Shown here: positions 1-64,000 of the stretch, piece by piece
Layout: every line of letters begins with the position of its first letter
Numbering within the stretch: the first letter of the stretch is position 1
NCBI RefSeq assembly: GCF_900184265.1
Contig: NZ_FXXA01000002.1
Location: 1,572,918 to 1,636,917, forward strand
Source of the DNA: Eggerthella timonensis
GTDB taxonomy: Bacteria; Actinomycetota; Coriobacteriia; Coriobacteriales; Eggerthellaceae
Reading direction: 5' to 3'
Length of the DNA stretch: 64,000 nucleotides
Program-made: the position numbers and the translations under genes
Notes under the pieces: model-generated
What the model saw: only the letters and a program-made list of their open reading frames with translations
Database searches by the model: none
What the model was told of the DNA's origin: nothing

Positions 1-1449
1 GATCCCTTCGTGTCGTGGGGCTGCGGCGAACATGTGCACGAGCCGCTCATCCAGTCCACGCTGATCACCACCGACACGGATCTCAGCTTCAAGAACGACC
101 TCGCCACGTCGTACGAGGCGTCCGAGGACGGCATGACGTGGACGTTCACCATCCGCGACGACGCGAGGTTCACCGACGGCACGCCGCTCACGGCGCGCGA
201 CGTGGCCTTCACCATCAACGGCATCTTGAACGCCGAGGCGTCCGAGTGCGACATGTCCATGGTGAAGGAGGCCGTGGCGAAGGACGACGCCACGGTCGTC
301 ATCTCTATGGAGAAGCCGTTCAACGCGCTGCTGTACACGCTGGCCGTCGTGGGCATCGTGCCCGAGCATGCCTACGGCGACACGTACGGCGACAACCCCA
401 TCGGCTCGGGCCGCTACCTGCTTGAGCAGTGGGACAAGGGCCAGCAGGTCATCCTCAAGGCCAACCCCGATTACTACGGCGAGGCGCCGAAGATCGAGCG
501 CGTCGTGGTCGTGTTCATGGAAGAGGACGCCTCGCTCGCCGCGGCGCAGTCCGGCCAGGTTGACGTGGCGTACACCTCCGCGACGTTCGCGGACAAGCAG
601 CCGAGCGGCTACGACCTGCTGAACTGCGCGTCCGTCGACTCGCGCGGCATCTCGCTGCCGACCATCCCGGCGGGCGCCTCGAAAACCGACGAGAAGGGCG
701 AGGCGGCCGCCGGCAACGACGTCACCTGCGATCTCGCCATCCGCCAGGCCATCAACTACGGCGTCGACCGCGACAAGATGATCGACAACGTGCTGAACGG
801 CTTCGGCACCGTCGCCTACAGCGTGGGCGACGGCATGCCCTGGTCGTCGCCCGACATGAAATGCGCCACCGACGTGGAGCGGGCGAAGAAGCTGCTCGAC
901 GACGGCGGTTGGGCGGTCGGCTCGGACGGCATTCGCGAGAAGAACGGCACGCGCGCCTCGATGAACCTGTACTACTCGGCCGGCGACACCGTGCGCCAGG
1001 GCATCGCGGAGGAGTTCTCCAACCAGATGAAGGAGCTCGGCATCGAGATTGCCGTCAAGGGCGCGAGCTGGGACGATCTGTATCCGCACCAGTTCACCGA
1101 TCCGGTGGTGTGGGGCTGGGGCACGAACGCCCCCACCGAGACGTACAACCTGTTCTATTCCAAGGGCACGGGCAACTACGCTTGCTACGAGAGCGCCGCT
1201 ACCGATGCGTACCTCGATGAGGCGTTAGCGAAACCCCAGGTGGAGGACTCGTTCGAGCTGTGGCAGAAGGCTCAATGGGACGGCTCGTCCGGCATCGCGC
1301 CCCAGGGCGACGCGCCGTGGGTGTGGTTCGCGAACATCGACCATTTGTACTTCGCCAGGGAGAACCTCAAGGTGGCCGAGCAGAAGCCCCATCCGCACGG
1401 CCACGGCTGGTCGCTGGTGAATAACGTCGACCAGTGGTCTTGGGCGTAA
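1..1449 (+). CDS. ABC transporter substrate-binding protein, family 5 (partial, 5' end outside window)
   Basis: Extracytoplasmic binding protein of the peptide/nickel (SBP_bac_5) family, which captures ligand for the permeases and ATPases that follow. The frame is open from base 1 and contains no signal peptide, so the true N-terminus lies upstream; the visible part is about 482 residues, near the usual mature size. Family hallmarks visible are the early segment ending in FTDGTPLTARDV (a conserved stretch of these proteins) and the later AIRQAINYGVDRDKMI block. Two permease genes and two ATPase genes follow on the same strand, completing a five-component importer. The ligand cannot be read from this sequence: peptide or nickel are the family options, and the His-rich ATPase at 3569 favours a metal. 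Confidence 0.88.
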   Translation, partial: DPFVSWGCGEHVHEPLIQSTLITTDTDLSFKNDLATSYEASEDGMTWTFTIRDDARFTDGTPLTARDVAFTINGILNAEASECDMSMVKEAVAKDDATVVISMEKPFNALLYTLAVVGIVPEHAYGDTYGDNPIGSGRYLLEQWDKGQQVILKANPDYYGEAPKIERVVVVFMEEDASLAAAQSGQVDVAYTSATFADKQPSGYDLLNCASVDSRGISLPTIPAGASKTDEKGEAAAGNDVTCDLAIRQAINYGVDRDKMIDNVLNGFGTVAYSVGDGMPWSSPDMKCATDVERAKKLLDDGGWAVGSDGIREKNGTRASMNLYYSAGDTVRQGIAEEFSNQMKELGIEIAVKGASWDDLYPHQFTDPVVWGWGTNAPTETYNLFYSKGTGNYACYESAATDAYLDEALAKPQVEDSFELWQKAQWDGSSGIAPQGDAPWVWFANIDHLYFARENLKVAEQKPHPHGHGWSLVNNVDQWSWA

Positions 1450-1465
1450 GTTTTTCATTGCCGGC

Positions 1466-1552
1466 GCGTGAGGGGCGGGCCATGCCCAGTCGCTCAGACA
1501 GTCCTCGCTTCGCTGCGGAACTCGCTTGGTGGGCATTGCCCGCCCCTCACGC
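1466..1552. repeat. 87-bp inverted-repeat element between binding-protein and permease genes
   Basis: Two 23-bp arms (1466-1488 and 1530-1552) are complementary with one mismatch and enclose a 41-base loop. It lies 17 bases after the binding-protein stop and 100 bases before the permease start. It has no T-run, so it is not a classical terminator. It could be a REP-like element that stabilises or attenuates the message between binding protein and permeases. The rest of the gap 1553-1652 shows no gene. Confidence 0.7.
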
Positions 1553-1652
1553 TGACAGTGGTGGACTTGTGCGTTGGCTGACTGGTCGCCGTTTGCGCTT
1601 GTTGAGGGGGATTGTTGTGGGGTATTTGGACTTGTGAGGTTATAGTAGGCGT

Positions 1653-2636
1653 ATGCCGCGATTTGTTGTTCGGAATATCTTGAAGTTCGTCCTGCTCATG
1701 CTTGCCGTGAGCATAGTGACGTTCGTGCTGGTGAGCGTGTCTCCCATCGACCCCGTGCAGGCGAACGTGGGGCAGACGGCCTACATCAACATGAGCGAGG
1801 CCAAGCGCGCGCAGCTGGCCGAGTACTGGGGCGTGAACACGCCCCTCTGGGAGCGTTACGTCAACTGGTTCGCCGACCTCTTGCACGGCGACCTGGGTAC
1901 GTCGCTGCGGTTCAACGCCCCGGTGATCGACGTCATCGCCACGCGGGCGGTGAACTCGCTGGCGCTCATGGCCACGGCCTGGGTGATCAGCGGCGTGCTG
2001 GGCTTCGCGCTGGGCATCCTCGCGGGGGCGATGCGCGGGCGGCTCGTCGACCGCATCGTGAAGGGGTACTGCTTCCTGCTGGCCTCGGTGCCCACGTTCT
2101 GGTTGGGGCTCGTGTTCCTCATCGTGTTCTCGGTGCAGCTCGGCTGGTTCCCGTTCGGCTTCTCGGTGCCCATCGGGGTGTCGGCCGCCGACGTGACGCT
2201 GGCCGACGCACTGCACCACCTCGCGTTGCCGGCGCTCACGCTGTCGGTGGTGGGCGTGGCGAACATCGCGCTGCACACGCGCGAGAAGACCATCGACGTC
2301 CTGGAGAGCGACTACGTGCGCTTCGCCCGCGCGCGCGGGCTGTCGACATGGGGCGCGCTGTGCCACCACGGGCTGCGCAACCTCGCGCTGCCGGCGCTCA
2401 CGTTGCAATTCGCGTCCATCTCCGAGATTTTCGGGGGGTCGGTGCTGGTGGAGCAAGTGTTCTCGTATCCGGGGCTCGGCCAGGCGGCCGTGACGGCGGG
2501 CCTCGGGGGCGACGTGGCGCTGCTCGTGGGCATCGCGCTGTTCTCAGCGGCCTTCGTGTTCGCCGGCAATCTGATCGCCAGCACGCTGTACGGCGTGGTG
2601 GACCCCCGCATCCGAAAGGGGGAGGCCCGTGGCTAG
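1653..2636 (+). CDS. ABC transporter permease, DppB/NikB type
   Basis: Inner-membrane permease of 327 residues, the usual length for the first permease of peptide/nickel importers. An N-terminal membrane segment (about residues 8-30) is followed by an extracytoplasmic loop and then five more hydrophobic segments. The EAA-type loop that contacts the ATPase is visible near residues 220-245 (RFARARGLS...HHGLRN). It ends eight bases into the next permease gene, so the two are translationally coupled. The start is the first ATG of the frame and lies downstream of the 1466-1552 inverted repeat; no strong ribosome binding site is obvious just before it. Confidence 0.92.
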   Translation: MPRFVVRNILKFVLLMLAVSIVTFVLVSVSPIDPVQANVGQTAYINMSEAKRAQLAEYWGVNTPLWERYVNWFADLLHGDLGTSLRFNAPVIDVIATRAVNSLALMATAWVISGVLGFALGILAGAMRGRLVDRIVKGYCFLLASVPTFWLGLVFLIVFSVQLGWFPFGFSVPIGVSAADVTLADALHHLALPALTLSVVGVANIALHTREKTIDVLESDYVRFARARGLSTWGALCHHGLRNLALPALTLQFASISEIFGGSVLVEQVFSYPGLGQAAVTAGLGGDVALLVGIALFSAAFVFAGNLIASTLYGVVDPRIRKGEARG

Positions 2637-3558
2637 CGTCGCCGACGAGGCTTTGACGGCCCCGAACGTCCCAAATGTACCCAAAGGTGCCTGTCCCCAT
2701 TGGGGACATTCGCCGGTGCTGCATGCGCCGCGCCGTGCGCGCGTGGGCAATCGCAAGCTGACGTTGGCGGCGTTCGCGATCGCCATCGCGGCGCTTGCCG
2801 CCGTGGTGGTGGCGGGCGTCGCCGCAACCGATGCCGCCACGGTCACCGATTTCTCGCAGAAGAACCTCGCGCCCAGCCTCGCGCACCCCTTCGGCACCGA
2901 CTGGATGGGGCGCGACATGCTGCTGCGCACGCTGGCGGGCCTGTCCACGAGCGTGCTCGTGGGCCTGCTGGCGGCGACGGTATCGGCGTTCATCGCGCTC
3001 GTGCTGGGCGCGGTGGCGGCGCTCGGCGGAAAGCGCGCCGACGCGGCGGTCACCTGGCTCATCGACCTCATGCTGGGCATCCCGCACATCGTCCTGCTCA
3101 TCCTGATCTCGTTCGCGCTGGGGAAGGGGTTCTGGGGCGTCACCATCGGCGTGGCCGTGACGCATTGGCCCAGCCTCACCCGCGTCATCCGAGCGGAGAT
3201 CCTGCAATGCAAGCAGTCCGCGTTCGTGTCGGTGGCGCGCAAGCTAGGACAGAATCCGGTGCGCATTGCGGCGAAGCACATGCTGCCCTACGTGTTGCCG
3301 CAGTTCATCGTGGGGCTCATCCTGCTGTTTCCGCACGCCATCCTGCACGAGGCCGCCGTCACCTTCCTCGGCTTCGGCCTGCCGCCCGAGCAGCCGGCCA
3401 TCGGCGTCATCCTCAGCGAGTCGATGGCGTATCTGTCGGCCGGCATGTGGTGGCTCGCCGTGTTCCCGGGTCTCGCGCTCATCGCCACCGTGCTGCTGTT
3501 CGACGTGGCGGGATCGAACCTTCGCAAGCTCGTCGACCCCCACAGCTCCCAGGAATAG
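2629..3558 (+). CDS. ABC transporter permease, DppC/NikC type, with repeat-derived N-terminal segment
   Basis: Second permease of the importer, 309 residues, starting at GTG 2629 with GGAGG just before it and overlapping the previous gene by eight bases. Membrane segments begin near residue 43; the EAA loop is near residues 203-227 (VARKLGQNPVRIAAKHMLP). Residues 13-28 (NVPNVPKGACPHWGHS) are unusual: the DNA encoding them, 2668-2713, matches parts of the palindromic intergenic repeat at 21074-21113. The cytoplasmic N-terminus of this permease therefore seems to contain a captured repeat. The downstream family signature is intact, so the protein should still work. Confidence 0.92.
   Translation: MASVADEALTAPNVPNVPKGACPHWGHSPVLHAPRRARVGNRKLTLAAFAIAIAALAAVVVAGVAATDAATVTDFSQKNLAPSLAHPFGTDWMGRDMLLRTLAGLSTSVLVGLLAATVSAFIALVLGAVAALGGKRADAAVTWLIDLMLGIPHIVLLILISFALGKGFWGVTIGVAVTHWPSLTRVIRAEILQCKQSAFVSVARKLGQNPVRIAAKHMLPYVLPQFIVGLILLFPHAILHEAAVTFLGFGLPPEQPAIGVILSESMAYLSAGMWWLAVFPGLALIATVLLFDVAGSNLRKLVDPHSSQE
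2668..2713. repeat. Palindromic repeat copy inside the permease coding sequence
   Basis: Bases 2668-2677 are identical to 21077-21086, and 2691-2713 match 21091-21113 at 22 of 23 positions. Between the two blocks lie 13 bases, against four in the intergenic copy. The 3' half folds on itself (TGTCCCC / GGGGACA, 2692-2708). The copy is in frame and adds no stop codon. Confidence 0.75.
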
Positions 3559-3568
3559 GAGAAGGGCC

Positions 3569-4657
3569 ATGGACGAAGCGAGCAAGAGCAATCCTCTTCC
3601 CGAGCCGTTGGCCGCGCGCGAGCGTGCGCTGTACGAGGCAGCGGCCGAGCTGGAACGTCTCACCGACGAGCTGCTCGGCGATCCCTCCTCGCAGAAGGAG
3701 CTGCGGGAAGAGGCGTTCGCTGCGGAAGGTGCTGCTTCCCACGAGGCCCTTTCGCACGAGGATGCGCAGGAGCACCACCATCATACGCATGCGCCGGTCT
3801 CCCATCACGAGCATGGCCATCATCTGCTGCAGGTGGAGGACCTGAGCGTGGGATTCCGCATGTACGACGAGGATGCGCCGTATCTTCGCGCGAAGCAGCG
3901 CATGGTGGAAGTGATCTGCGGGCTGAGCATTTCCGTGCACGCTGGCGAGATCGTGGCCGTGGTGGGCGCATCGGGCTCCGGCAAGACGCTGCTGGCCGAC
4001 GCCATCCTGGGGCTGTTCGAGCCGAACGCCAGCGTGCACGGGCGCATCTGGTTCGATGGGCGGCAGCAGGACGCGTCGACGCTTTCCCAGCTGCGCGGCC
4101 GCGGCATCTCGCTCGTGCCGCAGAGCGTGAACAATCTCGACCCGCTCATGAAGGTGGGCCGTCAGGTGGAGGGGTTCGGCCGCACGCAGGTGCCGCGCGA
4201 GGAGCGCCGTCGTCGGCGCGCGCAGCTGTTCGAGCGTTACGGCTTGCCGGAGGATACGGCGAGGAAGTACCCGCACGAGCTGTCCGGCGGCATGGCCCGT
4301 CGGGTGCTGCTGTGCTGCGCGCTCATGGACGACCCGCGCGTCATCATCGCCGATGAGCCTACGCCCGGCCTCGACCTGGAGCTGGCCGTTCGCGCGCTCG
4401 ACGACTTTCGCGAGTTCGCCGACGCGGGCAACGGCGTGCTGCTCATCACGCACGACATCGAATTGGCGCTGCGCGTGGCGGATCGCGTGGCGGTGTTCCG
4501 GGACGGCACCGTGGTGGAAGAGACGGCCGTCGCGAACTTCGCGTCGCCCGACCTGCTGCAGCATCCGTTCAGCCGCGAACTGTGGCATGCGCTTCCCGAG
4601 CACGATTTCGAGGCGCCGGCAGGCGATGACGGGGAGGGGCGCGCATGCTGCGGATAG
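3569..4657 (+). CDS. ABC transporter ATP-binding protein (DppD/NikD type) with His-rich N-terminal extension
   Basis: Cytoplasmic ATPase of 362 residues that powers the importer encoded upstream. Start ATG 3569 follows AGGAGAAGGGCC, just after the permease stop. Residues 1-86 are an extension not normal for the family: an acidic helical part, then a His-rich cluster (about residues 69-85, EHHHHTH...HHEHGHH). The nucleotide-binding domain follows, with Walker A GASGSGKT (133-140), the ABC signature LSGGM and Walker B VIIADEPT. The histidines suggest binding of nickel or another transition metal, which would make this a metal importer; that is inference. The C-terminal peptide-transporter extension is short. 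Confidence 0.9.
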   Translation: MDEASKSNPLPEPLAARERALYEAAAELERLTDELLGDPSSQKELREEAFAAEGAASHEALSHEDAQEHHHHTHAPVSHHEHGHHLLQVEDLSVGFRMYDEDAPYLRAKQRMVEVICGLSISVHAGEIVAVVGASGSGKTLLADAILGLFEPNASVHGRIWFDGRQQDASTLSQLRGRGISLVPQSVNNLDPLMKVGRQVEGFGRTQVPREERRRRRAQLFERYGLPEDTARKYPHELSGGMARRVLLCCALMDDPRVIIADEPTPGLDLELAVRALDDFREFADAGNGVLLITHDIELALRVADRVAVFRDGTVVEETAVANFASPDLLQHPFSRELWHALPEHDFEAPAGDDGEGRACCG

Positions 4658-4684
4658 AATCGTTCGGTCGGGTGCCGGGAATCT

Positions 4685-4813
4685 GGCAGAAATTTGCGGG
4701 TATGCGAATGAATCGCAGAGCGAGAAATATCGCGATCAGGGATTTTGCCGTCTGCGATGTCGAAAGGGGCTTGCAGAAGGCTGCAAACATTCGCATACCC
4801 GCGAATTTCTGCC
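4685..4813. repeat. 129-bp inverted-repeat element with two internal hairpins
   Basis: Terminal arms of 26 bp (4685-4710 and 4788-4813) are complementary with one mismatch. Inside are a second pair (ATCGCAGA 4712-4719 with TCTGCGAT 4751-4758) and a small hairpin TTGCAG-AAGG-CTGCAA (4771-4786). It would fold into a branched structure. It fills most of the 217-base gap between the two ATPase genes. No frame across it resembles a protein. Confidence 0.75.
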
Positions 4814-4874
4814 ACCAAATGCACTTCGGCCAACGCGCCCCTCTCGCGTCTGCCCCGGCGGAGGAGGTTGCACT

Positions 4875-5477
4875 ATGTTAGAGGCTCGCGGCATCACCTT
4901 CGCGCATCCCGGCATGCGCACGCCGCTCTACCGCGACTTCGACCTGGTCGTCGATGCGGGCGAGCGCGTGGCCGTCAGCGCGCCTTCCGGATTCGGCAAA
5001 ACCACGCTCTGCCGACTGCTGGCCGGCTACGAGCGCCCGCAAGCGGGCGCGATCCTCGTTGACGGATCCCCGCTGCCGAAGCGCGGCGCGTGCCCCGTGC
5101 AGCTGATCCTGCAACACCCCGAGACCGCCGTCGATCCGCGCATGCGCATGGAGCAGACGCTGGCCGAAGCGGGGGAGGTGCCGCAACGTTTGCTCGATGA
5201 CCTGGGTATCCAGAAGCGCTGGCTCACGCGCTTCCCGCACGAGCTGTCGGGCGGCGAGCTGCAGCGCTTTTGCATCGCCCGCGCGCTGGCGGCGCGCCCG
5301 CGCTATCTCGTGGCCGACGAGATATCCACCATGCTCGACGCCGTTACCCAGGCCCAGATCTGGCGGTTCCTCGTCGCCGAGACGCAGGACCGCGGCATCG
5401 GGATGCTGTTCGTCTCGCACTCGCCCGCGCTCACCGAGCGCATCGCCACGCGTGTGGTGCACCTCGCTCGCGTCTAG
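4875..5477 (+). CDS. ABC transporter ATP-binding protein (DppF/NikE type), short
   Basis: Second ATPase of the importer, 200 residues, with GGAGG placed before ATG 4875. It contains a Walker A-like APSGFGKT (36-43; the usual first Gly is Ala), signature LSGGELQR, Walker B YLVADEIS and the switch His in FVSHSP. It is much shorter than DppF/NikE homologues (about 260-330 residues) and lacks the C-terminal oligopeptide-transporter extension. The Walker B glutamate is present (DE). It is separated from the first ATPase by the inverted-repeat element at 4685-4813 but is probably in the same transcript. Confidence 0.88.
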   Translation: MLEARGITFAHPGMRTPLYRDFDLVVDAGERVAVSAPSGFGKTTLCRLLAGYERPQAGAILVDGSPLPKRGACPVQLILQHPETAVDPRMRMEQTLAEAGEVPQRLLDDLGIQKRWLTRFPHELSGGELQRFCIARALAARPRYLVADEISTMLDAVTQAQIWRFLVAETQDRGIGMLFVSHSPALTERIATRVVHLARV

Positions 5478-5525
5478 GGGCGGAGCGTCTCGATCCAGGA
5501 CATTCTGCACTGAAAACATGCTCTT

Positions 5526-5552
5526 TTGACAATATTCGAGTTTGACTATAAT
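5526..5552 (+). promoter_or_regulatory. Probable promoter of the molybdate transporter genes
   Basis: TTGACA at 5526-5531 and TATAAT at 5547-5552, both exact consensus hexamers, with a short 15-base spacer. The transcript would have a leader of about 105 bases before modA containing a small G/C hairpin region (about 5610-5650). No known molybdenum-cofactor riboswitch pattern was recognised in it. Confidence 0.6.
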
Positions 5553-5664
5553 CATTGAAAAGAATAATATGAGGGCAGCTTGAACCGAGCGAGGACTCTG
5601 CGCCGCGTACGCGATCTCCCCGGTCCGAGCGCCGTCGGGATGGGAGCGTCAGGGAAGGGAATCC

Positions 5665-6597
5665 ATGAAGAAGCACATTCGCATCATGCTCGCGGCCGCG
5701 TGCGCGTTCGCCCTGGTGGGCGCGTTCGCGCTGGTCGGATGCTCGTCGAGCAACGAGCAGCAAGCGGCCGAGCCGCAGCAGCAAGCCGAGGACCAGGCCA
5801 ACAAGGCCGAACAGCACGACGCCGTGGAACTGCAGCTGTTCGCCGCGAACTCGCTGTCGAAGGCCATGGACGCCGTGCAGGAGCTGTACGCGCAAGATCA
5901 TGCCTGGGTGACGTTCAAGGACACGCAGTACCTGTCCTCGGGCGAGCTCAACGAACAGCTGGCCGGCGGTGCGTACGCCGACGTGCTGATCTCCGCCTCC
6001 AAGGGGAAGATGGACGACGCCGTGGAGAAGGGCTACGTCGACGAGGCCACGCGCTTCGACATGTTCAAGAACGACCTCGTGATGGTCGCAGGCGAGGATA
6101 CCGAGTTGGCCAAGACGTACGGTGCCGACCAGAGCTTCACGCTCGACGACCTCGCCACGGGCGACTACTCCGTGGCCGTGGGCGACGCGTCGGTGCCGGC
6201 CGGCAATTACGCCAACCAGGCGCTTTCCACCATCGGCTGCTTCACCGATGCCGACGGCAAGACGGGCAAGGACAGCGCCGGAACCGACGGCTCCTACGAA
6301 GGCACGCCGCTCGAGGGCAAGGTCAACCTGCAGAGCTCCGTGGGCAACGTGTGCAAGCAGGCCCAGTCCGGCGCCGTTGACGTGGCGTTCGTGTACACCT
6401 CCGACGTGTACCGCTTCGGCGGCGTGAAGGTTATCGGCGTCGTGCCGGCCGACACGCATAAGAACATCGTCTACCCGGCCGCCATCTGCAAGGACTCCAC
6501 GCAGGCCGAGGCCGCGAGCGAGTTCATCGAGTGGGCCACCACCGATGCGGAGGCCAAGAAGCTGTGGCAGGAGTGGGGCTTCGAACTCGTTTCCTAA
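5665..6597 (+). CDS. modA: Molybdate ABC transporter substrate-binding lipoprotein
   Basis: Binds molybdate (or tungstate) outside the membrane and hands it to ModBC. The 310-residue protein has a lipoprotein signal peptide ending in the lipobox LVGC (Cys at about residue 29), followed by a Gln/Glu/Ala-rich linker of about 25 residues. The ModA fold begins with LFAANSLSKAMDAV, which holds the oxyanion-binding serines, and the block GAYADVLISASKGKMD is also typical. modB and modC follow on the same strand, and moaA and moaC lie 9 kb downstream. Start ATG 5665 is preceded by GGGAAGGG. Confidence 0.93.
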   Translation: MKKHIRIMLAAACAFALVGAFALVGCSSSNEQQAAEPQQQAEDQANKAEQHDAVELQLFAANSLSKAMDAVQELYAQDHAWVTFKDTQYLSSGELNEQLAGGAYADVLISASKGKMDDAVEKGYVDEATRFDMFKNDLVMVAGEDTELAKTYGADQSFTLDDLATGDYSVAVGDASVPAGNYANQALSTIGCFTDADGKTGKDSAGTDGSYEGTPLEGKVNLQSSVGNVCKQAQSGAVDVAFVYTSDVYRFGGVKVIGVVPADTHKNIVYPAAICKDSTQAEAASEFIEWATTDAEAKKLWQEWGFELVS

Positions 6598-6625
6598 AGC
6601 CCGCACGCATACGGTATAGTGATGA

Positions 6626-6659
6626 GGAAAGGATGGGATCGCTCGATCCCATCCTTTCC
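6626..6659. promoter_or_regulatory. Perfect 16-bp-arm hairpin between modA and modB
   Basis: Arms 6626-6641 and 6644-6659 are exactly complementary with a two-base loop. The hairpin ends 18 bases before the modB start and is not followed by a T-run. It may lower or time expression of modBC relative to modA, or protect the modA message; either role is inference. Confidence 0.7.
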
Positions 6660-6677
6660 GTGCGACAAGGACGCCTC

Positions 6678-8135
6678 ATGATCAACACGCTCATCAACCG
6701 CATCGCCCGCGCCTTTCCGCGTCCCGCGCTGCTGCTCGGCGCATGCGCGTTGGCGCTGGCGATCGCCTTCGTCCCCGGCATCGCCCGCGCAGACGCCGAC
6801 GACGAAGGCGATCTCGCTGCGCCCAACGCTCCTGCCGGCGCTCCCGCAGCGCAGACGGCGCAGGAGGACACGGCATCCGACGATGCCGTGAACCTCGACG
6901 CTGACGGCACGGCGGCGTCGATCGACGGCAGCCCCTTCGCGCTCGAGAACTTCTCGCGTTCCCAGGTGGGCAGCAACGGCGACGTCGACGGCGTCTACGA
7001 GGGTTACCGCTACTTCGTCTCCGACGAGCCGGGCAGCCTCGCGGTGATCGCTTCCGACGCCTGCATCGTGGTCTACGTGCCGCACGGCGTCGCCGAGCAA
7101 AACGGGTTCGACAAGAGCTCGTCGGAGAGCCGATCGTATCTTAAAAGCCTGATCATCGCCTTGGATTCCGAAAACTCAAAAGGTGGCTCGGTGCTGGGGC
7201 GCCAGGGCAACTGGATATTCTCGAACGAGCCGGTCGTGGAGTACGGAGGCGTCGAGTACCGCTTCGACCAGGAGCTCGAACCGGGCGAGTACTACGCCTG
7301 CGTCATCGGCGCCGACGGCTCCGACGTCACCGACGCGTCCAACCCTTCCCACGTGCGGCTCACCCACGCCGATTTCGCCACGCTCTCGCCCGCCGACCGG
7401 GTAAGCGTCGTCGGCGCCCCCGAGGGCCTCGCGGCGCTCTCGTCGTTCTTGCGGAGCATCGACTACAGCCCGCTGTGGGTGACGCTCAAGACCACGCTCA
7501 CCGCCATCGTGTTCATCTTCATCCTGGGATTGGCGGCCGCGTACTTCAGCCTGCGCATCCCCGTGCGTGCGCAGGACGTCGCCGATTCCATCTTCACCAT
7601 CCCGATGGTGCTGCCGCCCACGGTGTGCGGCTTTCTTCTGCTGCTGGCGTTCGGCAAGAACACGGCGCTGGGACAGTGGTTCATCGACATCGGCTTCCCG
7701 CTCATCTTCAGCTGGCAGGCCACCGTGCTGGCGGCCGTGGTGGTGGCGTTCCCGCTCATGTACCGCAGCGCGCGCGGCGCGTTCGAGAACCTCGATCCGA
7801 ACATGCTCGACGCGGCCCGCACGCTGGGCTGGAGCAACGCCAAGATCTTCTTCAAGCTCATGCTGCCGCTGTCGTGGTCGTCCATCGCGGCGGGCACCGT
7901 GCTGTCGTTCGCGCGCGCCCTCGGAGAGTTCGGCGCGACGCTGTTTCTGGCCGGCAACTATCTGGGCGTCACGCGCACCATCCCGATCGCCATCTACTTC
8001 GAATGGATGAACGGCAACACCGACGTGGCCTTGTTCTGGACGGCCGTCATCATGGCGTTCAGCTTCGTCGTGATCCTGTTCATCAACCTATGGAGCAGGC
8101 GCACGACGAAGTACCGCAGGAGGGTCGAAGCATGA
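6678..8135 (+). CDS. modB: Molybdate ABC transporter permease with large N-terminal extracytoplasmic domain
   Basis: Inner-membrane channel of the molybdate importer, 485 residues against about 225 for ordinary ModB. Residues 1-38 look like a signal/anchor segment. Residues 40 to about 250 are a polar, acidic region (with FSRSQVGSNGDVDGVYEGYRYF and similar stretches) with no recognised domain, predicted outside the membrane. The true permease starts near residue 262 (SPLWVTLKTTLTAIVF) and carries the ModB signature ENLDPNMLDAARTLG and FARALGEFGAT. ATG 6678 was chosen because earlier in-frame codons run through the hairpin at 6626-6659 and modA. It ends in ATGA shared with modC. Confidence 0.9.
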   Translation: MINTLINRIARAFPRPALLLGACALALAIAFVPGIARADADDEGDLAAPNAPAGAPAAQTAQEDTASDDAVNLDADGTAASIDGSPFALENFSRSQVGSNGDVDGVYEGYRYFVSDEPGSLAVIASDACIVVYVPHGVAEQNGFDKSSSESRSYLKSLIIALDSENSKGGSVLGRQGNWIFSNEPVVEYGGVEYRFDQELEPGEYYACVIGADGSDVTDASNPSHVRLTHADFATLSPADRVSVVGAPEGLAALSSFLRSIDYSPLWVTLKTTLTAIVFIFILGLAAAYFSLRIPVRAQDVADSIFTIPMVLPPTVCGFLLLLAFGKNTALGQWFIDIGFPLIFSWQATVLAAVVVAFPLMYRSARGAFENLDPNMLDAARTLGWSNAKIFFKLMLPLSWSSIAAGTVLSFARALGEFGATLFLAGNYLGVTRTIPIAIYFEWMNGNTDVALFWTAVIMAFSFVVILFINLWSRRTTKYRRRVEA

Positions 8136-9244
8136 GCCTACAGGTGGACATAAGGAAGACGTTCTCGTCGTTTTCGCTGGACGTGGCGTTCGAGGCGGGC
8201 GACGAGACGCTCGGGTTCCTGGGCGCGTCGGGCTGTGGGAAAAGCCTGACCATGCGCTGCATCGCCGGCATCGAGACGCCCGACGAGGGGCGGATCGTGG
8301 TGAACGACCGGGTGTTCTTCGACTCCGAGCGGAAGATCAACCTCACGCCGCAGGAGCGCAAGACGGCTCTGCTGTTCCAAAGCTACATGCTGTTCCCGAA
8401 CCTCACGGTGGCCGAGAACGTCGCTGCGGGCATCGGCCGCGAGGTGTCGAAGGCCGACCGCTGTGCGCTCGTGGCCGCCGAGCTCAAGCGCTTCGGGCTC
8501 GACGGGTTCGACAAGCGCTATCCGGCGCAGCTGTCGGGCGGCCAGCAGCAGCGCGTGGCGCTCGCGCGCATGCTGGCGGCGCGCCCGGGCATCCTCATGC
8601 TGGACGAACCGTTCTCGGCGCTCGATGCCCACTTGAAGAGCGTGCTCGAGCAGAACCTCGTCAGCCTGTTCGACGCGTTTTCCGGCACCGTGCTGTACGT
8701 GAGCCACGACATCGACGAGGCGCTGCGCTTCTGCGACCGCATCGCCGTGGTGGAGGCCGGCTCCATCACCGAGACCGGCACTGGCGACGACCTGGTGAAC
8801 CGGCCGCAGTCTCTCGCGGGCGTGAAGCTGTCGGGCTGCAAGAACGCCACGGTCGCCGTGCGTGCGGGCGAGCATCGCGTGCGCCTGCCGAAGTGGGGGA
8901 TCGAGGCGACGGCGCGCCAGGAGGTGCCCGAGGACGTGAGGGCGCTCGGTGTTCGCGCGTTCTTCCTCGAGCGCGCCGACGGCCCGGGTGAGAACTGCTA
9001 TCGCGTGCGCGTCGACCGCGTCAGCGATTCGCGTTTCGAGCGCACCGTGTTGCTGGGATTCCTCGATCGCGATGAGACCGAGGCGCCCACGGTGGCCCGC
9101 ACCGACGACGAGATGAAATACCTGCACCAGCACCTGTTCTGGCGCGTCGACAAGCTGTCCGTGCCGTCCGAGCGACTGCCGTACGAGGGCGAGGAGCTCT
9201 GGATCCGCATCCCGCCCGACAAGGTGTATTTGGTGTCGCGGTAG
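8132..9244 (+). CDS. modC: Molybdate ABC transporter ATP-binding protein
   Basis: Cytoplasmic ATPase driving molybdate import, 370 residues. Walker A GASGCGKS (31-38), signature LSGGQQQR, Walker B ILMLDEPF and the switch His in VSHDIDEA are intact. After the nucleotide-binding domain comes a C-terminal region of about 120 residues (MOBE/TOBE-like position, from about 245) that in this family can bind molybdate and down-regulate transport. The start ATG overlaps the modB stop by four bases, so translation is coupled. A terminator follows at 9310-9342. Confidence 0.93.
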   Translation: MSLQVDIRKTFSSFSLDVAFEAGDETLGFLGASGCGKSLTMRCIAGIETPDEGRIVVNDRVFFDSERKINLTPQERKTALLFQSYMLFPNLTVAENVAAGIGREVSKADRCALVAAELKRFGLDGFDKRYPAQLSGGQQQRVALARMLAARPGILMLDEPFSALDAHLKSVLEQNLVSLFDAFSGTVLYVSHDIDEALRFCDRIAVVEAGSITETGTGDDLVNRPQSLAGVKLSGCKNATVAVRAGEHRVRLPKWGIEATARQEVPEDVRALGVRAFFLERADGPGENCYRVRVDRVSDSRFERTVLLGFLDRDETEAPTVARTDDEMKYLHQHLFWRVDKLSVPSERLPYEGEELWIRIPPDKVYLVSR

Positions 9245-9309
9245 GGAAAGGGCCAATGCGGGCCGCTCGGCGCTCGCGAGGCCGCGCTTGTGACATGAAT
9301 GAATTGCTG

Positions 9310-9342
9310 CGAACCGCCTGCTTCGGCGGTTCGTTTGCTTTT
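9310..9342 (+). terminator. Rho-independent terminator after modC
   Basis: Hairpin with 9-bp arms (CGAACCGCC 9310-9318, GGCGGTTCG 9325-9333) and a six-base loop, followed by TTTGCTTTT. Confidence 0.75.
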
Positions 9343-9461
9343 CGGCCTTGCCGCTGACGAGTCTTGAGATGCGATTGCGGGCCGCCCGCTTCGTGCAGCA
9401 TGCGTTCGTTACGCTAATCACGGTGTTTGTCCCCGCGCATCCTTATCCACGACTAATTTTA

Positions 9462-9490
9462 TTGACCCGGGGGGAGGTGTAAATTACTAT
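9462..9490 (+). promoter_or_regulatory. Promoter of the surface-protein gene with attenuator-like leader
   Basis: TTGACC at 9462-9467 and TACTAT at 9485-9490 are separated by 17 bases. Transcription should start near 9497, which rules out translation starting at an earlier in-frame codon at 9495. The roughly 109-base leader contains GCAGC/GCTGC (9523-9538) followed by six T residues, a small terminator-like hairpin. The gap 9343-9461 shows no gene. Confidence 0.6.
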
Positions 9491-9605
9491 TTGAATGGTA
9501 TTGACAGGATCGTCCGCTTCGTGCAGCAAGAGAGCTGCTTTTTTCGACGGGCGATCTTCCACAAGCATGGGAGACAACGTAGGGGCATGGGAGAAGGGCG
9601 AAGCT

Positions 9606-12600
9606 ATGAAGTGGAAGAAGCGCGTCAATCGGTTGTTTGCGATAATCCTGACATTCGCTCTGATCGCGTCCATCAACGTCCCGGCGCTAGCTTGGGGCGA
9701 GGAGGCGGTAGAGCCGACGGCCGAAGGCGTTGCGGCGATCTTGCACTCTGATCATTCCGTTAGAGCGACGTGCGCAACGCTCAAAGAAGCTATCGATGGC
9801 GCGATGGACGGCGAAACGGTTGCGATGCTTAACAACGTCACCATTGACGCTGCTGAGATCAAAGCGTCTGATGCTGACGAGGGCGCATTCTACAACTATA
9901 TTAGCGGCAAGAACATCACCTTGGACCTTGCCGGCAAAACGGTGACGCTTGACATGAGCGAGATCGCCATTGAAAACCACGACAATGATGAGCGAGGCGT
10001 CTTCAGGGTGAACGCCGATGGCGGACTGACCATCAAGGACAGCGGAACCGGAGGAACGATAACGGCACTGCCGCCGAAGGCGGGATCGTATTCGGCGCGA
10101 CCCTTAATCGACAATTACGGCTACTTCGCATTTGAGGGCGGCATGATCAAGGGCGTCGAGCGCGTGTATTACCTGGTATGCACGAACGGACCAAGCGCTC
10201 GTGTTCTCATCAAAGGGGGCACGCTCGATAACCAATGGGGAACGTCGAAAGACGGCGGTGCTTGCCTCGGGGCGAATGGGAAGTCCTCAAACGCAGGATT
10301 TTCTATCGACATCACAGGTGGAACGCTCAAGGGCGGCGAGCAGACGCTGTATCTTCCCTCAGCAGGCGTTACGACTATTTCAGGGGATTCGGTTCTCGAA
10401 GGAACCGCGCGCGCGGTCGAGATTCGCGCAGGAGAGCTGAACATTGCAGGTGGTACCTTCTCGGCCACCGAATCGCGTCGAATGGACGCAGTCGCGGGAA
10501 GCGGCACGACTGGCGCTTATACCGGCGCGCTTGTCGTGGTCAACCCTCTCGATGCAAAAGAGACGGGCTACGCCGGAAATATCTCAATCAACGTCACCGG
10601 CGGCACGTTCGAGAACACCGCTGCCGTCAACGGTGATGCGCTCGTGTTCGTGAACGAGCAGGTGGGCGATGGCCGACTGTACGACCTGAACGCTTCCATC
10701 TCGGGAGGCTCTTTCGTCGGCGGGTCGAATGTGGGCAACACGGTCGGTTTTGATAAGGCGGACAAGCTCTCGATCGTCGGCGGCACGTTTGCGTCCGATC
10801 CGAGCGCCTATTGCGCTCCGGGATATCGAGCGCTCGACAACGGCGACGGCACATTCACGGTAGCCGATGCGCGGGAGGCGGCCATCGGCGACATGAAGTA
10901 CGCCACGCTGGCCGGCGCGATTGCCGATGCGGGCGATGGCGACACGGTGACGTTGCTGAGGGACGTCGCCATTGACGCCGATACTTTTCCGATGGGCAAC
11001 AATTTTTTCGCCTATCTGATGGACAAGTCGATCACGCTCGACCTCGCAGGCAAGCGCGTGACGCTCGATTTGAGCGCGATGTCGGGAAACAACGCCCACA
11101 AAGGGCTGTTCCAAGTGCATCCAGGGGGCGGGCTAACGATCAGGGATAGCGTGGGCGAGGGTTTGATAACCGCGATCGCCCCGAGCGATGGAAGCAGCGT
11201 ACTGCGCGCTTTCGTAGACAACCACGGCACCTTCAAGCTTGAAAGCGGAACCTTGAAGGGCGTCGAAAGCGTGTACTACCTTGTGGGCACGAACGGCTCC
11301 GGCACCCATACAATCGTCTCGGGCGGCGTGCTCGACAACCAATGGGGAACCTGGGAAGATGGCGGGGTCTGCTTGGCGGCGAACGGGCAAAGCGCAAATG
11401 CCGGGTACCAGATCGACATCACGGGCGGGGTGCTCAAGGGCGGCGAGCAGACGCTCTACCTGCCTTCGGCGGGCGTGACAAACGTTTCGGGCGATGCGGT
11501 TCTCGAGGGAACGGCCCGGGCGATTGAGATTCGCTCGGGAGAGCTGAATATCGAGAGCGGCACGTTCAAGGCTTCGGAACAGCGACATCCCGAAGCTGCT
11601 GCCGGAAACGGTAAAACCGGAAAATACACAGGAGCGCTCGTTGCGGTGAATCCGCTTGGCGCCAATGCGGAAGAGTATGCGGGCTCCATCAAGATCGACG
11701 TATCGGGGGGCATTTTCGAGAACACCTCTGCCGACGGTGATGCGATCCTGTTCGCCAATGAACAGGAAGCCGATCCGTCGTACGTTATGGAAGCTTCCAT
11801 TTCCGGCGGTCGCTTCATCGGGGGGACGGGCGTTTATATCGTGAGCGGGGCGGACAAGTTCTTCATCACCGGCGGCACGTTCTCGACGGATGTTTCCGAC
11901 CACTTCGACGGTGATAAATATTCCCAGATCGCCCTCGACGCCATCGACGACCCCGGTGCCGTGGTGCCGCGCGCGTATGCCGTCTCGTACGATCTGGCTG
12001 GCGGCACGTTGGAGGAGGGGGCGAGCAACCCCGTTTCCTACACCTACTTCGACGATGACGTCGTGCTTGCGAACCCGTCGAAGGTCGGGTACGCGTTCGC
12101 GGGTTGGACGGGCACCGGTCTCGATAATGCGGCCATGAACGTGACGATCGCCAAGAACTCCACGGGCGATCGCTCCTACGTCGCCACATGGACGCCGAAC
12201 GCGAACACCGCCTATGCGGTCGAGCATTACTTCCAGAACGTCGAGGGCGACGGGTACACGCTCGACGCGGCCAAAACCCAGTCCTTTTCCGGCACGACCG
12301 ATGCCGAGACGAGCGCGGTTGCTCTCGAGGTGGCCGGTTTCACGGCGAAGGCTGTCAGCCAGAAAATGATCGCCGGCGACGGTTCGACGGTCGTCGAGAT
12401 CCGCTATGACCGCAACGTGCACACGTTGAGCTACGCTTACGCGGGCACGGTTCCCGACGGCGCCTCGGCGCTGCCGGACGCCCGGCAGCTTCGCTACGGG
12501 GCTCCGGTCGCGACGGCCGCTCAAGCCACCGCCCCCGGCTACACGTTCGGGGGCTGGGGCGTCGCCGAGGGCTACACCATGCCCGACGAGGACGTTGAGC

Positions 12601-14510
12601 TCACGGGCTCGTTCACGGCCAACGGCGATACGGCGTACAGGGTCGAGCATTATCGGCAGAGCCTCGACGGTGTCTACCAGCTGGTTGCCGCCGACGAGCT
12701 GGAGGGGATGACCGATTCCGCGGTCACGGCCGCGCCCAAGACGTTCACCGGGTTCTCGTATCGCGAGGACGCTCCGGGCTCGCTGGCTTCTGGCGCCGTC
12801 AAGGGCGATGGCAGCCTCGTGCTCAAGCTCTTCTACGACCGCAACTCCTACGAGGTATCGTACGCTTACGCGGGCGCAGTTCCCGTCGGCGCCCCTGCCG
12901 TTCCGCAGACGACTTCGGTCGCGTACGGCGCGACGGTGGAGCCCGCCGCCGTTCCGACGATGACGGGCTACACGTTCTCCGGCTGGTCGAAGGACGTCGC
13001 CTTCGAGATGCCCGCCGAGAAGGTTGTCATCACCGGTTCTTGGGCGGCGAACGCCGACGTGCGTTACACCGTGCATTATTTCCTGGACGGCACCGACACG
13101 AAGCTCGCCGACGACAAGCTGGTGGGCGAGCGCACCTTCGGCCAAACCTACGAGGAAGCCGCTCTCGACATTGCGGGGTACACGGTGAAGGGCTCGAAGG
13201 TCCAGCAGGTGACGCTCGACGCGTACGACAAGGAAGCGACGTTCTTCTATACGGCCGACGAGGCGCGCATCGTGTTCGAGGCGAACGGCGGGTCGAAGGC
13301 CGACGATCTCGTGGGCGTTACGGGCGCGCCCGTCCGCGGGTCGCTGCCTGCGCCGATGCGCGAAGGCTACGCGTTCGCCGGATGGTATGCCGACAAGGCG
13401 CTGACCGCGCCAGTGACGCAGCTTCCCGCGGTGTTCGAGGCGGGTGCCATCACGTACTATGCCAAGTGGAACGCGGTGCCGCTTCCCGATGCCGATGTGG
13501 AGATCCAGGTGGAGCTGCCGCAAGCGAGCGGGGATGGCTCGGCGTACGCGGCGGTGCCGGACGAGGCGGTGAGGGCGGCGGCCGAGCACGCGCAAAAGTC
13601 CCTTGAGTCCATCGGCAACGGCGAGGTTCCTGCGGGGATGAGCGCGCAGGACGCGCAGGCGGTGGCCGACGTGCTCGAAGCGGCAGGATCCGACGACACG
13701 GTGTCGGTCGTCATTTCGCTCAGGTTCGAGGAGAAGGGCGCGTCGGACGTCGAAGAGGGCGAGCAGCAGGCCATCGGAAGCGTCGTGAACGATAGCGAGG
13801 GCGTGGCGCTGTACTTGGATCTGGGCGTCGAGATGACCGTGAAGGTGGTGGGCGATGAGGGCGTCAAAGACCAGAGGACCGTTTCGCTCAACGAGGTGAG
13901 CACGCCGCTCCTGTTCGAAATCCATGTGGACCCAGACCTCGTCAAGGGGAAGCACGTGCGCATCGCGCATGTCCATGAGGGAGCGACCGAGATCATCTAT
14001 CCGGAAAGCGTCGATCGCGAGCAGGGCATCGTGCGTTTCTATGCGAGCGCGTTTTCCACCTATGCCCTGTTGACCTCCGACACCGTCTCGGTGACGTTCG
14101 AATCGAACGGCGGTACGGCTATCGAGGCGCAGACGTTGAAGCTTGGCGAGAAGGCATCGAAGCCTGTCGACCCGAAGCGCGAGGGTTTTGCGTTCGGAGG
14201 CTGGTTCTCCGACGAGGCGCTGACGATGGCGTACGATTTCGCCGTGCCGGTCGATCGCTCGATGACGCTGTATGCCAAGTGGACGGCAATCTCCGGCGGA
14301 GGCGGCTCCGGCAGCGGAGGCGACGATGCCGTTGTCGACGATGACGGCGCGAAACCCTCTTCCAAGCCGCTGCCGCAGGCGCAGGTGCCCAAGAAGCTCG
14401 TTGCGACGGGAGACGGCGCGGGTTGGCTCGCGGCTTCGTCTATCGCGCTGGTCGTGCTGGCGGCAGCGGCGATCGTCGTGGCGGCGAAGCGCCGTCGCAG
14501 CCGCGGCTGA
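9606..14510 (+). CDS. Large wall-anchored surface protein with duplicated beta-helix, MucBP/InlB-type repeats
   Basis: Secreted 1634-residue protein. Residues 1-32 are a signal peptide ending ALAWG. Two homologous modules of about 390 residues follow (roughly 40-430 and 430-780), rich in GGT, ISGG and ITGG steps, typical of right-handed beta-helix folds; shared landmarks are SITLDLAGKRVTLDLSA and LKGGEQTLYLPSAGVT. Then come an InlB B-repeat-like domain (about 790-860, ending FAGW), MucBP-like repeats (AYAVEHYFQ, AYRVEHYRQ, RYTVHYFLDG), more InlB-type units, and a helical acidic region. After a Gly/Ser linker the C-terminus has LVATG, a hydrophobic stretch and a basic tail, a sortase-type sorting signal with Val in place of Pro. 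Adhesion or carbohydrate binding is likely but unproven. Confidence 0.85.
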   Translation: MKWKKRVNRLFAIILTFALIASINVPALAWGEEAVEPTAEGVAAILHSDHSVRATCATLKEAIDGAMDGETVAMLNNVTIDAAEIKASDADEGAFYNYISGKNITLDLAGKTVTLDMSEIAIENHDNDERGVFRVNADGGLTIKDSGTGGTITALPPKAGSYSARPLIDNYGYFAFEGGMIKGVERVYYLVCTNGPSARVLIKGGTLDNQWGTSKDGGACLGANGKSSNAGFSIDITGGTLKGGEQTLYLPSAGVTTISGDSVLEGTARAVEIRAGELNIAGGTFSATESRRMDAVAGSGTTGAYTGALVVVNPLDAKETGYAGNISINVTGGTFENTAAVNGDALVFVNEQVGDGRLYDLNASISGGSFVGGSNVGNTVGFDKADKLSIVGGTFASDPSAYCAPGYRALDNGDGTFTVADAREAAIGDMKYATLAGAIADAGDGDTVTLLRDVAIDADTFPMGNNFFAYLMDKSITLDLAGKRVTLDLSAMSGNNAHKGLFQVHPGGGLTIRDSVGEGLITAIAPSDGSSVLRAFVDNHGTFKLESGTLKGVESVYYLVGTNGSGTHTIVSGGVLDNQWGTWEDGGVCLAANGQSANAGYQIDITGGVLKGGEQTLYLPSAGVTNVSGDAVLEGTARAIEIRSGELNIESGTFKASEQRHPEAAAGNGKTGKYTGALVAVNPLGANAEEYAGSIKIDVSGGIFENTSADGDAILFANEQEADPSYVMEASISGGRFIGGTGVYIVSGADKFFITGGTFSTDVSDHFDGDKYSQIALDAIDDPGAVVPRAYAVSYDLAGGTLEEGASNPVSYTYFDDDVVLANPSKVGYAFAGWTGTGLDNAAMNVTIAKNSTGDRSYVATWTPNANTAYAVEHYFQNVEGDGYTLDAAKTQSFSGTTDAETSAVALEVAGFTAKAVSQKMIAGDGSTVVEIRYDRNVHTLSYAYAGTVPDGASALPDARQLRYGAPVATAAQATAPGYTFGGWGVAEGYTMPDEDVELTGSFTANGDTAYRVEHYRQSLDGVYQLVAADELEGMTDSAVTAAPKTFTGFSYREDAPGSLASGAVKGDGSLVLKLFYDRNSYEVSYAYAGAVPVGAPAVPQTTSVAYGATVEPAAVPTMTGYTFSGWSKDVAFEMPAEKVVITGSWAANADVRYTVHYFLDGTDTKLADDKLVGERTFGQTYEEAALDIAGYTVKGSKVQQVTLDAYDKEATFFYTADEARIVFEANGGSKADDLVGVTGAPVRGSLPAPMREGYAFAGWYADKALTAPVTQLPAVFEAGAITYYAKWNAVPLPDADVEIQVELPQASGDGSAYAAVPDEAVRAAAEHAQKSLESIGNGEVPAGMSAQDAQAVADVLEAAGSDDTVSVVISLRFEEKGASDVEEGEQQAIGSVVNDSEGVALYLDLGVEMTVKVVGDEGVKDQRTVSLNEVSTPLLFEIHVDPDLVKGKHVRIAHVHEGATEIIYPESVDREQGIVRFYASAFSTYALLTSDTVSVTFESNGGTAIEAQTLKLGEKASKPVDPKREGFAFGGWFSDEALTMAYDFAVPVDRSMTLYAKWTAISGGGGSGSGGDDAVVDDDGAKPSSKPLPQAQVPKKLVATGDGAGWLAASSIALVVLAAAAIVVAAKRRRSRG

Positions 14511-14527
14511 GCCGCCGTCCACGCGAG

Positions 14528-14558
14528 CGGGGAGTGGGAAGCAAGAGCCCGCTCCCCG
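14528..14558 (+). terminator. Hairpin after the surface-protein gene
   Basis: Arms of 11 bp (14528-14538 and 14548-14558, one G-T pair) with a nine-base loop lie 18 bases after the stop codon. No T-run follows, so termination may be weak or Rho-assisted. Confidence 0.5.
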
Positions 14559-14572
14559 TGCCCATACGGGGG

Positions 14573-14842
14573 TCAGCTTTGCGAGATCGCCTCGGCGACG
14601 AGCGCGCGCAGGAATTGCGAGCGCGTCTCGCCGGCCCGCTTCGCGGTTTCGTCGAGCGCGTCGACCTGGGATTTCGGTAGCTTGAACGTGACCGTGGCAA
14701 GATCCTCCGTCGAGATGCGGGGGCGTCCGACCACGATCTTGCCGGGGGTGCCCGGAATTTCCCCACGCTCCCAAGGCGCAGCCCATTGCTCGACGAGCTC
14801 GTCGGTTATCTCGATCCCGTCTTCGGTGCAAAGCGTTTCCAT
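14573..14842 (-). CDS. Ribbon-helix-helix (BrnA-like) antitoxin
   Basis: Small 89-residue protein, second gene of a toxin-antitoxin pair. The C-terminal half (VTFKLPKSQVDALDETAKRA then TRSQFLRALVAEAI) fits a ribbon-helix-helix DNA-binding fold; the N-terminal half would contact the toxin. ATG 14842 follows GAGGAGCAGTC. It lies 12 bases after the toxin gene and shares its promoter. Antitoxins of this fold bind toxin and repress their own operon; direct repeats at 15149-15170 are a candidate operator. The family assignment is by pattern, not search. Confidence 0.7.
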   Translation of the reverse strand: METLCTEDGIEITDELVEQWAAPWERGEIPGTPGKIVVGRPRISTEDLATVTFKLPKSQVDALDETAKRAGETRSQFLRALVAEAISQS

Positions 14843-14854
14843 GACTGCTCCTCA

Positions 14855-15130
14855 CTATGACAATCCAAGCTCGTTCAGCATGTTCCAGGTCGCCCTCATG
14901 GCGTGGAATATGAGCACGACGTCGTTCAACGGATCGTACACGGCAACCATCTGGAGCAAGCGTCCCTTCGCGTCGAAGCCCACGGCGGCGTATTGGGGAG
15001 GGTGCAGCTCCTCGCGTTTGCGACGCTTGATTTGGCTGTTCCACGCCGTGCGCACGTCGTCTTCCGTCACGTCGGGATGCCGCTCGCGGATGCGGTGATG
15101 GACGACGACGCGTTGCTCGGGCAGATCCAT
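14855..15130 (-). CDS. BrnT/RelE-superfamily-like toxin
   Basis: 91-residue protein, probable ribonuclease toxin paired with the antitoxin downstream. The body has the alternating strand pattern AAVGFDAKGRLLQMVAVYDPLNDVVLIFHAMRAT, which resembles the GR-L-x-V ... I-SAR-AT ending of BrnT proteins. ATG 15130 is preferred over an in-frame ATG nine bases earlier because AAAGG lies at proper distance only from the second. Toxin-first order is as in brnTA. The active site cannot be assigned by eye; a plain DUF4258-type protein is an alternative. Confidence 0.65.
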   Translation of the reverse strand: MDLPEQRVVVHHRIRERHPDVTEDDVRTAWNSQIKRRKREELHPPQYAAVGFDAKGRLLQMVAVYDPLNDVVLIFHAMRATWNMLNELGLS

Positions 15131-15148
15131 GGCGATCATCCTTTTGTG

Positions 15149-15170
15149 ATACGAAATTATAATACGAAAT
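15149..15170 (-). promoter_or_regulatory. Toxin-antitoxin promoter with direct-repeat operator
   Basis: A perfect -10 (TATAAT on the minus strand, 15161-15156) lies between two copies of ATACGAAAT (15149-15157 and 15162-15170), 13 bases apart. Direct repeats around the -10 suit a ribbon-helix-helix autorepressor. Confidence 0.6.
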
Positions 15171-15485
15171 GGGGAGCGATTGCAAGAAGGGCGCAGGAGG
15201 GCGGGCGAGGAGTCGGCCGCCTGACGTGCTCCCTTCCGTTTTCCGTTCCCTCTTCCAGGGTAGAAACCTTGTCTCACGCGCCGATGACGCGCATCCAACG
15301 CGGCGCGCCTCCGAATCCGATGCGCTTTCAACGCCGATCCCACGCCGATTCCATATGCCGTGCCCGTGTTTCCAGCGCGCATTGCTCCCGGATCTGATGC
15401 ACGCTGTTCCATTTGCCATATTGCAGCGCATGCGAGGTAAAGGATGGCCTATACTATATTCTCGGACGAGAAGGGAGCTGGTCCT
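15171..15485. other. Intergenic region before moaA
   Basis: No gene seen. TATACT at 15450-15455 is a candidate -10 for moaA, which makes an earlier in-frame codon at 15444 an unlikely start. No convincing -35 or riboswitch was recognised. Confidence 0.5.
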
Positions 15486-16487
15486 GTGAAAGACAGCCAT
15501 GGTCGTACCATCGACTATTTACGCATATCGCTCACCGACCGCTGCAATTTCCGCTGCATCTACTGCATGCCCGAGGAAGGCGTGCAGTCCCTCGCGCACG
15601 AGGACATCCTGCGCATCGAGGAGATGGAGGAAGCGGTACGCGTTGCGGCGGGCATGGGCATCCGGAGCATCCGCCTGACGGGCGGCGAACCGCTCGTGCG
15701 CCTCGGCGTGGTGGACCTTGTGCGCGCTATCGCGCACACGCCCGGCATCGAGAACGTGTCGATGACCACGAACGGCGTGCTGCTGCCGAAGATGGCGGCC
15801 GACCTCAAGGAGGCGGGCCTATCGCGCGTGAACATCTCGCTCGACACGCTCGATCCCGAGCAGTTCAAGCAGATCACGCGTCGCGGCGAGCTGCAGCAGA
15901 CGCTCGACGGCATCGACGCCGCCCTCGCGGCCGGGTTCAACCCGGTGAAGATCAACGCCGTCGCCGTGCGCAGCCTGAACCAGGACTACCTGGAGTTCGC
16001 GAAGCTGTCCATCGACCGCCCGCTGCACGTGCGATTCATCGAGTACATGCCCGTGGGAGAGAGCTCGGGCAGCCACGGCTGCGGCTGGGGCAAGGACGAC
16101 GTCGTTCCCAGCGAGGAGCTGTTCGATCTCATCAACGAGCGCGCCCGCGCCGCAGTGATGGACGAGCTCGTGCCGGCCGGCGACGACCGCCCGCTGGGGT
16201 GGGGGCCGGCGCGTTACTTCGAGTTCCCGAACGCTCTGGGCACGGTGGGGTTCATCTCGCCGCTGTCGCGCCATTTCTGCAGCGAGTGCAACCGCCTGCG
16301 CCTGACGGCCGACGGCAAGCTGCGTCCGTGCTTGTTCTCGGATGACGAGTACGACCTGCGAGGCGCGCTGCGCTCGGGCGATGCGCAAGCTTCGCGCGCC
16401 GTGTTCGCCGAAGCGCTCGGCGCGAAGCCCGACGAGCACCACGACAAGGTGGGCACCGAGCGCGGCATGAGCCAAATCGGAGGCTGA
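15486..16487 (+). CDS. moaA: GTP 3',8-cyclase MoaA (molybdenum cofactor biosynthesis)
   Basis: Radical SAM enzyme that converts GTP to 3',8-cyclo-GTP in the first step of molybdenum cofactor synthesis. 333 residues from GTG 15486, preceded by AAGGGAG. The SAM cluster cysteines are C20, C24 and C27 (CNFRCIYC); the second cluster is CSECNRLRL...RPC near residues 260-280. The protein ends in Gly-Gly, the conserved MoaA tail needed for catalysis. moaC follows 119 bases later, and the molybdate transporter is 6 kb upstream. Confidence 0.95.
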
Positions 16488-16490
16488 GGC

Positions 16491-16519
16491 GGTCCGACGG
16501 TCTGCCGACCGTCGGAACC
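16491..16519. other. Hairpin between moaA and moaC
   Basis: GGTCCGACGGTC (16491-16502) pairs with GACCGTCGGAACC (16507-16519, one bulged A) around TGCC. There is no T-run; a processing or stabilising hairpin is more likely than full termination. Confidence 0.5.
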
Positions 16520-16606
16520 TGCCGACGCACCTCGTCCCTTCTCGCTGGCTTACCGCGCCAACCTGCGCCCTTCCAACCTGCAAGACCACGAACCAAGGAG
16601 ACACCC

Positions 16607-17107
16607 ATGACCGAGCAGCAGCTGACCCATATCGACGAGCACGGCGACGTGCGCATGGTGGACGTGTCGCAGAAGGCCGACACCGAGCGCATCGCCGTGG
16701 CCGAGGGCTTCATCGCCATGCATCCCGAGACGCTCGCGCTCATCGTGGAGGGGAAGGCGGCGAAGGGCGACGTGCTGGCGTGCGCCCGCGTGGCCGGCGT
16801 CATGGCGGCCAAGCAGACGAGCGCGCTCATCCCCATGTGCCACCCGCTCAACATCACGAAGGCGAAGGTGGAGTGCGCGCCGGTGGCCGAAGGCGAGCGC
16901 GCCGACGGCCTCGTCGGCATCCACGTAACCTGCACCTGCGGCGTGACGGGCAAGACCGGCATCGAGATGGAGGCGCTCACCGCCGCGAGCGTGGCATGCC
17001 TCACCGTGTACGACATGTGCAAGGCCGTCGACCGCGGCATGGAGATCACCGACGTGCGCCTGCTCAAGAAGGAAGGCGGCAAGTCCGGCCTTTGGGAGCG
17101 CGCCTAA
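16607..17107 (+). CDS. moaC: Cyclic pyranopterin monophosphate synthase MoaC
   Basis: Converts the MoaA product to cyclic pyranopterin monophosphate. 166 residues, normal length. The family motifs are clear: the N-terminal [17 protein letters not shown], the substrate-binding [15 protein letters not shown], and the catalytic Lys region [25 protein letters not shown] near the C-terminus. ATG 16607 follows AAGGAGACACCC. It ends four bases into the stop of the converging PIN-toxin gene. The later molybdopterin genes (moaD/E, moeA) are not in the window. Confidence 0.95.
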
Positions 17108-17517
17108 CGGCGCAGCGCTAAGAACCCGATGGGGTCGATGAACGGAACGGACGAGTCTTCGAAATCGCGCAGATTTCTCGTGATGATGAAGTCGCATCCG
17201 TTCGTTCGAGCGGTTTCTATCTGCACAGCGTCTTCGTAATCGTCGATGGGAAGCTCCAGCGCATCGACGCATGCCGAAACGGGCGTGGGGTACAGCTCGC
17301 ATAGGGTGAACAGCCCGCGCAAAGCGTACCGGGCTGTTTCGTCTCCCGCCGCTTTCCGTAAGCTGTAGTATAGATCGGTCGCCTGAGACGTAGAGAACCC
17401 GGCTTCCAGCCAGTCGGTTGCGACGAGCCTCATGAGCTGTACGGCGGGCTCGTGGAATGCGCCCCGACTGTCCAACAGGTAATCGAGGATGACGCTCGTG
17501 TCGAGAAATACCCTCAC
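17104..17517 (-). CDS. PIN-domain (VapC-like) toxin
   Basis: 137-residue PIN-domain protein, probable RNase toxin. The N-terminal strand with the first acidic residue is [12 protein letters not shown]; other acidic positions are in the D/E-rich segment [24 protein letters not shown] and in DFEDS, matching the PIN metal site. GTG 17517 overlaps the antitoxin stop codon (GTGA), so the two are translationally coupled. It converges with moaC, ending inside its last codons. Targets are unknown. Confidence 0.82.
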
Positions 17518-17738
17518 TGTCGATCTCGTCGTTCTTCGCGATCGCGTTCGAGGTCGATTTCGGCATGCACGCTGCCCGCCAAGCGCTCGACGAGGGCGAG
17601 CTTGTCGCGATGCGGGTTCGTCCAAAGCCCGATGACTTTCCCGTTCTTGGTGATCTGGAAGTCTTGCACATCCACGAGGGATAGATACTTCCCGAAATTC
17701 TGTCGGAACTCCGATGCCGGAATCGTGGTCGGCGTCAT
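17514..17738 (-). CDS. Phd/YefM-like antitoxin
   Basis: 74-residue antitoxin upstream of the PIN toxin. The N-terminal block TIPASEFRQNFGKYL followed by FQITKNGKVIGLW is the standard Phd/YefM DNA-binding domain; the charged C-terminal tail ([11 protein letters not shown]) would wrap the toxin. ATG 17738 has a very strong AGGAGGTGCAC ribosome binding site; in-frame codons further upstream are not needed. Antitoxin-first order and four-base overlap are typical of such modules. The AT-rich stretch 17770-17815 probably holds its promoter. Confidence 0.8.
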   Translation of the reverse strand: MTPTTIPASEFRQNFGKYLSLVDVQDFQITKNGKVIGLWTNPHRDKLALVERLAGSVHAEIDLERDREERRDRQ

Positions 17739-17833
17739 GGTGCACCTCCTGTCGTGCTTACAGGTCGTGCTTATATTGTACAATAAAATGAAAAATTTTG
17801 TACAAACTCATTTCAACACTTCGAAGAAAGCGC

Positions 17834-18610
17834 CTACGCGTCCACCACGATGGCGGCGCTTCGATACAGTTCGGCCATGAGCTGGTGGCGGTTCGAGACG
17901 CCCATCTTCTGATAGATGCTCTTCACGTGCTTCTTCACGGTGTTCTCCGAGATGAACAGGCGCAGGCCGATCTGCTGGTTGCCCAGCCCCTCGGCGATGA
18001 GCGCGGCGATCTCCTGCTCGCGCGCCGTGAGGCCCGTGCCCGCCACCACGGGCTTACCTTCGTCGCGCTTGAGCCCGGCGGGATAGGTCACGGCCAAATA
18101 CGTCGAGAGGTGCCGGTTCAGCACGGCGAGGCATTCCTCTTCCTCTTCGGTGAAGTCGCCCGACGCGCGCGTGCGGAACAGGGTGATGGAGCCGTAGATC
18201 ATCCCGTTGCCCACCTGCGTGCTGCCCATGCTGTAGTGGACGTCCATGGGGATCATCCATTCGCGGTACAGCTCCGATCGGTCGCGCATCTCGTCGGTGA
18301 CGAAGGTGGAGTCTCGGTACACCACCGGATCGTTGACCGAGAACAGCCAGGTCGTGTAGTCGCCGGGTTCGTACTTCTGGTAGTACGACAGCAGCTCCTC
18401 GTCGGTCATGTCCGTCGAGACGGGGTCGAAGAACACGAAGCGGCCGCTCTCGCTGCAATCGCACAGATCGAAGAATCCCTTGTCGTAGGGCACGAGGGCG
18501 TGCAAGCCGCACATCGCCCGCCGGCGCAGGTCGGCGAGATCCGTCGCCGCGTAGAACGTGAGCAGGAGGTCGTCGATCGCTCGCCATCGCTTGTCGCTCA
18601 GCTCCACCAT
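17834..18610 (-). CDS. Soluble LuxR-family transcriptional regulator, divergent from aguA
   Basis: 258-residue regulator without membrane segments. The N-terminal 185 residues have no recognised family but look like a GAF/autoinducer-type sensor. The C-terminal LuxR helix-turn-helix spans about 190-250 (LTAREQEIAALIAEGLGNQQIGLRLFISENTVKKHVKSIYQKMG is its core). ATG 18610 was chosen because the conserved part starts there and GGGGA precedes it. It diverges from the agmatine deiminase gene across a 214-base gap that holds a perfect 48-bp palindrome, so it is a good candidate for agmatine-responsive control. The ligand is unknown. Confidence 0.85.
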   Translation of the reverse strand: MVELSDKRWRAIDDLLLTFYAATDLADLRRRAMCGLHALVPYDKGFFDLCDCSESGRFVFFDPVSTDMTDEELLSYYQKYEPGDYTTWLFSVNDPVVYRDSTFVTDEMRDRSELYREWMIPMDVHYSMGSTQVGNGMIYGSITLFRTRASGDFTEEEEECLAVLNRHLSTYLAVTYPAGLKRDEGKPVVAGTGLTAREQEIAALIAEGLGNQQIGLRLFISENTVKKHVKSIYQKMGVSNRHQLMAELYRSAAIVVDA

Positions 18611-18671
18611 GGGTTTCCCCGTTTCCCTTCGCGTCGGCCATCCGCTTCGATGGCAATCGTACCATATCCGC

Positions 18672-18719
18672 ACCCCTTCGCGTCGAGGTACCCGATCGGG
18701 TACCTCGACGCGAAGGGGT
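18672..18719. promoter_or_regulatory. Perfect 48-bp palindrome between luxR-type gene and aguA
   Basis: Bases 18672-18695 are exactly complementary to 18696-18719 with no loop; the centre is CCCGATCGGG. It lies 62 bases from the regulator start and 105 bases from aguA. It is far longer than one LuxR-type site and could hold two overlapping operators or form a cruciform. An RNA hairpin in the 5' leader of either gene is another option. Confidence 0.75.
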
Positions 18720-18824
18720 ACTGTTGAAAAGCCCTCCTCGCGGGTACTGACGCCGCGCGCCGCGCGTCGGTAGGATGGGGCCATCAGGTGGGAACGCCCA
18801 CGACGATCAGCGAAGGAGCGCACC

Positions 18825-19946
18825 ATGAAGATCATCACCGACAGCACGCCGAAGCAAGACGGATTCCGCATGCCCGGAGAGTTCGAGCCGCGCAAGCAGG
18901 ACTTCCTCATCTGGCCCGAGCGCCAGGACACGTGGCGCAACGGCGGCAAGCCCGCGCAGGCCGTCCTCGTGGAAGTGGCGAAGGAGATCATCAAGCACGA
19001 GCCGCTCACGGTGTTCTGCTCGGCCGACCAGTACGAGAACGCGCGCACCCGCCTTCCCGAGGGCGTGCGCGTGGTGGAGATGACCATCGACGACGCGTGG
19101 GCGCAGGACAAGGGCCCCTTCTACGTGGTGAACGACAAGGGCGACATGCGCGGCGTGACCTGGGGATGGAACGCGTACGGCGGGCTCGAGGGCGGCCTGT
19201 ACTTCCCGTGGAAGCGCGACCAGGAATTCGCCACGAAGCTCTTGGACCTCGAGAACTACGACGCATACGACGCCACGAAGATGGTGTTCGAGGGCGGCGC
19301 CATGCAGATCGACGGCGAAGGCACCCTCATCGTGACCGAGAACAGCGTGCTCAACCACAACCGCAACCCGCATCTCACCAAGGAAGAGGTGGAGTGGTAC
19401 TTCAAGGAGTACATGGGCCTCGAGAAGGTCATCTGGTTGAAAGACGGCATGGCGTTCGACGAGACCGACGGCCATATCGACGACGTGTGCTTCTTCATCC
19501 GCCCCGGCGTGCTGGCGCTTTCGTGGACCGACGATGAGGACAACCCGCAGTACCCGAACCTCAAGGCCGCCTACGACGTGCTGTCCGAGGCGACCGACGC
19601 GAAGGGGCGGAAATTCGAGATCCACAAGATCCCGATTCCCGGCATCATCCGCATCTCCGAGGAGGAGAGCGCCGGCGTGGACCTCTGCAAGGACGCTGCG
19701 TCGCGCGAGGCCGACCTGCCGCTGGCCATCACGTACATCAACAGCTACTTCGTGAACGGCGGCCTGCTGGTCCCCCAGTACGGCGACCCGATGGACCAGG
19801 TGGCGTGCGATATGTTCGCCGAGCTCATGCCCGACCGCGAGATCATCAAGATCTACACGCGCGAGTGGTCGCTGTGCGGCGGCAACATCCACTGCATGGC
19901 GCTGCAGCAGCCCGATCCGGCCGCTATCGCCGCGAAGCTGGGCTAG
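18825..19946 (+). CDS. aguA: Agmatine deiminase
   Basis: Hydrolyses agmatine to N-carbamoylputrescine and ammonia. 373 residues, normal length. Agmatine deiminase features are the N-terminal FRMPGEFEPRKQDFLIWPER, the central WAQDKGPF (usual WxRDxGP with Gln-Asp-Lys here) and WKRDQEFATKL, and the C-terminal nucleophile Cys357 in GGNIHCMALQQP. GAAGGAG precedes ATG 18825. The carbamoyltransferase that uses its product follows 73 bases later, then an antiporter, making an agmatine-to-putrescine pathway. Confidence 0.95.
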   Translation: MKIITDSTPKQDGFRMPGEFEPRKQDFLIWPERQDTWRNGGKPAQAVLVEVAKEIIKHEPLTVFCSADQYENARTRLPEGVRVVEMTIDDAWAQDKGPFYVVNDKGDMRGVTWGWNAYGGLEGGLYFPWKRDQEFATKLLDLENYDAYDATKMVFEGGAMQIDGEGTLIVTENSVLNHNRNPHLTKEEVEWYFKEYMGLEKVIWLKDGMAFDETDGHIDDVCFFIRPGVLALSWTDDEDNPQYPNLKAAYDVLSEATDAKGRKFEIHKIPIPGIIRISEEESAGVDLCKDAASREADLPLAITYINSYFVNGGLLVPQYGDPMDQVACDMFAELMPDREIIKIYTREWSLCGGNIHCMALQQPDPAAIAAKLG

Positions 19947-19975
19947 GCAGATCGCGCGAACCGTTACATCCGTGT

Positions 19976-19998
19976 GCGGGCCGTTCTGAACGGCCCGC
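19976..19998. other. Hairpin between aguA and ptcA
   Basis: GCGGGCCGTT and AACGGCCCGC (10-bp arms, three-base loop), ending 21 bases before the next start. No T-run. It probably affects message stability or relative expression in the operon. Confidence 0.55.
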
Positions 19999-20019
19999 TT
20001 CCCTCATGAAGGAGGCATC

Positions 20020-21063
20020 GTGACCGTCAAGGACTACATCGACACCAACGACTTCACCAAGGAAGAGCTGCTCGACATGATCGAGCTGGCGCGCTCCATG
20101 AAGGCGATGATCAAGGAGGGCGGCCGCTACCCGCTGATCCTGAAGAACCGCACGCTCGGCATGATCTTCCAGCAGGTGTCCACCCGCACCCGCATCTCCT
20201 TCGAGACGGCCATGACCGACCTGGGCGGCCACGCGCAGTTCTTCGGCCCGGGCACCATCCAGCTCGGCGGCCACGAGACCCTCGAGGACACCGCCCGCGT
20301 CATGGGCTCGCTCGTCGACATCCTCATGGCCCGCGTGAACCGCCACCCCGACGTGGTGGGCCTGGCCGCGAACTCCGCCGCGCCGGTCATCAACGGCATG
20401 TCCGACTACAACCACCCCACCCAGGAGCTCGGCGACCTTCTGACCATGATCGAGAACATGCCCGAGGGCAAGAGGATCGAAGACTGCAAGCTCGCCTTCG
20501 TCGGCGACGCCACGCAGGTGTGCGTCTCGCTCATGTTCATCGCCTCGAAGATGGGCATGGACTTCGTGCACTTCGGCCCCAAGGGCCATCAGGTGACCGA
20601 CGGCGGCCTCGTGGTGGACAAGACCGTCGACATCATGGCCATCGCCGAGGAGAACTGCAAGGTCTCCGGCGGCACGGTCACCGTCTCCGACGACGTCGAG
20701 TGCATCAAGGGCGCCGACTTCGTCTACACCGACGTGTGGTACGGCCTCTACGACGAGGAGGAGGGCGGCGAGAGCTACATGGACGTCTTCTACCCCAAGT
20801 ACCAGGTGACCATGGACATGATGGACTTCGCCGGCCCGGACTCCAAGTTCCTGCACTGCCTGCCGGCCACCCGCGGCGAGGAGGTCGTCGACGAGGTCAT
20901 GGACCATCCCGAGCGCAGCCTGTGCTGGGTCGAGGCCGAGAACCGCAAGCACTCCATCCGCGCGATCCTCGCCTACCTCTGCCCCAAGCTGCCGGAGGAC
21001 GACGCCGCCGCCGACGCCGCCGAGGCCCGCATGAACGCGGTGCTGGCGAAGATCGGCAAGTAG
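20020..21063 (+). CDS. ptcA: Putrescine carbamoyltransferase
   Basis: Phosphorolyses N-carbamoylputrescine to putrescine and carbamoyl phosphate. 347 residues from GTG 20020 (GGAGG just upstream). It belongs to the aspartate/ornithine carbamoyltransferase superfamily: carbamoyl-phosphate loop STRTR at 54-58, HPTQ-type block in [12 protein letters not shown], and HCLPATRG near residue 277. The assignment to putrescine rather than ornithine rests on the neighbouring agmatine deiminase and antiporter and on the extended C-terminal tail ([22 protein letters not shown]), which in putrescine carbamoyltransferases forms an inter-subunit helix. Confidence 0.9.
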
Positions 21064-21073
21064 CAAACGCCAA

Positions 21074-21110
21074 AATGTCCCAAATGGGGACTGTCCCCAT
21101 TTGGGACATT
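21074..21110. repeat. Palindromic intergenic repeat (17-bp arms)
   Basis: AATGTCCCAAATGGGGA (21074-21090) is exactly complementary to 21094-21110 around CTG. It sits between ptcA and the antiporter. A diverged copy is embedded in the permease coding sequence at 2668-2713, showing that this is a dispersed repeat family rather than only an attenuator. Confidence 0.8.
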
Positions 21111-21131
21111 CGCTCTTGAAAGGGGAGCCGC

Positions 21132-22625
21132 ATGGCCAAGAAGAAGAAATTCCGCATGATCGACGCGATCCTCACGGTGATCTGCGTCGTGTTCGTCGCT
21201 GAAGCGGCCGCTCCCGCCGCCGCCATCGGCAACTCCCAGTTCTTCTGGTGGATCTTCCTCATCATCGCGTTCCTCATGCCGTACGGCCTTATCGTGTGCG
21301 AGCTGGGAACCACGTACGCCGACGACGAGGGCGGCATCGCCGACTGGGTGCGCCGCGCGTTCGGCGACACATGGGGCAGTCGCGTGAGCTGGTACTACTG
21401 GATCAACTTCCCGCTGTGGATGGCGTCGCTCGCCTTCCTGTTCCCCGAGACCATCGCGCTGATGACCGGTTTCGAGCTCGATCTGATCCCGACGCTCGCC
21501 ATCGAGCTGGCCTTCGTGTGGATCGTCGTGTTCATGAGCTTCTCGAAGGTGTCGGACTCGGCATGGATCCTCAACCTGTCCGCCGTGCTGAAGGTGCTCA
21601 TCGCGGTGTCGGTGGGCGGCCTCGGCATCTACTACGCCGTGACGAACGGCTTCGCCAGCGACATGTCGCCGTCCACGTTCCTGCCGTCGATGGACGCGAG
21701 CAGCCTCACGTACCTGTCCATCATCCTGTTCAACTTCATGGGCTTCGAGGCCATCGCCGTGTTCGCGAACGACATGGAGAACCCGAAGAAGCAGATTCCC
21801 ACGGCCATCATCGCCGGCGGTATCGCCATCGCGGCCATCTACCTGTTCAGCTCGTTCGGTATCGGCGCGGCCATCCCGTCCAACGAAGTGTCGCTCGATT
21901 CCGGCATCATGGACGCGGTGGCCATCATGGCCGGCAACGGCAGCCTGCTGTTCATCGCCATCGGCGTCGTCTTCCTGGTGACGCTGTTCGGCAACATGAT
22001 CAGCTGGTCGTTCGGCGTGAACTACGTGGCGGCCCATGCGGCCGACAAGAAGAACATGCCCGGCGTGTTCGCGCGGCTCAACAAGAAGGGCGTGCCCACC
22101 GGCGCGGCGCTCGTGAACGGCGTCATCGCGAGCGCGCTCGTGCTCGTGTCGCCCGTCATGTCGGCCGTGGGACTCGACGGGTTCTTCTGGATCTTCTTCT
22201 CGATGAACATCGTGTTCCTTCTGATCTGCTACATGCCGATGTTCCCCGCGTTCCTGAAGCTGCGCAAGGTGGACCCGAACCGTCCGCGCATCTTCCGGAT
22301 GCCCGGGGGCACGGCGGCCGCCACGGTGGCGTGCTGGGTGCCCGTCGTGCTGCTCATCCTGTCGATGATCGCCACCATCGTGCCGCTCAACGGCTCGGAG
22401 GAAGAGCTCTCGAAGATCCCCATGCTCATCGGCGTCGTAGCGTTTGCGGTGATCGGCGAGATCGTGCGCGTGGTATCGGCGCGCAAGCGCACGGAGGAGT
22501 ACCGCGGCATGGCCCTCGACGGCGACCCCGAGGAGTGGGACGCGGCGCACGGCTACCTCGATCCGGCGGTGGAAGCGGGTTTGGAGGAAGCGGCCGAGCG
22601 AGATCTGGAATTCGAGCGCGGATAG
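21132..22625 (+). CDS. APC-family amino acid/polyamine antiporter, probably agmatine/putrescine
   Basis: 497-residue inner-membrane transporter with about 12 hydrophobic segments. It begins IDAILTVICVVFVAEAAAPAAAIGNS, the first helix of APC antiporters, and has the helix-6 motif FNFMGFEAIAVFANDMENPKKQIP typical of the glutamate/GABA and polyamine antiporter group. ATG 21132 follows AAAGGGGAG. Position after aguA and ptcA indicates exchange of agmatine for putrescine. The carbamate kinase that would turn carbamoyl phosphate into ATP is not in the window. Confidence 0.87.
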   Translation: MAKKKKFRMIDAILTVICVVFVAEAAAPAAAIGNSQFFWWIFLIIAFLMPYGLIVCELGTTYADDEGGIADWVRRAFGDTWGSRVSWYYWINFPLWMASLAFLFPETIALMTGFELDLIPTLAIELAFVWIVVFMSFSKVSDSAWILNLSAVLKVLIAVSVGGLGIYYAVTNGFASDMSPSTFLPSMDASSLTYLSIILFNFMGFEAIAVFANDMENPKKQIPTAIIAGGIAIAAIYLFSSFGIGAAIPSNEVSLDSGIMDAVAIMAGNGSLLFIAIGVVFLVTLFGNMISWSFGVNYVAAHAADKKNMPGVFARLNKKGVPTGAALVNGVIASALVLVSPVMSAVGLDGFFWIFFSMNIVFLLICYMPMFPAFLKLRKVDPNRPRIFRMPGGTAAATVACWVPVVLLILSMIATIVPLNGSEEELSKIPMLIGVVAFAVIGEIVRVVSARKRTEEYRGMALDGDPEEWDAAHGYLDPAVEAGLEEAAERDLEFERG

Positions 22626-22644
22626 CCGCCTCGAACCTTTCTTC

Positions 22645-22685
22645 GCGCGGCGGGAGCGCACGGGTCCGTGCGTTTCCCGCCGCGC
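22645..22685. terminator. Terminator between converging antiporter and SDR genes
   Basis: Long GC-rich hairpin (about 18-bp arms with a small mismatch, loop GGTC) in the 76-base gap between converging genes. It can act on either strand; no long T-run. Confidence 0.6.
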
Positions 22686-22701
22686 CGAGGACCGCGGGCG
22701 C

Positions 22702-23580
22702 CTACCCGTTCACCACGGTGCCGCCGTTCACGTGGATCACCTGGCCCGACACGTAGCTGGAGTCGTCGCACGCCAGGAAAACGTAGGCGGGGGCCAGCTC
22801 GTAGGGCTGTCCGGGGCGCCCCATCGGCGTGGATTCGCCGAAGTGCCTCACCTTGTCGCTGTCCGGACCGTACGAGGCGGGGTTGAGCGGCGTCCAGATG
22901 GGGCCGGGTGCCACGCCGTTCACGCGGATGCGGCGGCTCACGAGGTCGTCGTTCTCGGAAAGCGAGCGGGTGAACGCGGTGATAGCCCCCTTAGTGGCGG
23001 AATAATCCAGCAGGTTCGGCGAGCCCTGGTAGGCGGTCACCGAGGTGGTGTTCACGATGGCGCCGCCTTCGGGCAGGTGGGGGAGGGCGGCTTTCACCAG
23101 GTAGAACATGCTGAACAGGTTGGTCTGGAACGTGCGGACCAGCTGTTCCTGCTCCAGATCGAGGATGCTTTCCGCAGGCGTCTGCTCGCCCGCGTTGTTC
23201 ACGAGCGCGTCGAGGCGGCCCCACTCGGCCACGATTCCCTCGACCATGCTCCGGCAAAACGCCTCGTCCCCCACGTCGCCCCTGAACGCGAGCGCACGCC
23301 GGCCGAGCTCGCGGATGCGGTTGGCCACGGCTTGCGCGTCGTCGTCGGAGGAGTAGTACGCGATGGCCACGTCGGCGCCTTCTTTGGCGAACGCGATGGC
23401 GACGGCTGCGCCGATGCCGCTGTCCCCACCGGTGACGAGGGCCGCTTTGCCCTCCAGCTTGCCCGCCGGGCGATAGCGGTCGCTTTCGAGCTGCGGCTTC
23501 GGATCGATGTTCGCGCGGACGTCGTCCATGGCATAGCCCGCTTTCGGGGCTTGGGTTTCCAGTTCTACGAGTTCGGGCAT
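22702..23580 (-). CDS. SDR-family oxidoreductase
   Basis: NAD(P)-dependent short-chain dehydrogenase/reductase, 292 residues. After a 40-residue N-terminal extension, the cofactor loop is TGGDSGIG and the NAG motif is VNNAGE. The catalytic triad is the Ser in NTTSVTAYQG plus Tyr and Lys in YSATK. The extension and overall length match the general-stress YhdG/YghA-like subgroup of SDRs. GGAGGCTTCC precedes ATG 23580. It diverges from the flavodiiron gene; substrate unknown. Confidence 0.9.
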   Translation of the reverse strand: MPELVELETQAPKAGYAMDDVRANIDPKPQLESDRYRPAGKLEGKAALVTGGDSGIGAAVAIAFAKEGADVAIAYYSSDDDAQAVANRIRELGRRALAFRGDVGDEAFCRSMVEGIVAEWGRLDALVNNAGEQTPAESILDLEQEQLVRTFQTNLFSMFYLVKAALPHLPEGGAIVNTTSVTAYQGSPNLLDYSATKGAITAFTRSLSENDDLVSRRIRVNGVAPGPIWTPLNPASYGPDSDKVRHFGESTPMGRPGQPYELAPAYVFLACDDSSYVSGQVIHVNGGTVVNG

Positions 23581-23771
23581 GGAAGCCTCCTTTCACGGTT
23601 CGTGTCGGCAGCGTAGCGCAGCGGCAGATGCCCGCGCCGGGGCCGCCCGAGGCGTTACCCCGTCTCCGCTGTCCGGTAACGACGACGCCGCTGGAAGCGC
23701 TTCGTCCCGTCCGAATGCGGCCTGATCGCTCTCATTTGAGGGAATGCGGGCAGGCGCTCGCTCGGTTTCGC

Positions 23772-23789
23772 TATACTGGTTCGCGAACC
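23772..23789 (+). promoter_or_regulatory. Promoter and palindrome before the flavodiiron gene
   Basis: TATACT at 23772-23777 is a good -10 and is immediately followed by the perfect 12-bp palindrome GGTTCGCGAACC (23778-23789) at the expected transcription start. A repressor site is possible. No clear -35. Confidence 0.45.
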
Positions 23790-23808
23790 TACGAGACGGG
23801 AGGATGCT

Positions 23809-24993
23809 ATGCTGCATGCGGTTGAAGTGAAGCCCGACGTGTACTGGGTGGGCGGCATCGACTGGAACGAGCGGAATTTCCACGGCTATACGACCGACCG
23901 GGGATCCACGTACAACGCCTACCTCATCATGGACGAGCACCCCACGCTCATCGACACCTGCAAGCCCGCCTTCGCGGGCGAGCTTCTGGAGCGGGTGCGC
24001 GAGGTGGTGGATCCCGCGCGCATCGAGTACGTGATCGCGAACCACGTGGAGCAGGACCATTCCGGCGCCCTGCCCGCCGTGTGCGAGCTCGCGCCGAATG
24101 CGCGCGTGTACGCGAGCGCTCCGTACGGGGTGAGCGGCCTCGCGGCCCATTACGGCGACCGCGGCTACGTGCCCGTGAAGACCGGCGACACGCTCTGCAT
24201 CGGCAAACGTACGCTTGCGTTCACGCAGACCATGATGGTGCACTGGCCGGACAACATGGCAACCTATTCCGACGTCGACCGCGTGCTGTTCTCGAACGAC
24301 GCCTTCGGCCAGCACTACGCGTCCTCGAAGCATTTCGACGACGAGGTGGGCCTGCCCGAGGTGCTCGCCCAGGCCAAGAAGTACTACGCGAACATCGTCA
24401 TGCCGTATTCGCGCCACGTGGAGCGCGCGTTGGGGGCGCTCGAGGGCCTTGACATCGACATGATCGCGCCGAGCCACGGCGTGATCTGGCGCAGCCATGT
24501 CCCCGAGATCATGGAGACGTACGCGCGCTGGAGCTCGCTTCAGCCCGAGGAGTACGCCGTGGTGGTGTACGATTCCATGTGGCACACCACCGAGGCCATG
24601 GCGCACGAGATCTTGGAGGCGTTCATCGAGCGCGGCGTGCCGGCGCGGCTGTTCGACCTCAAGGCGAACCACATCTCCGACATCATGACCGAGGTTCTGT
24701 CGGCGAAGTACGTGGCCGTGGGCTCGCCCACGCTCAACAACTCCATGATGCCCACGGTAGCCGCGTTCCTCTGCTACCTCAAAGGCCTGTCGCCGAAAGC
24801 GGGCTGGCAGGGGCGCGTGGGCATCCCGTTCGGCTCGTACGGCTGGGGGACGAACGGCCCCGACGAGGTGGCGGACGTGCTCGCGAACTGCGGTTTCGAC
24901 CTGTCGTTGGGCACGCTTTCGCACCAGTGGATCGAGGATGCGCCCAGCTTGAAGGAGCTGCAGGAGGCTGTCGCCGGCGCGATCGGCCGATAG
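23809..24993 (+). CDS. fprA: Flavodiiron protein (FprA-type A-flavoprotein)
   Basis: Reduces oxygen to water (or nitric oxide to nitrous oxide), protecting an anaerobe. 394 residues, typical. The metallo-beta-lactamase-like domain (1-250) carries the di-iron ligands in NHVEQDHSG (H79, E81, D83, H84), H145 in VHWPDNM, D164 in SNDAFG and the later SHG. The flavodoxin domain begins near 252 (AVVVYDSMWHTTEAMA), including SPTLNNSMMPTVAAFL. It ends without a rubredoxin domain, so a separate electron donor is needed. ATG 23809 follows GGGAGG. Confidence 0.93.
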   Translation: MLHAVEVKPDVYWVGGIDWNERNFHGYTTDRGSTYNAYLIMDEHPTLIDTCKPAFAGELLERVREVVDPARIEYVIANHVEQDHSGALPAVCELAPNARVYASAPYGVSGLAAHYGDRGYVPVKTGDTLCIGKRTLAFTQTMMVHWPDNMATYSDVDRVLFSNDAFGQHYASSKHFDDEVGLPEVLAQAKKYYANIVMPYSRHVERALGALEGLDIDMIAPSHGVIWRSHVPEIMETYARWSSLQPEEYAVVVYDSMWHTTEAMAHEILEAFIERGVPARLFDLKANHISDIMTEVLSAKYVAVGSPTLNNSMMPTVAAFLCYLKGLSPKAGWQGRVGIPFGSYGWGTNGPDEVADVLANCGFDLSLGTLSHQWIEDAPSLKELQEAVAGAIGR

Positions 24994-25032
24994 GGTTTCC
25001 GGACGAGGAAGAGCAAAGGGAAAGGGACGCCT

Positions 25033-25965
25033 GTGGACAAGGGTTGGGAGAAGGTGCTGCTCATCGCGAATCCTGCCGCCCAGAACGGCAACGGGGGCCC
25101 GGCGGCCGAGCGAGCGGCGAAGCTGCTGCGCGCCACGCTGGGCGAGGACGCCGTGGTGCTCGCGCGCACGGCCGGGCCGCGTCATGCGAGCGAGATGGCC
25201 GAGCGCGCCGAAGGCTGCTCGACCGTGATCGCGCTCGGCGGCGACGGTGTCATCCACGAAGCGGCGAACGGCATCATGCGCCGTCCTGCCGGCGAGCGCC
25301 CGGCCTTCGGCGTGATCCCGGTGGGATCGGGCAACGACTACGCGCGCACGCTCGGCATATCGGAGAACGTGGACGAGGCGTGCGCGCAGCTTCTGGCGGC
25401 CCGCGCGCTGCCCGTGGACGTGGGTCGCGTGAACGGCCACTGGTTCGTGGAGACGCTCTCGTTCGGCCTGGACGCGGCCATCGCCATCGACACGATGGAC
25501 CGTCGCAAGCGCACGGGCCGCACCGGCACGGCGCTGTACATGGAAGCCGGCGTGAACCAGTTGCTGCGCCATCTCGACGTGCGACGGTATCGCGCATCGT
25601 TCGACGGGGGAGAGCCGGAGGAGTCCTTGTCCGTCATGTTCGCCGTGCAGGTGGGCCCCTACTACGGCAGCGGCTTCAAGATCTGCCCCGATGCGCGCAT
25701 CGACGACGGCCTGCTGGACGTGTGCATCGCCCATCCGCCGGTCGGCGTGGCCCGGGCCCTCTACATCTTCCTGCGCGCGAAGGCGGGAACCCACACCCGC
25801 TTCAAGCAGATCGAGATGCGCCGGTGCCGTACGCTGCGCCTCGAGTTCGACGAGCCGCCGCCCGCGCAGATGGACGGCGAGCTGATCGAGGGCCGCTCCT
25901 TCGAGGTTTCGGTCGATCCTCAGGCTCTCGACGTCCTCGTGCCGCAAGCTCTCGACGCGAAATGA
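25033..25965 (+). CDS. Diacylglycerol/lipid kinase family protein
   Basis: 310-residue cytosolic kinase of the DagK/YegS/LCB5 group, which phosphorylates a lipid substrate with ATP. Motifs are ANPAAQNGNG at the N-terminus, the glycine-rich ALGGDGVIHEAANG and the GSGNDYARTLG block, followed by the C-terminal beta-sandwich with GPYYGSGFKICPDARIDDGLLDV. GTG 25033 is preceded by AAAGGGACGCC. It follows the flavodiiron gene by 39 bases. Role may be recycling of diacylglycerol released by glycerol-phosphate polymer synthesis, but that is inference. Confidence 0.88.
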   Translation: MDKGWEKVLLIANPAAQNGNGGPAAERAAKLLRATLGEDAVVLARTAGPRHASEMAERAEGCSTVIALGGDGVIHEAANGIMRRPAGERPAFGVIPVGSGNDYARTLGISENVDEACAQLLAARALPVDVGRVNGHWFVETLSFGLDAAIAIDTMDRRKRTGRTGTALYMEAGVNQLLRHLDVRRYRASFDGGEPEESLSVMFAVQVGPYYGSGFKICPDARIDDGLLDVCIAHPPVGVARALYIFLRAKAGTHTRFKQIEMRRCRTLRLEFDEPPPAQMDGELIEGRSFEVSVDPQALDVLVPQALDAK

Positions 25966-26093
25966 GGCGGCTGCCGGCATCCTTTCCGAGGATGCCGCGG
26001 TTGACGATGCGAGGCGGCTCGAGGCAAAGGAGGGCAAGCTTGGTCCGGCAGCCTGCAAGCGTCGCGCCCATCGGGTAAGATGACCGAAAGCAT

Positions 26094-26235
26094 CATGGAC
26101 AAAAACGCCTCCAATCTGTAGGTTTCTGGCGAAAATCAAGTGCCACGGCATTTATGGTTTGTGAAACCCCTGGTGGAGGAGGTGGTTTTTTCCTTATTCT
26201 GCATTCAGGATAAGGAAAACTCGGATTTTTGTCCA
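26094..26235. repeat. 142-bp inverted-repeat element, copy A
   Basis: The element begins CATGGACAAAAACGC and ends TTTTTGTCCA, so its ends are inverted repeats. An identical-length copy lies at 50608-50749; terminal 15 bases and the inner GAAAACTC near the 3' end are shared while the middle has diverged. A TAAGAT hexamer at 26076-26081 sits upstream at the same distance as TACTAT in copy B. The surrounding gap 25966-26337 has no gene. Confidence 0.75.
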
Positions 26236-26275
26236 AGGCGTCCCGAGGCGATCTGCTCGGGCGATTTTAACGAAG

Positions 26276-26316
26276 CGGGCCCGCATGCCGTTCCAGCATG
26301 CGGGCCCGACGCTTTT
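26276..26316. terminator. Terminator downstream of serA
   Basis: 13-bp perfect arms (26276-26288 and 26296-26308) with a seven-base loop, followed on the plus strand by ACGCTTTT. It lies 30 bases beyond the serA stop (minus strand) and would also stop plus-strand transcripts. Confidence 0.65.
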
Positions 26317-26337
26317 CCTGGCGGTCGTCGCCTTCGG

Positions 26338-27513
26338 CTACTTCACCACGCGGACGCGACGGACGCCGTCGATGGCGGCCAGGCGGTCGATGGCGTCGTC
26401 GGGATGGCCCGGGGTGCCGGCATCGAGGTCGAGCATCGTGTAGGCGTTGTCGCCGCGCGACTTGTTGGCCATGTTCTCGATGTTCACGCCGGCGTCGCCG
26501 AACACGTTCGTGATGCGGGCGATGGCGTTCGGCACGTTGGCGTGCAGCACGGCCACGCGGCGCAGACCGTCGGGCACGGGGCCCATGTCGCAGGCGGGAT
26601 AGTTCACGGAGTTCGCGATGTTGCCGTTCTCCAGGTAGTCCATGAGCTCGCGCACGGCCATCATGGCGCAGTTGTCCTCGGCCTCGGCGGTGGAAGCGCC
26701 CAGGTGGGGCAGCACGATGGAGCCTTCCATCCGCATGACGGCGGGGTTCGCGAAATCGGTGATGTAGGCGTGCACCTTGCCGGAAGCCAGCGCGGCGGCC
26801 ATCGCCTCGTCGTTCACGAGCGTGTCGCGCGAGAAGTTAAGGAACACGGCCCCATCCTTCATGAGCGAGCAGGCGCGCTCGTCGACCATGCCGATCGTGC
26901 CTTCCATGGCCGGCACGTGGATGGTCATGTAGTCGCAGGTGCGGAGGATGTCGTCGAGGTTCGTCACGTGGTGGACGGCGCTCGAGATGCGCCACGCGGC
27001 GCCTACCGACACGTACGGATCGTAGCCGTACACGTCCATGCCCAGCTCGACGGCGATGTTGGCCACTTCGGCGCCGATGGCGCCCAAGCCGATGACGCCC
27101 AGCTTCTTGCCTTTGACCTCGCGCCCGGCGAACGCCTTCTTCGCCTTCTCGGCCGCTTTCGCGATATTCGGGTCGTCGGCGTTGTCGCGGCACCAGGCGA
27201 TGCCGCCGGCGATGTCGCGGCTGCCCAGCATGAGGGCGCACACCACGAGCTCCTTCACGGCGTTCGCGTTCGCGCCGGGGGTGTTGAACACCACGATGCC
27301 CTCCTCGGCGCAGCGGTCGAGCGGGATGTTGTTCACGCCGGCGCCGGCACGGGCGATGGCCAGCAGGCTTTCCGGGAACACGGTGTCGTGCAGGGCGGCG
27401 CTGCGTACCAAAACGCCCTCGGCCTGGTCGAGGGCGTCGACGAGCTCGTATTCGTCGGTGAAGAGGTCGGTGCCGTACGCCGAGATGTTGTTGAGGCAGT
27501 GGATGTTGCGCAT
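26338..27513 (-). CDS. serA: D-3-phosphoglycerate dehydrogenase
   Basis: First enzyme of serine synthesis, oxidising 3-phosphoglycerate with NAD. 391 residues with substrate domain, Rossmann domain (GVIGLGAIGAEVA near 138-150) and a C-terminal ACT-type domain (from about 318, VLHANVPNAIARITNVFGDAGVNIENM). The catalytic Arg is in NFSRDTLV and the His in LPHLGAST. The position that carries the catalytic Glu in E. coli SerA reads DFANPAV here, without an obvious Glu. It could reflect an alignment shift in this short SerA subgroup. GGAGACCTC precedes ATG 27513. Confidence 0.88.
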   Translation of the reverse strand: MRNIHCLNNISAYGTDLFTDEYELVDALDQAEGVLVRSAALHDTVFPESLLAIARAGAGVNNIPLDRCAEEGIVVFNTPGANANAVKELVVCALMLGSRDIAGGIAWCRDNADDPNIAKAAEKAKKAFAGREVKGKKLGVIGLGAIGAEVANIAVELGMDVYGYDPYVSVGAAWRISSAVHHVTNLDDILRTCDYMTIHVPAMEGTIGMVDERACSLMKDGAVFLNFSRDTLVNDEAMAAALASGKVHAYITDFANPAVMRMEGSIVLPHLGASTAEAEDNCAMMAVRELMDYLENGNIANSVNYPACDMGPVPDGLRRVAVLHANVPNAIARITNVFGDAGVNIENMANKSRGDNAYTMLDLDAGTPGHPDDAIDRLAAIDGVRRVRVVK

Positions 27514-27626
27514 GAGGTCTCCTTCGAGGATGGCGGGCGGCTCCGTCGGTGCGCGGCTCGTCGCCGGTTCTTGCTACATCCTCTTATAGTGCTCAGGTCG
27601 CAACCTGTTGTCAACTACCGTTCAGC

Positions 27627-27660
27627 GGGTGCGCACTTTATCTCGGTAAAGCGCGCACCC
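27627..27660. other. Hairpin between bfr and serA
   Basis: GGGTGCGC and GCGCACCC plus inner CTTTA/TAAAG form a long stem around TCTCGG. It lies between the bfr stop and serA start (both minus strand). No T-run; it may act as a weak terminator or leader structure. Confidence 0.5.
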
Positions 27661-27684
27661 GGCTCGCGCCTCATGCAGGCAAGG

Positions 27685-28149
27685 CTAGTTCTGCGTGGAA
27701 AGGAAGGTGGGCAGCGTCATCTGCTCGATCTGGTCCTGCAGCTCTTCCAGCTCGTCGACGTGCTCGTCCTCGTCGCGCAAGATCTCGGTCAACAGGTCGC
27801 GCGTGGCGTAGTCGAGCACCTGCCCGGCCAGTACGATGGCTTCGTTGTACATCTTGACCGCTTCGAGCTCCAGCTCGTGGTCGTTGTTCACCTGTTGGGG
27901 GATCTCGCCGCCGATGTGCATCTCGTTGAGGTGCGACACGATGGGCGTGCCTTCGAGGAACAGGATGCGCTCGATGAGGCGCTCGGCATGCTTCATCTCG
28001 GTGATGGCGCGCTTCTTGAAGCTCTCGCTCAGGCGGCCGTACCCCCAGTCCTCGGCCATTTCGGCGTGGACGAAGTATTGGTTGATCGAGGTCAGCTCGC
28101 TCGCGAGCAGGTCGTTCAGCGCATTGACGAGTTCTTGGTTACCCTTCAT
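27685..28149 (-). CDS. bfr: Bacterioferritin
   Basis: Iron-storage protein that forms a 24-mer shell and oxidises ferrous iron. 154 residues, as expected. All ferroxidase ligands are at canonical numbers: E18, E51, H54, E94, E127 and H130. Met52, the haem ligand at the dimer interface, is present (TEMKHAERL). AAGGAGC precedes ATG 28149. Likely monocistronic, upstream -10-like TAGTAT at 28179-28174 on the minus strand. With the flavodiiron protein it forms an oxidative-stress defence neighbourhood. Confidence 0.95.
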   Translation of the reverse strand: MKGNQELVNALNDLLASELTSINQYFVHAEMAEDWGYGRLSESFKKRAITEMKHAERLIERILFLEGTPIVSHLNEMHIGGEIPQQVNNDHELELEAVKMYNEAIVLAGQVLDYATRDLLTEILRDEDEHVDELEELQDQIEQMTLPTFLSTQN

Positions 28150-28844
28150 GGCAGTGCTCCTTCCAAAGGCACGATACTAGGGAGGATCAGCCCTTCGGGG
28201 ATCCTCGACGCCTCATTGTAGGGATGAAGATGAGGGGCGACGTCCGGTTACGCGAAGCGTCGCCGTCCCGTCGCCGTCCCGTCAAGATCGCGAGGGCGAG
28301 GGGTGGAACGGTGGCATCGGGGTGTCCTTCGACTGCGCAGGCTCGCGACGCCTCCACCCAGGACGGCGGCATCTTGCGTATCCTGGATGGTTACCGTGCA
28401 TCTCGCGAGCCGCGGCCGTTTTCGGCGGCGGAAGGCACGTTTCAAGCGGAGATTCCGAGGTGTGTGATTTTGCCGGAGCAAGCATCCGTTCCTCATCGAA
28501 GCGGGGTATGCCTGGTCGATCGTATTCGGGTTCGCGTTCCTTGCCCGGTATGCCCAAGAAAAAGTCACACGCCTCGCGATTCTGCCATTTTGAGGCCGGT
28601 CGGCGCCGAATCGCTCCATTCTGTTCCAAAAAGGGGCTGTCTCAGAGGGGCGGTTCGGCAACGGGATCCGCGGCATCGCGGTACGCTCGAGGAGATGCCG
28701 TCGCGCCGTCGATCGCTGCAAACCTGCCCGTCGCAAGCTCCCGTCGCCGTGCCGTTTTTTGAAGACCGTGCGGAAGGCGACCGGGGGATTTGACTCGTGT
28801 GCTAGAATTAACGGCTGGCAAAAGCACCAACGGAAGGGACGTAT
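28150..28844. other. 695-base region without a recognised gene
   Basis: Long open frames exist on both strands but none resembles a known family or has convincing start signals. A hairpin GAGGATC...GATCCTC is at 28182-28206. The rest has lower GC than neighbours in parts. Near the right end TAGAAT (28803-28808) is a candidate -10 for yebC. It could be decayed or a dispersed non-coding element. Confidence 0.4.
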
Positions 28845-29645
28845 ATGTCAGGGCACTCAAAGTGGGCTACCACGAAACATCGCAAGGCGGCGCAGGACGC
28901 GAAGCGCTCGGCCTTGTTTTCCAAGCTGTCGCGCAACATCACGGTGGCTGCGAAAGAGGGCGGCGACCCGAATCCCGACAACAACGCATCGCTTGCGGCC
29001 GCTATCGAGAAGGCCAAGGGCTACTCCCTGCCGAAGGATAAGATCAAAGTCGCCATCGACAAGGCATTCGGCACCGGCAAGGATGCCGCGAACTACGAGA
29101 CCGTCGTGTACGAGGGCTACGGCCCGGCCGGCGTCGCCGTGCTGTGCGAGGCGCTGACCGACAACCGCAACCGCACCGCCGCCGACGTGCGCGCGGCGTT
29201 CAGCCATGCGGGAGGCAACCTGGGCACGTCCGGCTCCGTCTCGTTCCAGTTCGAGCGCAAGGGCCAGATCATGGTTCCCAAGGAAGTCGAGACCGGCGAC
29301 AAGAAGAACCCGGTGAAGCCGAACGGCGCCGCGGCCGACGAGGAAGAGTTCATGCTCGCCGTCGCCGAGGCGGGCGGCGACGACTACGAGGACGCTGAGG
29401 ACGAGTGGATCGTCTACACGAGCCCCTCCGACCTCATGGCCGTGAAGAAGGCGCTCGAGGAAGCCGACGTCGCCACGAAGGGCGCCGAGATGACCATGGT
29501 GCCCACCACTCCGGCGACGGTGAGCGTCTCCGACGCGAAGAAGGTCATGCGCCTCATCGATCGCCTCGAAGAGCTCGAAGACCTCCAGAATGTCTACCAC
29601 GTGATGGACATCACCGACGAGATCGCCGAAGCCCTGGACGAGTAG
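28845..29645 (+). CDS. yebC: YebC/PmpR-family transcriptional/translation regulator
   Basis: 266-residue member of the TACO1/YebC family, which acts as DNA-binding regulator in some bacteria and helps ribosomes at proline stretches in others. The N-terminus MSGHSKWATTKHRKAAQD is diagnostic; further family blocks are NPDNNASLAAAIEKAKGYSLPKD and YEGYGPAGVA. Somewhat longer than the usual 240-250 residues because of an acidic insert around 155-185. ATG 28845 has GGAAGGGACG upstream. A clear terminator follows, separating it from the fusion gene. Confidence 0.95.
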   Translation: MSGHSKWATTKHRKAAQDAKRSALFSKLSRNITVAAKEGGDPNPDNNASLAAAIEKAKGYSLPKDKIKVAIDKAFGTGKDAANYETVVYEGYGPAGVAVLCEALTDNRNRTAADVRAAFSHAGGNLGTSGSVSFQFERKGQIMVPKEVETGDKKNPVKPNGAAADEEEFMLAVAEAGGDDYEDAEDEWIVYTSPSDLMAVKKALEEADVATKGAEMTMVPTTPATVSVSDAKKVMRLIDRLEELEDLQNVYHVMDITDEIAEALDE

Positions 29646-29670
29646 CGGGTTCGGAACAGCCCCGGAACGC

Positions 29671-29709
29671 AAAACCGCCGCAAGCCTCCTGCTTGCGGCG
29701 GTTTTTCGC
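29671..29709 (+). terminator. Rho-independent terminator after yebC
   Basis: 14-bp perfect arms (AAAACCGCCGCAAG 29671-29684, complement 29692-29705) and a run of five T residues. Confidence 0.85.
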
Positions 29710-29910
29710 GTTCGGGAAGCGGTCGTCCCGCATGAAGCATTCTGGATCGGTTCTTTTTCTTGATGCGGGGGCCTACGCGGTCGACGCGGCCCAAGGCATC
29801 GCTCGGCCTTAGACGTTTTGGGCGCGACGCTTTCGTGTATAATGGTGCGTTACTCGCTTGTTACATTGACCGCGCCTTTCCGCGCGACGGGGGATACAGG
29901 AAGAACGAAC

Positions 29911-31902
29911 ATGCTGGAAGCGCTCGCGCGTCTTTTCTCGTACATCGTGCAGCCGTGCTACGACCTGACGGGAAACTGGTGGATGGCTATTTTGCTGTTC
30001 ACCGTCATCATCAAGATCGTTCTGATGCCGCTGTCGCTGTGGTGCCAGTGGAACAGCATCGTCATGGTCGAGGTCATGCCTGAGCTCAACCGCATCAAGG
30101 TGAAGTACTTCGGCGACGCTGAGGCTATCGGCGAGAAGCAGACCGAGCTGAACAAAAAGCATCATTACCATCCGCTTCTCTCGCTCATCCCGCTTGCGGC
30201 GCAGATCCTCGTCCTGTTCGGGTTGGTGGAGGTGATCCACGGCATCACCGACCACGGCGCTCCGGGAACCGAGTTCTTGGGCATGGTGCCCATCGAAGAC
30301 GGAGGGCTTTCGTGGATCATGCCGCTGTTGGCGGGTCTGTCGGCCGTGGCGATGGGCTTCGCGCAGAACCGCATCAACCCCTTGCAGCGCGAGCAGTCCA
30401 AGATGGAGAAGAACACCACCAACGGCCTTTCCATCGTCTTGTCCCTCGTCCTGGGCGTGTACGTGGCCGCCGGCATGGCTTTCTACTGGATATGCTCGAA
30501 TCTGATGGCCATCGTCGTGCAGGCGCTGTGCAACCTGATCATCCGACCTGAGAAGTATATCGACTATGCCGAACTCGCTGCAAGTCGTGTGGAGCTGGAC
30601 GAACTCAACGCTTTCACGGCGCGCAAAATGCCTTGGTACAAGCGCGATCCGTTGGCGAAGCGCGAGAAGGAGGACTACAGGCGCTTCGTGAGCGTGGTCG
30701 GCAAGCATATCGTTTTCTATTCTGAGCGTAGCGGCTTCTACAAGTACTTCCAAGGCGCTATCGAATGGTTGTTGGCCAACTCCGACGTGAGCATCCATTA
30801 CGTTACCAGCGATCCCAACGATCAGGTGTTCGGGTTGCATGAGGCTAACCCCCGCATCGTACCGTACTATATCGGCGACAAACGCCTGATCACGCTCATG
30901 ATGAAGCTCGATTGCGACGTGGCCGTGATGACATTGGACGATCTGGAGAACTTCTACATCAAGCGCTCGTACATTCGCAAGGACATTGAGTACGTATACG
31001 CGTTCCATCATATGACGTCCACGCATCTGGTGTGCACGAAGGAGGCCTTCGACCATTACGATACTGTTCTGTGCGTCGGCCCACATCAGAAGGCGGAGCT
31101 TGAACGGGTTGAGGAGATGCGGGGGCTTCCCAAGCGCAACCTCGTAGAATGCGGCTATGATCTGCTTGATCGACAGATCGAGGCCTACGAGTCGCGCAAG
31201 GCTGAGAAAGCCGGCGACCCTGCAAGGTCGAAGCGCCCCGCCGTCCTCATCGCTCCCTCGTGGCAGGAGGACTGTCTGCTCGATCTGTGTGCCGACGAAG
31301 TCATCGAGCCTTTGCTGGGACGTGGATACAGCGTGATCGTGCGCCCGCACCCCGAGTACACCAAGCGTTACCGCGCGCGGTGGGAGTCGCTGCAGCAACG
31401 CTATGCCTCGTGGTCGCGCGACGACCTTTACTTCGAACAGGATTTCAGTACGTCCGATTCCATCTACGATGCCGACGTGCTGGTCACCGACTGGTCTTCG
31501 ATCGCGTGCGAATATTCGTTCACCACCATGAAGCCGTGCGTGTTTGTGGACACTCCCATGAAGACGACCAACTCTGATTGGCAGGAGCTGGGGATCGAGC
31601 CCACCGATATAGCCATTCGCAACCAGATCGGCGCGTCGTTAGCCGTGGAGGAGCTGTCTCGATTGGGCGATGTCGTGGAGGATATGATCTCTCGTCCCGA
31701 AACGTGGCGAAACCGCATCGAGGAGGTGCGCTCACGCATGATCTACCACAGTGGTCACGGTGCAGAGGCTGCCGGAGCGTATCTGCTCGATCGCATGTTG
31801 GCAAAGCAGGGTGGTAGGGCTGACGAGGCCGGCATCGACTTCCAGACAGACCGGGTTGGCGAAGCTGATTGGGTCTTCGAGGAGGTGTGTCATGGTGAAT
31901 AG
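29911..31902 (+). CDS. YidC/Oxa1-like membrane domain fused to CDP-glycerol glycerophosphotransferase-like domain
   Basis: 663-residue fusion. Residues 1 to about 215 resemble the YidC/Oxa1 insertase core: MLEALARLFSYIVQPCYDLTGNWWMAILLFTVIIKIVLMPLS is an actinobacterial YidC-type start, followed by a cytoplasmic hairpin and further membrane segments (to about 210). Residues from about 265 to 640 are a soluble domain of the TagB/TagF type, which adds glycerol phosphate units to teichoic-acid-like polymers: APSWQEDCLLDL, RPHPEYTKRY and ADVLVTDWSSIACEYSF are its marks. ATG 29911 follows GGAAGAACGAAC. The stop overlaps the start of the next gene, a membrane sulfatase, so they act together, probably in making an anionic glycopolymer. 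Confidence 0.85.
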   Translation: MLEALARLFSYIVQPCYDLTGNWWMAILLFTVIIKIVLMPLSLWCQWNSIVMVEVMPELNRIKVKYFGDAEAIGEKQTELNKKHHYHPLLSLIPLAAQILVLFGLVEVIHGITDHGAPGTEFLGMVPIEDGGLSWIMPLLAGLSAVAMGFAQNRINPLQREQSKMEKNTTNGLSIVLSLVLGVYVAAGMAFYWICSNLMAIVVQALCNLIIRPEKYIDYAELAASRVELDELNAFTARKMPWYKRDPLAKREKEDYRRFVSVVGKHIVFYSERSGFYKYFQGAIEWLLANSDVSIHYVTSDPNDQVFGLHEANPRIVPYYIGDKRLITLMMKLDCDVAVMTLDDLENFYIKRSYIRKDIEYVYAFHHMTSTHLVCTKEAFDHYDTVLCVGPHQKAELERVEEMRGLPKRNLVECGYDLLDRQIEAYESRKAEKAGDPARSKRPAVLIAPSWQEDCLLDLCADEVIEPLLGRGYSVIVRPHPEYTKRYRARWESLQQRYASWSRDDLYFEQDFSTSDSIYDADVLVTDWSSIACEYSFTTMKPCVFVDTPMKTTNSDWQELGIEPTDIAIRNQIGASLAVEELSRLGDVVEDMISRPETWRNRIEEVRSRMIYHSGHGAEAAGAYLLDRMLAKQGGRADEAGIDFQTDRVGEADWVFEEVCHGE

Positions 31903-33970
31903 CAGTCTGCCGCGCTTTACCGCGCGTGTCGGTCTTGCGGCGTCCGACATTGCGTTCCCTCTAATGATTGCCGGTGCTTTGACGCTCGGTTTCGCCCCGC
32001 CGGCCTATGCCTACGTCGATCCTTCCGTCATGACCTACACCATTCAGGCTCTTGCGGGCGTCGCGGTGGCGCTTTCGGCTGTACTCGGTGTCGTTTGGCG
32101 CCGGGTGCGCAAGCACTTGCTGCGGATCCTGCGCATCGACGAGAACGAGGGAAAACAGGTTGAAAGCGCGGTGCACGCGCTCGATCCTCTTGCGTTCGAT
32201 TACCGAGACCGCCTCGATAGGGCGGAATCGGAAGCGCGCAGGATGAAGGCCAAGCAAGCGTCGAACAAGCCTGAGACGCTGTGCTGGCGTGCGCGCTTCC
32301 TGTTCTCGCTGGTGGCTTCGCTGATGCTGGTCTACACTTTCGCGGTGGTGGCTCCGCTGGAAATCGTCGCCAGCAGCGTTAACAGCCTGCTTTTCACGGT
32401 GACGGACGTCTGGGTTCCCTTCGCCGTCGTCGGGCTCGCGGGCACTGTCGTGCTAGCCTTAGCGTTGTCGCTGTTGCGGGGAAGGGCGTTCAACGTGTGC
32501 TTCGCGGTTGTGGCGGCCGTGGGCGTGGCCGGCTTTGTGCAGGCCCTGTTCCTGAACGGATCGCTTCCCGCAGCCGACGGCACGCAGGTGGTTTGGGACG
32601 ACTACACCACGGCCACCGTGGTGAGCGCCGTCGTGTGGATCGTCCTCATCGGGTCGGCGGTGTTCCTGTCGCTGAGGAAGTCGCTGGCGTTCAAGGGCAC
32701 GGCCGCCGCGCTGTGCCTGGTGGGCGTCGTCGCGCAATCGGTGAGCCTGGGAGTCCTGCTCACCGCGCCGGCGCCCGACGGCCTACCCCCTGTCGCGGCG
32801 AGGCACTCCGTCACCACCGACGGCGTCTCGGAGGTTTCGTCGAACGGCAACATAATCATGTTCGTACTGGATACGTACGACACGCTGTTTTTGGAGGAGG
32901 GCCTGGAGGAAGAGCCCGGCTGCCTCGACGAGTTCACCGGGTTCACCTGGTTCGACAACTCCACAGGCTCGATGATCCCCACGCGCTACGCCATGGCCTC
33001 GATTCTGACGGGGCGCGCTCTCGACGAGGACGACAAGGGCTTCTCCACGTCGTTGATCATCGACTGGTACGAGCAGCATGGCCTGATCGACGACATCAAC
33101 GCGCAGGGATACGAGACGTGCTTGTATGCCACCGACATCAACGATGCCATCGGCTCCCTGTCCGATCGGGTGGAGAACATCAAGCTTCGCGAGAACCGGC
33201 TGGACTATCCGTCGGCGGTTGCGATGCTGGTGAAGTGTTCGCTGTACCGCGATCTGCCTTGGGCGCTGAAGCCGCCGTTCTGGTTCTACACCGACGAGGT
33301 GAACAGCGCCGCGCTGGGAAGCGGTGCCGAGAGCGCCGTGAACGCGCTGTGGACCATGGACGACGCGCGCTACTACGCTACTCTCAAAGAGCAGGGACTG
33401 AGCGCCGCCGACCTCGATGGGAAGGGGAGCTTCCGCGTCATACACCTGGCAGGTCCCCATCCGCCGTACACGTTGAACCGCAATGCCGAGACGGTGGAGG
33501 GCGGAACCGGCGCCATCGAGCAAGGGCTCGGCTCCCTCCATATCGTGAGCGAGTACCTTGAGGAGCTTAAGCGGCTGGGCTTGTACGACGAAGCCACCAT
33601 CGTGGTGACCGCTGACCATGGCGAGTGGTACATCGCTGAAGACATAGTGCGTCCGACAAGCCCCATCATGCTGGTGAAGCCTTCGACGCAGCCGTACGGC
33701 TCGGACGAGCCCGTGAAGCGCTCTTCGGTGCCTACGGGGCACGTCGATCTCGCGGCTACGCTGCTCGAAGCCGCCGGGGGCGATGCCTCCGCATACGGCG
33801 GGATGAGCGTGTTTGACGTGCCCGACGCTCCGCGCATCCGCTACTACAACGCCTCGTCGGTGGTGGGTCCCGAGCACGTGTACACGTCCATCATTCAGTG
33901 GGAGATCGAGGGCGATGCGATGAACTGGGACGATTGGCGCGAAACCGGTGTGAAATGGCCCATCGGCTGA
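31892..33970 (+). CDS. Membrane sulfatase / LTA-synthase-like phosphotransferase
   Basis: 692-residue membrane protein of the alkaline phosphatase superfamily. N-terminal segments include a YVDPS motif (41-45) like the YIDPG motif of small membrane proteins near polymer genes, then helices to about 290. The extracytoplasmic catalytic domain begins near 320: IIMFVLDTYD (D327 as metal ligand), a Ser/Thr-rich nucleophile region STGSMIPTRYAMASILTGR, and the C-terminal metal pair in TADHGEW. ATG 31892 overlaps the fusion gene by 11 bases with GGAGGT before it. Likely transfers or removes phosphoglycerol/phosphoethanolamine groups on the polymer; exact reaction unknown. Confidence 0.85.
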   Translation: MVNSSLPRFTARVGLAASDIAFPLMIAGALTLGFAPPAYAYVDPSVMTYTIQALAGVAVALSAVLGVVWRRVRKHLLRILRIDENEGKQVESAVHALDPLAFDYRDRLDRAESEARRMKAKQASNKPETLCWRARFLFSLVASLMLVYTFAVVAPLEIVASSVNSLLFTVTDVWVPFAVVGLAGTVVLALALSLLRGRAFNVCFAVVAAVGVAGFVQALFLNGSLPAADGTQVVWDDYTTATVVSAVVWIVLIGSAVFLSLRKSLAFKGTAAALCLVGVVAQSVSLGVLLTAPAPDGLPPVAARHSVTTDGVSEVSSNGNIIMFVLDTYDTLFLEEGLEEEPGCLDEFTGFTWFDNSTGSMIPTRYAMASILTGRALDEDDKGFSTSLIIDWYEQHGLIDDINAQGYETCLYATDINDAIGSLSDRVENIKLRENRLDYPSAVAMLVKCSLYRDLPWALKPPFWFYTDEVNSAALGSGAESAVNALWTMDDARYYATLKEQGLSAADLDGKGSFRVIHLAGPHPPYTLNRNAETVEGGTGAIEQGLGSLHIVSEYLEELKRLGLYDEATIVVTADHGEWYIAEDIVRPTSPIMLVKPSTQPYGSDEPVKRSSVPTGHVDLAATLLEAAGGDASAYGGMSVFDVPDAPRIRYYNASSVVGPEHVYTSIIQWEIEGDAMNWDDWRETGVKWPIG

Positions 33971-34054
33971 TCGCGCCGCGCCGCTTCCGCCGTCGGCCTC
34001 TGACGAGGCTGTGAAAAAGCGCGTCTTCCGAGGGCTGACTCCGAGGCTTTGTGC

Positions 34055-34079
34055 TAGGATGTGAACGAACAAACGTTTG
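34055..34079 (+). promoter_or_regulatory. Promoter with LexA-type SOS box before ruvC
   Basis: TAGGAT (34055-34060) is followed by CGAACAAACGTTTG (34066-34079), which matches 13 of 14 positions of the Gram-positive/actinobacterial LexA box CGAACRNRYGTTYC. LexA bound there would block initiation, so ruvCAB should be induced by DNA damage. Confidence 0.65.
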
Positions 34080-34132
34080 CAACCGAAACGCGGCCGCTGC
34101 AACACGCCCCGCGCGACGACGAGAAGGAACCG

Positions 34133-34711
34133 ATGACGCGCACCGAACGAACCATCCTAGGCATCGATCCCGGCCTGGCCAACACGGGCTGGGGCATCGT
34201 CGAGCAGCGCGGGCCGCGCCTCGCGTGCACGGCGTACGGCTGCGTGTCCACGGCGAAGGACCTGCCGCTGGCCCAGCGCCTGCGGAAGATCCACGAGCAG
34301 ATGGCCGCGGTGATCGCGCGGTTCGAACCGGCGTGCGTGGGCATCGAGACGGTGTGGTTCGGCGTGAACGTGCAGAGCGCGTTCGCCACGGGGCAGGCGC
34401 GCGGCGCGGCGCTCGTGGCCTGCGCCGAGCGCGACCTCGAGGTGCTCGAGTTCTCGCCCAGCCAGATCAAGCTGGCGGTGGTGGGCATGGGCTCGGCCGA
34501 GAAGGACCAGGTGCAGTACATGGTGCGCCAGCTGCTGGCGCTCGAGGACGTCCCGCGGCCCGACCACGCCGCCGACGCGCTGGCGGCCGCCATCTGCTAC
34601 ACCACCCACGAGGGCTTTGCGCGCCGCACGGGCGCGGCGTGCGCTGCCTACGACGTTCCCGATCGCGGCATTCTCGCGTGCGGTGCTTCCGCTGGAAAGG
34701 ATAGGCTATGA
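34133..34711 (+). CDS. ruvC: Holliday junction endodeoxyribonuclease RuvC
   Basis: Resolves Holliday junctions by symmetric cleavage. 192 residues from ATG 34133, with GAGAAGG before it; an in-frame start at 34061 would fall on the operator. The RNase H-like catalytic acids are in GIDPGLANTG (D12), the Glu in CVGIETVWF and the pair in RPDHAADALA. The stop overlaps ruvA by four bases. A C-terminal tail of about 25 residues beyond the usual end is present. Confidence 0.95.
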   Translation: MTRTERTILGIDPGLANTGWGIVEQRGPRLACTAYGCVSTAKDLPLAQRLRKIHEQMAAVIARFEPACVGIETVWFGVNVQSAFATGQARGAALVACAERDLEVLEFSPSQIKLAVVGMGSAEKDQVQYMVRQLLALEDVPRPDHAADALAAAICYTTHEGFARRTGAACAAYDVPDRGILACGASAGKDRL

Positions 34712-35301
34712 TCGCGTTTCTCAAAGGGGTGTTGGCGGCCAAGACGGCCACGACCGCCTTCATCGAGGTGAACGGCGTGGGCTACGCCGTGGGCATGTCC
34801 CAGGCCAGCCTGTCGAAGCTGCCCGAGGCGGGCGCGGCGGTGGAGGTGCACACGTTCCTCCAGGTGCGCGACGACGGACTGTCGTTGTTCGGCTTCCTCA
34901 CGCTGGAAGAGAAAGCGCTGTTCGAGCGGCTCATCGGCGTGGGCGGCGTGGGGCCGAAGGTGGCGCTCGCCGCGCTGTCGGCGTTCTCGCCCGCGGGCCT
35001 CGTGGCCGCCGTGCAGGCGCAGGACGTGGCCGCGGTGCAGCGCATTCCCGGCGTGGGCAAGAAGACGGCCTCGCGCATCATCCTCGAGCTGAAGGGCTCG
35101 TTCGACGAGGGCCTGGCGGGCCTGTTCGACGAGGCGGTGCCCGCAGTCGCGTCGGCGGCGAACCTCGCGGGCACGCGGGAGGCGCTGCTGTCGATGGGCT
35201 TCACGTCCGAGGAGGCGGACGTCGCGCTCAAGGGCGCTCCCGAAGGCGCGGCCGAAAGCGTGCTGCTACAATATGCGCTGAAGCGATTAGGGACGAACTA
35301 G
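34708..35301 (+). CDS. ruvA: Holliday junction branch migration protein RuvA
   Basis: Tetrameric junction-binding subunit that loads RuvB. 197 residues: OB-fold N-terminal domain (MIAFLKGVLAAKTATTAFIEVNGVGYAV), helix-hairpin-helix motifs (LIGVGGVGPKVALAALS and IPGVGKKTASRIILELKG), and a C-terminal RuvB-binding domain (AREALLSMGFTSEEADVAL-like). ATGA overlap with ruvC implies coupled translation. Confidence 0.95.
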   Translation: MIAFLKGVLAAKTATTAFIEVNGVGYAVGMSQASLSKLPEAGAAVEVHTFLQVRDDGLSLFGFLTLEEKALFERLIGVGGVGPKVALAALSAFSPAGLVAAVQAQDVAAVQRIPGVGKKTASRIILELKGSFDEGLAGLFDEAVPAVASAANLAGTREALLSMGFTSEEADVALKGAPEGAAESVLLQYALKRLGTN

Positions 35302-35348
35302 GCGAAGCCGGGCGGCGCCGCGCGCGCCGTCGGGACGGATAGGCGGCT

Positions 35349-36431
35349 ATGGCTGACAACGGCATTGAAATAGAAGGGCTCGTGTTCGAAGCGGGCGCGG
35401 GGCGAAGCGACGACTCGCTCGTCGGCGCTCGCACGCGCGCCGTGACGCCTGCGCTCACCGAGGACGACCTCGCGCTCGACCGCAGCCTGCGCCCCAAGCG
35501 CCTGGGCGACTACCTGGGCCAGACGAAGATCAAGGAGTCGCTCGCCATTCTCATCGGGGCCGCGCAGGCGCGCGGCGACGTGGTGGACCACATCCTGTTC
35601 TCGGGGCCTCCGGGCCTCGGCAAGACCACGCTCGCGGCCGTCGTGGCCAACGAGCTGGGCGCGAACATCAAGACGACGAGCGGCCCCGCCATCGAGCGCA
35701 CGGGCGATCTCGCGGCCATCCTCACGAACCTCGAAGAGGGCGACGTGCTGTTCATCGACGAGATCCATCGCTTGAACCGCATGGTGGAGGAGGTGCTCTA
35801 CCCCGCGCTCGAGGACTTCGCCCTCGACATCGTGGTGGGGAAGGGACCGGCGGCGCGTTCCATCCGCCTCGACCTGCCGCGCTTCACGCTCGTCGGCGCC
35901 ACGACGCGCACCGGGCTGTTGACGGGCCCCTTGCGCGACCGCTTCGGCATCGCGTTCCGCTTGCAGTACTACTCGCCCGAGGAGCTGGCCTCCATCGTGC
36001 GCCGCTCGGCGTCCATCCTGGACGTCGCCATCGAGGAAGACGGCGCGCTCGAGATCGCACGCCGCAGCCGCGGCACGCCGCGCTTGGCGAATCGGCTGCT
36101 CAAGCGCGTGCGCGACTGGGCGCAGGTGCGCGGCGACGGCGTCATCGACGAGGACGTGGCCGCGCAGGCGCTCAGCTTCTTCGAGGTGGACGCGCTCGGT
36201 CTGGACGCGGTGGACAATCGCATCCTCGAGCTCTTGGCCGTGCAGTTCGGCGGGCGTCCCGTGGGTCTGACCACGCTCGCGTCGGCGCTGTCGGAAGACA
36301 CCGATACGCTCGAGGACGTGTACGAGCCCTACCTCATGCAGCAGGGCCTGCTCGTGCGCACGCCGAAGGGCCGCATCTGCACCGAGCGGGCCTACGACCA
36401 CTTGGGAATCAAGGTCCCGTCATCCTCGTAA
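35349..36431 (+). CDS. ruvB: Holliday junction branch migration helicase RuvB
   Basis: Hexameric AAA+ motor that drives branch migration with RuvA. 360 residues. A 40-residue variable N-terminus is followed by [12 protein letters not shown], Walker A GPPGLGKT (86-93), Walker [10 protein letters not shown], sensor 1 GATTR and the arginine finger segment GPLRDRFGI. The C-terminal winged helix ends with [17 protein letters not shown]. 47 bases after ruvA, same operon. Confidence 0.96.
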
Positions 36432-36474
36432 TCTCACGTGCCCGGGCTTGCCCGGGCCTTTGAAAGGAGCTCGC

Positions 36475-36975
36475 ATGCTCGAACAGGATTATCTCATGCG
36501 CATCTTGCTGCAGTTCGCGGAAGCCATCCGTCGCAGCTGGTCGCGGGCGGTGGAGGATCGCGACCCGCGCGACGCCGCCAACATGTTGGAGCGCGCCGTG
36601 GGCGACGCCACCGATATCGACGGCGCCACGCTGTTGTCGCTGTCGCCGGAGTCCATCGCGAGCGTCATGCAGGTGTCGGGGGTCGATCCGCGCGTGTCCG
36701 AGTACATCGCGCGCAGCTTGCTGCTGGCTTCGGGCTACCTGGGCGAGGCCGGCGAGCACGAGCTGGCCGCCCTGCGCGCCGAGCAGGCGCGCGCACTGGC
36801 CGTCGCCTACGACCTCGACCTGCCCGATACGCCCGAAGAGCTGGCGCTGCTGCTGGACGAGGCCGACGCGGAGCTTGCGCAGGAGGCCGATTCCACCATG
36901 GACGTGCTGGGCTACGGCACCGAGCCCATCGTCCCGTCGGCTGTGATAGAAGCGCCTCTCGACTCCGACCGATAA
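36475..36975 (+). CDS. DUF6483-family protein
   Basis: 166-residue helical cytosolic protein starting MLEQDYLMRILLQFAEAIRRS, a beginning shared by a conserved uncharacterised family (DUF6483, assigned from memory). The sequence is almost wholly helical and acidic, with TPR-like spacing in the middle (EYIARSLLLASGYLGEAGEHELAALRAEQARAL). AAAGGAGC precedes ATG 36475; a small hairpin CCCGGGC-TTG-CCCGGG occupies the leader. It follows ruvB by 43 bases but its link to recombination is unclear. No function is proposed. Confidence 0.75.
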   Translation: MLEQDYLMRILLQFAEAIRRSWSRAVEDRDPRDAANMLERAVGDATDIDGATLLSLSPESIASVMQVSGVDPRVSEYIARSLLLASGYLGEAGEHELAALRAEQARALAVAYDLDLPDTPEELALLLDEADAELAQEADSTMDVLGYGTEPIVPSAVIEAPLDSDR

Positions 36976-37058
36976 GCGCGGTCGATAACCCTCATGCAAC
37001 GGATCGGTAAAATAAGGACGAAAAAGAGAATCCCGAGCTTTTTCGGTGTCGCATAGCG

Positions 37059-37156
37059 TATAGTAAGCATGTGCCCTCGAGGTGAGGGCGAGTGTTGCGG
37101 CCATGCAGCACACAGTGTTACCTCCTCGGGGACGAGGAGAGGAAAGAGGATTTAAA
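37059..37156 (+). promoter_or_regulatory. Promoter and structured leader of the cold-shock gene
   Basis: TATAGT at 37059-37064 is a probable -10. The roughly 85-base leader holds CCTCCTCG-GGGA-CGAGGAG just upstream of the ribosome binding site, a structure that could respond to temperature as in other cold-shock genes. Confidence 0.5.
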
Positions 37157-37360
37157 ATGGCGGAAGGTACTGTTAAGTGGTTCAACCCGGAAAAGGGCTA
37201 CGGCTTCATCTCTCAGAAGGATGGCGAAGATCTCTTCGTGCATTTCTCCGAGATCAAGATGGACGGCTTCAAGACGCTTGACGAAGGTGCTGCGGTGCAG
37301 TTCGACGTCACGACCGGTCAGAATGGCAAGCTTCAGGCAAGCAACGTGACGAAGGCATAA
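37157..37360 (+). CDS. Cold-shock protein
   Basis: 67-residue single-domain OB-fold RNA chaperone of the CspA/CspB type. Both RNA-binding motifs are present: RNP-1 KGYGFI (residues 13-18) and RNP-2 LFVHF. ATG 37157 follows AAAGAGGATTTAAA. Flanked by its own promoter and a strong terminator, so it is monocistronic. Which of the Csp paralogues it is cannot be decided. Confidence 0.95.
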
Positions 37361-37382
37361 GCAGACTAACTATAGAATGCTG

Positions 37383-37414
37383 AAATGGCCCCGCAAACGC
37401 GGGGCCATTTTTTT
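37383..37414 (+). terminator. Strong Rho-independent terminator after the cold-shock gene
   Basis: 12-bp perfect arms (37383-37394, 37399-37410) with loop AAAC and a seven-T run overlapping the 3' arm. Confidence 0.9.
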
Positions 37415-37430
37415 GTGCTTGGGATGTCGC

Positions 37431-37512
37431 GTTCGAGCTGCGCGCATTCGCCCGAAACACACGTTACAACCTGCTGGAGCGTGTGCTTCGGGCGTGCGCG
37501 CAGCTTCGGAAC
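37431..37512. repeat. 82-bp inverted-repeat element beside queA
   Basis: Arms 37431-37463 and 37480-37512 pair over most of their 33 bases (AGCTGCGCGCA with TGCGCGCAGCT, CGCCCGAAACACACG with CGTGTGCTTCGGGCG) around a 16-base loop. It lies between the cold-shock terminator and the queA stop (minus strand). No T-run. It looks like another REP-type element. Confidence 0.7.
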
Positions 37513-37527
37513 GGCGGCTGGCCGTAC

Positions 37528-38607
37528 CTAGCAGATGAACATGGCGTCGCCGAAGGAGAGCATGCGGTAGCGCTCCTCGATGGCATGGCGGTAGGCGGCC
37601 ATGATGTGCTCGCGCGTGGAGAACGCGGACACGAGCATCATGAGCGTGGAGCGGGGCACGTGGAAGTTCGTGATGAGGGCGTCCACCACGTGGAATTGCG
37701 AGCCGGGCAAGAGGTAGAGCGACGTCGTCTCGCGATCACGCGGCGTGACTGCTCCCGTCCCGTCGTCCCAGGCGCTTTCCAGGCTTCGCACGCTCGTCGT
37801 GCCTACGGCGACGACGCGCCCGCCGCGCTCGCGCGTCTCGGCGATAGCCTCCACCGTGCGCTCGGGCACCGTGTAGTACTCGGTGTGGATGGCGTGCTGC
37901 GTCGGGTCGTCCTCGTCCACGATGCGGAACGTGTCGAGGCCCACTTCGAGCTCGACGGTCTCCCAGCGCACGCCCTGCTCGCGCAGACGCTCGATGAGCG
38001 CGGGAGTGAAGTGCAGGCCCGCGGTGGGCGCGGCGGCCGAGCTCTCGCGGCGGGAGTACACCGTCTGGTACAGCTCCTCGTCGCCGGCGTAGTCCTTGAT
38101 GTAGGGCGGCAGCGGCGTGTGGCCCACGGCATGCAGCGCCTCGTCGAGGGAGGGCAGCGGCGTGGTCAGGCGCGCGAGGCGCTCGCCTTTCTGGGCGTCG
38201 GGCAGCCAGTCGACGATCTCGGCCGACAGCGCCACCTCGCCTACGGCGTCGACGAAGTCGACGACGGCGCCCGTGCCCGGCTTCAGGCGCTTGCCGGGAC
38301 GCACGAGCACTTCCCACAACGCGCTTCGGTTCTCCGTCGGCGTGCCGTGCTGGCGCAGCAGGAACACCTCGGCCGCTCCGCCCGTGCCGCGCTTCGCGCC
38401 CAGCAGGCGGGCGGGCATGACGCGCGTCTCGTTCGCCACGAGCAGGTCGTTCGGGGTTAGGTAGTCGACGATGTCGCGGAAGACGCGATCCTCGACCTCG
38501 CCGGTGACTCGGTTCATCACGAGCAGGCGGCAGCCGTCCCGCTCGGCGGCTGGCTCCTGCGCGATGAGCTCAGGGGGCAGGTCGTAATCGAAATCAGAGG
38601 TTTTCAT
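37528..38607 (-). CDS. queA: S-adenosylmethionine:tRNA ribosyltransferase-isomerase QueA
   Basis: Builds epoxyqueuosine on tRNA by transferring and rearranging the ribosyl group of SAM. 359 residues, typical. Diagnostic blocks are MKTSDFDYDLPPELIAQEP at the N-terminus, NDLLVANETRVMPARLLG, SSAAAPTAGLHFTP and TNFHVPRSTLMMLVSAF. ATG 38607 follows GGAAGCACGC. It shares the neighbourhood with queH (39415) and tgt (41043), which supply other steps of tRNA queuosine modification; they are not in one operon. Confidence 0.96.
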   Translation of the reverse strand: MKTSDFDYDLPPELIAQEPAAERDGCRLLVMNRVTGEVEDRVFRDIVDYLTPNDLLVANETRVMPARLLGAKRGTGGAAEVFLLRQHGTPTENRSALWEVLVRPGKRLKPGTGAVVDFVDAVGEVALSAEIVDWLPDAQKGERLARLTTPLPSLDEALHAVGHTPLPPYIKDYAGDEELYQTVYSRRESSAAAPTAGLHFTPALIERLREQGVRWETVELEVGLDTFRIVDEDDPTQHAIHTEYYTVPERTVEAIAETRERGGRVVAVGTTSVRSLESAWDDGTGAVTPRDRETTSLYLLPGSQFHVVDALITNFHVPRSTLMMLVSAFSTREHIMAAYRHAIEERYRMLSFGDAMFIC

Positions 38608-38683
38608 GCGTGCTTCCTTCGTGCTTTGTGAGATCGGCGGTGCGAACTGCCTATTATAGGCCTTGTTGCCCGCCGATGGGCGC

Positions 38684-39097
38684 TTATCCGTCCCACTTCA
38701 TCTCGTACCAGCATTCCAGGGACAATCCCGGCACGCGCTTGAACTCGTCCACGTTGTTCGTTACGAGGACGGCGTTGTTTGCGAGCGCGGTTGCGGCGAT
38801 GAAGAGATCGTTGTGGCCGATCTTCTTCCCGCTCCGCTCAAGAAGCGCGCGAATCCGGCCGTATTCGCGCGCGCAATCGGAGTCGAACGGCAGCACGTCG
38901 AAGGGGAGCGTGAATTCGTCGACGAGCCAACGCGCCCTCTCCGGTCGAGAGCTTTTCTCCACGCCGACGAGCAGCTCGCCTTCCACGATGGCTGGAATTT
39001 TGAACAGGCGCGGGTCGCTGTTTCGCATAAGATCGTAGGCGTAAGGCAACCGTCCTCGCAAGAAGTCGATGCAGATGCAGCTATCGAGCAGGTACAT
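38684..39097 (-). CDS. PIN-domain (VapC-like) toxin
   Basis: 137-residue PIN nuclease. MYLLDSCICIDFLRG holds the first acidic residue (D5) and D11; the second acidic site is the Glu in AIVEGELLVGVEKS; the third is in KIGHNDLFIAATAL and the last in VTNNVDEFKRV. This is the canonical VapC pattern. It starts at ATG 39097, only two bases after the antitoxin stop. Predicted to cleave RNA when freed from the antitoxin. Confidence 0.88.
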   Translation of the reverse strand: MYLLDSCICIDFLRGRLPYAYDLMRNSDPRLFKIPAIVEGELLVGVEKSSRPERARWLVDEFTLPFDVLPFDSDCAREYGRIRALLERSGKKIGHNDLFIAATALANNAVLVTNNVDEFKRVPGLSLECWYEMKWDG

Positions 39098-39099
39098 CG

Positions 39100-39339
39100 C
39101 TACGCCAGCTCCAGAGCGGGAATGGGATCGAGATCGAAAGGCTCGTCTGGCGGCTCGACCAGCACGCCGTCCTCGCAAGCGCTGTACAGGTTGAAGAACC
39201 CGTGCGGCCAACGGTTGTTCTCAGCGTGGTCCTTGAGCACGCCCGCCACGAACTTCGAGAGCGTCTTCCCCTCGCGCGAGGCGTCCTGGCGCAAGCCTTC
39301 CATCATGGGATCGTCCAAATACAGGGAAAGCTGGGGCAT
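39100..39339 (-). CDS. Ribbon-helix-helix antitoxin of the PIN toxin
   Basis: 79-residue antitoxin. MPQLSLYLDDPMMEGLRQDA then GKTLSKFVAGVLKDH is a ribbon-helix-helix DNA-binding domain; the acidic C-terminus (EPPDEPFDLDPIP) should neutralise the toxin. ATG 39339 follows AAGGAGCGACG, and the promoter region upstream carries a perfect palindrome (39370-39385). Confidence 0.82.
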   Translation of the reverse strand: MPQLSLYLDDPMMEGLRQDASREGKTLSKFVAGVLKDHAENNRWPHGFFNLYSACEDGVLVEPPDEPFDLDPIPALELA

Positions 39340-39369
39340 CGTCGCTCCTTCCGTCGAACAGGCTATCAC

Positions 39370-39390
39370 TATACTTGGAAGTATACTTGG
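39370..39390 (-). promoter_or_regulatory. Operator of the VapBC-like module
   Basis: TATACTT-GG-AAGTATA (39370-39385) is a perfect palindrome, and TATACTTGG recurs at 39382-39390, 12 bases from the first copy. Such sites over the promoter suit autorepression by the antitoxin. Confidence 0.6.
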
Positions 39391-39414
39391 TTCGACGGTA
39401 GAATGCAAGCACGC

Positions 39415-40152
39415 CTACCCCTCGTCGCGCTCCTGGTCGCGCAGCGCCTTCAGCACGGCGCGCTTGCGGGCCTGCTTGGCGTCGTAGGCGGCGCGCTCGG
39501 CCTTCCGGGCGATCCGCTCGGCTTCGGCGGCGGCACGCTCGGCGGCATGGAGGGCGGCTTCCGCCTTACGGGCCGCCGCTCGCTCGGCCTTGCGCTCGGC
39601 TCGCTCGGCGGCGGCCTCGGCGTCCGAGAAGCGGCAGCCGCAGTAGTTCTGGCGGTACATTCTTAAGCTCCGGCTGCGGTGCGTGGCCTCGTCGTAGAAC
39701 GGGCGGTAATCCTCGAACAGCGGCAGCACGCCTGCGGCGGAGGCTGCGCGCTCCAGCTCCTCGCGGATGACGTCGGTGTATTGGTAGGGGCTCACCGAAA
39801 GCGTGGTGCCCACCGCGTCGAATCCCTGCTCGGCGGCGAGCGCGGCGGCCTCTTCGAAGCGCAGGCGGTAGCACGCGCGGCAGCGCGCCTCGCGGCGGAC
39901 GGGGTCGTGCGCCGCCTCGCCGACGCGTCCCGCGCATGCCTCCCAGGCGTCCGGGTCGTAAGCGCCCTCCACCACGGGCACCTGCTCGCCTGCGGCCCAA
40001 GCGCGCAGCGTGGTCAGACGGCGCGCGTACTCGTCGGCAGGCGCGATGTTCGAATTGAGATAGGCGATGGTCAGGTCGTGCCCGGCCGCGCGCAGCAGGC
40101 GCACGGGTTCGAGCGAGCACGGTCCGCAGCAGGCATGAAGCAGTAATTTCAT
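39415..40152 (-). CDS. queH: Epoxyqueuosine reductase QueH with Ala-rich C-terminal tail
   Basis: Reduces epoxyqueuosine to queuosine in tRNA, replacing the cobalamin enzyme QueG. 245 residues. Cysteine motifs of the family are LLHACCGPC at the N-terminus, RCRACYRLR near 91-99 and QNYCGC near 168-173. The last 70 residues (AERAERKAERAAARK... onwards) form a repetitive Ala/Arg/Glu coiled coil not needed by the family. ATG 40152 follows GGAGCGTGG. It diverges from the HAD gene. Confidence 0.9.
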   Translation of the reverse strand: MKLLLHACCGPCSLEPVRLLRAAGHDLTIAYLNSNIAPADEYARRLTTLRAWAAGEQVPVVEGAYDPDAWEACAGRVGEAAHDPVRREARCRACYRLRFEEAAALAAEQGFDAVGTTLSVSPYQYTDVIREELERAASAAGVLPLFEDYRPFYDEATHRSRSLRMYRQNYCGCRFSDAEAAAERAERKAERAAARKAEAALHAAERAAAEAERIARKAERAAYDAKQARKRAVLKALRDQERDEG

Positions 40153-40182
40153 CGGGTTTCCACGCTCCTTCGCAACGTGACG

Positions 40183-40188
40183 TATACT
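40183..40188 (+). promoter_or_regulatory. Candidate -10 for the HAD-tgt genes
   Basis: TATACT in the 79-base divergent gap. The surrounding GTATAC is palindromic and could also serve queH on the other strand. Confidence 0.4.
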
Positions 40189-40231
40189 ACCATGCTTGCA
40201 AGCGTATTCATCGAATCAAAGGATCGACGCC

Positions 40232-42188
<1,957 letters not shown>

Positions 42189-42376
42189 AGAAGCGCGCGG
42201 GCGGGCATCATCCCTGACCAACGTCGTAACCTAACCGTAGGGATTAGCCCTGATCTTTTCGGCACCCTTCCTTTCGCATTCTCCTGCGTTGTGGCACAAT
42301 GGGACAGTTACCGTGCGCCGGGCCGCGAGCCCGCGCATGACGCACGCGAGAGAAGCTCAACGAGGGAGAACGTCAC

Positions 42377-45097
42377 ATGGCGGCAACGCAGAGGACGAAG
42401 AAGAAACCCGCCCGGCCCACCGACCGGCGCAACATCTGGCTGCTCATCATCACGACCCTGCTGGTGCTGGGTTCCGTCTTCATGTTCACGCCGCCCCAGG
42501 AGAAGATCAACCAGGGCCTCGACATCCAGGGCGGCCTGTCGGTCGTGCTCACGGCGAAGGGCGCCGACGGGGCTGCCGTGTCGAACGACGACATGGAGAA
42601 GAGCCGCGCCATCATCGAGAGCCGCGTGAACGCGCTGGGCGCCTCGGAGGCCGTGGTGCAGGTGCAGGGCACCGACCAGATCCTCGTGCAGATCCCCGGC
42701 CTCACCAACACCGAGGACGCGCTCAACACCATCGGCAAGACCGGCAAGCTCGAATTCGCGCGCCTCGACTCGTTCACCGACGAGGACGTGAAGACGAAGA
42801 TCGAGAACGGCGAGTACGCCGGCGAGGGGACCGTGTCCGACGATTTGGGCGTGCTCACGCTGCCGTCGGGCGAGACGCAGCACCTCACGGTGGAAGACGG
42901 CACGTACACGCCCATCGTCACCGGCGCGAACATTTCGAAGGTCGACATCGGCAAGGCGTCCGAGACGTCCACCGACTACGCCGTGAACATCACGCTCGAC
43001 TCGGCCGGCGCGCAGGCGTTCGCCGACGCCACGAAGGAGCTTGCGCCCACGAAGGGCAAGATCGTCATCATCCTGGACAACGAGGTGCAGTCGGCTCCCG
43101 CCGTCCAGTCCGAGATCCCCGACGGCAACGTGCAGATCACCGGAGGCTATTCGCTCGACGAGGCCAAGGCGCTGCAGACCGTGCTCGAGAGCGGTTCGTT
43201 GCCCGTGAGCTTCGAGTACGCCCAGAGCCAGACCGTCGGTCCGACGCTCGGCCAGGACGCGCTGGCTTCCGGCGTGCTGGTGGCGCTCATCGGCCTTGCG
43301 GTGGTCATGCTGTACCTGCTGTTCTTCTATCGCGGCCTCGGCGCCATCACCGCGGCCGCGATGATCGTGTTCGCGGTGCTGTACCTGGGCATCCTGGCCA
43401 CGCTGTCGTCGTTCGGGTTGTTCAGCTTGTCGCTCGCCGGCATCGCCGGCATCGTGCTGACCATCGGCATGGCAGCCGACTCGTCCATCCTCACCATGGA
43501 GCGCTTCCGCGAGGAGATTCGCATGGGGCGCAGCGTCCGCGCCGCGTCCGTGACGGGCGTAAGGCACGCCATCGTGACGTCGGTGGACGCCGACCTCGTG
43601 ACGCTCGTGTCGGCGTTGTCGCTGTTCTTCCTGGCCAGCGCCTCGGTCAAGGGCTTCGGCCTGACGCTGGCGCTGGGCATCGTGTGCGACATCGCCATGA
43701 TGCTGCTGTTCAAGGCGCCGCTCATCCGCGTGCTGGCGCCCAAGGTCATCGCGCGGCACCCGGGCTTCTGGGGCATCAAGGACAGCTTGGCCGCGTCCGA
43801 GGACTACGCGGCGCTCGCCGCCGCCGAAGGCACGAGCGTGGCTGCGGCCGAGGCCGGCGAGGCCATCAACCCGGCCGAGTCCGAGGAGGCCGCCGAGCGC
43901 CGCGAGGGCGCTGCCGGCGAGGCGGCCGCGAAGGCGGCGCGCAAGCCGCGCGGCAAGTTCATCAAGCACGACATCAACTTCCTCGGCTACCGCCGCGTGT
44001 TCCTCGGCGTGGCCGCCGTGCTCGTGTGCGTGTCGCTGGCCATCGTGGGCGTCAAGGGCCTGAACTTCGGCATCGAGTTCGTGGGCGGCACGTCGGTGTC
44101 GTTCCACGGCACGGGCGACGTGACCACCGAGCAGATGCGCACCGCGTTCGACCAGGCGGGCGAGCCCGATGCGGTCGTGCAGACGACGAACGCCGACGGC
44201 GACGAGGGTTTCCTCGTGCGCACCACCACCACGAGCGCCGAAGAGGCCACGCAGCGCGCCAACCAGGTGGCCGACGCGCTCGGTCTCGATACCGACAGCT
44301 TCGAGGTGACCACCATCGGGCCCGACTGGGGCGCCAGCGTCATCCAATCGTCGCTCATCGCGTTCCTCGTGTCCATCGTGCTCATCATCATCTACATCGC
44401 CATCCGCTTCGAATACAAGATGGGCGTCACCGCCATCGTGGCGCTGCTGCACGACCTCGTGCTGGTCATGGGCGTGTACGCGCTCGTCGGCCGCGAGGTG
44501 AACCCGAACACCATCGCCGCGCTGCTCACCATTTTGGGCTACTCGCTGTACGATACGGTGGTCGTGTTCCACCGCATCAACGACAACATGCAGTCCGACG
44601 ACATCAAGTGCACGTTCATGACGATGGCGAACCACTCCATCAACCAGGTGCTCGTGCGCACCATCAACACGACGCTCACCTCGCTCATCCCCGTGCTCGC
44701 CATGCTGCTGTTCGGCGGCGAAACGCTCAAGGACTTCGCGTTCGCCATGGTCATCGGCCTCGTGTGCGGCTCGTACTCGTCCATCGCGGTGGCGTCGCCC
44801 TTGTACGCGATGTGGAAGACGCGCGAGCCGCGCTACCAGAAGCTCGTGAAGAAGTTCGGGCCTGAGGTGGGCCGCTTCGAGTTCGGCAACCCGAACGCGA
44901 TGGCGACGGCGCTCGCGGGCAAGAAGGCCGTGAAGGCGTCGGTTGCCCCGAAAGCCGCTGCAACGGCGAAGGCGGCGTCCCCGGCGGCCAGCGCCGCGAC
45001 GGAGAGCCAGCACGAGGAGCCGCACGGCGCGACCGCCGCGAAGAGCGCGCCGAAGCCCCCGAAGGGCAAGCGCAAGAAGCGCCCCGACAAGAAGTAA
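42377..45097 (+). CDS. secDF: Fused protein translocase subunit SecDF
   Basis: Proton-driven membrane protein that helps pull exported proteins through SecYEG. 906 residues as a SecD-SecF fusion. SecD part (1-455): motif GLDIQGGLSVVL near 47-58, periplasmic P1 domain, and helices from YAQSQTVGPTLGQDALASG to FKAPLIRVLAPKV. A linker of about 70 Ala/Glu-rich residues (470-535) joins SecF, which starts INFLGYRRVFLG and has GIEFVGGTSVSFHG, then five more helices ending RVKF-type tail. A Lys/Pro/Ala-rich C-terminus follows. ATG 42377 follows AGGGAGAACGTC. Separate secD/secF is common, so the fusion is notable but known. Confidence 0.94.
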   Translation: MAATQRTKKKPARPTDRRNIWLLIITTLLVLGSVFMFTPPQEKINQGLDIQGGLSVVLTAKGADGAAVSNDDMEKSRAIIESRVNALGASEAVVQVQGTDQILVQIPGLTNTEDALNTIGKTGKLEFARLDSFTDEDVKTKIENGEYAGEGTVSDDLGVLTLPSGETQHLTVEDGTYTPIVTGANISKVDIGKASETSTDYAVNITLDSAGAQAFADATKELAPTKGKIVIILDNEVQSAPAVQSEIPDGNVQITGGYSLDEAKALQTVLESGSLPVSFEYAQSQTVGPTLGQDALASGVLVALIGLAVVMLYLLFFYRGLGAITAAAMIVFAVLYLGILATLSSFGLFSLSLAGIAGIVLTIGMAADSSILTMERFREEIRMGRSVRAASVTGVRHAIVTSVDADLVTLVSALSLFFLASASVKGFGLTLALGIVCDIAMMLLFKAPLIRVLAPKVIARHPGFWGIKDSLAASEDYAALAAAEGTSVAAAEAGEAINPAESEEAAERREGAAGEAAAKAARKPRGKFIKHDINFLGYRRVFLGVAAVLVCVSLAIVGVKGLNFGIEFVGGTSVSFHGTGDVTTEQMRTAFDQAGEPDAVVQTTNADGDEGFLVRTTTTSAEEATQRANQVADALGLDTDSFEVTTIGPDWGASVIQSSLIAFLVSIVLIIIYIAIRFEYKMGVTAIVALLHDLVLVMGVYALVGREVNPNTIAALLTILGYSLYDTVVVFHRINDNMQSDDIKCTFMTMANHSINQVLVRTINTTLTSLIPVLAMLLFGGETLKDFAFAMVIGLVCGSYSSIAVASPLYAMWKTREPRYQKLVKKFGPEVGRFEFGNPNAMATALAGKKAVKASVAPKAAATAKAASPAASAATESQHEEPHGATAAKSAPKPPKGKRKKRPDKK

Positions 45098-45100
45098 CGC

Positions 45101-45134
45101 CAACGGCCCCGGGCATCCGGGGCCGTTGCTTTTT
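45101..45134. terminator. Terminator between secDF and the converging LuxR gene
   Basis: 10-bp arms CAACGGCCCC / GGGGCCGTTG (45101-45110, 45119-45128) followed by CTTTTTA on the plus strand. Confidence 0.85.
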
Positions 45135-46563
45135 ATCGCTCGAACAACTCGAACAGTTCCTCGCGGCTGTGCACCCCGAGCTTCTTGTACACGTGGCGGA
45201 TATGGGACTTCGCCGTGCCGTTGGCAATGGTCATCTCGGTCGCGATCTCGCTGGCGGTTTTCTGCCTCAGCAGCAGCTCGAGCACCTCGTGCTCGCGGTT
45301 GCCGAGGTTGCAGCGCGCGGACACCTGCGCCAGGCGCGCAGCCTGCTCGTCGCTCAGACCGTTCTTCTCGTGCGGCCGGTCGGGGTCGAACAGGGCGATC
45401 AGCTGCTTGGGCATGAACCCGTTGCGGATGCAGAGGAACATGGCCATAAGCACCGCGAGCACCGACGTCAGCACGACGGTGTCGTGCGCGAGCGCCGGGC
45501 CGAGCATTGCCCCCGCCGCGACGGCCCTGCCGACGATGCACCCGCCGAAGTAGCCCAACATGAGCAACGAGAACGCCCGGTAGGCGTGCGCGTCGGTCTT
45601 TTCGGTGATGGCGCACAGGAGCACGACCGCATAGGCGAGGAACAGCAGGATGCCGATGAGGGCGAGGTCGAACGTGACCACAGGGTTGAGATCCAGAAAC
45701 GAGGCCGACAGCGTGGCGGTCACGATGATGGGGACGGCGACGTTGAGCAGCGACAGGGCGGTGAGCCGCTTGAAGGAGAGCATGAGCACGCTGACCAGCA
45801 AGAAGGGGATAAGGATGACGATGGCCGAGAACGCAAGGGAGAAGTGCTCGAGGCCGGCGAAAGACAGCGACACCATGAAAGCGTAGCTGAACAGGAACGT
45901 GCCGACGATGATGTGGGCGGGCGTGTGCCCCTCGGAGGCCAACGAAGCCTGATCGAGACGGGATCCTCGCAGCAGGCGCATGCGCTTCGTCAGCGCGTAG
46001 GCGCTCATGCCCAGCAACGCCGCGAGGCTGCATGCCACCCGCGGCGTGTCCATGCCCACGATGAACCACAGCATGATCGAACCGACCAGCGCCGAGAACA
46101 CGACGTTCCAAATGACGGCGGCCGCGCTGTGGTGCGCGTACACCCACAGCCAGCATACGGCCACGACGGAAAGGTAGATGCCGAACAAGCCGCCCCCGAC
46201 CAGGGCGATCAGCAGAGGAGAGAGGTACGACAGGGCGGGAAAGAGCGCGAGCGCGAGGATGCTGGCCAGCACGCAGGCGCTTGAAACCCAGATGACGGCG
46301 GGTTGTGCGAACGCGGGTCGATCGCGCTTGGAGAAGATGAGCAGCACGATCGAGGTGAGCGCGCCGAACAGGCATGCCACGTCGGAGAACGACAACGTCT
46401 CGGGCGAGGTGTGGGCGAGCGCGGGGGTATAGTGCGTGTACGATACGAGTGCGATAGTGCACGACGTCCCGACGAACAGCCCGTCCGCCGCGATGTTCTC
46501 CCGCGTGCTCACCAAGGCGCTTCGCAGCTTCGCGATGGCGCTCGAACGTCGCTCGCTCCCCAT
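45133..46563 (-). CDS. Membrane LuxR-family regulator (about 12 helices plus HTH)
   Basis: 476-residue regulator with a membrane sensor and cytosolic DNA-binding domain. About 12 hydrophobic segments fill residues 40-400; the C-terminal LuxR helix-turn-helix is at about 412-470 (CNLGNREHEVLELLLRQKTASEIATEMTIANGTAKSHIRHVYKKLGVHSREELFELF). This architecture is a large expanded family in Eggerthella and relatives, each usually beside a reductase or transporter. ATG 46563 follows GGAGGGGAGTGCAT. It diverges from the flavoprotein reductase at 46806, its likely target; a palindrome at 46633-46654 is the probable binding site. Confidence 0.88.
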   Translation of the reverse strand: MGSERRSSAIAKLRSALVSTRENIAADGLFVGTSCTIALVSYTHYTPALAHTSPETLSFSDVACLFGALTSIVLLIFSKRDRPAFAQPAVIWVSSACVLASILALALFPALSYLSPLLIALVGGGLFGIYLSVVAVCWLWVYAHHSAAAVIWNVVFSALVGSIMLWFIVGMDTPRVACSLAALLGMSAYALTKRMRLLRGSRLDQASLASEGHTPAHIIVGTFLFSYAFMVSLSFAGLEHFSLAFSAIVILIPFLLVSVLMLSFKRLTALSLLNVAVPIIVTATLSASFLDLNPVVTFDLALIGILLFLAYAVVLLCAITEKTDAHAYRAFSLLMLGYFGGCIVGRAVAAGAMLGPALAHDTVVLTSVLAVLMAMFLCIRNGFMPKQLIALFDPDRPHEKNGLSDEQAARLAQVSARCNLGNREHEVLELLLRQKTASEIATEMTIANGTAKSHIRHVYKKLGVHSREELFELFER

Positions 46564-46632
46564 ATGCACTCCCCTCCAGAAGCTTTCTTCACGACGATAT
46601 CCCATCGTGCGCGATTCAGCTAGGGATAAAGC

Positions 46633-46654
46633 GTTAACCCGTGCGGGGGTTAAC
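46633..46654. promoter_or_regulatory. Palindromic operator between LuxR gene and reductase
   Basis: GTTAACCC-N6-GGGTTAAC with perfect 8-bp arms. Related half-sites GGGTTAG (46657-46663) and CCTAACCC (near 46710) flank it in the 242-base divergent gap. Good candidate for the LuxR regulator. Confidence 0.6.
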
Positions 46655-46805
46655 GAGGGTTAGCGGCCGCGGTCAGCGAAATGCCCCGCTCGCCGCAGGA
46701 TTACCGATTCCCTAACCCGGAGTCCGACGCATAGCATCGTCATCGGGCCGAGCGCTGCAAGAGGCAGGGCGGCCCCAAGGAGCGCAAGCGAGGAAAGGGG
46801 ACATC

Positions 46806-48575
46806 ATGCACGACCATGCAAACCTGCACGACCAGGGAATATCACGTCGAGGATTCCTGACCGGAGCGGCGATGGTGGGCGCGGGCGCAGCGCTCGGGCT
46901 TGCCGGCTGCAGCGGCGCTTCGGAAGGCGAGACCAAGGTGCCTGCCGAAGAGGCGAAGCCGACGCCCGATTCCGGGGCGCCGACGTCCGCAGCAACCAGC
47001 CAGCCCGCGTTCCTCACGCCGCCGGATCCCATTCCGGACAGCGAGATCGTCGAAACCGTCGAATGTGACATCGTCATCTGCGGCGCGGGCATCTGCGGCT
47101 TGCCCGCGGCCATGCTGGCGGCCGAGAACGGCGCGAACGTGCACGTCGTCGAGAAGGGCAGCACGTACGGCCTGTTCCGCCTGTGCACCGCCGGCTTCAA
47201 CTCCGACGTGCAGACCAAGCTGGGGCTGACCACCGACCGCAAGGAGTTCATCACGTCGACCTGGGCCATCACCAACGGCGTGCAGGGCAGGATGTCGTCG
47301 TACGGTCTGTGGTTCGACAACTCCGGCCCCTACGTCAACTGGCTCGAGAAGATATTCAACGACAAGGGCTACCAGCTCATTCCTGCCGCATCGCTCGACT
47401 ACAAGATCACGAACGACGGCGTGGACATGCCGGGCGCGAGCCCGCTGTGGCAGGCGTTCGCCCAGATGATCTTCTTCGCGCAGGAGGACGGCGGCTTCTT
47501 CGCCACGGGCGACCCCGTCGACTGGACGGGCGTCATGGAAGCCTATGCAACCGAGAAGGGCGCCACGTTCCACTACAATTCCCCCGCCGTGCAGCTCGTG
47601 CGCGACGACGGCGGACGGTGCACGGGCGTCATCGCCAAGAACGAGTCCGGCGAGTACGTGAAGTACAACGCCTCGAAGGGCGTGCTGCTGACCACGGGCG
47701 ACATGGCTGCCGATCGCGAGATGATGGCGCATTACAACGTGTCGCTGAGCAAGATCGTCCGCTACAACATCAACACCAACGACACGGGCGATGGGCAGAA
47801 GATGGGCATCTGGATCGGCGCCGATATGGACGAGTTCGCTTGCGGCGATCTGTGGCCGTTCGCGGCCGTCATGATGGACGGCACGCTGCCCACCACGTTC
47901 GACGGCACGCACTTCTACGCCGGCGTCGCCAACCTGCCGGTGCTCATGGTGGACGGCGCGGGCCGTCGCCTCATGGCCGAGAACCTGCCGTTCCAGTCGC
48001 CTTCCATCCCGAAGCTCACCTGCACGCCCGACGGCTGCGCTTGGAGCATCTGGGACAGCGCCTGGAAGGAGAAGTTCCCCGAGGGCGGCTACATGGTGGA
48101 GGATTACACGGCGTCCAACACCCAGGAAGAGGTGGACAAGAACGTGGAGAACGGCATCACGTTCAAGTTCGACACCATCGAGGAGCTGTGCGAGCACTGC
48201 GGTTTCGACAAGGACATCTTCATGGCCACGTTCGAACGCTACAACGAGCTGTGCGAGGCCGGCGAGGATCTCGACTTCTACAAGGACCCGCTGTGGATGA
48301 ACGCCATCGACACGCCGCCGTTCTACGCCTCCAAGCACTGCTCGTCGATGACTTCGACGCGCGGCGGTCTGAAGAACGATGAGCGCTGCCGCGTTCTCGA
48401 CAAGGAAGGGCGGCCCATACCCGGCCTGTACGCCGCGGGCAACACGGCCGGCTCGTTTTACGGCAACGTGTACCCGCCCAACGTCATGGGCTCCGGCATC
48501 GGCCACGGCCAGTGCTTCGCCTGGCTGGCCGTCAAGGACATCCTCGGGTTGGACTACATCCATGCGAACATCTAG
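46806..48575 (+). CDS. Tat-exported FAD-dependent reductase (fumarate reductase flavoprotein family)
   Basis: 589-residue flavoprotein exported folded: the twin-arginine motif is SRRGFLTGAA (13-22), and LAGC suggests lipid anchoring at Cys37. After a Pro/Ser/Ala linker, the FAD-binding Rossmann site is DIVICGAGICGLPAAM with VEKG. The C-terminal FAD half-site is the block GRPIPGLYAAGNTAGSFYGNVYPPN. Fumarate, urocanate, cinnamate and the drug-reducing Cgr2 enzyme belong to this family; the electron acceptor here cannot be inferred. The cytochrome lipoprotein gene follows and would supply electrons. ATG 46806 follows GAAAGGGGACATC. Confidence 0.92.
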   Translation: MHDHANLHDQGISRRGFLTGAAMVGAGAALGLAGCSGASEGETKVPAEEAKPTPDSGAPTSAATSQPAFLTPPDPIPDSEIVETVECDIVICGAGICGLPAAMLAAENGANVHVVEKGSTYGLFRLCTAGFNSDVQTKLGLTTDRKEFITSTWAITNGVQGRMSSYGLWFDNSGPYVNWLEKIFNDKGYQLIPAASLDYKITNDGVDMPGASPLWQAFAQMIFFAQEDGGFFATGDPVDWTGVMEAYATEKGATFHYNSPAVQLVRDDGGRCTGVIAKNESGEYVKYNASKGVLLTTGDMAADREMMAHYNVSLSKIVRYNINTNDTGDGQKMGIWIGADMDEFACGDLWPFAAVMMDGTLPTTFDGTHFYAGVANLPVLMVDGAGRRLMAENLPFQSPSIPKLTCTPDGCAWSIWDSAWKEKFPEGGYMVEDYTASNTQEEVDKNVENGITFKFDTIEELCEHCGFDKDIFMATFERYNELCEAGEDLDFYKDPLWMNAIDTPPFYASKHCSSMTSTRGGLKNDERCRVLDKEGRPIPGLYAAGNTAGSFYGNVYPPNVMGSGIGHGQCFAWLAVKDILGLDYIHANI

Positions 48576-48594
48576 GAAAGCCGAGGTGCCTGAC

Positions 48595-49032
48595 GTGAAG
48601 AGGAAGAACCTGTCGATGGCGGTGTGCACGGTGCTGGCGACGGTCGCGTTGGCGGCGACGTTGGGGGGATGCGCGCCCTCGCAGCCCTCGGGCGATGCGG
48701 GCAACGGCGGCGCCGATGCGGCATCGTATCCGGTTGGCTCGCTCAAGGCCGTTCATATCGCCGGACAGCTCGACGATGCGGACGAGTATCCCAACAAGCT
48801 GTGCCTGAGCTGCCACGACCGTACCACCATCAACGCGGCGAACGAGGACTTCGGCGGCATCGAGGGATTCAATCCCCACAAGGCGCATCTCGAGGCCGGC
48901 GACTGCACCTCCTGCCACTCGGTTGACGGCACGTCGACCCTCTCCTGCAACGAGTGCCACGACGCGCCGCTGCCCGAGGGCTGGCAGAGCGCCGAGCGCG
49001 GCTCCGGCCCGCTCCACAGCCTGACGAAGTAA
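48595..49032 (+). CDS. Triheme cytochrome c lipoprotein
   Basis: 145-residue exported cytochrome. Signal peptide with lipobox TLGGC, then a linker and three CXXCH haem sites: CLSCH, CTSCH and CNECH, with further His residues (VHIAG, NPHKAH) as axial ligands. The GTG at 48595 is preferred for its GAGGTG ribosome binding site; in-frame ATG 48562 overlaps the reductase. Its location right after the flavoprotein gene, 19 bases apart, resembles the Cgr1/Cgr2 arrangement: cytochrome passes electrons from membrane quinol to the reductase. Confidence 0.92.
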   Translation: MKRKNLSMAVCTVLATVALAATLGGCAPSQPSGDAGNGGADAASYPVGSLKAVHIAGQLDDADEYPNKLCLSCHDRTTINAANEDFGGIEGFNPHKAHLEAGDCTSCHSVDGTSTLSCNECHDAPLPEGWQSAERGSGPLHSLTK

Positions 49033-49084
49033 CATCTCCTCGCTGAGCGGGCGCCGCCTCCCTCCCCAGGCGCCCGATGCGAAG

Positions 49085-49122
49085 AACGGCCCCCGACGAA
49101 CACGCCGGGGGCCGTTGCTTTC
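49085..49122 (+). terminator. Terminator after the cytochrome gene
   Basis: AACGGCCCCC and GGGGGCCGTT (49085-49094, 49107-49116) with a twelve-base loop, followed by GCTTTC. Confidence 0.75.
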
Positions 49123-49171
49123 GCGCGCCGCCGGGAGGGGGAGGCGGCGCGCGAGGATGGGCGGTGCGGGG

Positions 49172-49363
49172 CTACTTGCCGGCGACAGCGCGTCCCACCA
49201 CGTAGCCCTGCGTGTGGCAGCGGCCGAGGGAGAGGCCGGGCACCGTCATGGGGTAGTCGGGGCTGCCGAAGAAGTTGCCGACGCAGTTGCCGATAGAGTA
49301 CAGGCCCTCGATGGGCGCCCCGTCCTTGTCGAGCACCTGCATGTCGGCTATCGAGCCCGGCCG
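49172..49363 (-). pseudogene. C-terminal remnant of a second FAD-dependent reductase
   Basis: About 60 codons before a stop at 49172 encode the end of a family flavoprotein: DKDGAPIEGLYSIGNCVGNF is homologous to DKEGRPIPGLYAAGNTAGSF of the neighbour at 46806, and PGLSLGRCHTQGYVVGRAVAG is the family's last helix. No start codon, FAD-binding N-terminus or signal peptide exists upstream; the homologous part ends within about 40 bases of the nuclease gene on its 5' side. It is a deletion or insertion scar. Confidence 0.8.
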
Positions 49364-49404
49364 GCTGGAAGGCCTCGAGCGTCCGCGCGCGTCGCACGGC
49401 GTTT

Positions 49405-50529
49405 TCAGCGTCCTTCGGCCGAGGCCGCCAGCTTGCGCGGTTTCGACCAGCTCGCCTCCAGGTCCTTCGCGGTGACCAGCGAGCGGAGCAGGCGTTCTCG
49501 CACGCCGGGATTCGGCTCGCGCTCGCTCCTCGCGCGCACGTGCAGCGCCCGTCTGAGCTGGCGGGCTATCCGGTCGAGCTTTCCCGGGTTCATGACCTGC
49601 TCGCGCGTGGCCGTGATCGTGGTTATGCCGAGGCCGGTCACCTCGTTTCGCCGCTGCGCGTCTTCGGCGATGCGCTCGGGGCCCGTGTGCTCCAGATCGC
49701 TGTCGTATTCGACGGCGATCTTCGCCTGGGGCCAATAGAGGTCGCAGAGGTAGTAGCTTTTCCCGTCGGCGGCCCGCTCGTGCCGCGGGGCATCGATGCG
49801 GAAATTCAGGTACGGAAGCGGAAGCCCGTAACCGCCCAGGCGGAGGGGGAGGCACAGGACGATGGCGAGCGCCGTCTCCATGGGGGAGCCGGACGCGTTG
49901 CCGACGTAGCGCAACGCTTGGCGGGCGGTTGCGACTCCGCGCATTCCCGTGCAGGTGCGCAGGTAGGCATCGATGGCCCGAGCGGTGGTCGGGGGAAGGG
50001 GCCGTCCGTAGCTCGCCGTGCCGTCCGGTTGCAGCGTGTACAGGGCGCATAGCTCGAATCCCAGCTTCACGAGGTGGGGAAAGGGGAGGCGGGTTGCCAT
50101 GTGCAGGAAGCACAATTCGGGCGAGCACAGAAGCAAGCCGTCGTCGACGCGCACAAAGGAGCCGCTTGGCAGCGCATTCGCGTTCACGTGGCATGCGAGA
50201 TGCTTGAGGGCGTTGGCCGAGCGCTTGTCGGGCACGATCGCGTGCAGCGGATCGGAGGCGAACGCGAGCCGCTCTTCTCGAAGCGCTCGGATTTCGCACG
50301 CTCGCGGCTTGAACCGCTCGCATCCGCGCGCTTCGGCACTGCCGAAGGCCAGCGCTTCGCCGTAGACGACGCCCAGGCGATCCATCGCGAGCATGCTGGC
50401 AACACGCTCGACGTCAAGCGCGCCGGCAGGACGATGCCGCTTGGCGATCGAGGGCCCAGCGAGCGCCGCATCGAACCTTCCCGAGCGCCAACATTCCGCC
50501 GCCGTGGTGTGCGAAAGGAACAACGTCAT
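49405..50529 (-). CDS. DUF559-like nuclease-fold protein
   Basis: 374-residue protein. The N-terminal half has an AbiEi/VSR-adjacent helical pattern with no clear family. The C-terminal part looks like a PD-(D/E)XK endonuclease fold of the DUF559/VSR group: conserved Glu in SPMETALAIVL, then CDLYWPQAKIAVEYDS, the usual D...E-Y-D-S core. GGGAAGGGGCC precedes ATG 50529. GC is slightly lower than the neighbours. It lies between a reductase remnant and copy B of the 142-bp element, suggesting it came in with a rearrangement. Function (defence, transfer or repair) unknown. Confidence 0.7.
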   Translation of the reverse strand: MTLFLSHTTAAECWRSGRFDAALAGPSIAKRHRPAGALDVERVASMLAMDRLGVVYGEALAFGSAEARGCERFKPRACEIRALREERLAFASDPLHAIVPDKRSANALKHLACHVNANALPSGSFVRVDDGLLLCSPELCFLHMATRLPFPHLVKLGFELCALYTLQPDGTASYGRPLPPTTARAIDAYLRTCTGMRGVATARQALRYVGNASGSPMETALAIVLCLPLRLGGYGLPLPYLNFRIDAPRHERAADGKSYYLCDLYWPQAKIAVEYDSDLEHTGPERIAEDAQRRNEVTGLGITTITATREQVMNPGKLDRIARQLRRALHVRARSEREPNPGVRERLLRSLVTAKDLEASWSKPRKLAASAEGR

Positions 50530-50607
50530 CGAAAGGCCCCTTCCCCCGAATCTGCAGCCGGGTAAGCGCCCGCTGAAAGGACTCCATTGTACTATGATCG
50601 AACAGGT

Positions 50608-50749
50608 CATGGACAAAAACGCGAGTATTCGCTAGATTTTGCGGGCATTTCGATGGGTGGAAAAACGGGCAGTTGCATCGTGCCTGGTAGATGGCTTGTG
50701 CATTCGGTTAGTTTCAAATGAGGATAGAGAAAACTCCGCTTTTTGTCCA
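50608..50749. repeat. 142-bp inverted-repeat element, copy B
   Basis: Same length and same ends as copy A (26094-26235). The terminal inverted repeat is longer here: TGGACAAAAACGCGAG against the reverse complement of the other end TGGACAAAAAGCGGAG. TACTAT lies at 50590-50595, matching the position of TAAGAT before copy A. It sits 79 bases upstream of the nuclease gene start. The rest of the 50530-51017 gap has no gene. Confidence 0.75.
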
Positions 50750-50900
50750 CCTCTGCCGCGTCTGCGGGGGAATAGGGAAGGGCTCGCGCGCGGGTGCTTG
50801 CGAGAGCAAGCTCTACAGCAGTGCGGCGGTGAACATGGTGCGTCGGAGGAGCTTGCGGGCGGGTGGGCGATCGCACGAGTCCTCCTTTCCCAAACGCAAG

Positions 50901-50932
50901 AGAACGCGAGCCCAAGTCGGGGCTCGCGTTCT
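50901..50932 (-). terminator. Hairpin downstream of the YfcC carrier gene
   Basis: 13-bp perfect arms (50901-50913, 50920-50932) with a six-base loop, 85 bases past the stop on the minus strand. Only a broken T-run follows. Confidence 0.6.
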
Positions 50933-51017
50933 CGCAAGGACGGGTCGGCGCCGTGCGAAGGAGGACGCGGCGGCGCTGGCGGGAGGGCGAAACCGCTGGC
51001 ATCGCCCTCCCGGCGGG

Positions 51018-52559
51018 CTACATGATGAGCATGGCTGCGGTCAGCACCACCACGAGCACGATGCCGGTGACCACGATCACCTTCATCACCCACTTGAGCA
51101 TCGTTGCGTACTGCACCTTCGCCAGCGCGAGGCCGGCCAGCACGGCGCCGTTCAGCGGCGTGATGATGGCCACCAGGCCGTGGGCGGCCACGTAGATCAT
51201 GACCATGACCTCGGCCGAGAAGCCCAAACCGCTGGTCAGCGGGCCCATGATGGGCATCGCCAGCGTGGCCATGCCGGAGCTCGAGGGGATGGCGAACGAC
51301 AGCACGAAGTAGAACAGGAACGTGGCGGGCGCGAAGATGAAGGCGGGCACGCCCGACAGCGCGTTCGCGGCGTTCGTGAGGATGAACGTGTCGAGCTGCG
51401 TCTCGCCCATGATGACGGCGACGGAGCGCGCCAGCGCGATGACGAGCGCGACGCTCACCATCTCGGCGCAGCCGCCGAGGAACGTCTTCACGATGTCTTT
51501 GCCCGCGAAGCGCGCGAAGATGCCGATGACGATGGCCATGAGCAAAAACCACGCCGTGGCCTCGTTGAAGTACCACATGCCCAGCGGCACGCCGGTCAGA
51601 AACGCGCTCCAGGCGCCCGCCGGGTCGTCGACCGATCCGCCGGCCATGAAGAAGTCGATGCCGAAGTTCTGCCACGGCACGAAGCCGACGATCATGACGA
51701 CGAACGTGAGCGCGAACAGCACGAGCACGACCTTCTGCTTGCCGGAGAGGACGGCCGAGAACGCCGGGTTCTCCGCATCCTCCTCCATCTGGCCGTACTC
51801 CTTCTCGGACTCCTCCTGCTCCTGCAGCGACAGGAACGTGGAGCCCTTGTCGGCCTTGACCTTCTTGGCGTATCGCATGACGAAGAAGATGGAGATGGCC
51901 TCGGCGATGACGAACAGCACGAGGCCGAAGCCGATGATGACGCCCTGGTCGACGGCGATGCCCATGTCGGTGAGGGCGGCGGTGGCCACGCCGACGGAGA
52001 ACGGGTTCACCGTGGAGCCGATGCAGCCCGCGCCCGCGCCCAGCAGCACGACGAGCGCGCCGGTGAGCGTGTCGAAGCCCGCGGCGTACATGGTGGCGGC
52101 CAGCAGGATGTAGAACGGTACCGTCTCCTCCATCATGCCGTACGTGGAGCCGCAGATGCCGAACAGCAGCATGAGGATGGGGATGAGCACCAGCTCGTGG
52201 CCCTTGAGCGCGCGCACGAGCGTGGCGACGCCGGTGTCGAGCGCCCCGGTCTTGTTCACCATGGCCAAGAAGCCGCCCAGCACGAGCACGAACACGCACA
52301 CCTGCATGGCGCTCGAGAAGCCGAGCACCGGGGAGGTCAGGACGTCGGCGAACGACGCTCCCGTGACCTCGCTCGTGAACAGCGACATGACCACGGTGAC
52401 GAGCGCCACGCCGATGAGGCACGCCACGAGGATGATGAAGGAGTCCGGCGCGCCTTTCTTCTTCTTGCGGCGCTTCTTGCCGCCGGGCTCGGGCGCCCCG
52501 GCCCTGTCGGCGGTCGCGGTTTCGGCGGCTTCCGTCGCCAGCTTCTCGTTCTCGCTCAT
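51018..52559 (-). CDS. YfcC-family (DcuC-like) carrier
   Basis: 513-residue membrane carrier of the C4-dicarboxylate/basic amino acid anaerobic carrier superfamily. A Lys/Arg-rich cytosolic N-terminus (KKRRKKKKG) is followed by about 12 helices with family blocks LILLFGICGSTYGMMEETVPFY, GCIGSTVNPFSVG, SFAIPSSSGMATLAMPIMGPL and the C-terminal ITPLNGAVLAGLALAKV. Start ATG 52559 overlaps the amidohydrolase stop by four bases. Together they suggest import of an N-acylated amino acid or dipeptide and its hydrolysis. The exact substrate is unknown. Confidence 0.86.
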   Translation of the reverse strand: MSENEKLATEAAETATADRAGAPEPGGKKRRKKKKGAPDSFIILVACLIGVALVTVVMSLFTSEVTGASFADVLTSPVLGFSSAMQVCVFVLVLGGFLAMVNKTGALDTGVATLVRALKGHELVLIPILMLLFGICGSTYGMMEETVPFYILLAATMYAAGFDTLTGALVVLLGAGAGCIGSTVNPFSVGVATAALTDMGIAVDQGVIIGFGLVLFVIAEAISIFFVMRYAKKVKADKGSTFLSLQEQEESEKEYGQMEEDAENPAFSAVLSGKQKVVLVLFALTFVVMIVGFVPWQNFGIDFFMAGGSVDDPAGAWSAFLTGVPLGMWYFNEATAWFLLMAIVIGIFARFAGKDIVKTFLGGCAEMVSVALVIALARSVAVIMGETQLDTFILTNAANALSGVPAFIFAPATFLFYFVLSFAIPSSSGMATLAMPIMGPLTSGLGFSAEVMVMIYVAAHGLVAIITPLNGAVLAGLALAKVQYATMLKWVMKVIVVTGIVLVVVLTAAMLIM

Positions 52560-53773
52560 CGCTCGTTCTCCTTGTCGTCGCGCGCGCGGGCTTCCAGCCA
52601 GCGCAAGGCCATCGTTGCGGTCATCGCCGCGCCTTCGACGAACACGCTCTCGTCGAACACCACGCGGGAGTTGTGCACGGGGTAGCGCACCCCTTCGTCC
52701 TCTGAGCCGGTTCCCATGACGAAGTAGGTGGTGGGCACGACCTGCGAGATGACGCTCATGTCGTCGGAGCCCGAGATGGGCTTGTCGAGGATGGTGACGG
52801 GGCGGCCGGTGAGATCCTCCACGTAGCCGATCAGCTCGCTCGTGAGCGCAGGGTCGTTGTGCACGCTCGGCACGCCGCGGAGGAACCGCACGTCGACGCT
52901 CCCGCCGAAGCCTTCCGCGATGCCGCGGCACATCTCCTCCATGCGCTGTTTCAGGTGCGCGCGGGTGCCTTCGTCGATGGTGCGCAGGGTGCCCAGCAGG
53001 TGCACATCGTCGGGGACGATGTTGGCCGCCGTGCCGCCGTTGACGGCGCCGAACGTGATGACCGCCTGGTCGTTCGGGTCGAGCTCGCGCGCGATGAGGT
53101 TCTGCGCGCCGAAGAAGATGTGGCAGGCGATGTTGAACGGGTCCACCAGCTGGTGCGGGCGCGAGCCGTGTCCGCCTTTGCCGTGCACGACGATGTCGAT
53201 GTCGTCGATGGACGAGAAGCCGGTGCCCGGTCGCGTGGCGATCTCGCCCAGGCGGTAGTCGAACGGCATGAGGTGGATGGCCGTGGCGGCGTCGACGTGC
53301 GGGTTCTCCAGCACGCCCGCGTTGATCATGGCCTCGTTGCCGCAGATCTCGTCGGGCGCGCAGCCCTCCTCATCGGGCTGGAACATGAGCTTCACGCAGC
53401 CGGGCAGCTCGGCCTCGCGGCCTTTCAGGATGCGGGCGGCGCCCAGCAGCATGGCGGTATGCGTGTCGTGCCCGCAGGCATGCATGTAGTCGGTCTGGGA
53501 GGCGAAGGGCAGCCCCGTCTCCTCGCGCAAAGGCAGCGCGTCCATGTCGGCGCGCAGCATGAAGCAGCGGCCTGCCGACGGGTCGCCGATGGTGGCCACG
53601 AGGCCGCCCGGCACGATCTCTTCCGGTTCGAGACCGATTTCCCGCAGACGCTCGGCCACGTAGGCCGTCGTTTGAGGGAGGTCGAACCCGATCTCGGGAT
53701 GCTCGTGCAGCCAGCGTCGGTCGGCGACGATGTCGTCCTCCAGCGCTCTCGCTTCTTCCAGGATGGTGGTCAT
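52556..53773 (-). CDS. M20-family metal-dependent amidohydrolase
   Basis: 405-residue hydrolase of the aminoacylase/hippurate hydrolase (M20D) group. HPEIGFD, the metal block MHACGHDTHTAMLLGAARIL and FQPDEEG give the dimetal ligands and catalytic Glu; the lid domain includes GKGGHGSRPHQLVDP. The last third contains SGSDDMSVISQVVP with the final ligand His nearby in PVHNSRVVFDE. ATG 53773 follows AGGAGGCATCCTGC. It is the first gene of the operon with the YfcC carrier and diverges from a membrane LuxR gene. Confidence 0.92.
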   Translation of the reverse strand: MTTILEEARALEDDIVADRRWLHEHPEIGFDLPQTTAYVAERLREIGLEPEEIVPGGLVATIGDPSAGRCFMLRADMDALPLREETGLPFASQTDYMHACGHDTHTAMLLGAARILKGREAELPGCVKLMFQPDEEGCAPDEICGNEAMINAGVLENPHVDAATAIHLMPFDYRLGEIATRPGTGFSSIDDIDIVVHGKGGHGSRPHQLVDPFNIACHIFFGAQNLIARELDPNDQAVITFGAVNGGTAANIVPDDVHLLGTLRTIDEGTRAHLKQRMEEMCRGIAEGFGGSVDVRFLRGVPSVHNDPALTSELIGYVEDLTGRPVTILDKPISGSDDMSVISQVVPTTYFVMGTGSEDEGVRYPVHNSRVVFDESVFVEGAAMTATMALRWLEARARDDKENER

Positions 53774-53899
53774 GCAGGATGCCTCCTTCGCTTGGTCGAT
53801 CGGAATTCCCTTGGGCGTACGAAAAGGAGAATCCCGACCGGTGCGCCTGCGCCCGCTTCGGGGGCGCCTTACGAGCGGTACAATACGGAGGCGAGGCGG

Positions 53900-53914
53900 G
53901 GGTGATCGTCACCC
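53900..53914. promoter_or_regulatory. Operator palindrome between amidohydrolase and LuxR gene
   Basis: GGGTGA-TCG-TCACCC is a perfect 15-bp palindrome in the 206-base divergent gap. TATATT at 53941-53946 is a candidate -10 for the LuxR gene just downstream. Confidence 0.5.
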
Positions 53915-53979
53915 TGCTGGCGTTACGCGAGGGCGAACGGTATATTTTCTACGGTGAACGGTAGTGAAACGGGGATGAA

Positions 53980-55470
53980 ATGCACCATGCGGAACAGGCC
54001 GCCGAAGGGCGGGAAGCGGGCGCCGAGCCGTTCGATCCCGCCGCGACGCACGAGAAGCTGATCGACGCGCGCAGCCTCGTGGCCGTCTGCGCCCTGTCGC
54101 TGTCCACGTTCGTGCAGAACGGCTACGTCTACCCGCCCTTCGGCGACGCCGTGCCATGGGGGCTCGCGCTGTGCGGCCTTCTGTACGGCGCGGCGTTCGG
54201 CCTGTGGGCGCTCGCGGCCCGTCGCCTGAGCGCGCCGCTGCCGGTGAGGCCTGCGACCGCAGGCGCGCTGGCGGCTCTCGTCGCGGGCTGCGCGCTGTGG
54301 GTGGCGGGCTCTCAAAGCGGCTACGCGGGCGGGCTCGCGCTCGCAGGGGCCGCGCTGCTGTCGTGCGGGCGCACGTGGGCCGTCATCGTGGCGGGGCTGT
54401 CGCTCACGCGCCTGCGCCCGCGCGGGGTGCTCGTCACCATGGCCGGAGGCGTGTGCCTCTCCTACGCCGTCTACCTCGCGCTCGACCCGTTGCTGGCCTC
54501 CTTCGCCCCGATCGCGTCGGTCGTCTACGCGCTTTTGCCGGCGGCGGCCCTCGTCTCGGTGGCCGGGTCGGTGGCGCGGCTGCGCGACGCGCTGCCGGAC
54601 GGGGTGGTGCCCAGCGAGCTGGCGCTGACGAACCCGGGCTCGTTCCCCGGACCGTTCAACCGCCTGTTCGTGTGCATCTTCCTGTTCGAGGTGGCGTTCG
54701 GCCTGTCCATCACGTTCGATGCGGGCCCGACGGACTGGTGGCAAAGCGCTGTGTGCGGAGCAGCGCTGCTGGCGTTGGCCGTCTGGTGCGCCCGCACGCA
54801 GCGCGCATCGCGCGAGGACGCGCTGTTCCACGTATCGGGGCTGCTCGTGGTGTTCGGCTTCTTCGTGTCGGCGGCGCAGACGGCGCTGCTCGGGGCGGCG
54901 GCCCTCGGCGCGCTCACGGTGGGGGCCCAGATGTTCAGCGTGCTCACCTGGGCGACGCTCGCCATCATCGCGGCGCGCAATCCTTCGGGCGGCATCACGG
55001 CGCTCGGCCAGGGCTTCTGCGCGTCGAACCTGGGCGCCACGCTGGGCGTGGTGCTGGCCGGGATGCCGGTTGCGACCGACGCGCAGAGCGCCGATGTGCG
55101 CTTGCTGCTGCTCGCGCTCGTGGCGGCCGCGTTCGTGGGCTACGTGTGGATCGGCCTCAAGGACTTCAGCTTCTCGGCGGCCATCCGCGGCGTGAAGCCG
55201 GTGGAGGAGGTGGAGGCGCCCGCCGCACCCGAGGCGGCCATCGACACGCGCTGCGCGCACCTGGCATCCGTCCATGGGCTCACCGAGCGCGAAGGGGAGG
55301 TGTTCGCGCTGCTGGCGCGCGGACGCAACGGCGCGTTCATCCAGGAGGAGTGCCGCGTGACGCGCAACACCGCCAAGACCCACATCCGCCGCATCTACCA
55401 GAAGCTCGGCGTGCACACGCAGCAGGAGCTCATCGACCTCGTTGAAAGCGGACGCGACTTCATCGTCTAA
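53980..55470 (+). CDS. Membrane LuxR-family regulator (about 12 helices plus HTH)
   Basis: 496-residue regulator of the same architecture as the one at 45133. A polar N-terminus (30 residues) precedes about 12 hydrophobic segments (to about 400), then a Pro/Glu linker and the LuxR helix-turn-helix (430-490: LTEREGEVFALLARGRNGAFIQEECRVTRNTAKTHIRRIYQKLGVHTQQELIDLV). ATG 53980 follows GGGGATGAA. It is divergent from the amidohydrolase/YfcC operon and likely controls it in response to a small molecule sensed by the membrane domain. Confidence 0.88.
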   Translation: MHHAEQAAEGREAGAEPFDPAATHEKLIDARSLVAVCALSLSTFVQNGYVYPPFGDAVPWGLALCGLLYGAAFGLWALAARRLSAPLPVRPATAGALAALVAGCALWVAGSQSGYAGGLALAGAALLSCGRTWAVIVAGLSLTRLRPRGVLVTMAGGVCLSYAVYLALDPLLASFAPIASVVYALLPAAALVSVAGSVARLRDALPDGVVPSELALTNPGSFPGPFNRLFVCIFLFEVAFGLSITFDAGPTDWWQSAVCGAALLALAVWCARTQRASREDALFHVSGLLVVFGFFVSAAQTALLGAAALGALTVGAQMFSVLTWATLAIIAARNPSGGITALGQGFCASNLGATLGVVLAGMPVATDAQSADVRLLLLALVAAAFVGYVWIGLKDFSFSAAIRGVKPVEEVEAPAAPEAAIDTRCAHLASVHGLTEREGEVFALLARGRNGAFIQEECRVTRNTAKTHIRRIYQKLGVHTQQELIDLVESGRDFIV

Positions 55471-55564
55471 CGCTTGTCTGTCGTTGCCGCCGCGCGCCCG
55501 CGCGCCGGGCGGCGCTTGTGGTACCCTAACGCCAACGATCATGATGAAGGTAAGGAGATCCGCG

Positions 55565-55888
55565 ATGCGCGAAGGAAGCGCCCCGAATTTTTGCCCGCCA
55601 ACCGAGGAGGGCATCACCCTCGTGTTCGAGGACGAGGCTGGCGAGCGGACGGAACTCGAATTCCTCGGCCTCATCCTGCACAACGACCGCAGCTACGGGT
55701 TCTTCTTCCCCATAACAGAGGACGAGCCCGTGGGCTCGTCCGGCGAGGTCGTGCTGCTTGAGGTGACCGAGCTCGACGAAGACGGCCAGCCTGCGGCCTT
55801 CGAGTTCGTCGACGATGAAGCGGTGGCGGCCGAGGTCTACGAGGACTTCCGCACCGCTACGAAGGACCTGTACGATTTCTCCTCGTAA
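55565..55888 (+). CDS. DUF1292-family small protein
   Basis: 107-residue acidic protein. The pattern ITLVFEDEAGERTELEFLGLILHNDRSYGFFFPI resembles the DUF1292 (YrzB-like) beta-barrel found in many Gram-positives; function unknown. ATG 55565 was chosen for AGGAGATCCGCG before it; upstream ATG codons at 55542 and 55545 lack a site. A -10-like GTACCCT stretch precedes it. Theoretical charge is strongly negative. Confidence 0.75.
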   Translation: MREGSAPNFCPPTEEGITLVFEDEAGERTELEFLGLILHNDRSYGFFFPITEDEPVGSSGEVVLLEVTELDEDGQPAAFEFVDDEAVAAEVYEDFRTATKDLYDFSS

Positions 55889-55910
55889 TCGCCCAGGCTC
55901 CGTCCGCGCG

Positions 55911-56105
55911 CTAGCGGCCGAGCGGGTCCCAGCCCGTCGGGGGCTTGACCCGCTCGGATTGCGCGATGGCCGCCACGTACATGATCTCGTGGTTGATCGC
56001 CTGCTCCAGGCGGCACACCTCTTCCTCGGTCTCAGCGTATTCGAAAATGCGCGCCGCCGCGCGTCTGATCGTGTCCATCAACTCTTCGTACTCGGTTCCG
56101 CTCAT
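55911..56105 (-). CDS. Small hypothetical protein
   Basis: 64-residue protein without a recognised family. It begins MSGTEYEELMDTIRRAAARIFEYA and is mainly helical with a Pro-containing tail (VKPPTGWDPLGR). GGAGGTCGCAC precedes ATG 56105, and codon usage is like the neighbours, which supports it being real. Converges with the DUF1292 gene. No function is proposed. Confidence 0.55.
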   Translation of the reverse strand: MSGTEYEELMDTIRRAAARIFEYAETEEEVCRLEQAINHEIMYVAAIAQSERVKPPTGWDPLGR

Positions 56106-56188
56106 GTGCGACCTCCGGCAATCTTGCCCTCAAGCAATGACCCTCTCGATAAACTCATAGTACAAACCTCTTGTTTTATTGACGGTCT

Positions 56189-56204
56189 GTAAACTATAGT
56201 TTAC
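56189..56204 (+). promoter_or_regulatory. Palindromic operator over the Xre promoter
   Basis: GTAAACTATAGTTTAC is a perfect 16-bp palindrome containing TATAGT (-10). A TTGTTT 18 bases upstream is a candidate -35. Binding would block its own transcription. Confidence 0.65.
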
Positions 56205-56240
56205 GACTTTTCATCCCGCCGGGACTAGCCTTTAACCGGC

Positions 56241-56459
56241 ATGGAGAACACTTCACTAAAAACTCAGCTCGGAACCACTATCGCGAGGCTCCGCACGGAA
56301 TTCGGCGTCTCGCAAGCTTCCTTTGCCCTTATGGTAGGCGTCAGCCGCAAATACCTCATCGATATCGAAAGCGGGAAAGCGAACCCTACGGTCGACATGC
56401 TCGAGCGCATCGCGGGCGGCTTGGATACCACCGTGGGACGGCTGTTCGAGGGTCTGTGA
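56241..56459 (+). CDS. Xre-family DNA-binding protein
   Basis: 72-residue single-domain Cro/CI-type regulator. Helix-turn-helix is FGVSQASFALMVGVSRKYLIDIESGKANPTVDML (residues 21-54), with the recognition helix at VSRKYLIDIE. ATG 56241 lies 37 bases after a promoter-overlapping palindrome, so autorepression is likely. Small stand-alone Xre proteins of this sort also occur as antitoxins, but no toxin gene is next to it on the same strand. Confidence 0.85.
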   Translation: MENTSLKTQLGTTIARLRTEFGVSQASFALMVGVSRKYLIDIESGKANPTVDMLERIAGGLDTTVGRLFEGL

Positions 56460-56469
56460 GCGCCCGCCT

Positions 56470-56883
56470 CTACAGCTCGACGGGATTCCAGCTGCCGTCG
56501 ATATCGCACAGCCACGCTTCGGGATCGCGCACCGTGAAGAACGTGAGCGTGTCGTCGTTCGGCCCCTCGTAGCTCTCTCCGAGCCCGGTCATGTGCTCGT
56601 ACCCCGCGCGGCGCACCTCGTCGTTCGCCCGATCCTCGAGAACCGCCTTACCCCGCATGATAACCCAGCCGCTGCCCGGTTTCCAGGCGGTCAATTCAAA
56701 CTTAGGGTTGATTTCGAGCTCGCGGTACACGTCCTTCGTGGTGGCGGTGCAGAACCAGATCCGGCCGTCCTGCACGGCGGCGAAGCTGAAGGGGCGCACG
56801 TGCGGCTGGTCGCCCTCGCAGGTGGCCAGGTACCAGGCCGGGACGCTCGTCAGATAGTCGACGATGGTGTTCGTTCCGTTCAT
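56470..56883 (-). CDS. Pyridoxamine 5'-phosphate oxidase-family protein
   Basis: 137-residue split-barrel flavin-binding protein. AWYLATCEGDQPHVRPFSFAAVQDGRIWFCTAT matches the flavin reductase/nitroreductase-like subgroup with a bound FMN or F420; residues VYRELEINPKFELTAWKPGSGWVIMRGKA continue the fold. ATG 56883 with AAAGGATTGCCC upstream; an in-frame TTG six bases earlier is an alternative. Just upstream of ecfT on the same strand but not clearly in its operon. Substrate unknown. Confidence 0.82.
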   Translation of the reverse strand: MNGTNTIVDYLTSVPAWYLATCEGDQPHVRPFSFAAVQDGRIWFCTATTKDVYRELEINPKFELTAWKPGSGWVIMRGKAVLEDRANDEVRRAGYEHMTGLGESYEGPNDDTLTFFTVRDPEAWLCDIDGSWNPVEL

Positions 56884-56925
56884 GGGCAATCCTTTCGGTT
56901 GGAGCAGGGCGTTTTCGAGATGGCC

Positions 56926-57720
56926 CTACCAGGGAATGAAGTTGGTGGCGATGACGCAGGCCAGCATGGCGACGATCGTGAGGGCACCGTTGCGATCGAG
57001 CGCGGTGTACGCCAGGGGGTGCAGGCGCGTGCGGCCGACGCCGCCGTGGTAGCAGCGGGCCTCCATGGCCGACGACAGCGTTTCCGCGTGGCGGAACGCG
57101 CTGGTGAACAGCGGCACCATGAGCGAGGCGAGCATGCGCAGCCGCCCTTTGGAGAACGTGGCGCCGCGGCTGATCTGCGCGCGGTACACGGTTTGCAGCT
57201 CGAAGGTGAACTGGGGCAGGAAGCGCAGGGCGATGCCCATCATCATGGACAGCTCGTGCGCCGGCACGCCGATGCGGCGGAAGGGGTGCAGCAGGTACTC
57301 GAACGCGTCGGTGATGTCGAGCGTGGCGGTGGTGAGGGTGAGCAGGCTCATGCCCAGCAGCAACAGCAGCAGGCGGCAGGCGATGAAGGCCGCCTGCTGC
57401 AGGCCCGCCTCGCTGATGCGGATGATCCACCACTCGAACAGCACGGTGCCGCCCTGCACGAAGAACACGTTGAGCAGGGCGGTGACCACCACGATGAACG
57501 CGAGCGGCGCGATGGACTTGAATGCCGAGCGGAGCGGGATGCCCGCCAGCTTGAAGAAGCCGAACACGAAGGCGGCGCACACCGCCAGCCCGAGATACGA
57601 CTGCGCGACGAACACCACCGCCATGAGCGCGAGCGCCAGCAGCAGCTTCGCGCGCGCGTCCATGCGATGCAGCGGGCTCGTGCCCGGCCAGTAGCGTCCG
57701 ATGACCGCGATGTCAGGCAT
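56926..57720 (-). CDS. ecfT: ECF transporter transmembrane subunit EcfT
   Basis: 264-residue scaffold that couples ATP hydrolysis by EcfA1A2 to the S-component. About five or six membrane helices; the ATPase-coupling motifs are the A-R-X motifs, one visible in SSAMEARCYHGGVGRTRL. MDARAKLLLALALMAVVFVAQSY is the first helix. It overlaps ecfA2 by eight bases. Terminal gene of the riboflavin ECF operon. Confidence 0.92.
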   Translation of the reverse strand: MPDIAVIGRYWPGTSPLHRMDARAKLLLALALMAVVFVAQSYLGLAVCAAFVFGFFKLAGIPLRSAFKSIAPLAFIVVVTALLNVFFVQGGTVLFEWWIIRISEAGLQQAAFIACRLLLLLLGMSLLTLTTATLDITDAFEYLLHPFRRIGVPAHELSMMMGIALRFLPQFTFELQTVYRAQISRGATFSKGRLRMLASLMVPLFTSAFRHAETLSSAMEARCYHGGVGRTRLHPLAYTALDRNGALTIVAMLACVIATNFIPW

Positions 57721-58690
57721 GCGGGACCTCCGAGGCTCCTGCGGCTTCGCGATAGCCGCGCGCGAGCTCGTCCGCCAGCCCTTCGAGGTCGTACAGCTTG
57801 GCCGGCAACTCCACGCCCGCTTCGCGCAGCTCGTCGGCCAGCTTCTGGGGGGCCGGCACGTCCAGGCCGATGTCGCGCAGCTCGTCTCCGCGCGCGAACA
57901 CCTCGGACGGCGAGCCGAACGCGAACTGCCGGCCCTCGTTGAGCACGAGCACGCGGTCGGACAGGCGGGCGAGGTCGTCCATGCTGTGCGACACCATGAC
58001 CACGGTGAGGCCGCGCTCGTGCAGCTGGGCGATGAGGTCGAGGAACTCCTCGCGCGCCACCGGATCGAGGCCGGCCACCGGCTCGTCCAGCACGAGCACG
58101 CGCGGCTCCATGGCCAGCACGCCCGCGAACGCGACGCGGCGCTGCTGGCCTCCCGACAGCTCGAAGGGGCTCTTGTCGCCCAGCTCGGCGATGTCGAGGT
58201 GCACGCTTTCGAGCGCGGACGCCACGCGCCGCTCCACCTCGTCGGCGGAAAGCCCGAGGTTGCGGGGGCCGAACGCCACGTCCTCGCGCACGGTGGCGGC
58301 GAACAGCTGGTACTCGGGATACTGGAACACGAGCCCCACCTTGCCGCGGCAGCCCTGCGCCGCGCGCTTGTCCGACAGATCCTGTCCGTCCAGCAGCACG
58401 CGCCCTCGCGTGGGGCTCACCAGCCCGTTCATATGCTGGATGAGGGTGCTCTTGCCGCTGCCGGTGTGCCCGGCGATGCCGAGGAACTCGCCGTCGTTCA
58501 GCTCGAACGTGATGTCTCGCAGCGCCCAGACGGCGTCGGGATCGCCTCCCCAGACCGGTTTGCCGTGCTCGAGCGAGGGGGCGTCCTCGATCACGCCCGC
58601 CGCGCGGCGGCGCTTCACGCGCGACTTTCGCTTCTCTTGGCGAGCGGGGTCGGCGTACGAGTAGCTTACGCCTTCGAAAGCAATCGGCAC
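57713..58690 (-). CDS. ecfA2: ECF transporter ATP-binding subunit EcfA2
   Basis: 325-residue ATPase. GTG 58690 has GGAGGAGCT just before it and overlaps ecfA1 by 25 bases. After the first strand there is an insertion of about 35 basic residues (KRKSRVKRRRAAG...). Walker A GHTGSGKST, LSGGQQRRVAFAGVLAMEP signature, VLVLDEPVAGLDP and VSHSMDD are intact. The Q-loop with QYPEYQLF is typical of EcfA2. Partner of EcfA1. Confidence 0.92.
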   Translation of the reverse strand: MPIAFEGVSYSYADPARQEKRKSRVKRRRAAGVIEDAPSLEHGKPVWGGDPDAVWALRDITFELNDGEFLGIAGHTGSGKSTLIQHMNGLVSPTRGRVLLDGQDLSDKRAAQGCRGKVGLVFQYPEYQLFAATVREDVAFGPRNLGLSADEVERRVASALESVHLDIAELGDKSPFELSGGQQRRVAFAGVLAMEPRVLVLDEPVAGLDPVAREEFLDLIAQLHERGLTVVMVSHSMDDLARLSDRVLVLNEGRQFAFGSPSEVFARGDELRDIGLDVPAPQKLADELREAGVELPAKLYDLEGLADELARGYREAAGASEVPHA

Positions 58691-59487
58691 AGCTCCTCCT
58701 TCAACGTGGTCGTCTCGATGTGCATGCCCACGGGCACGCCCCGCCGCTCGAGCTCGAGCGAAAGCTCGGCAGCGAAGGGCAGGTCCAGGTTGAGGCGTTC
58801 CAGCAGCTCGGCCTGCACGAGCACGTCCTGCGGCGCGCCGTCGCAGGCGACGCGGCCCTCTTCCAGCACGATGACGCGGTCGGCCTGCGCGGCCTCCTCC
58901 ATGAAGTGCGTGATCATGATGACGGTCATCCCGCGGTCGTGCAGTTCGCGGCAGACGCGCATGAGGCCCTTGCGGCCGCGCGGGTCGAGCATGGCCGTGG
59001 CCTCGTCCAGGATGAGGATCGAGGGCTCCATGGCCAGCACCCCGGCGATTGCGACGCGCTGCTTCTGCCCGCCCGACAGCGCCGCGGTCTCCCGCTTGTC
59101 GAAACCCTGCAGCCCCACGTCCGCCAGCGCGTCGGCCACGCGCTGGCGCAGGTCGGCCGTGGGCACGCCCAGGTTCTCGGGGCCGAACGCCACGTCGTTC
59201 TCGATGAGGCTGGCCACCAGCTGGTCGTCGGGGTTCTGGAACACCATGCCCGCATGGCTGCGGATGAAGTAGGTGGACCGCTCGTCGCGCGTGTCGTGGT
59301 CGAGCACGGTGACGCTGCCCTCGTCGGGCACGAGCAGCGCATTGACGTGCTTGGCCAGCGTCGACTTGCCCGAGCCGTTTCCGCCGAGGACGCACACGAA
59401 CTCGCCCGGGGCGATGCGCGCGTCCACGCCGTCGAGCACGAAGCGCTCGCCGTCGTACGTGAAGCCTGTTCCCTTGAACTCGATCAT
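58666..59487 (-). CDS. ecfA1: ECF transporter ATP-binding subunit EcfA1
   Basis: 273-residue ATPase. Walker A GGNGSGKST, Q-loop FQNPDDQL, signature LSGGQKQRVAIAGVLAMEP, LILDEATAMLDPRGR and THFMEEA are visible. It follows ribU by four bases and precedes ecfA2, giving the ribU-ecfA1-ecfA2-ecfT order under the FMN riboswitch. Confidence 0.93.
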   Translation of the reverse strand: MIEFKGTGFTYDGERFVLDGVDARIAPGEFVCVLGGNGSGKSTLAKHVNALLVPDEGSVTVLDHDTRDERSTYFIRSHAGMVFQNPDDQLVASLIENDVAFGPENLGVPTADLRQRVADALADVGLQGFDKRETAALSGGQKQRVAIAGVLAMEPSILILDEATAMLDPRGRKGLMRVCRELHDRGMTVIMITHFMEEAAQADRVIVLEEGRVACDGAPQDVLVQAELLERLNLDLPFAAELSLELERRGVPVGMHIETTTLKEELCRLLSKA

Positions 59488-59491
59488 GCGG

Positions 59492-60097
59492 CTAGCGTCC
59501 CTTCACCTGCTTCTTCTTGGGCGTGATCAAATTGGAGATGCTCTTGTACACGATGAGCGTGAGCACCGCGTTGATGCCTGCCTTGATGAGGTTGAACGGC
59601 GTCAAGATGGGCAGGATCATGGCCACGACGGCGTCGAGCGGCACGCCCAGCCACATCGGCGTGATGACGAGGTTGCCCAGGATGGCCATGACGGTGGCGG
59701 CGATGGCGCTCAGCACGAGGCCGACGACGCCGCTTTTGAACGTGCGCGAGCGACGGTACACGAGCGCCGCGGGCAGGATGAAGCCCGTGACCACGAGGAT
59801 GTTCATGACGGCTCCCGAGAAGTCGGCCATGAGGATGCCGTGGATGACGGCGCCCACGATGCCCACCGCGAGGCCGGCCGCCGGTCCGAAGGCGAAGCCG
59901 CACACCATGGCGGGCATGGCGGAGGCGTCGTACTTGAGCCAGGCGACGCCGGGCAGCAGCGGGAACTCCACGAAGGACAGCAGCACGCCGATCGCGCACA
60001 TGAGGGCCATCGTCACGAGTTGGCGGGTGTCCCACTTGTTGGTGTTGGTGAATTCGTACGTATCTTGGGCGTTGGTGCCCGGTGCGTTGCCGGTCAT
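59492..60097 (-). CDS. ribU: Riboflavin ECF transporter S-component RibU
   Basis: 201-residue membrane protein with six helices that binds riboflavin outside. WLKYDASAMPAMVCGFAFGPAAGLAVGIVGAVIHG is the RibU pattern near 53-90. The 23-residue N-terminus is polar. Riboflavin specificity is supported by the FMN riboswitch in its leader. ATG 60097 follows AAAGGGGTTGCC. First gene of the operon. Confidence 0.93.
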   Translation of the reverse strand: MTGNAPGTNAQDTYEFTNTNKWDTRQLVTMALMCAIGVLLSFVEFPLLPGVAWLKYDASAMPAMVCGFAFGPAAGLAVGIVGAVIHGILMADFSGAVMNILVVTGFILPAALVYRRSRTFKSGVVGLVLSAIAATVMAILGNLVITPMWLGVPLDAVVAMILPILTPFNLIKAGINAVLTLIVYKSISNLITPKKKQVKGR

Positions 60098-60149
60098 GGC
60101 AACCCCTTTCTCTTGCAGGCCGTGACGTTCGGGTCACGTTTCCCGGCCT

Positions 60150-60190
60150 AAAGAGAAAACGAGCCCGTATGAATTCTTTCCATACAGGCT
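60150..60190 (-). terminator. Regulatory terminator of the FMN riboswitch
   Basis: Minus strand: AGCCTGTATG (60190-60181) pairs with CATACGGGCT around a nine-base loop, followed by CGTTTTCTCTTT. Lies 49 bases downstream of the riboswitch core, so FMN binding probably favours this terminator and switches the transporter off. Confidence 0.75.
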
Positions 60191-60238
60191 TCTTGGGGTC
60201 CGGGCCGACGCACGCGGGGCGTGGACGACGCGGATCTC

Positions 60239-60403
60239 TGCCTCTTCCATCCGGACTATACCGTTGGTTCCGGAATCGCACCGGAATCAGCCTGCAGGCG
60301 CGATCCCTATCGGGGACGCTCGCAGGGTCGCGGACTCCCGGCTCGCCCGGCTTGCAGCCGACGGCCGGATTACCGCCAGTGAGGAATTGCACCTCGCCCT
60401 GAA
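60239..60403 (-). ncRNA. FMN riboswitch (RFN element)
   Basis: On the minus strand the 165-base stretch shows the conserved RFN blocks: CAGGGCGAGGTGCAATTCC near the 5' end, GGCGGTAATC, CTGATTCCGGTG, GATTCCGGAACC and GGTATAGTCCGGATGGAAGAGG at the 3' end. It precedes ribU by 142 bases with a terminator between, as in transcription-controlled RFN elements. Confidence 0.95.
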
Positions 60404-60591
60404 ACAGAATCCATGCGCCGTATTGTAGCCGCCCTGTTGCCGCATGGCAACCATGGGGCTGTCGAACGGCGGACAATGCGCAGGTTTTGTGGGTTGGGCG
60501 GTGCTGCGTTGCGGGCGCTTCGAGGCGGATCGTATTCGCGAGCCGCTGGTCGCCGCCGTCGATGCGCGTGCTCGACGGTGCCCCGTTGCCG

Positions 60592-60597
60592 TATAAT
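60592..60597 (+). promoter_or_regulatory. -10 element before the ATC-hydrolase gene
   Basis: Exact TATAAT. A CTCGAC at 60571-60576 is a weak -35 with a 15-base spacer. The transcript leader would be about 32 bases. Confidence 0.5.
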
Positions 60598-60635
60598 CGC
60601 AATAATGACAGAAGGCATGCAGGAAGGGGATCGCT

Positions 60636-61133
60636 ATGGCAAGCAAGGTCGTCAACGAGCCGCGTATCAAGAACCCGCTCATCAAGGCCATTCGCGAGCT
60701 GTTGGAGCATCGCGCGCTGTGGCTGTACCTGCTTACCGACGAGGCGGCGCGCGCGGGCGCCGATCCGGCCGCGTTCGCGCCGGCGGCGGTGAAGCGCTGC
60801 GGGCTGTTCCAAGGTGCCGAGCTGGTTGCGAAGGGAGGCGGCACGAACAGCCTGAAGAGCCTCAAGAAGGGCCTGTTCGGCAAGCCGGCGCAGATGGTGT
60901 TCGAGATGGACGTCAAGGACGTCTCCGACGATCGCTTCGAGCTGGAGTTTCACTACTGCCCGCTCGTGAAGGCGTGGCAGAAGCAGGGCTGCTCCGACGA
61001 GGAGATATCCAACCTTTGCGATTGGGCCATGTGCGGCGACCGCGGCATCGGCGAAGCTTACGGCTGCGACCTCGACCTGCCCAAGACCATCGCTCGCGGC
61101 GACGACGTCTGCCACCTTATCTACCACCGCTAA
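60636..61133 (+). CDS. L-2-amino-thiazoline-4-carboxylic acid hydrolase-like protein
   Basis: 165-residue cytosolic protein of the ATC-hydrolase family (PF14196, from memory), whose founding member opens the thiazoline ring on the way to cysteine; most relatives are uncharacterised. The family end FHYCPLVKAWQKQGCSDEEISNLCDWAMCGDRGIGEAYGC shows Cys and Asp residues of the active site. AAGGGGATCGCT precedes ATG 60636. Stands alone downstream of the ECF operon on the opposite strand. Confidence 0.75.
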   Translation: MASKVVNEPRIKNPLIKAIRELLEHRALWLYLLTDEAARAGADPAAFAPAAVKRCGLFQGAELVAKGGGTNSLKSLKKGLFGKPAQMVFEMDVKDVSDDRFELEFHYCPLVKAWQKQGCSDEEISNLCDWAMCGDRGIGEAYGCDLDLPKTIARGDDVCHLIYHR

Positions 61134-61147
61134 AGGGAGACGTCGCC

Positions 61148-61238
61148 CGCGTCGGCGAACCGGAGCCCTCTCGGCGGGCGGCGGCGTGCAGCCGCGTCGG
61201 CGAACCGGAAGCTCCCTTCGACGGGCGGCTGCGTGCAG
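61148..61238. repeat. Two tandem units of about 45 bp
   Basis: Unit 1 is 61148-61191, unit 2 is 61193-61238; both begin CGCGTCGGCGAACCGGA and end GCGTGCAG. Located between the converging ATC-hydrolase and HigA-like genes. It is only two units, so not a CRISPR array. Possible roles are transcription termination or a minor repeat. Rest of the gap holds nothing further. Confidence 0.7.
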
Positions 61239-61279
61239 CGGGCGATCCGTAGGGGTCGCGTAGGCGGCGGCGCACGGCG

Positions 61280-61603
61280 TCAGCCCTGCGCGGAGAGGGG
61301 CTCGTCCTCCGAAGCCGCCTCAGGAGCGGGACGGGGAACGAAGCGGAACTCGAAGACGGCGTCGAGCGCCAGCTCGAACTTCGCAATGGTCTCCAGGGTC
61401 ATGTTCGGCTGCATGTTCAGCAGGTTGGACACATGCGACTTCGAGATGCCCATGCGTCGCGCGAGCTCGGTTTTGGTGAGCCCCTTTTCCTGCATGAGAT
61501 CGTAGACCATGACGCTGATGTCGAGCGCATGGTCGTACGCCCGCGTGCCGGGGGTGTGGAAGTCCCGCATGAAGGCGCGGTCGTCTCGTTCTTCAATTGC
61601 CAT
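61280..61603 (-). CDS. HigA-like Xre antitoxin
   Basis: 107-residue antitoxin. The helix-turn-helix is KGLTKTELARRMGISKSHVSNLLN (40-63 approx.), in the order usual for HigA. It overlaps the end of the toxin gene by 11 bases (ATG 61603 against stop 61593), so it is translated from the toxin message. The C-terminus is Pro/Glu-rich. Represses the shared promoter with palindromic operators at 62076-62126. Confidence 0.82.
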   Translation of the reverse strand: MAIEERDDRAFMRDFHTPGTRAYDHALDISVMVYDLMQEKGLTKTELARRMGISKSHVSNLLNMQPNMTLETIAKFELALDAVFEFRFVPRPAPEAASEDEPLSAQG

Positions 61604-62039
61604 CGTTTTTCTCCTGTTCCAGCAGCTCGACAACGAGACGCTGCTGCCGGGTTGCGCTTGCGATGATGCTGGTCGGAATGCTGCCCGTTCCGCTATGCCC
61701 TTGGAACGGTCGAAGCATCACGATCGTTTCTACCACGTGAATGTGGGCTATGACCCGAGCGGGTCCAAAAAAGTTCTTGATTTCGTATAGTTCCGATGAT
61801 ATGCGTCGGACTTGTCTTGTTGCCGTAGCCCATCCGAGGCCGTTTTGCGTTATCTTCAGCACCGTCGAAATAAGCCGCTTTGCTTTCTCTTTGGATCGAG
61901 GATCGTCCAGCCAGTCGTCCAGAAACGAATTCTTTCCGCTTCCGTCCGACAGCACGTAATAGAACACCCCGTTCTCCAACCGGCGCCTTATGAGCCTCCT
62001 TCCGGATTCTCCCTGGTGTTCATTTTTAAGTGAACTCAT
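61593..62039 (-). CDS. HigB/RelE-superfamily toxin
   Basis: 148-residue toxin-like protein, first gene of the module. The N-terminal 45 residues are variable; the RelE-type core includes WATATRQVRRISSELYEIKNFFGPARVIAHIHVVETIVMLRPF. Arg and Lys residues at the expected ribosome-mRNA contact places are visible. ATG 62039 with no strong ribosome binding site nearby. Toxin-first order and the overlapping Xre antitoxin fit the HigBA type. Probably an mRNA interferase. Confidence 0.78.
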   Translation of the reverse strand: MSSLKNEHQGESGRRLIRRRLENGVFYYVLSDGSGKNSFLDDWLDDPRSKEKAKRLISTVLKITQNGLGWATATRQVRRISSELYEIKNFFGPARVIAHIHVVETIVMLRPFQGHSGTGSIPTSIIASATRQQRLVVELLEQEKNDGN

Positions 62040-62075
62040 AGTATCACGCCCTTTTCTCGAAGGCAAGCGGTGTTG

Positions 62076-62126
62076 TTGCACTATAATGCAATATGTATGA
62101 TACCCTGTATTGCACGATAGTGCAAT
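62076..62126. promoter_or_regulatory. Divergent promoter region with two palindromic operators
   Basis: TTGCA-CTATAA-TGCAA (62076-62091) and ATTGCAC-GATA-GTGCAAT (62109-62126) share the TTGCA half-site. TATAGT on the minus strand (62085-62080) serves higBA and TATAAT on the plus strand (62082-62087) may serve the Xre gene at 62144. Confidence 0.65.
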
Positions 62127-62143
62127 AATGGAAGGCGGACGTG

Positions 62144-62434
62144 ATGGCTCGAGAAGACGGCGTGATCGATTGGAAGGCGTACGGGGTGCTGCTGAAGGCG
62201 GCGCGCTTGGCGAACGGGTTCACGCGGGGCAGCGCGCTCGCCGAGGCGGTGGAGGAGAAGACGGGGATGCGGATGTCGGAGCGCGCCGTCTATACACTCG
62301 AGGACGCGAGCCGCTCTCCCTCGGCCGACGTGTTCTTCGCCTTGCAGCAGGTGCTTCCCGAACTGCGCGATCCCGAGTACATGCGGCCGGCGTTCAAGAA
62401 AAGCGGCATCGAAGTGATGCTCGTCAGCTTTTGA
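62144..62434 (+). CDS. Small helix-turn-helix (Xre-like) protein
   Basis: 96-residue protein. FTRGSALAEAVEEKTGMRMSERAVYTLEDASRSPSADVFFALQQVL is an Xre-like DNA-binding arrangement with a slightly unusual second helix. ATG 62144 chosen over GTG 62141 directly before it; GGAAGGCGG is upstream. It diverges from higB and shares the operator region, so cross-regulation is possible. No toxin is attached. Function not known. Confidence 0.68.
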   Translation: MAREDGVIDWKAYGVLLKAARLANGFTRGSALAEAVEEKTGMRMSERAVYTLEDASRSPSADVFFALQQVLPELRDPEYMRPAFKKSGIEVMLVSF

Positions 62435-62518
62435 ATGCTGGCGCCGGGGGTAACCGTTTGTGGACGGGGAGCGTTGATTTTCCTGATCGGGCGAACTACG
62501 GGGTAGAATAGCGGAATT

Positions 62519-63967
62519 ATGTTCGAACTACTCAACACCATCGACGCATTCGTATGGGGCCCCGCGATGATCGCGCTTCTGCTGGGCTCGCATCTGTTCT
62601 TCACCTTCAAGACGGGGTTCATCCAGCGCAAGCTGCCGCAAGCCATCAAGTTGTCGCTGACGAGCGACCCCGAGGGCAAGGGCGACATCAGCCACTTCGG
62701 CGCGCTGGCCACGGCGCTGGCCGCCACTATCGGCACCGGCTCTATCGTGGGCGTGGCCACGGCAATCCTCGCGGGCGGCCCGGGCGCGGTGTTCTGGATG
62801 TGGATCACCGGCGTGTTCGGCATCGCCACGAAGTACGCCGAGGTGTACGCGGCCGTGAAGTACCGCGTGCGCGACCACAACGGCGCCATGCTCGGCGGCG
62901 CCATGTACATCTGGGAGCGCGCGTTCAGGCGCAACGCCGAGGGCAAGCGCGATCCGAGCCCCGGAGGGCACACTCCCTGGTGGGCGAAGCTCGGCGCCGT
63001 GGCGTTCGCCGCGTTCGCCGCCATCGCGGCCATCGGAACCGGCTCGGCCGTGCAGGCGTCGGCCATGTCCGGCATCATCACCTCGAACGTCGACGTGCCC
63101 GCGTGGGTCGTCGGCGTGATCATCGTGGTGCTCGTGTCCGTGGTCATCTTCGGCGGCGTGCAGTCCATCTCGAAGGTGTGCGAGAAGCTCGTCCCCGTCA
63201 TGGCCGTGGCCTATGCGCTCGGCTGCTTCGTCATCCTCGCGTTCAACTGGACGCTCGTGGGCGACGCGCTGGGGCTCATCCTGGAATGCGCGTTCACCTC
63301 GAAAGCCGCCTTCGGCGGCGCGGTGGGCTCGGGCATCATGATGGCGCTGCAGTTCGGCTGCGCGCGCGGCCTGTTCTCCAACGAGTCGGGCCTGGGCTCG
63401 GCTCCCATCGTTGCCTCGGCGGCCTCCACGCGCAATCCGGCGCAGCAGGCGCTCGTGGCGATGACCGGCACGTTCTGGTCCACCGTGGTCATCTGCGCGC
63501 TCACGGGCATCGTGCTCGTGTCCACGATGCTGGCGAACCCCGACATCGCGTCGTCCATCATGGCGAACCCCACCGTCTACTCCGGCGCGATGCTGGCCAG
63601 CGAGGCGTTCGCGAAGATCCCCTACATCGGCACGCCCATCCTCGTGCTCGGCATGGTGGCGTTCTCGTACACCACCATTTTGGGCTGGTCGTACTACGGC
63701 AACCGTTGCATCACGTACCTGTTCGGCCGCTACGCCATCCGTCCGTACCAGGTGATCTACGTGGCCGTGGCGTTCCTCGGCGCCATAGGTGTGGGCGACA
63801 TCGTGTGGACGATCTCGGACATCGGCAACGCGCTCATGGCCATACCCAACATCATCGTCGTGCTGCTGCTCTCCGGCATGATCGCGCGCGAGACGCGCCA
63901 TTACGTGTACGACGGCAATCTCGACGAGGCCGACGACGCGCCCATCCCGCAGCTGGAGAGCAAGTAG
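62519..63967 (+). CDS. Sodium:alanine symporter (AGCS family)
   Basis: 482-residue amino acid/sodium symporter with about ten membrane helices. Family signature regions are GDISHFGALATALAATIGTGSIVGVATAILAGGPGAVFWMW and ARGLFSNESGLGSAPIVAS. It imports alanine or glycine with sodium. Starts at ATG 62519; TAGAAT at 62503-62508 is a candidate -10 which would give an almost leaderless message. It ends 34 bases before the right edge; the remaining bases show nothing. Confidence 0.92.
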   Translation: MFELLNTIDAFVWGPAMIALLLGSHLFFTFKTGFIQRKLPQAIKLSLTSDPEGKGDISHFGALATALAATIGTGSIVGVATAILAGGPGAVFWMWITGVFGIATKYAEVYAAVKYRVRDHNGAMLGGAMYIWERAFRRNAEGKRDPSPGGHTPWWAKLGAVAFAAFAAIAAIGTGSAVQASAMSGIITSNVDVPAWVVGVIIVVLVSVVIFGGVQSISKVCEKLVPVMAVAYALGCFVILAFNWTLVGDALGLILECAFTSKAAFGGAVGSGIMMALQFGCARGLFSNESGLGSAPIVASAASTRNPAQQALVAMTGTFWSTVVICALTGIVLVSTMLANPDIASSIMANPTVYSGAMLASEAFAKIPYIGTPILVLGMVAFSYTTILGWSYYGNRCITYLFGRYAIRPYQVIYVAVAFLGAIGVGDIVWTISDIGNALMAIPNIIVVLLLSGMIARETRHYVYDGNLDEADDAPIPQLESK

Positions 63968-64000
63968 CGCCGCGACGCCCGGCGCTGCGCACGCCCGCTT

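Follow-up and report, generated by a model that had tools for sequence, protein, structure and literature searches.

A YidC/TagF-type fusion protein and its alkaline-phosphatase-superfamily partner form a conserved gene unit in Coriobacteriia

Introduction

What does an insertase-type membrane domain do when it is joined to a phosphotransferase-type domain? For proteins of the Oxa1 superfamily, the best-known function is protein insertion. In the stretch of Eggerthella timonensis DNA analyzed here (the window, 64,000 nucleotides), one gene, ORF1, combines a YidC/Oxa1-type domain with a TagF/TarL-type domain, and the next, ORF2, encodes a membrane protein of the alkaline phosphatase (AP) superfamily. 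A literature search found no description of such a YidC-TagF fusion unit, and nothing was found on Coriobacteriia teichoic acids; PMC6381275, in the part consulted, names YidC and tagF only separately. Domain identities, predicted topology, co-occurrence, three-domain fusion, the distinct clade and specialization of the YidC part, and the envelope-polymer neighbourhoods were established by computation.

Results

Organization of the locus

The features of the locus are as follows.

29689..29701, + strand: terminator-like hairpin 3′ of yebC, at chance level (4 sites against 3.3 expected)
29911-31902, + strand: ORF1, YidC/TagF fusion (ATG 29911, TAG 31902; 663 aa)
29911..30555, + strand: ORF1 residues 1-215, N-terminal YidC/Oxa1-type five-helix membrane domain (Pfam, NCBIfam, PDB profile, Foldseek)
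30013-30015, + strand: codon of Lys35, at the groove position of ORF1
30556..30696, + strand: ORF1 residues 216-262, helical linker (helices of the AlphaFold model)
30697..31815, + strand: ORF1 residues 263-635, GT-B TagF/TarL-type transferase domain (Pfam, Foldseek, VIA, conserved residues)
31816..31902, + strand: C-terminal tail of ORF1 plus stop, largely of low confidence (pLDDT <50 at residues 641-663)
31880..31887, + strand: AGGAGGTG, Shine-Dalgarno-like, within ORF1 and serving ORF2 (read from the sequence)
31892..31902, + strand: overlap of ORF1 and ORF2 (read from the sequence)
31892-33970, + strand: ORF2, membrane AP-superfamily protein (ATG start; 692 aa)
31892..32791, + strand: ORF2 residues 1-300, membrane part (hydropathy, model helices, alignment, standalone relatives of about 100 residues)
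32804..33967, + strand: ORF2 residues 305-692, AP-superfamily catalytic domain (Pfam, LtaS profile, Foldseek, invariant residues)
32981-32983, + strand: codon of Thr364 of ORF2

The pair is flanked by yebC and ruvC in the window. Given the hairpin after yebC, the pair would form a separate transcription unit, the hairpin itself being at chance level; a promoter and terminator scan of the locus gave signal no better than chance.

Two domains of ORF1

The preliminary description, made from the sequence alone, had placed a YidC-type domain at the N terminus of ORF1, and Pfam, profile and fold searches, run in place of HHpred, all matched it. Pfam located 60KD_IMP in residues 23-208 with E 1.4e-27 and 97.1 bits (cut-off 35), the NCBIfam model yidC_oxa1_cterm scored above its cut-off (88.6 against 84.3), and a profile search of the PDB retrieved YidC (E 2.8e-18). 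When the AlphaFold model of ORF1 (mean pLDDT 82.2, pTM 0.62) was compared with the PDB by Foldseek, TagF (3l7j) ranked first with E 3.1e-10, and YidC of E. coli (6al2, 1.1e-6) and of B. halodurans (3wo7, 2.6e-6, TMt 0.69) appeared further down the ranking. Hydropathy and the K/R content of the loops predict five TM helices with N-out/C-in orientation and the TagF domain on the cytosolic side.

The fused domain shares with YidC/Oxa1/SpoIIIJ proteins the five-helix core, a basic groove residue and a C1-type cytosolic loop. It differs from them in bearing a transferase, in not being the housekeeping copy and in the groove residue, which is Lys35 in 36/36 fused domains versus Arg in 19/19 housekeeping YidC proteins. 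In alignment, Lys35 falls on the Arg of the hydrophilic groove in E. coli YidC. Polar residues K35, S144, N153, S178 and N197 are present in all 36 fused domains and N48 in 35 of them. The fused YidC parts form one deeply diverged clade, apart from housekeeping YidC. The core and the basic groove residue place the domain in the insertase family, and protein insertion is a putative activity. A separate housekeeping YidC is encoded in the window genome, which rules out the fusion as the sole insertase of the cell.

The second domain had been read as a TagF-type transferase, and this was borne out by Pfam as well as by the top-ranking Foldseek match: Glyphos_transf was found in residues 378-545 with E 1.6e-9 and 37.7 bits (cut-off 22.1). 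Comparison by VIA gave Z 21.5 for TagF across 320 residues (rmsd 4.9), nearly tied with TarL (21.2) and a GT-B epimerase (20.8), so that the TagF fold alone is not specific. His366 and His480 (VRPHP) are conserved together with a TDWS motif. The reference catalytic-site histidines are His444 and His548, taken from PDB titles, and His300 in TarL. Alignment pairs H480 with the HP histidine in a TarL-like paralogue from the same genome (hhalign 96.1%), a histidine that is itself aligned to the residue altered in PDB 3l7m; H366 is invariant, and is likened to His444 or to His300 of TarL by motif position and not by alignment. Profile alignment likewise relates the domain to the TarL-like paralogues of the genome. 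Sequence searches of the PDB with the single fusion protein or a profile as query did not retrieve TagF chains, so the link to TagF rests on Pfam, fold and this paralogue bridge. By family and modelled fold, the domain is a candidate CDP-alditol phosphotransferase. Like TagF/TarL (PF04464; 3l7i-3l7m, 8va1), it has the GT-B fold, the Pfam family, HP and TDWS-type motifs and TagF/TarL among its top PDB folds. Unlike them, the fusion is an integral membrane protein through its YidC domain, is accompanied by an AP-superfamily protein in all fusion genomes sampled from the class, and has no tag/tar genes seen beside the unit.

ORF2

That the neighbouring gene encodes an AP-superfamily membrane protein overlapping ORF1 by 11 bases was confirmed by the sequence and by Pfam, in which Sulfatase PF00884 matched residues 354-629 (E 2.2e-8). 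"Sulfatase" is here a Pfam superfamily name only, and the word does not hold as a statement of chemistry. In formylglycine sulfatases the Cys or Ser of C/S-x-P-x-R is converted to formylglycine; the nucleophile position of ORF2 and its relatives is Thr in 14/14 aligned partners, which rules out a true sulfatase of this type. Residues T364, D327, D575 and H576 are invariant in the same 14 partners, with catalytic and metal-binding roles presumed from the family. Since Thr is invariant at the nucleophile position, ORF2 is a candidate LtaS/EptA-like phosphotransferase. A profile comparison with S. aureus LtaS gave E 1.1e-10, and Foldseek matched PbgA/YejM, LtaS and MCR-1.

Hydropathy and model helices indicate about 7 TM helices in total, with the AP domain predicted to be extracellular. 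The membrane part contains an AYVDPSVMTYT module and a basic cytosolic loop with 15 K/R; a standalone gene of about 100 residues resembling this first part was found on two human-faecal contigs (L102 and L103), and on L103 the partner is shrunk to a membrane module of about 100 aa within the stretch examined. In LtaS, a membrane part of five TM helices precedes the enzymatic domain; ORF2, with about 7 TM segments and no NCBIfam hit at E 1 or below, is not LtaS in the strict sense. Overall, ORF2 shares with LtaS, EptA, MCR-1 and PbgA/YejM a membrane-anchored outer AP domain, Thr at the nucleophile position and an Asp-His metal site, but is distinguished from them by its TM number and AYVDP module and by being genetically, sometimes covalently, tied to a transferase of the CDP-dependent type.

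Conservation of the unit

The full-length fusion was found in 26 of 197 class genomes, which had been sampled evenly out of a larger set, and the partner in exactly the same 26, as the preliminary description would lead one to expect of two genes conserved together. The searches for the partner, PEP mutase, LicD and LicCA used the same kind of draw. Such recurrence rules out a chance fusion or misassembly. Four families within the order (f1, f4, f5, f9) have the unit, and its presence varies inside five genera (g1, g34, g41, g43, g55), in which both genes go together. In three loci (L080, L081, L082) all three domains lie in a single open frame of 1357-1391 aa; the open frame of G087 is as long as that of G076. 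In G116 the partner next to the fusion is divergent, with both pieces in one 723-aa open frame, and in G157 it lies about 570 kb from the fusion, yet is retained. The pairwise distances of one protein track those of the other (r 0.91, 13 pairs, 0/20,000 permutations).

Three human-faecal contigs (L101-L103; GC 38-45%) carry a 40-42% identical fusion. Standalone TagF-domain relatives exist in another class (G383, G611, G614, G671), indicating that the transferase chemistry does not require the YidC domain. Genes for phosphonate metabolism or nucleotidyltransferases are found close to such standalone relatives. Viral contigs searched with query A1 yielded no relative, and a plasmid search gave 11 records with matches to the YidC part only, none spanning 80% of the query.

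The gene yebC adjoins the pair only in Eggerthella-genus loci (G000, G002 and the first copy in G003), and the unit has different neighbours in other genera. No ruvC match was found in 18 kb around the first G003 copy, and in G001 an unrelated 5.9-kb stretch separates yebC from ruvC. On these grounds yebC and ruvC were rejected as functionally linked to the pair.

Gene neighbourhoods and genome context

Glycosyltransferases, LicD and other lic-type genes surround the unit in many relatives, in line with the envelope-polymer setting proposed earlier; the unit and this setting are well supported. Of 32 loci, 11 have LicCA or LicD close to the unit and 2 more are weak cases; lic-type genes do not adjoin it in the window, nor do they in 19 to 21 of these loci. 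The lic queries came from L040, L041, L043, L045, L085 and L086, where matches arise by construction; the lic proteins of five of these are independently backed by Pfam, and the LicD query from L041 was called by resemblance only. The likeness to Lic1/LicD phosphocholine decoration of teichoic acids lies in the LicCA kinase-nucleotidyltransferase, LicB-type permease and LicD that roughly one locus in three has close to the unit. LicD belongs to a transferase family unrelated to the TagF type, and we know of no lic pathway that uses a YidC domain. The fusion has no Pfam match to PF04991 (LicD) and the window genome encodes LicD as a separate gene, so the fusion was not assigned to the Lic/LicD pathway.

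LicCA is present in 24/26 fusion genomes versus 28/171 others, and LicD in 24/26 versus 43/171, enrichments that are confounded by ancestry because both are common across the order. The window genome contains lic-type CDP-X genes, a gene for a choline-binding-repeat amidase and, about 1.4 Mb from the unit, one for a D-ribitol-5-phosphate cytidylyltransferase. Elsewhere it has a TarL-like transferase, an ABC exporter and an LCP locus. No ABC exporter genes stand beside the unit in the window, and membership of an ABC-exported wall teichoic acid system (TagGH) was set aside, the exporter sitting with the TarL-like genes. In L086 and L040 a gene near the unit resembles a polysaccharide flippase by eye.

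In L103 and L104 TagF relatives sit in PEP mutase clusters, as in phosphonate (Pnt) surface tailoring, which in the part of PMC6697681 consulted includes O. uli and A. rimae. Full-length PEP mutase was found in 7/197 class genomes, 3 of them with the fusion, and not in the window genome. With just 3/26 fusion genomes having it, a phosphonate pathway was rejected as a general partner in Coriobacteriia.

Discussion

The reading that we favour, tentatively and at somewhat below an even chance, is that the two genes form one transmembrane machine making a phosphodiester-containing surface polymer. For its substrate and membrane passage we infer the following steps. Fold and conserved residues suggest that the cytosolic TagF/TarL-like domain would move a phospho-alcohol to a lipid-linked acceptor, from CDP-ribitol or CDP-glycerol or from a lic-type donor with a CDP-choline-like or phosphonate head-group. 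Glycerol phosphate, named in the preliminary description, is one unproven candidate beside those suggested by the ribitol cytidylyltransferase and the lic-type CDP-X genes. The fused YidC-like domain, a grooved-insertase fold that would be situated between two enzymes, may then give the polar head, or the chain as it grows, a scramblase-like passage through the membrane. Outside, the Thr-type AP domain of ORF2, kin of LtaS, EptA and MCR-1, would shift the phospho-group from the lipid intermediate to the outer polymer. It is possible, though we regard it as doubtful, that an Oxa1-superfamily domain gave up protein insertion and was recruited to move a lipid-linked phospho-headgroup or phosphodiester polymer through the membrane, between a CDP-dependent transferase inside and a phosphotransferase outside. 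To our knowledge, insertase lipid scrambling has no known bacterial cargo. In the part of PMC10491306 seen, E. coli YidC scrambles lipids in vitro, as do all seven insertases assayed, so the observation tells nothing particular about the fused domain.

The YidC-like domain might instead merely hold the TagF-type transferase near its lipid-linked acceptor, with a flippase or ABC exporter performing export and the AP protein decorating later and independently. TagF enzymes are peripheral membrane proteins, and the TarL-like transferase, ABC exporter and LCP locus of the genome leave no evident need for a second export route; the flippase-like gene noted by eye in two loci would fit as well. However, the strictly conserved, fusion-specific polar residues of the membrane domain exceed the needs of an anchor and make the passive positioning role put forward earlier look unlikely. 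The YidC part is also more identical to that of the window than the TagF part in 10/13 rows (median 0.71 versus 0.58), an order that flips in the three most distant, L046-L048 (0.31-0.36 versus 0.42-0.43). We consider such anchoring, as well as the separate export and decoration that go with it, possible but rather unlikely. A smaller probability attaches to a dedicated insertase that inserts ORF2, as its translationally coupled partner, or envelope proteins, with TagF joined to couple synthesis to insertion. The retained fold and C1-type loop agree with this, and the overlapping gene order suits co-translational contact, but it makes less sense where all three domains are one polypeptide, where the partner gene is distant (G157), and in a genome that already has a housekeeping YidC.

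In much the same low range we place the proposal that the TagF-like domain substitutes for LicD, adding single phosphocholine, phosphoethanolamine or phosphonate-type groups rather than polymerizing. G011 and G163 have LicCA near the unit and no LicD match, which makes the fusion a candidate user of the lic CDP-X; L104 and L103 have PEP mutase, decarboxylase and Fe-ADH or AEP aminotransferase genes beside TagF relatives, and in L124 a LicC-like nucleotidyltransferase lies directly upstream. Against it, nearly all fusion genomes have LicD, and G122 and G128 have the fusion with no LicCA match at E 1e-60. Very improbable, finally, is that the fusion puts a phospho-headgroup on membrane or secreted proteins during insertion, for the AP domain to edit or extend outside: its sole support is that an insertase fold and a phosphotransferase are physically joined, while the informative neighbourhoods consist of glycopolymer genes and no protein target was seen linked with the unit.

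If the YidC-like domain was recruited in this way, the unit would be a complete make-flip-transfer apparatus, in some species a single polypeptide of about 1,370 residues, and a new class of envelope polymer synthase-exporter. With its constant outer partner, the fusion allows one to ask directly whether lipid-linked glycopolymer intermediates can be moved by an insertase fold. By joining an insertion-type channel to enzymes of surface-polymer chemistry at the inner and the outer face of the membrane, the unit suggests an unrecognized route for building or decorating the cell surface. It could account for some of the surface chemistry, so far poorly known, of Coriobacteriia from the gut and mouth; decorations of the choline or phosphonate type in these bacteria may matter for recognition by the host.

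Domain composition of the fusion and its partner

Two open reading frames, which overlap by 11 bases, make up the unit:

ORF1, 29911-31902, 663 aa: fusion of a YidC/Oxa1 domain and a TagF/TarL-type transferase domain
ORF2, 31892-33970, 692 aa: membrane protein of the alkaline phosphatase (AP) superfamily

Both domains of ORF1, YidC/Oxa1 and Glyphos_transf (TagB/TagF), exceeded the curated Pfam cut-offs, and the N-terminal domain also exceeded that of yidC_oxa1_cterm (NCBIfam). This bears out the preliminary description, which had placed the two in one gene. The top PDB match of an AlphaFold model of ORF1 (alignment of 14 sequences; pLDDT 82.2, pTM 0.62) was TagF (E 3.1e-10), and YidC structures ranked lower (6al2, 1.1e-6; 3wo7, TMt 0.69). 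VIA comparison of the model gave Z 21.5 for TagF (320 residues, rmsd 4.9), 21.2 for TarL and 20.8 for a GT-B epimerase; because the epimerase reaches such a value, the fold alone leaves TagF chemistry unproven. K35, H366, H480, D527, W528 and S529 were invariant in the alignment of fusions (14/14). H480 lies within VRPHP, which pairs with IKHHP of the TarL-like protein of the same genome (hhalign 96.1%), and the IKHHP histidine aligns with the histidine altered in the TagF structure 3l7m. By motif position, H366 may correspond to the other catalytic histidine of TagF and TarL.

ORF2 matched PF00884 above the Pfam cut-off and had no NCBIfam match up to E 1. Its model (pLDDT 81.5) best matched PbgA/YejM, followed by other superfamily members including sulfatases, MCR-1 and LtaS, and its profile matched S. 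aureus LtaS with E 1.1e-10. D327, D330, T364, D575 and H576 were unchanged throughout the aligned family (14/14). Sulfatases are recognized by Cys or Ser at the nucleophile position, whereas the ORF2 family has Thr there; judged by this residue, ORF2 resembles the Thr-type phosphotransferases LtaS, EptA and MCR-1 and not sulfatases. The "membrane sulfatase" proposed earlier is thus retained as a membrane protein of the AP superfamily, and sulfatase chemistry is rejected.

Conservation of the pair

Among the 41 genomes around that of the window, nine (the window's included) carry full-length fusions at an identity of at least 59%. Two fusions are present in G003, and diverged ones were found in G014 and G037. 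When 197 genomes sampled from the class were searched, the fusion profile matched 26 and the partner profile the identical 26, neither being found in the other 171 at the thresholds applied. The probability of identical sets is ~1e-32 assuming independent genomes, which these are not. Presence varies inside genera g1, g34, g41, g43 and g55, where both genes are gained or lost jointly. The partner directly adjoins the fusion in 31 of the 32 class loci with enough flank (window included, locus duplicates counted once; L047, L052 and L053, which end at or inside the fusion, omitted); in the sole exception, G157, it is retained ~570 kb away. Pairwise distances of fusion and partner correlate with r 0.91 (13 pairs). 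Conservation of the two genes together, on which the earlier proposal depended, is upheld by the shared genomes and the adjacency.

Partner number varies: G208 has two in tandem, and G005 has one on either side of the fusion. Three partner genes stand in tandem behind one fusion gene in G184 (L096:1735-8170), which suggests that a single fusion may serve more than one acceptor or head-group.

One open frame runs across the YidC-TagF and AP matches in L080, L081 and L082 (loci of G183, G076 and G205; 1357, 1377 and 1391 aa, respectively), and the frame of G087 equals that of G076 in length. Pfam analysis of L080 and L081 found all three domains in order: 60KD_IMP far above its cut-off in both, Sulfatase at 25.4 in L081 (over the cut-off of 25) and 22.5 in L080 (under it), and Glyphos_transf slightly below the cut-off of 22.1 in both (22.0 and 21.0). 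These single chains and the overlapping genes argue for physical coupling of the YidC-TagF and AP proteins.

Predicted topology and the YidC domain

Hydropathy and K/R counts predict five transmembrane helices, N-out/C-in, for the YidC part, the inside loops being one of C1 type (6 K/R) and one further along the chain (4 K/R). The TagF domain is therefore predicted to be cytosolic, on the same side as CDP-donors. For ORF2, hydropathy and the helices of the model indicate about seven transmembrane segments and a basic cytosolic loop with 15 K/R, from which the AP domain is predicted to lie outside.

In a tree of 36 fused YidC domains (three from human-faecal contigs) and 19 housekeeping YidCs from the order, the two sets were split with support of 1.0 (0.954 after rerooting), the branch between them measuring 1.59 substitutions per site. 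At the groove position all 36 fused domains have Lys and all 19 housekeeping proteins have Arg. The polar residues S144, N153, S178 and N197 do not vary among the fused domains and are for the most part different in the housekeeping proteins. The window genome encodes a separate housekeeping YidC (E 8.9e-49). We therefore rejected both the view of the fused domain as a decayed remnant, since it has conserved fusion-specific residues and a clade of its own, and that of the fusion as the cell's only insertase.

Gene neighbourhood

The window pair adjoins yebC, at a variable place. In G001, a congener without the unit, yebC and ruvC (95% DNA identity) enclose an unrelated 5.9 kb; this interval (L134:1332-7148) holds a flavoprotein, an amidohydrolase (Pfam) and, by eye, a membrane protein whose end is of LuxR type, and marks a variable gene place.

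Many relatives have the unit among surface-polymer genes, in agreement with the envelope-polymer setting first proposed. Pfam identified LicCA (choline-kinase/nucleotidyltransferase fusion), an EamA (LicB-type) permease, LicD and a GT4 glycosyltransferase beside the unit in L045, LicCA in L043, L085 and L086, and LicD in L040. The LicCA chains at L085:12564-15140 and L043:88-2550 join two nucleotidyltransferase domains to a choline-kinase-like domain, and that of L085 additionally carries a winged HTH. By tblastn, with some queries taken from these same 32 loci, LicCA or LicD lay within the stretch in 11, weakly in two more, and was absent in 19. Across genomes, LicCA (E up to 1e-60) was found in 24/26 with the fusion versus 28/171 others, and LicD in 24/26 versus 43/171, both comparisons being confounded by ancestry. 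In G011 and G163, where LicD gave no match, LicCA lies close to the unit, which makes the fusion a candidate user of the corresponding CDP-X.

The window genome has its own lic locus, in which the gene for a 1018-aa amidase/glucosaminidase with choline-binding repeats (L135:9973-13029; G000:C2 ~3.008-3.011 Mb) adjoins that for LicCA; this implies that the cell wall of this Eggerthella relative bears a choline-type ligand. A second locus combines a D-ribitol-5-phosphate cytidylyltransferase that exceeds its cut-off with genes for TarL-like, ABC exporter, LCP and WecA-like proteins; the last-listed are named by best match and, except for the LCP domain, lie under equivalog cut-offs.

Relatives of the transferase domain

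The TagF part alone (E up to 1e-30) was found in 4/198 genomes of another actinobacterial class, that of G671 having an internal stop and a nearby Fe-ADH match. In G383 it comes after PEP mutase, a phosphonopyruvate decarboxylase-like TPP enzyme and Fe-ADH (top NCBIfam match phosphonate-locus ADH, under cut-off), and the next gene is of PF00884. G614 has a LicC-like nucleotidyltransferase immediately upstream, and G611 has a weaker nucleotidyltransferase match nearby. The human-faecal contig L103 has the fusion, then AEP aminotransferase (over equivalog cut-off), CTP_transf-PEP mutase and a TPP-enzyme decarboxylase. Relatives of the TagF-type domain thus accompany small phospho(no)-headgroups activated by a cytidylyl group, in addition to polyol phosphates; the phosphonate link is uncommon in Coriobacteriia. 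The apparent operon L104:5523-12044 of the other class (CTP_transf-PEP mutase, TPP-enzyme decarboxylase, Fe-ADH, standalone TagF-like gene, PF00884) could make a hydroxyethylphosphonate-type surface polymer.

Next to the fusion, the human-faecal contigs L103 (3225-3533) and L102 (6894-7190) carry a free-standing gene of ~100 aa that resembles the AYVDP membrane module of ORF2; L102 also has an upstream AP-like gene without a Pfam match. L101, L102 and L103 (MT838376, MT836777, MT836947) were deposited as bacteriophage (L102 and L103 as 'Bacteriophage sp.') and bear bacterial-type envelope genes (the YidC-TagF fusion; phosphonate biosynthesis in L103); they are possibly mislabelled bacterial contigs.

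Proposed mechanism

The arrangement is best fitted by a relay, which we infer together with its donor and acceptor: a CDP-dependent-type transferase would load a lipid-linked intermediate inside, the YidC insertase-type domain would carry it across the membrane, and a Thr-type phosphotransferase would perform the transfer outside. YidC is reported to scramble lipids in vitro (PMC10491306). In the main rival explanation, the YidC domain would do no more than anchor the transferase in the membrane.

Every domain family involved is already known. We found no paper on this fusion in an open-access library without most subscription journals, and domain-architecture tables may well list it. To our knowledge, no Oxa1-superfamily domain has been described in covalent linkage with envelope-polymer chemistry on both membrane faces. 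Groove-mediated passage, if shown, would make the relay system categorically new.
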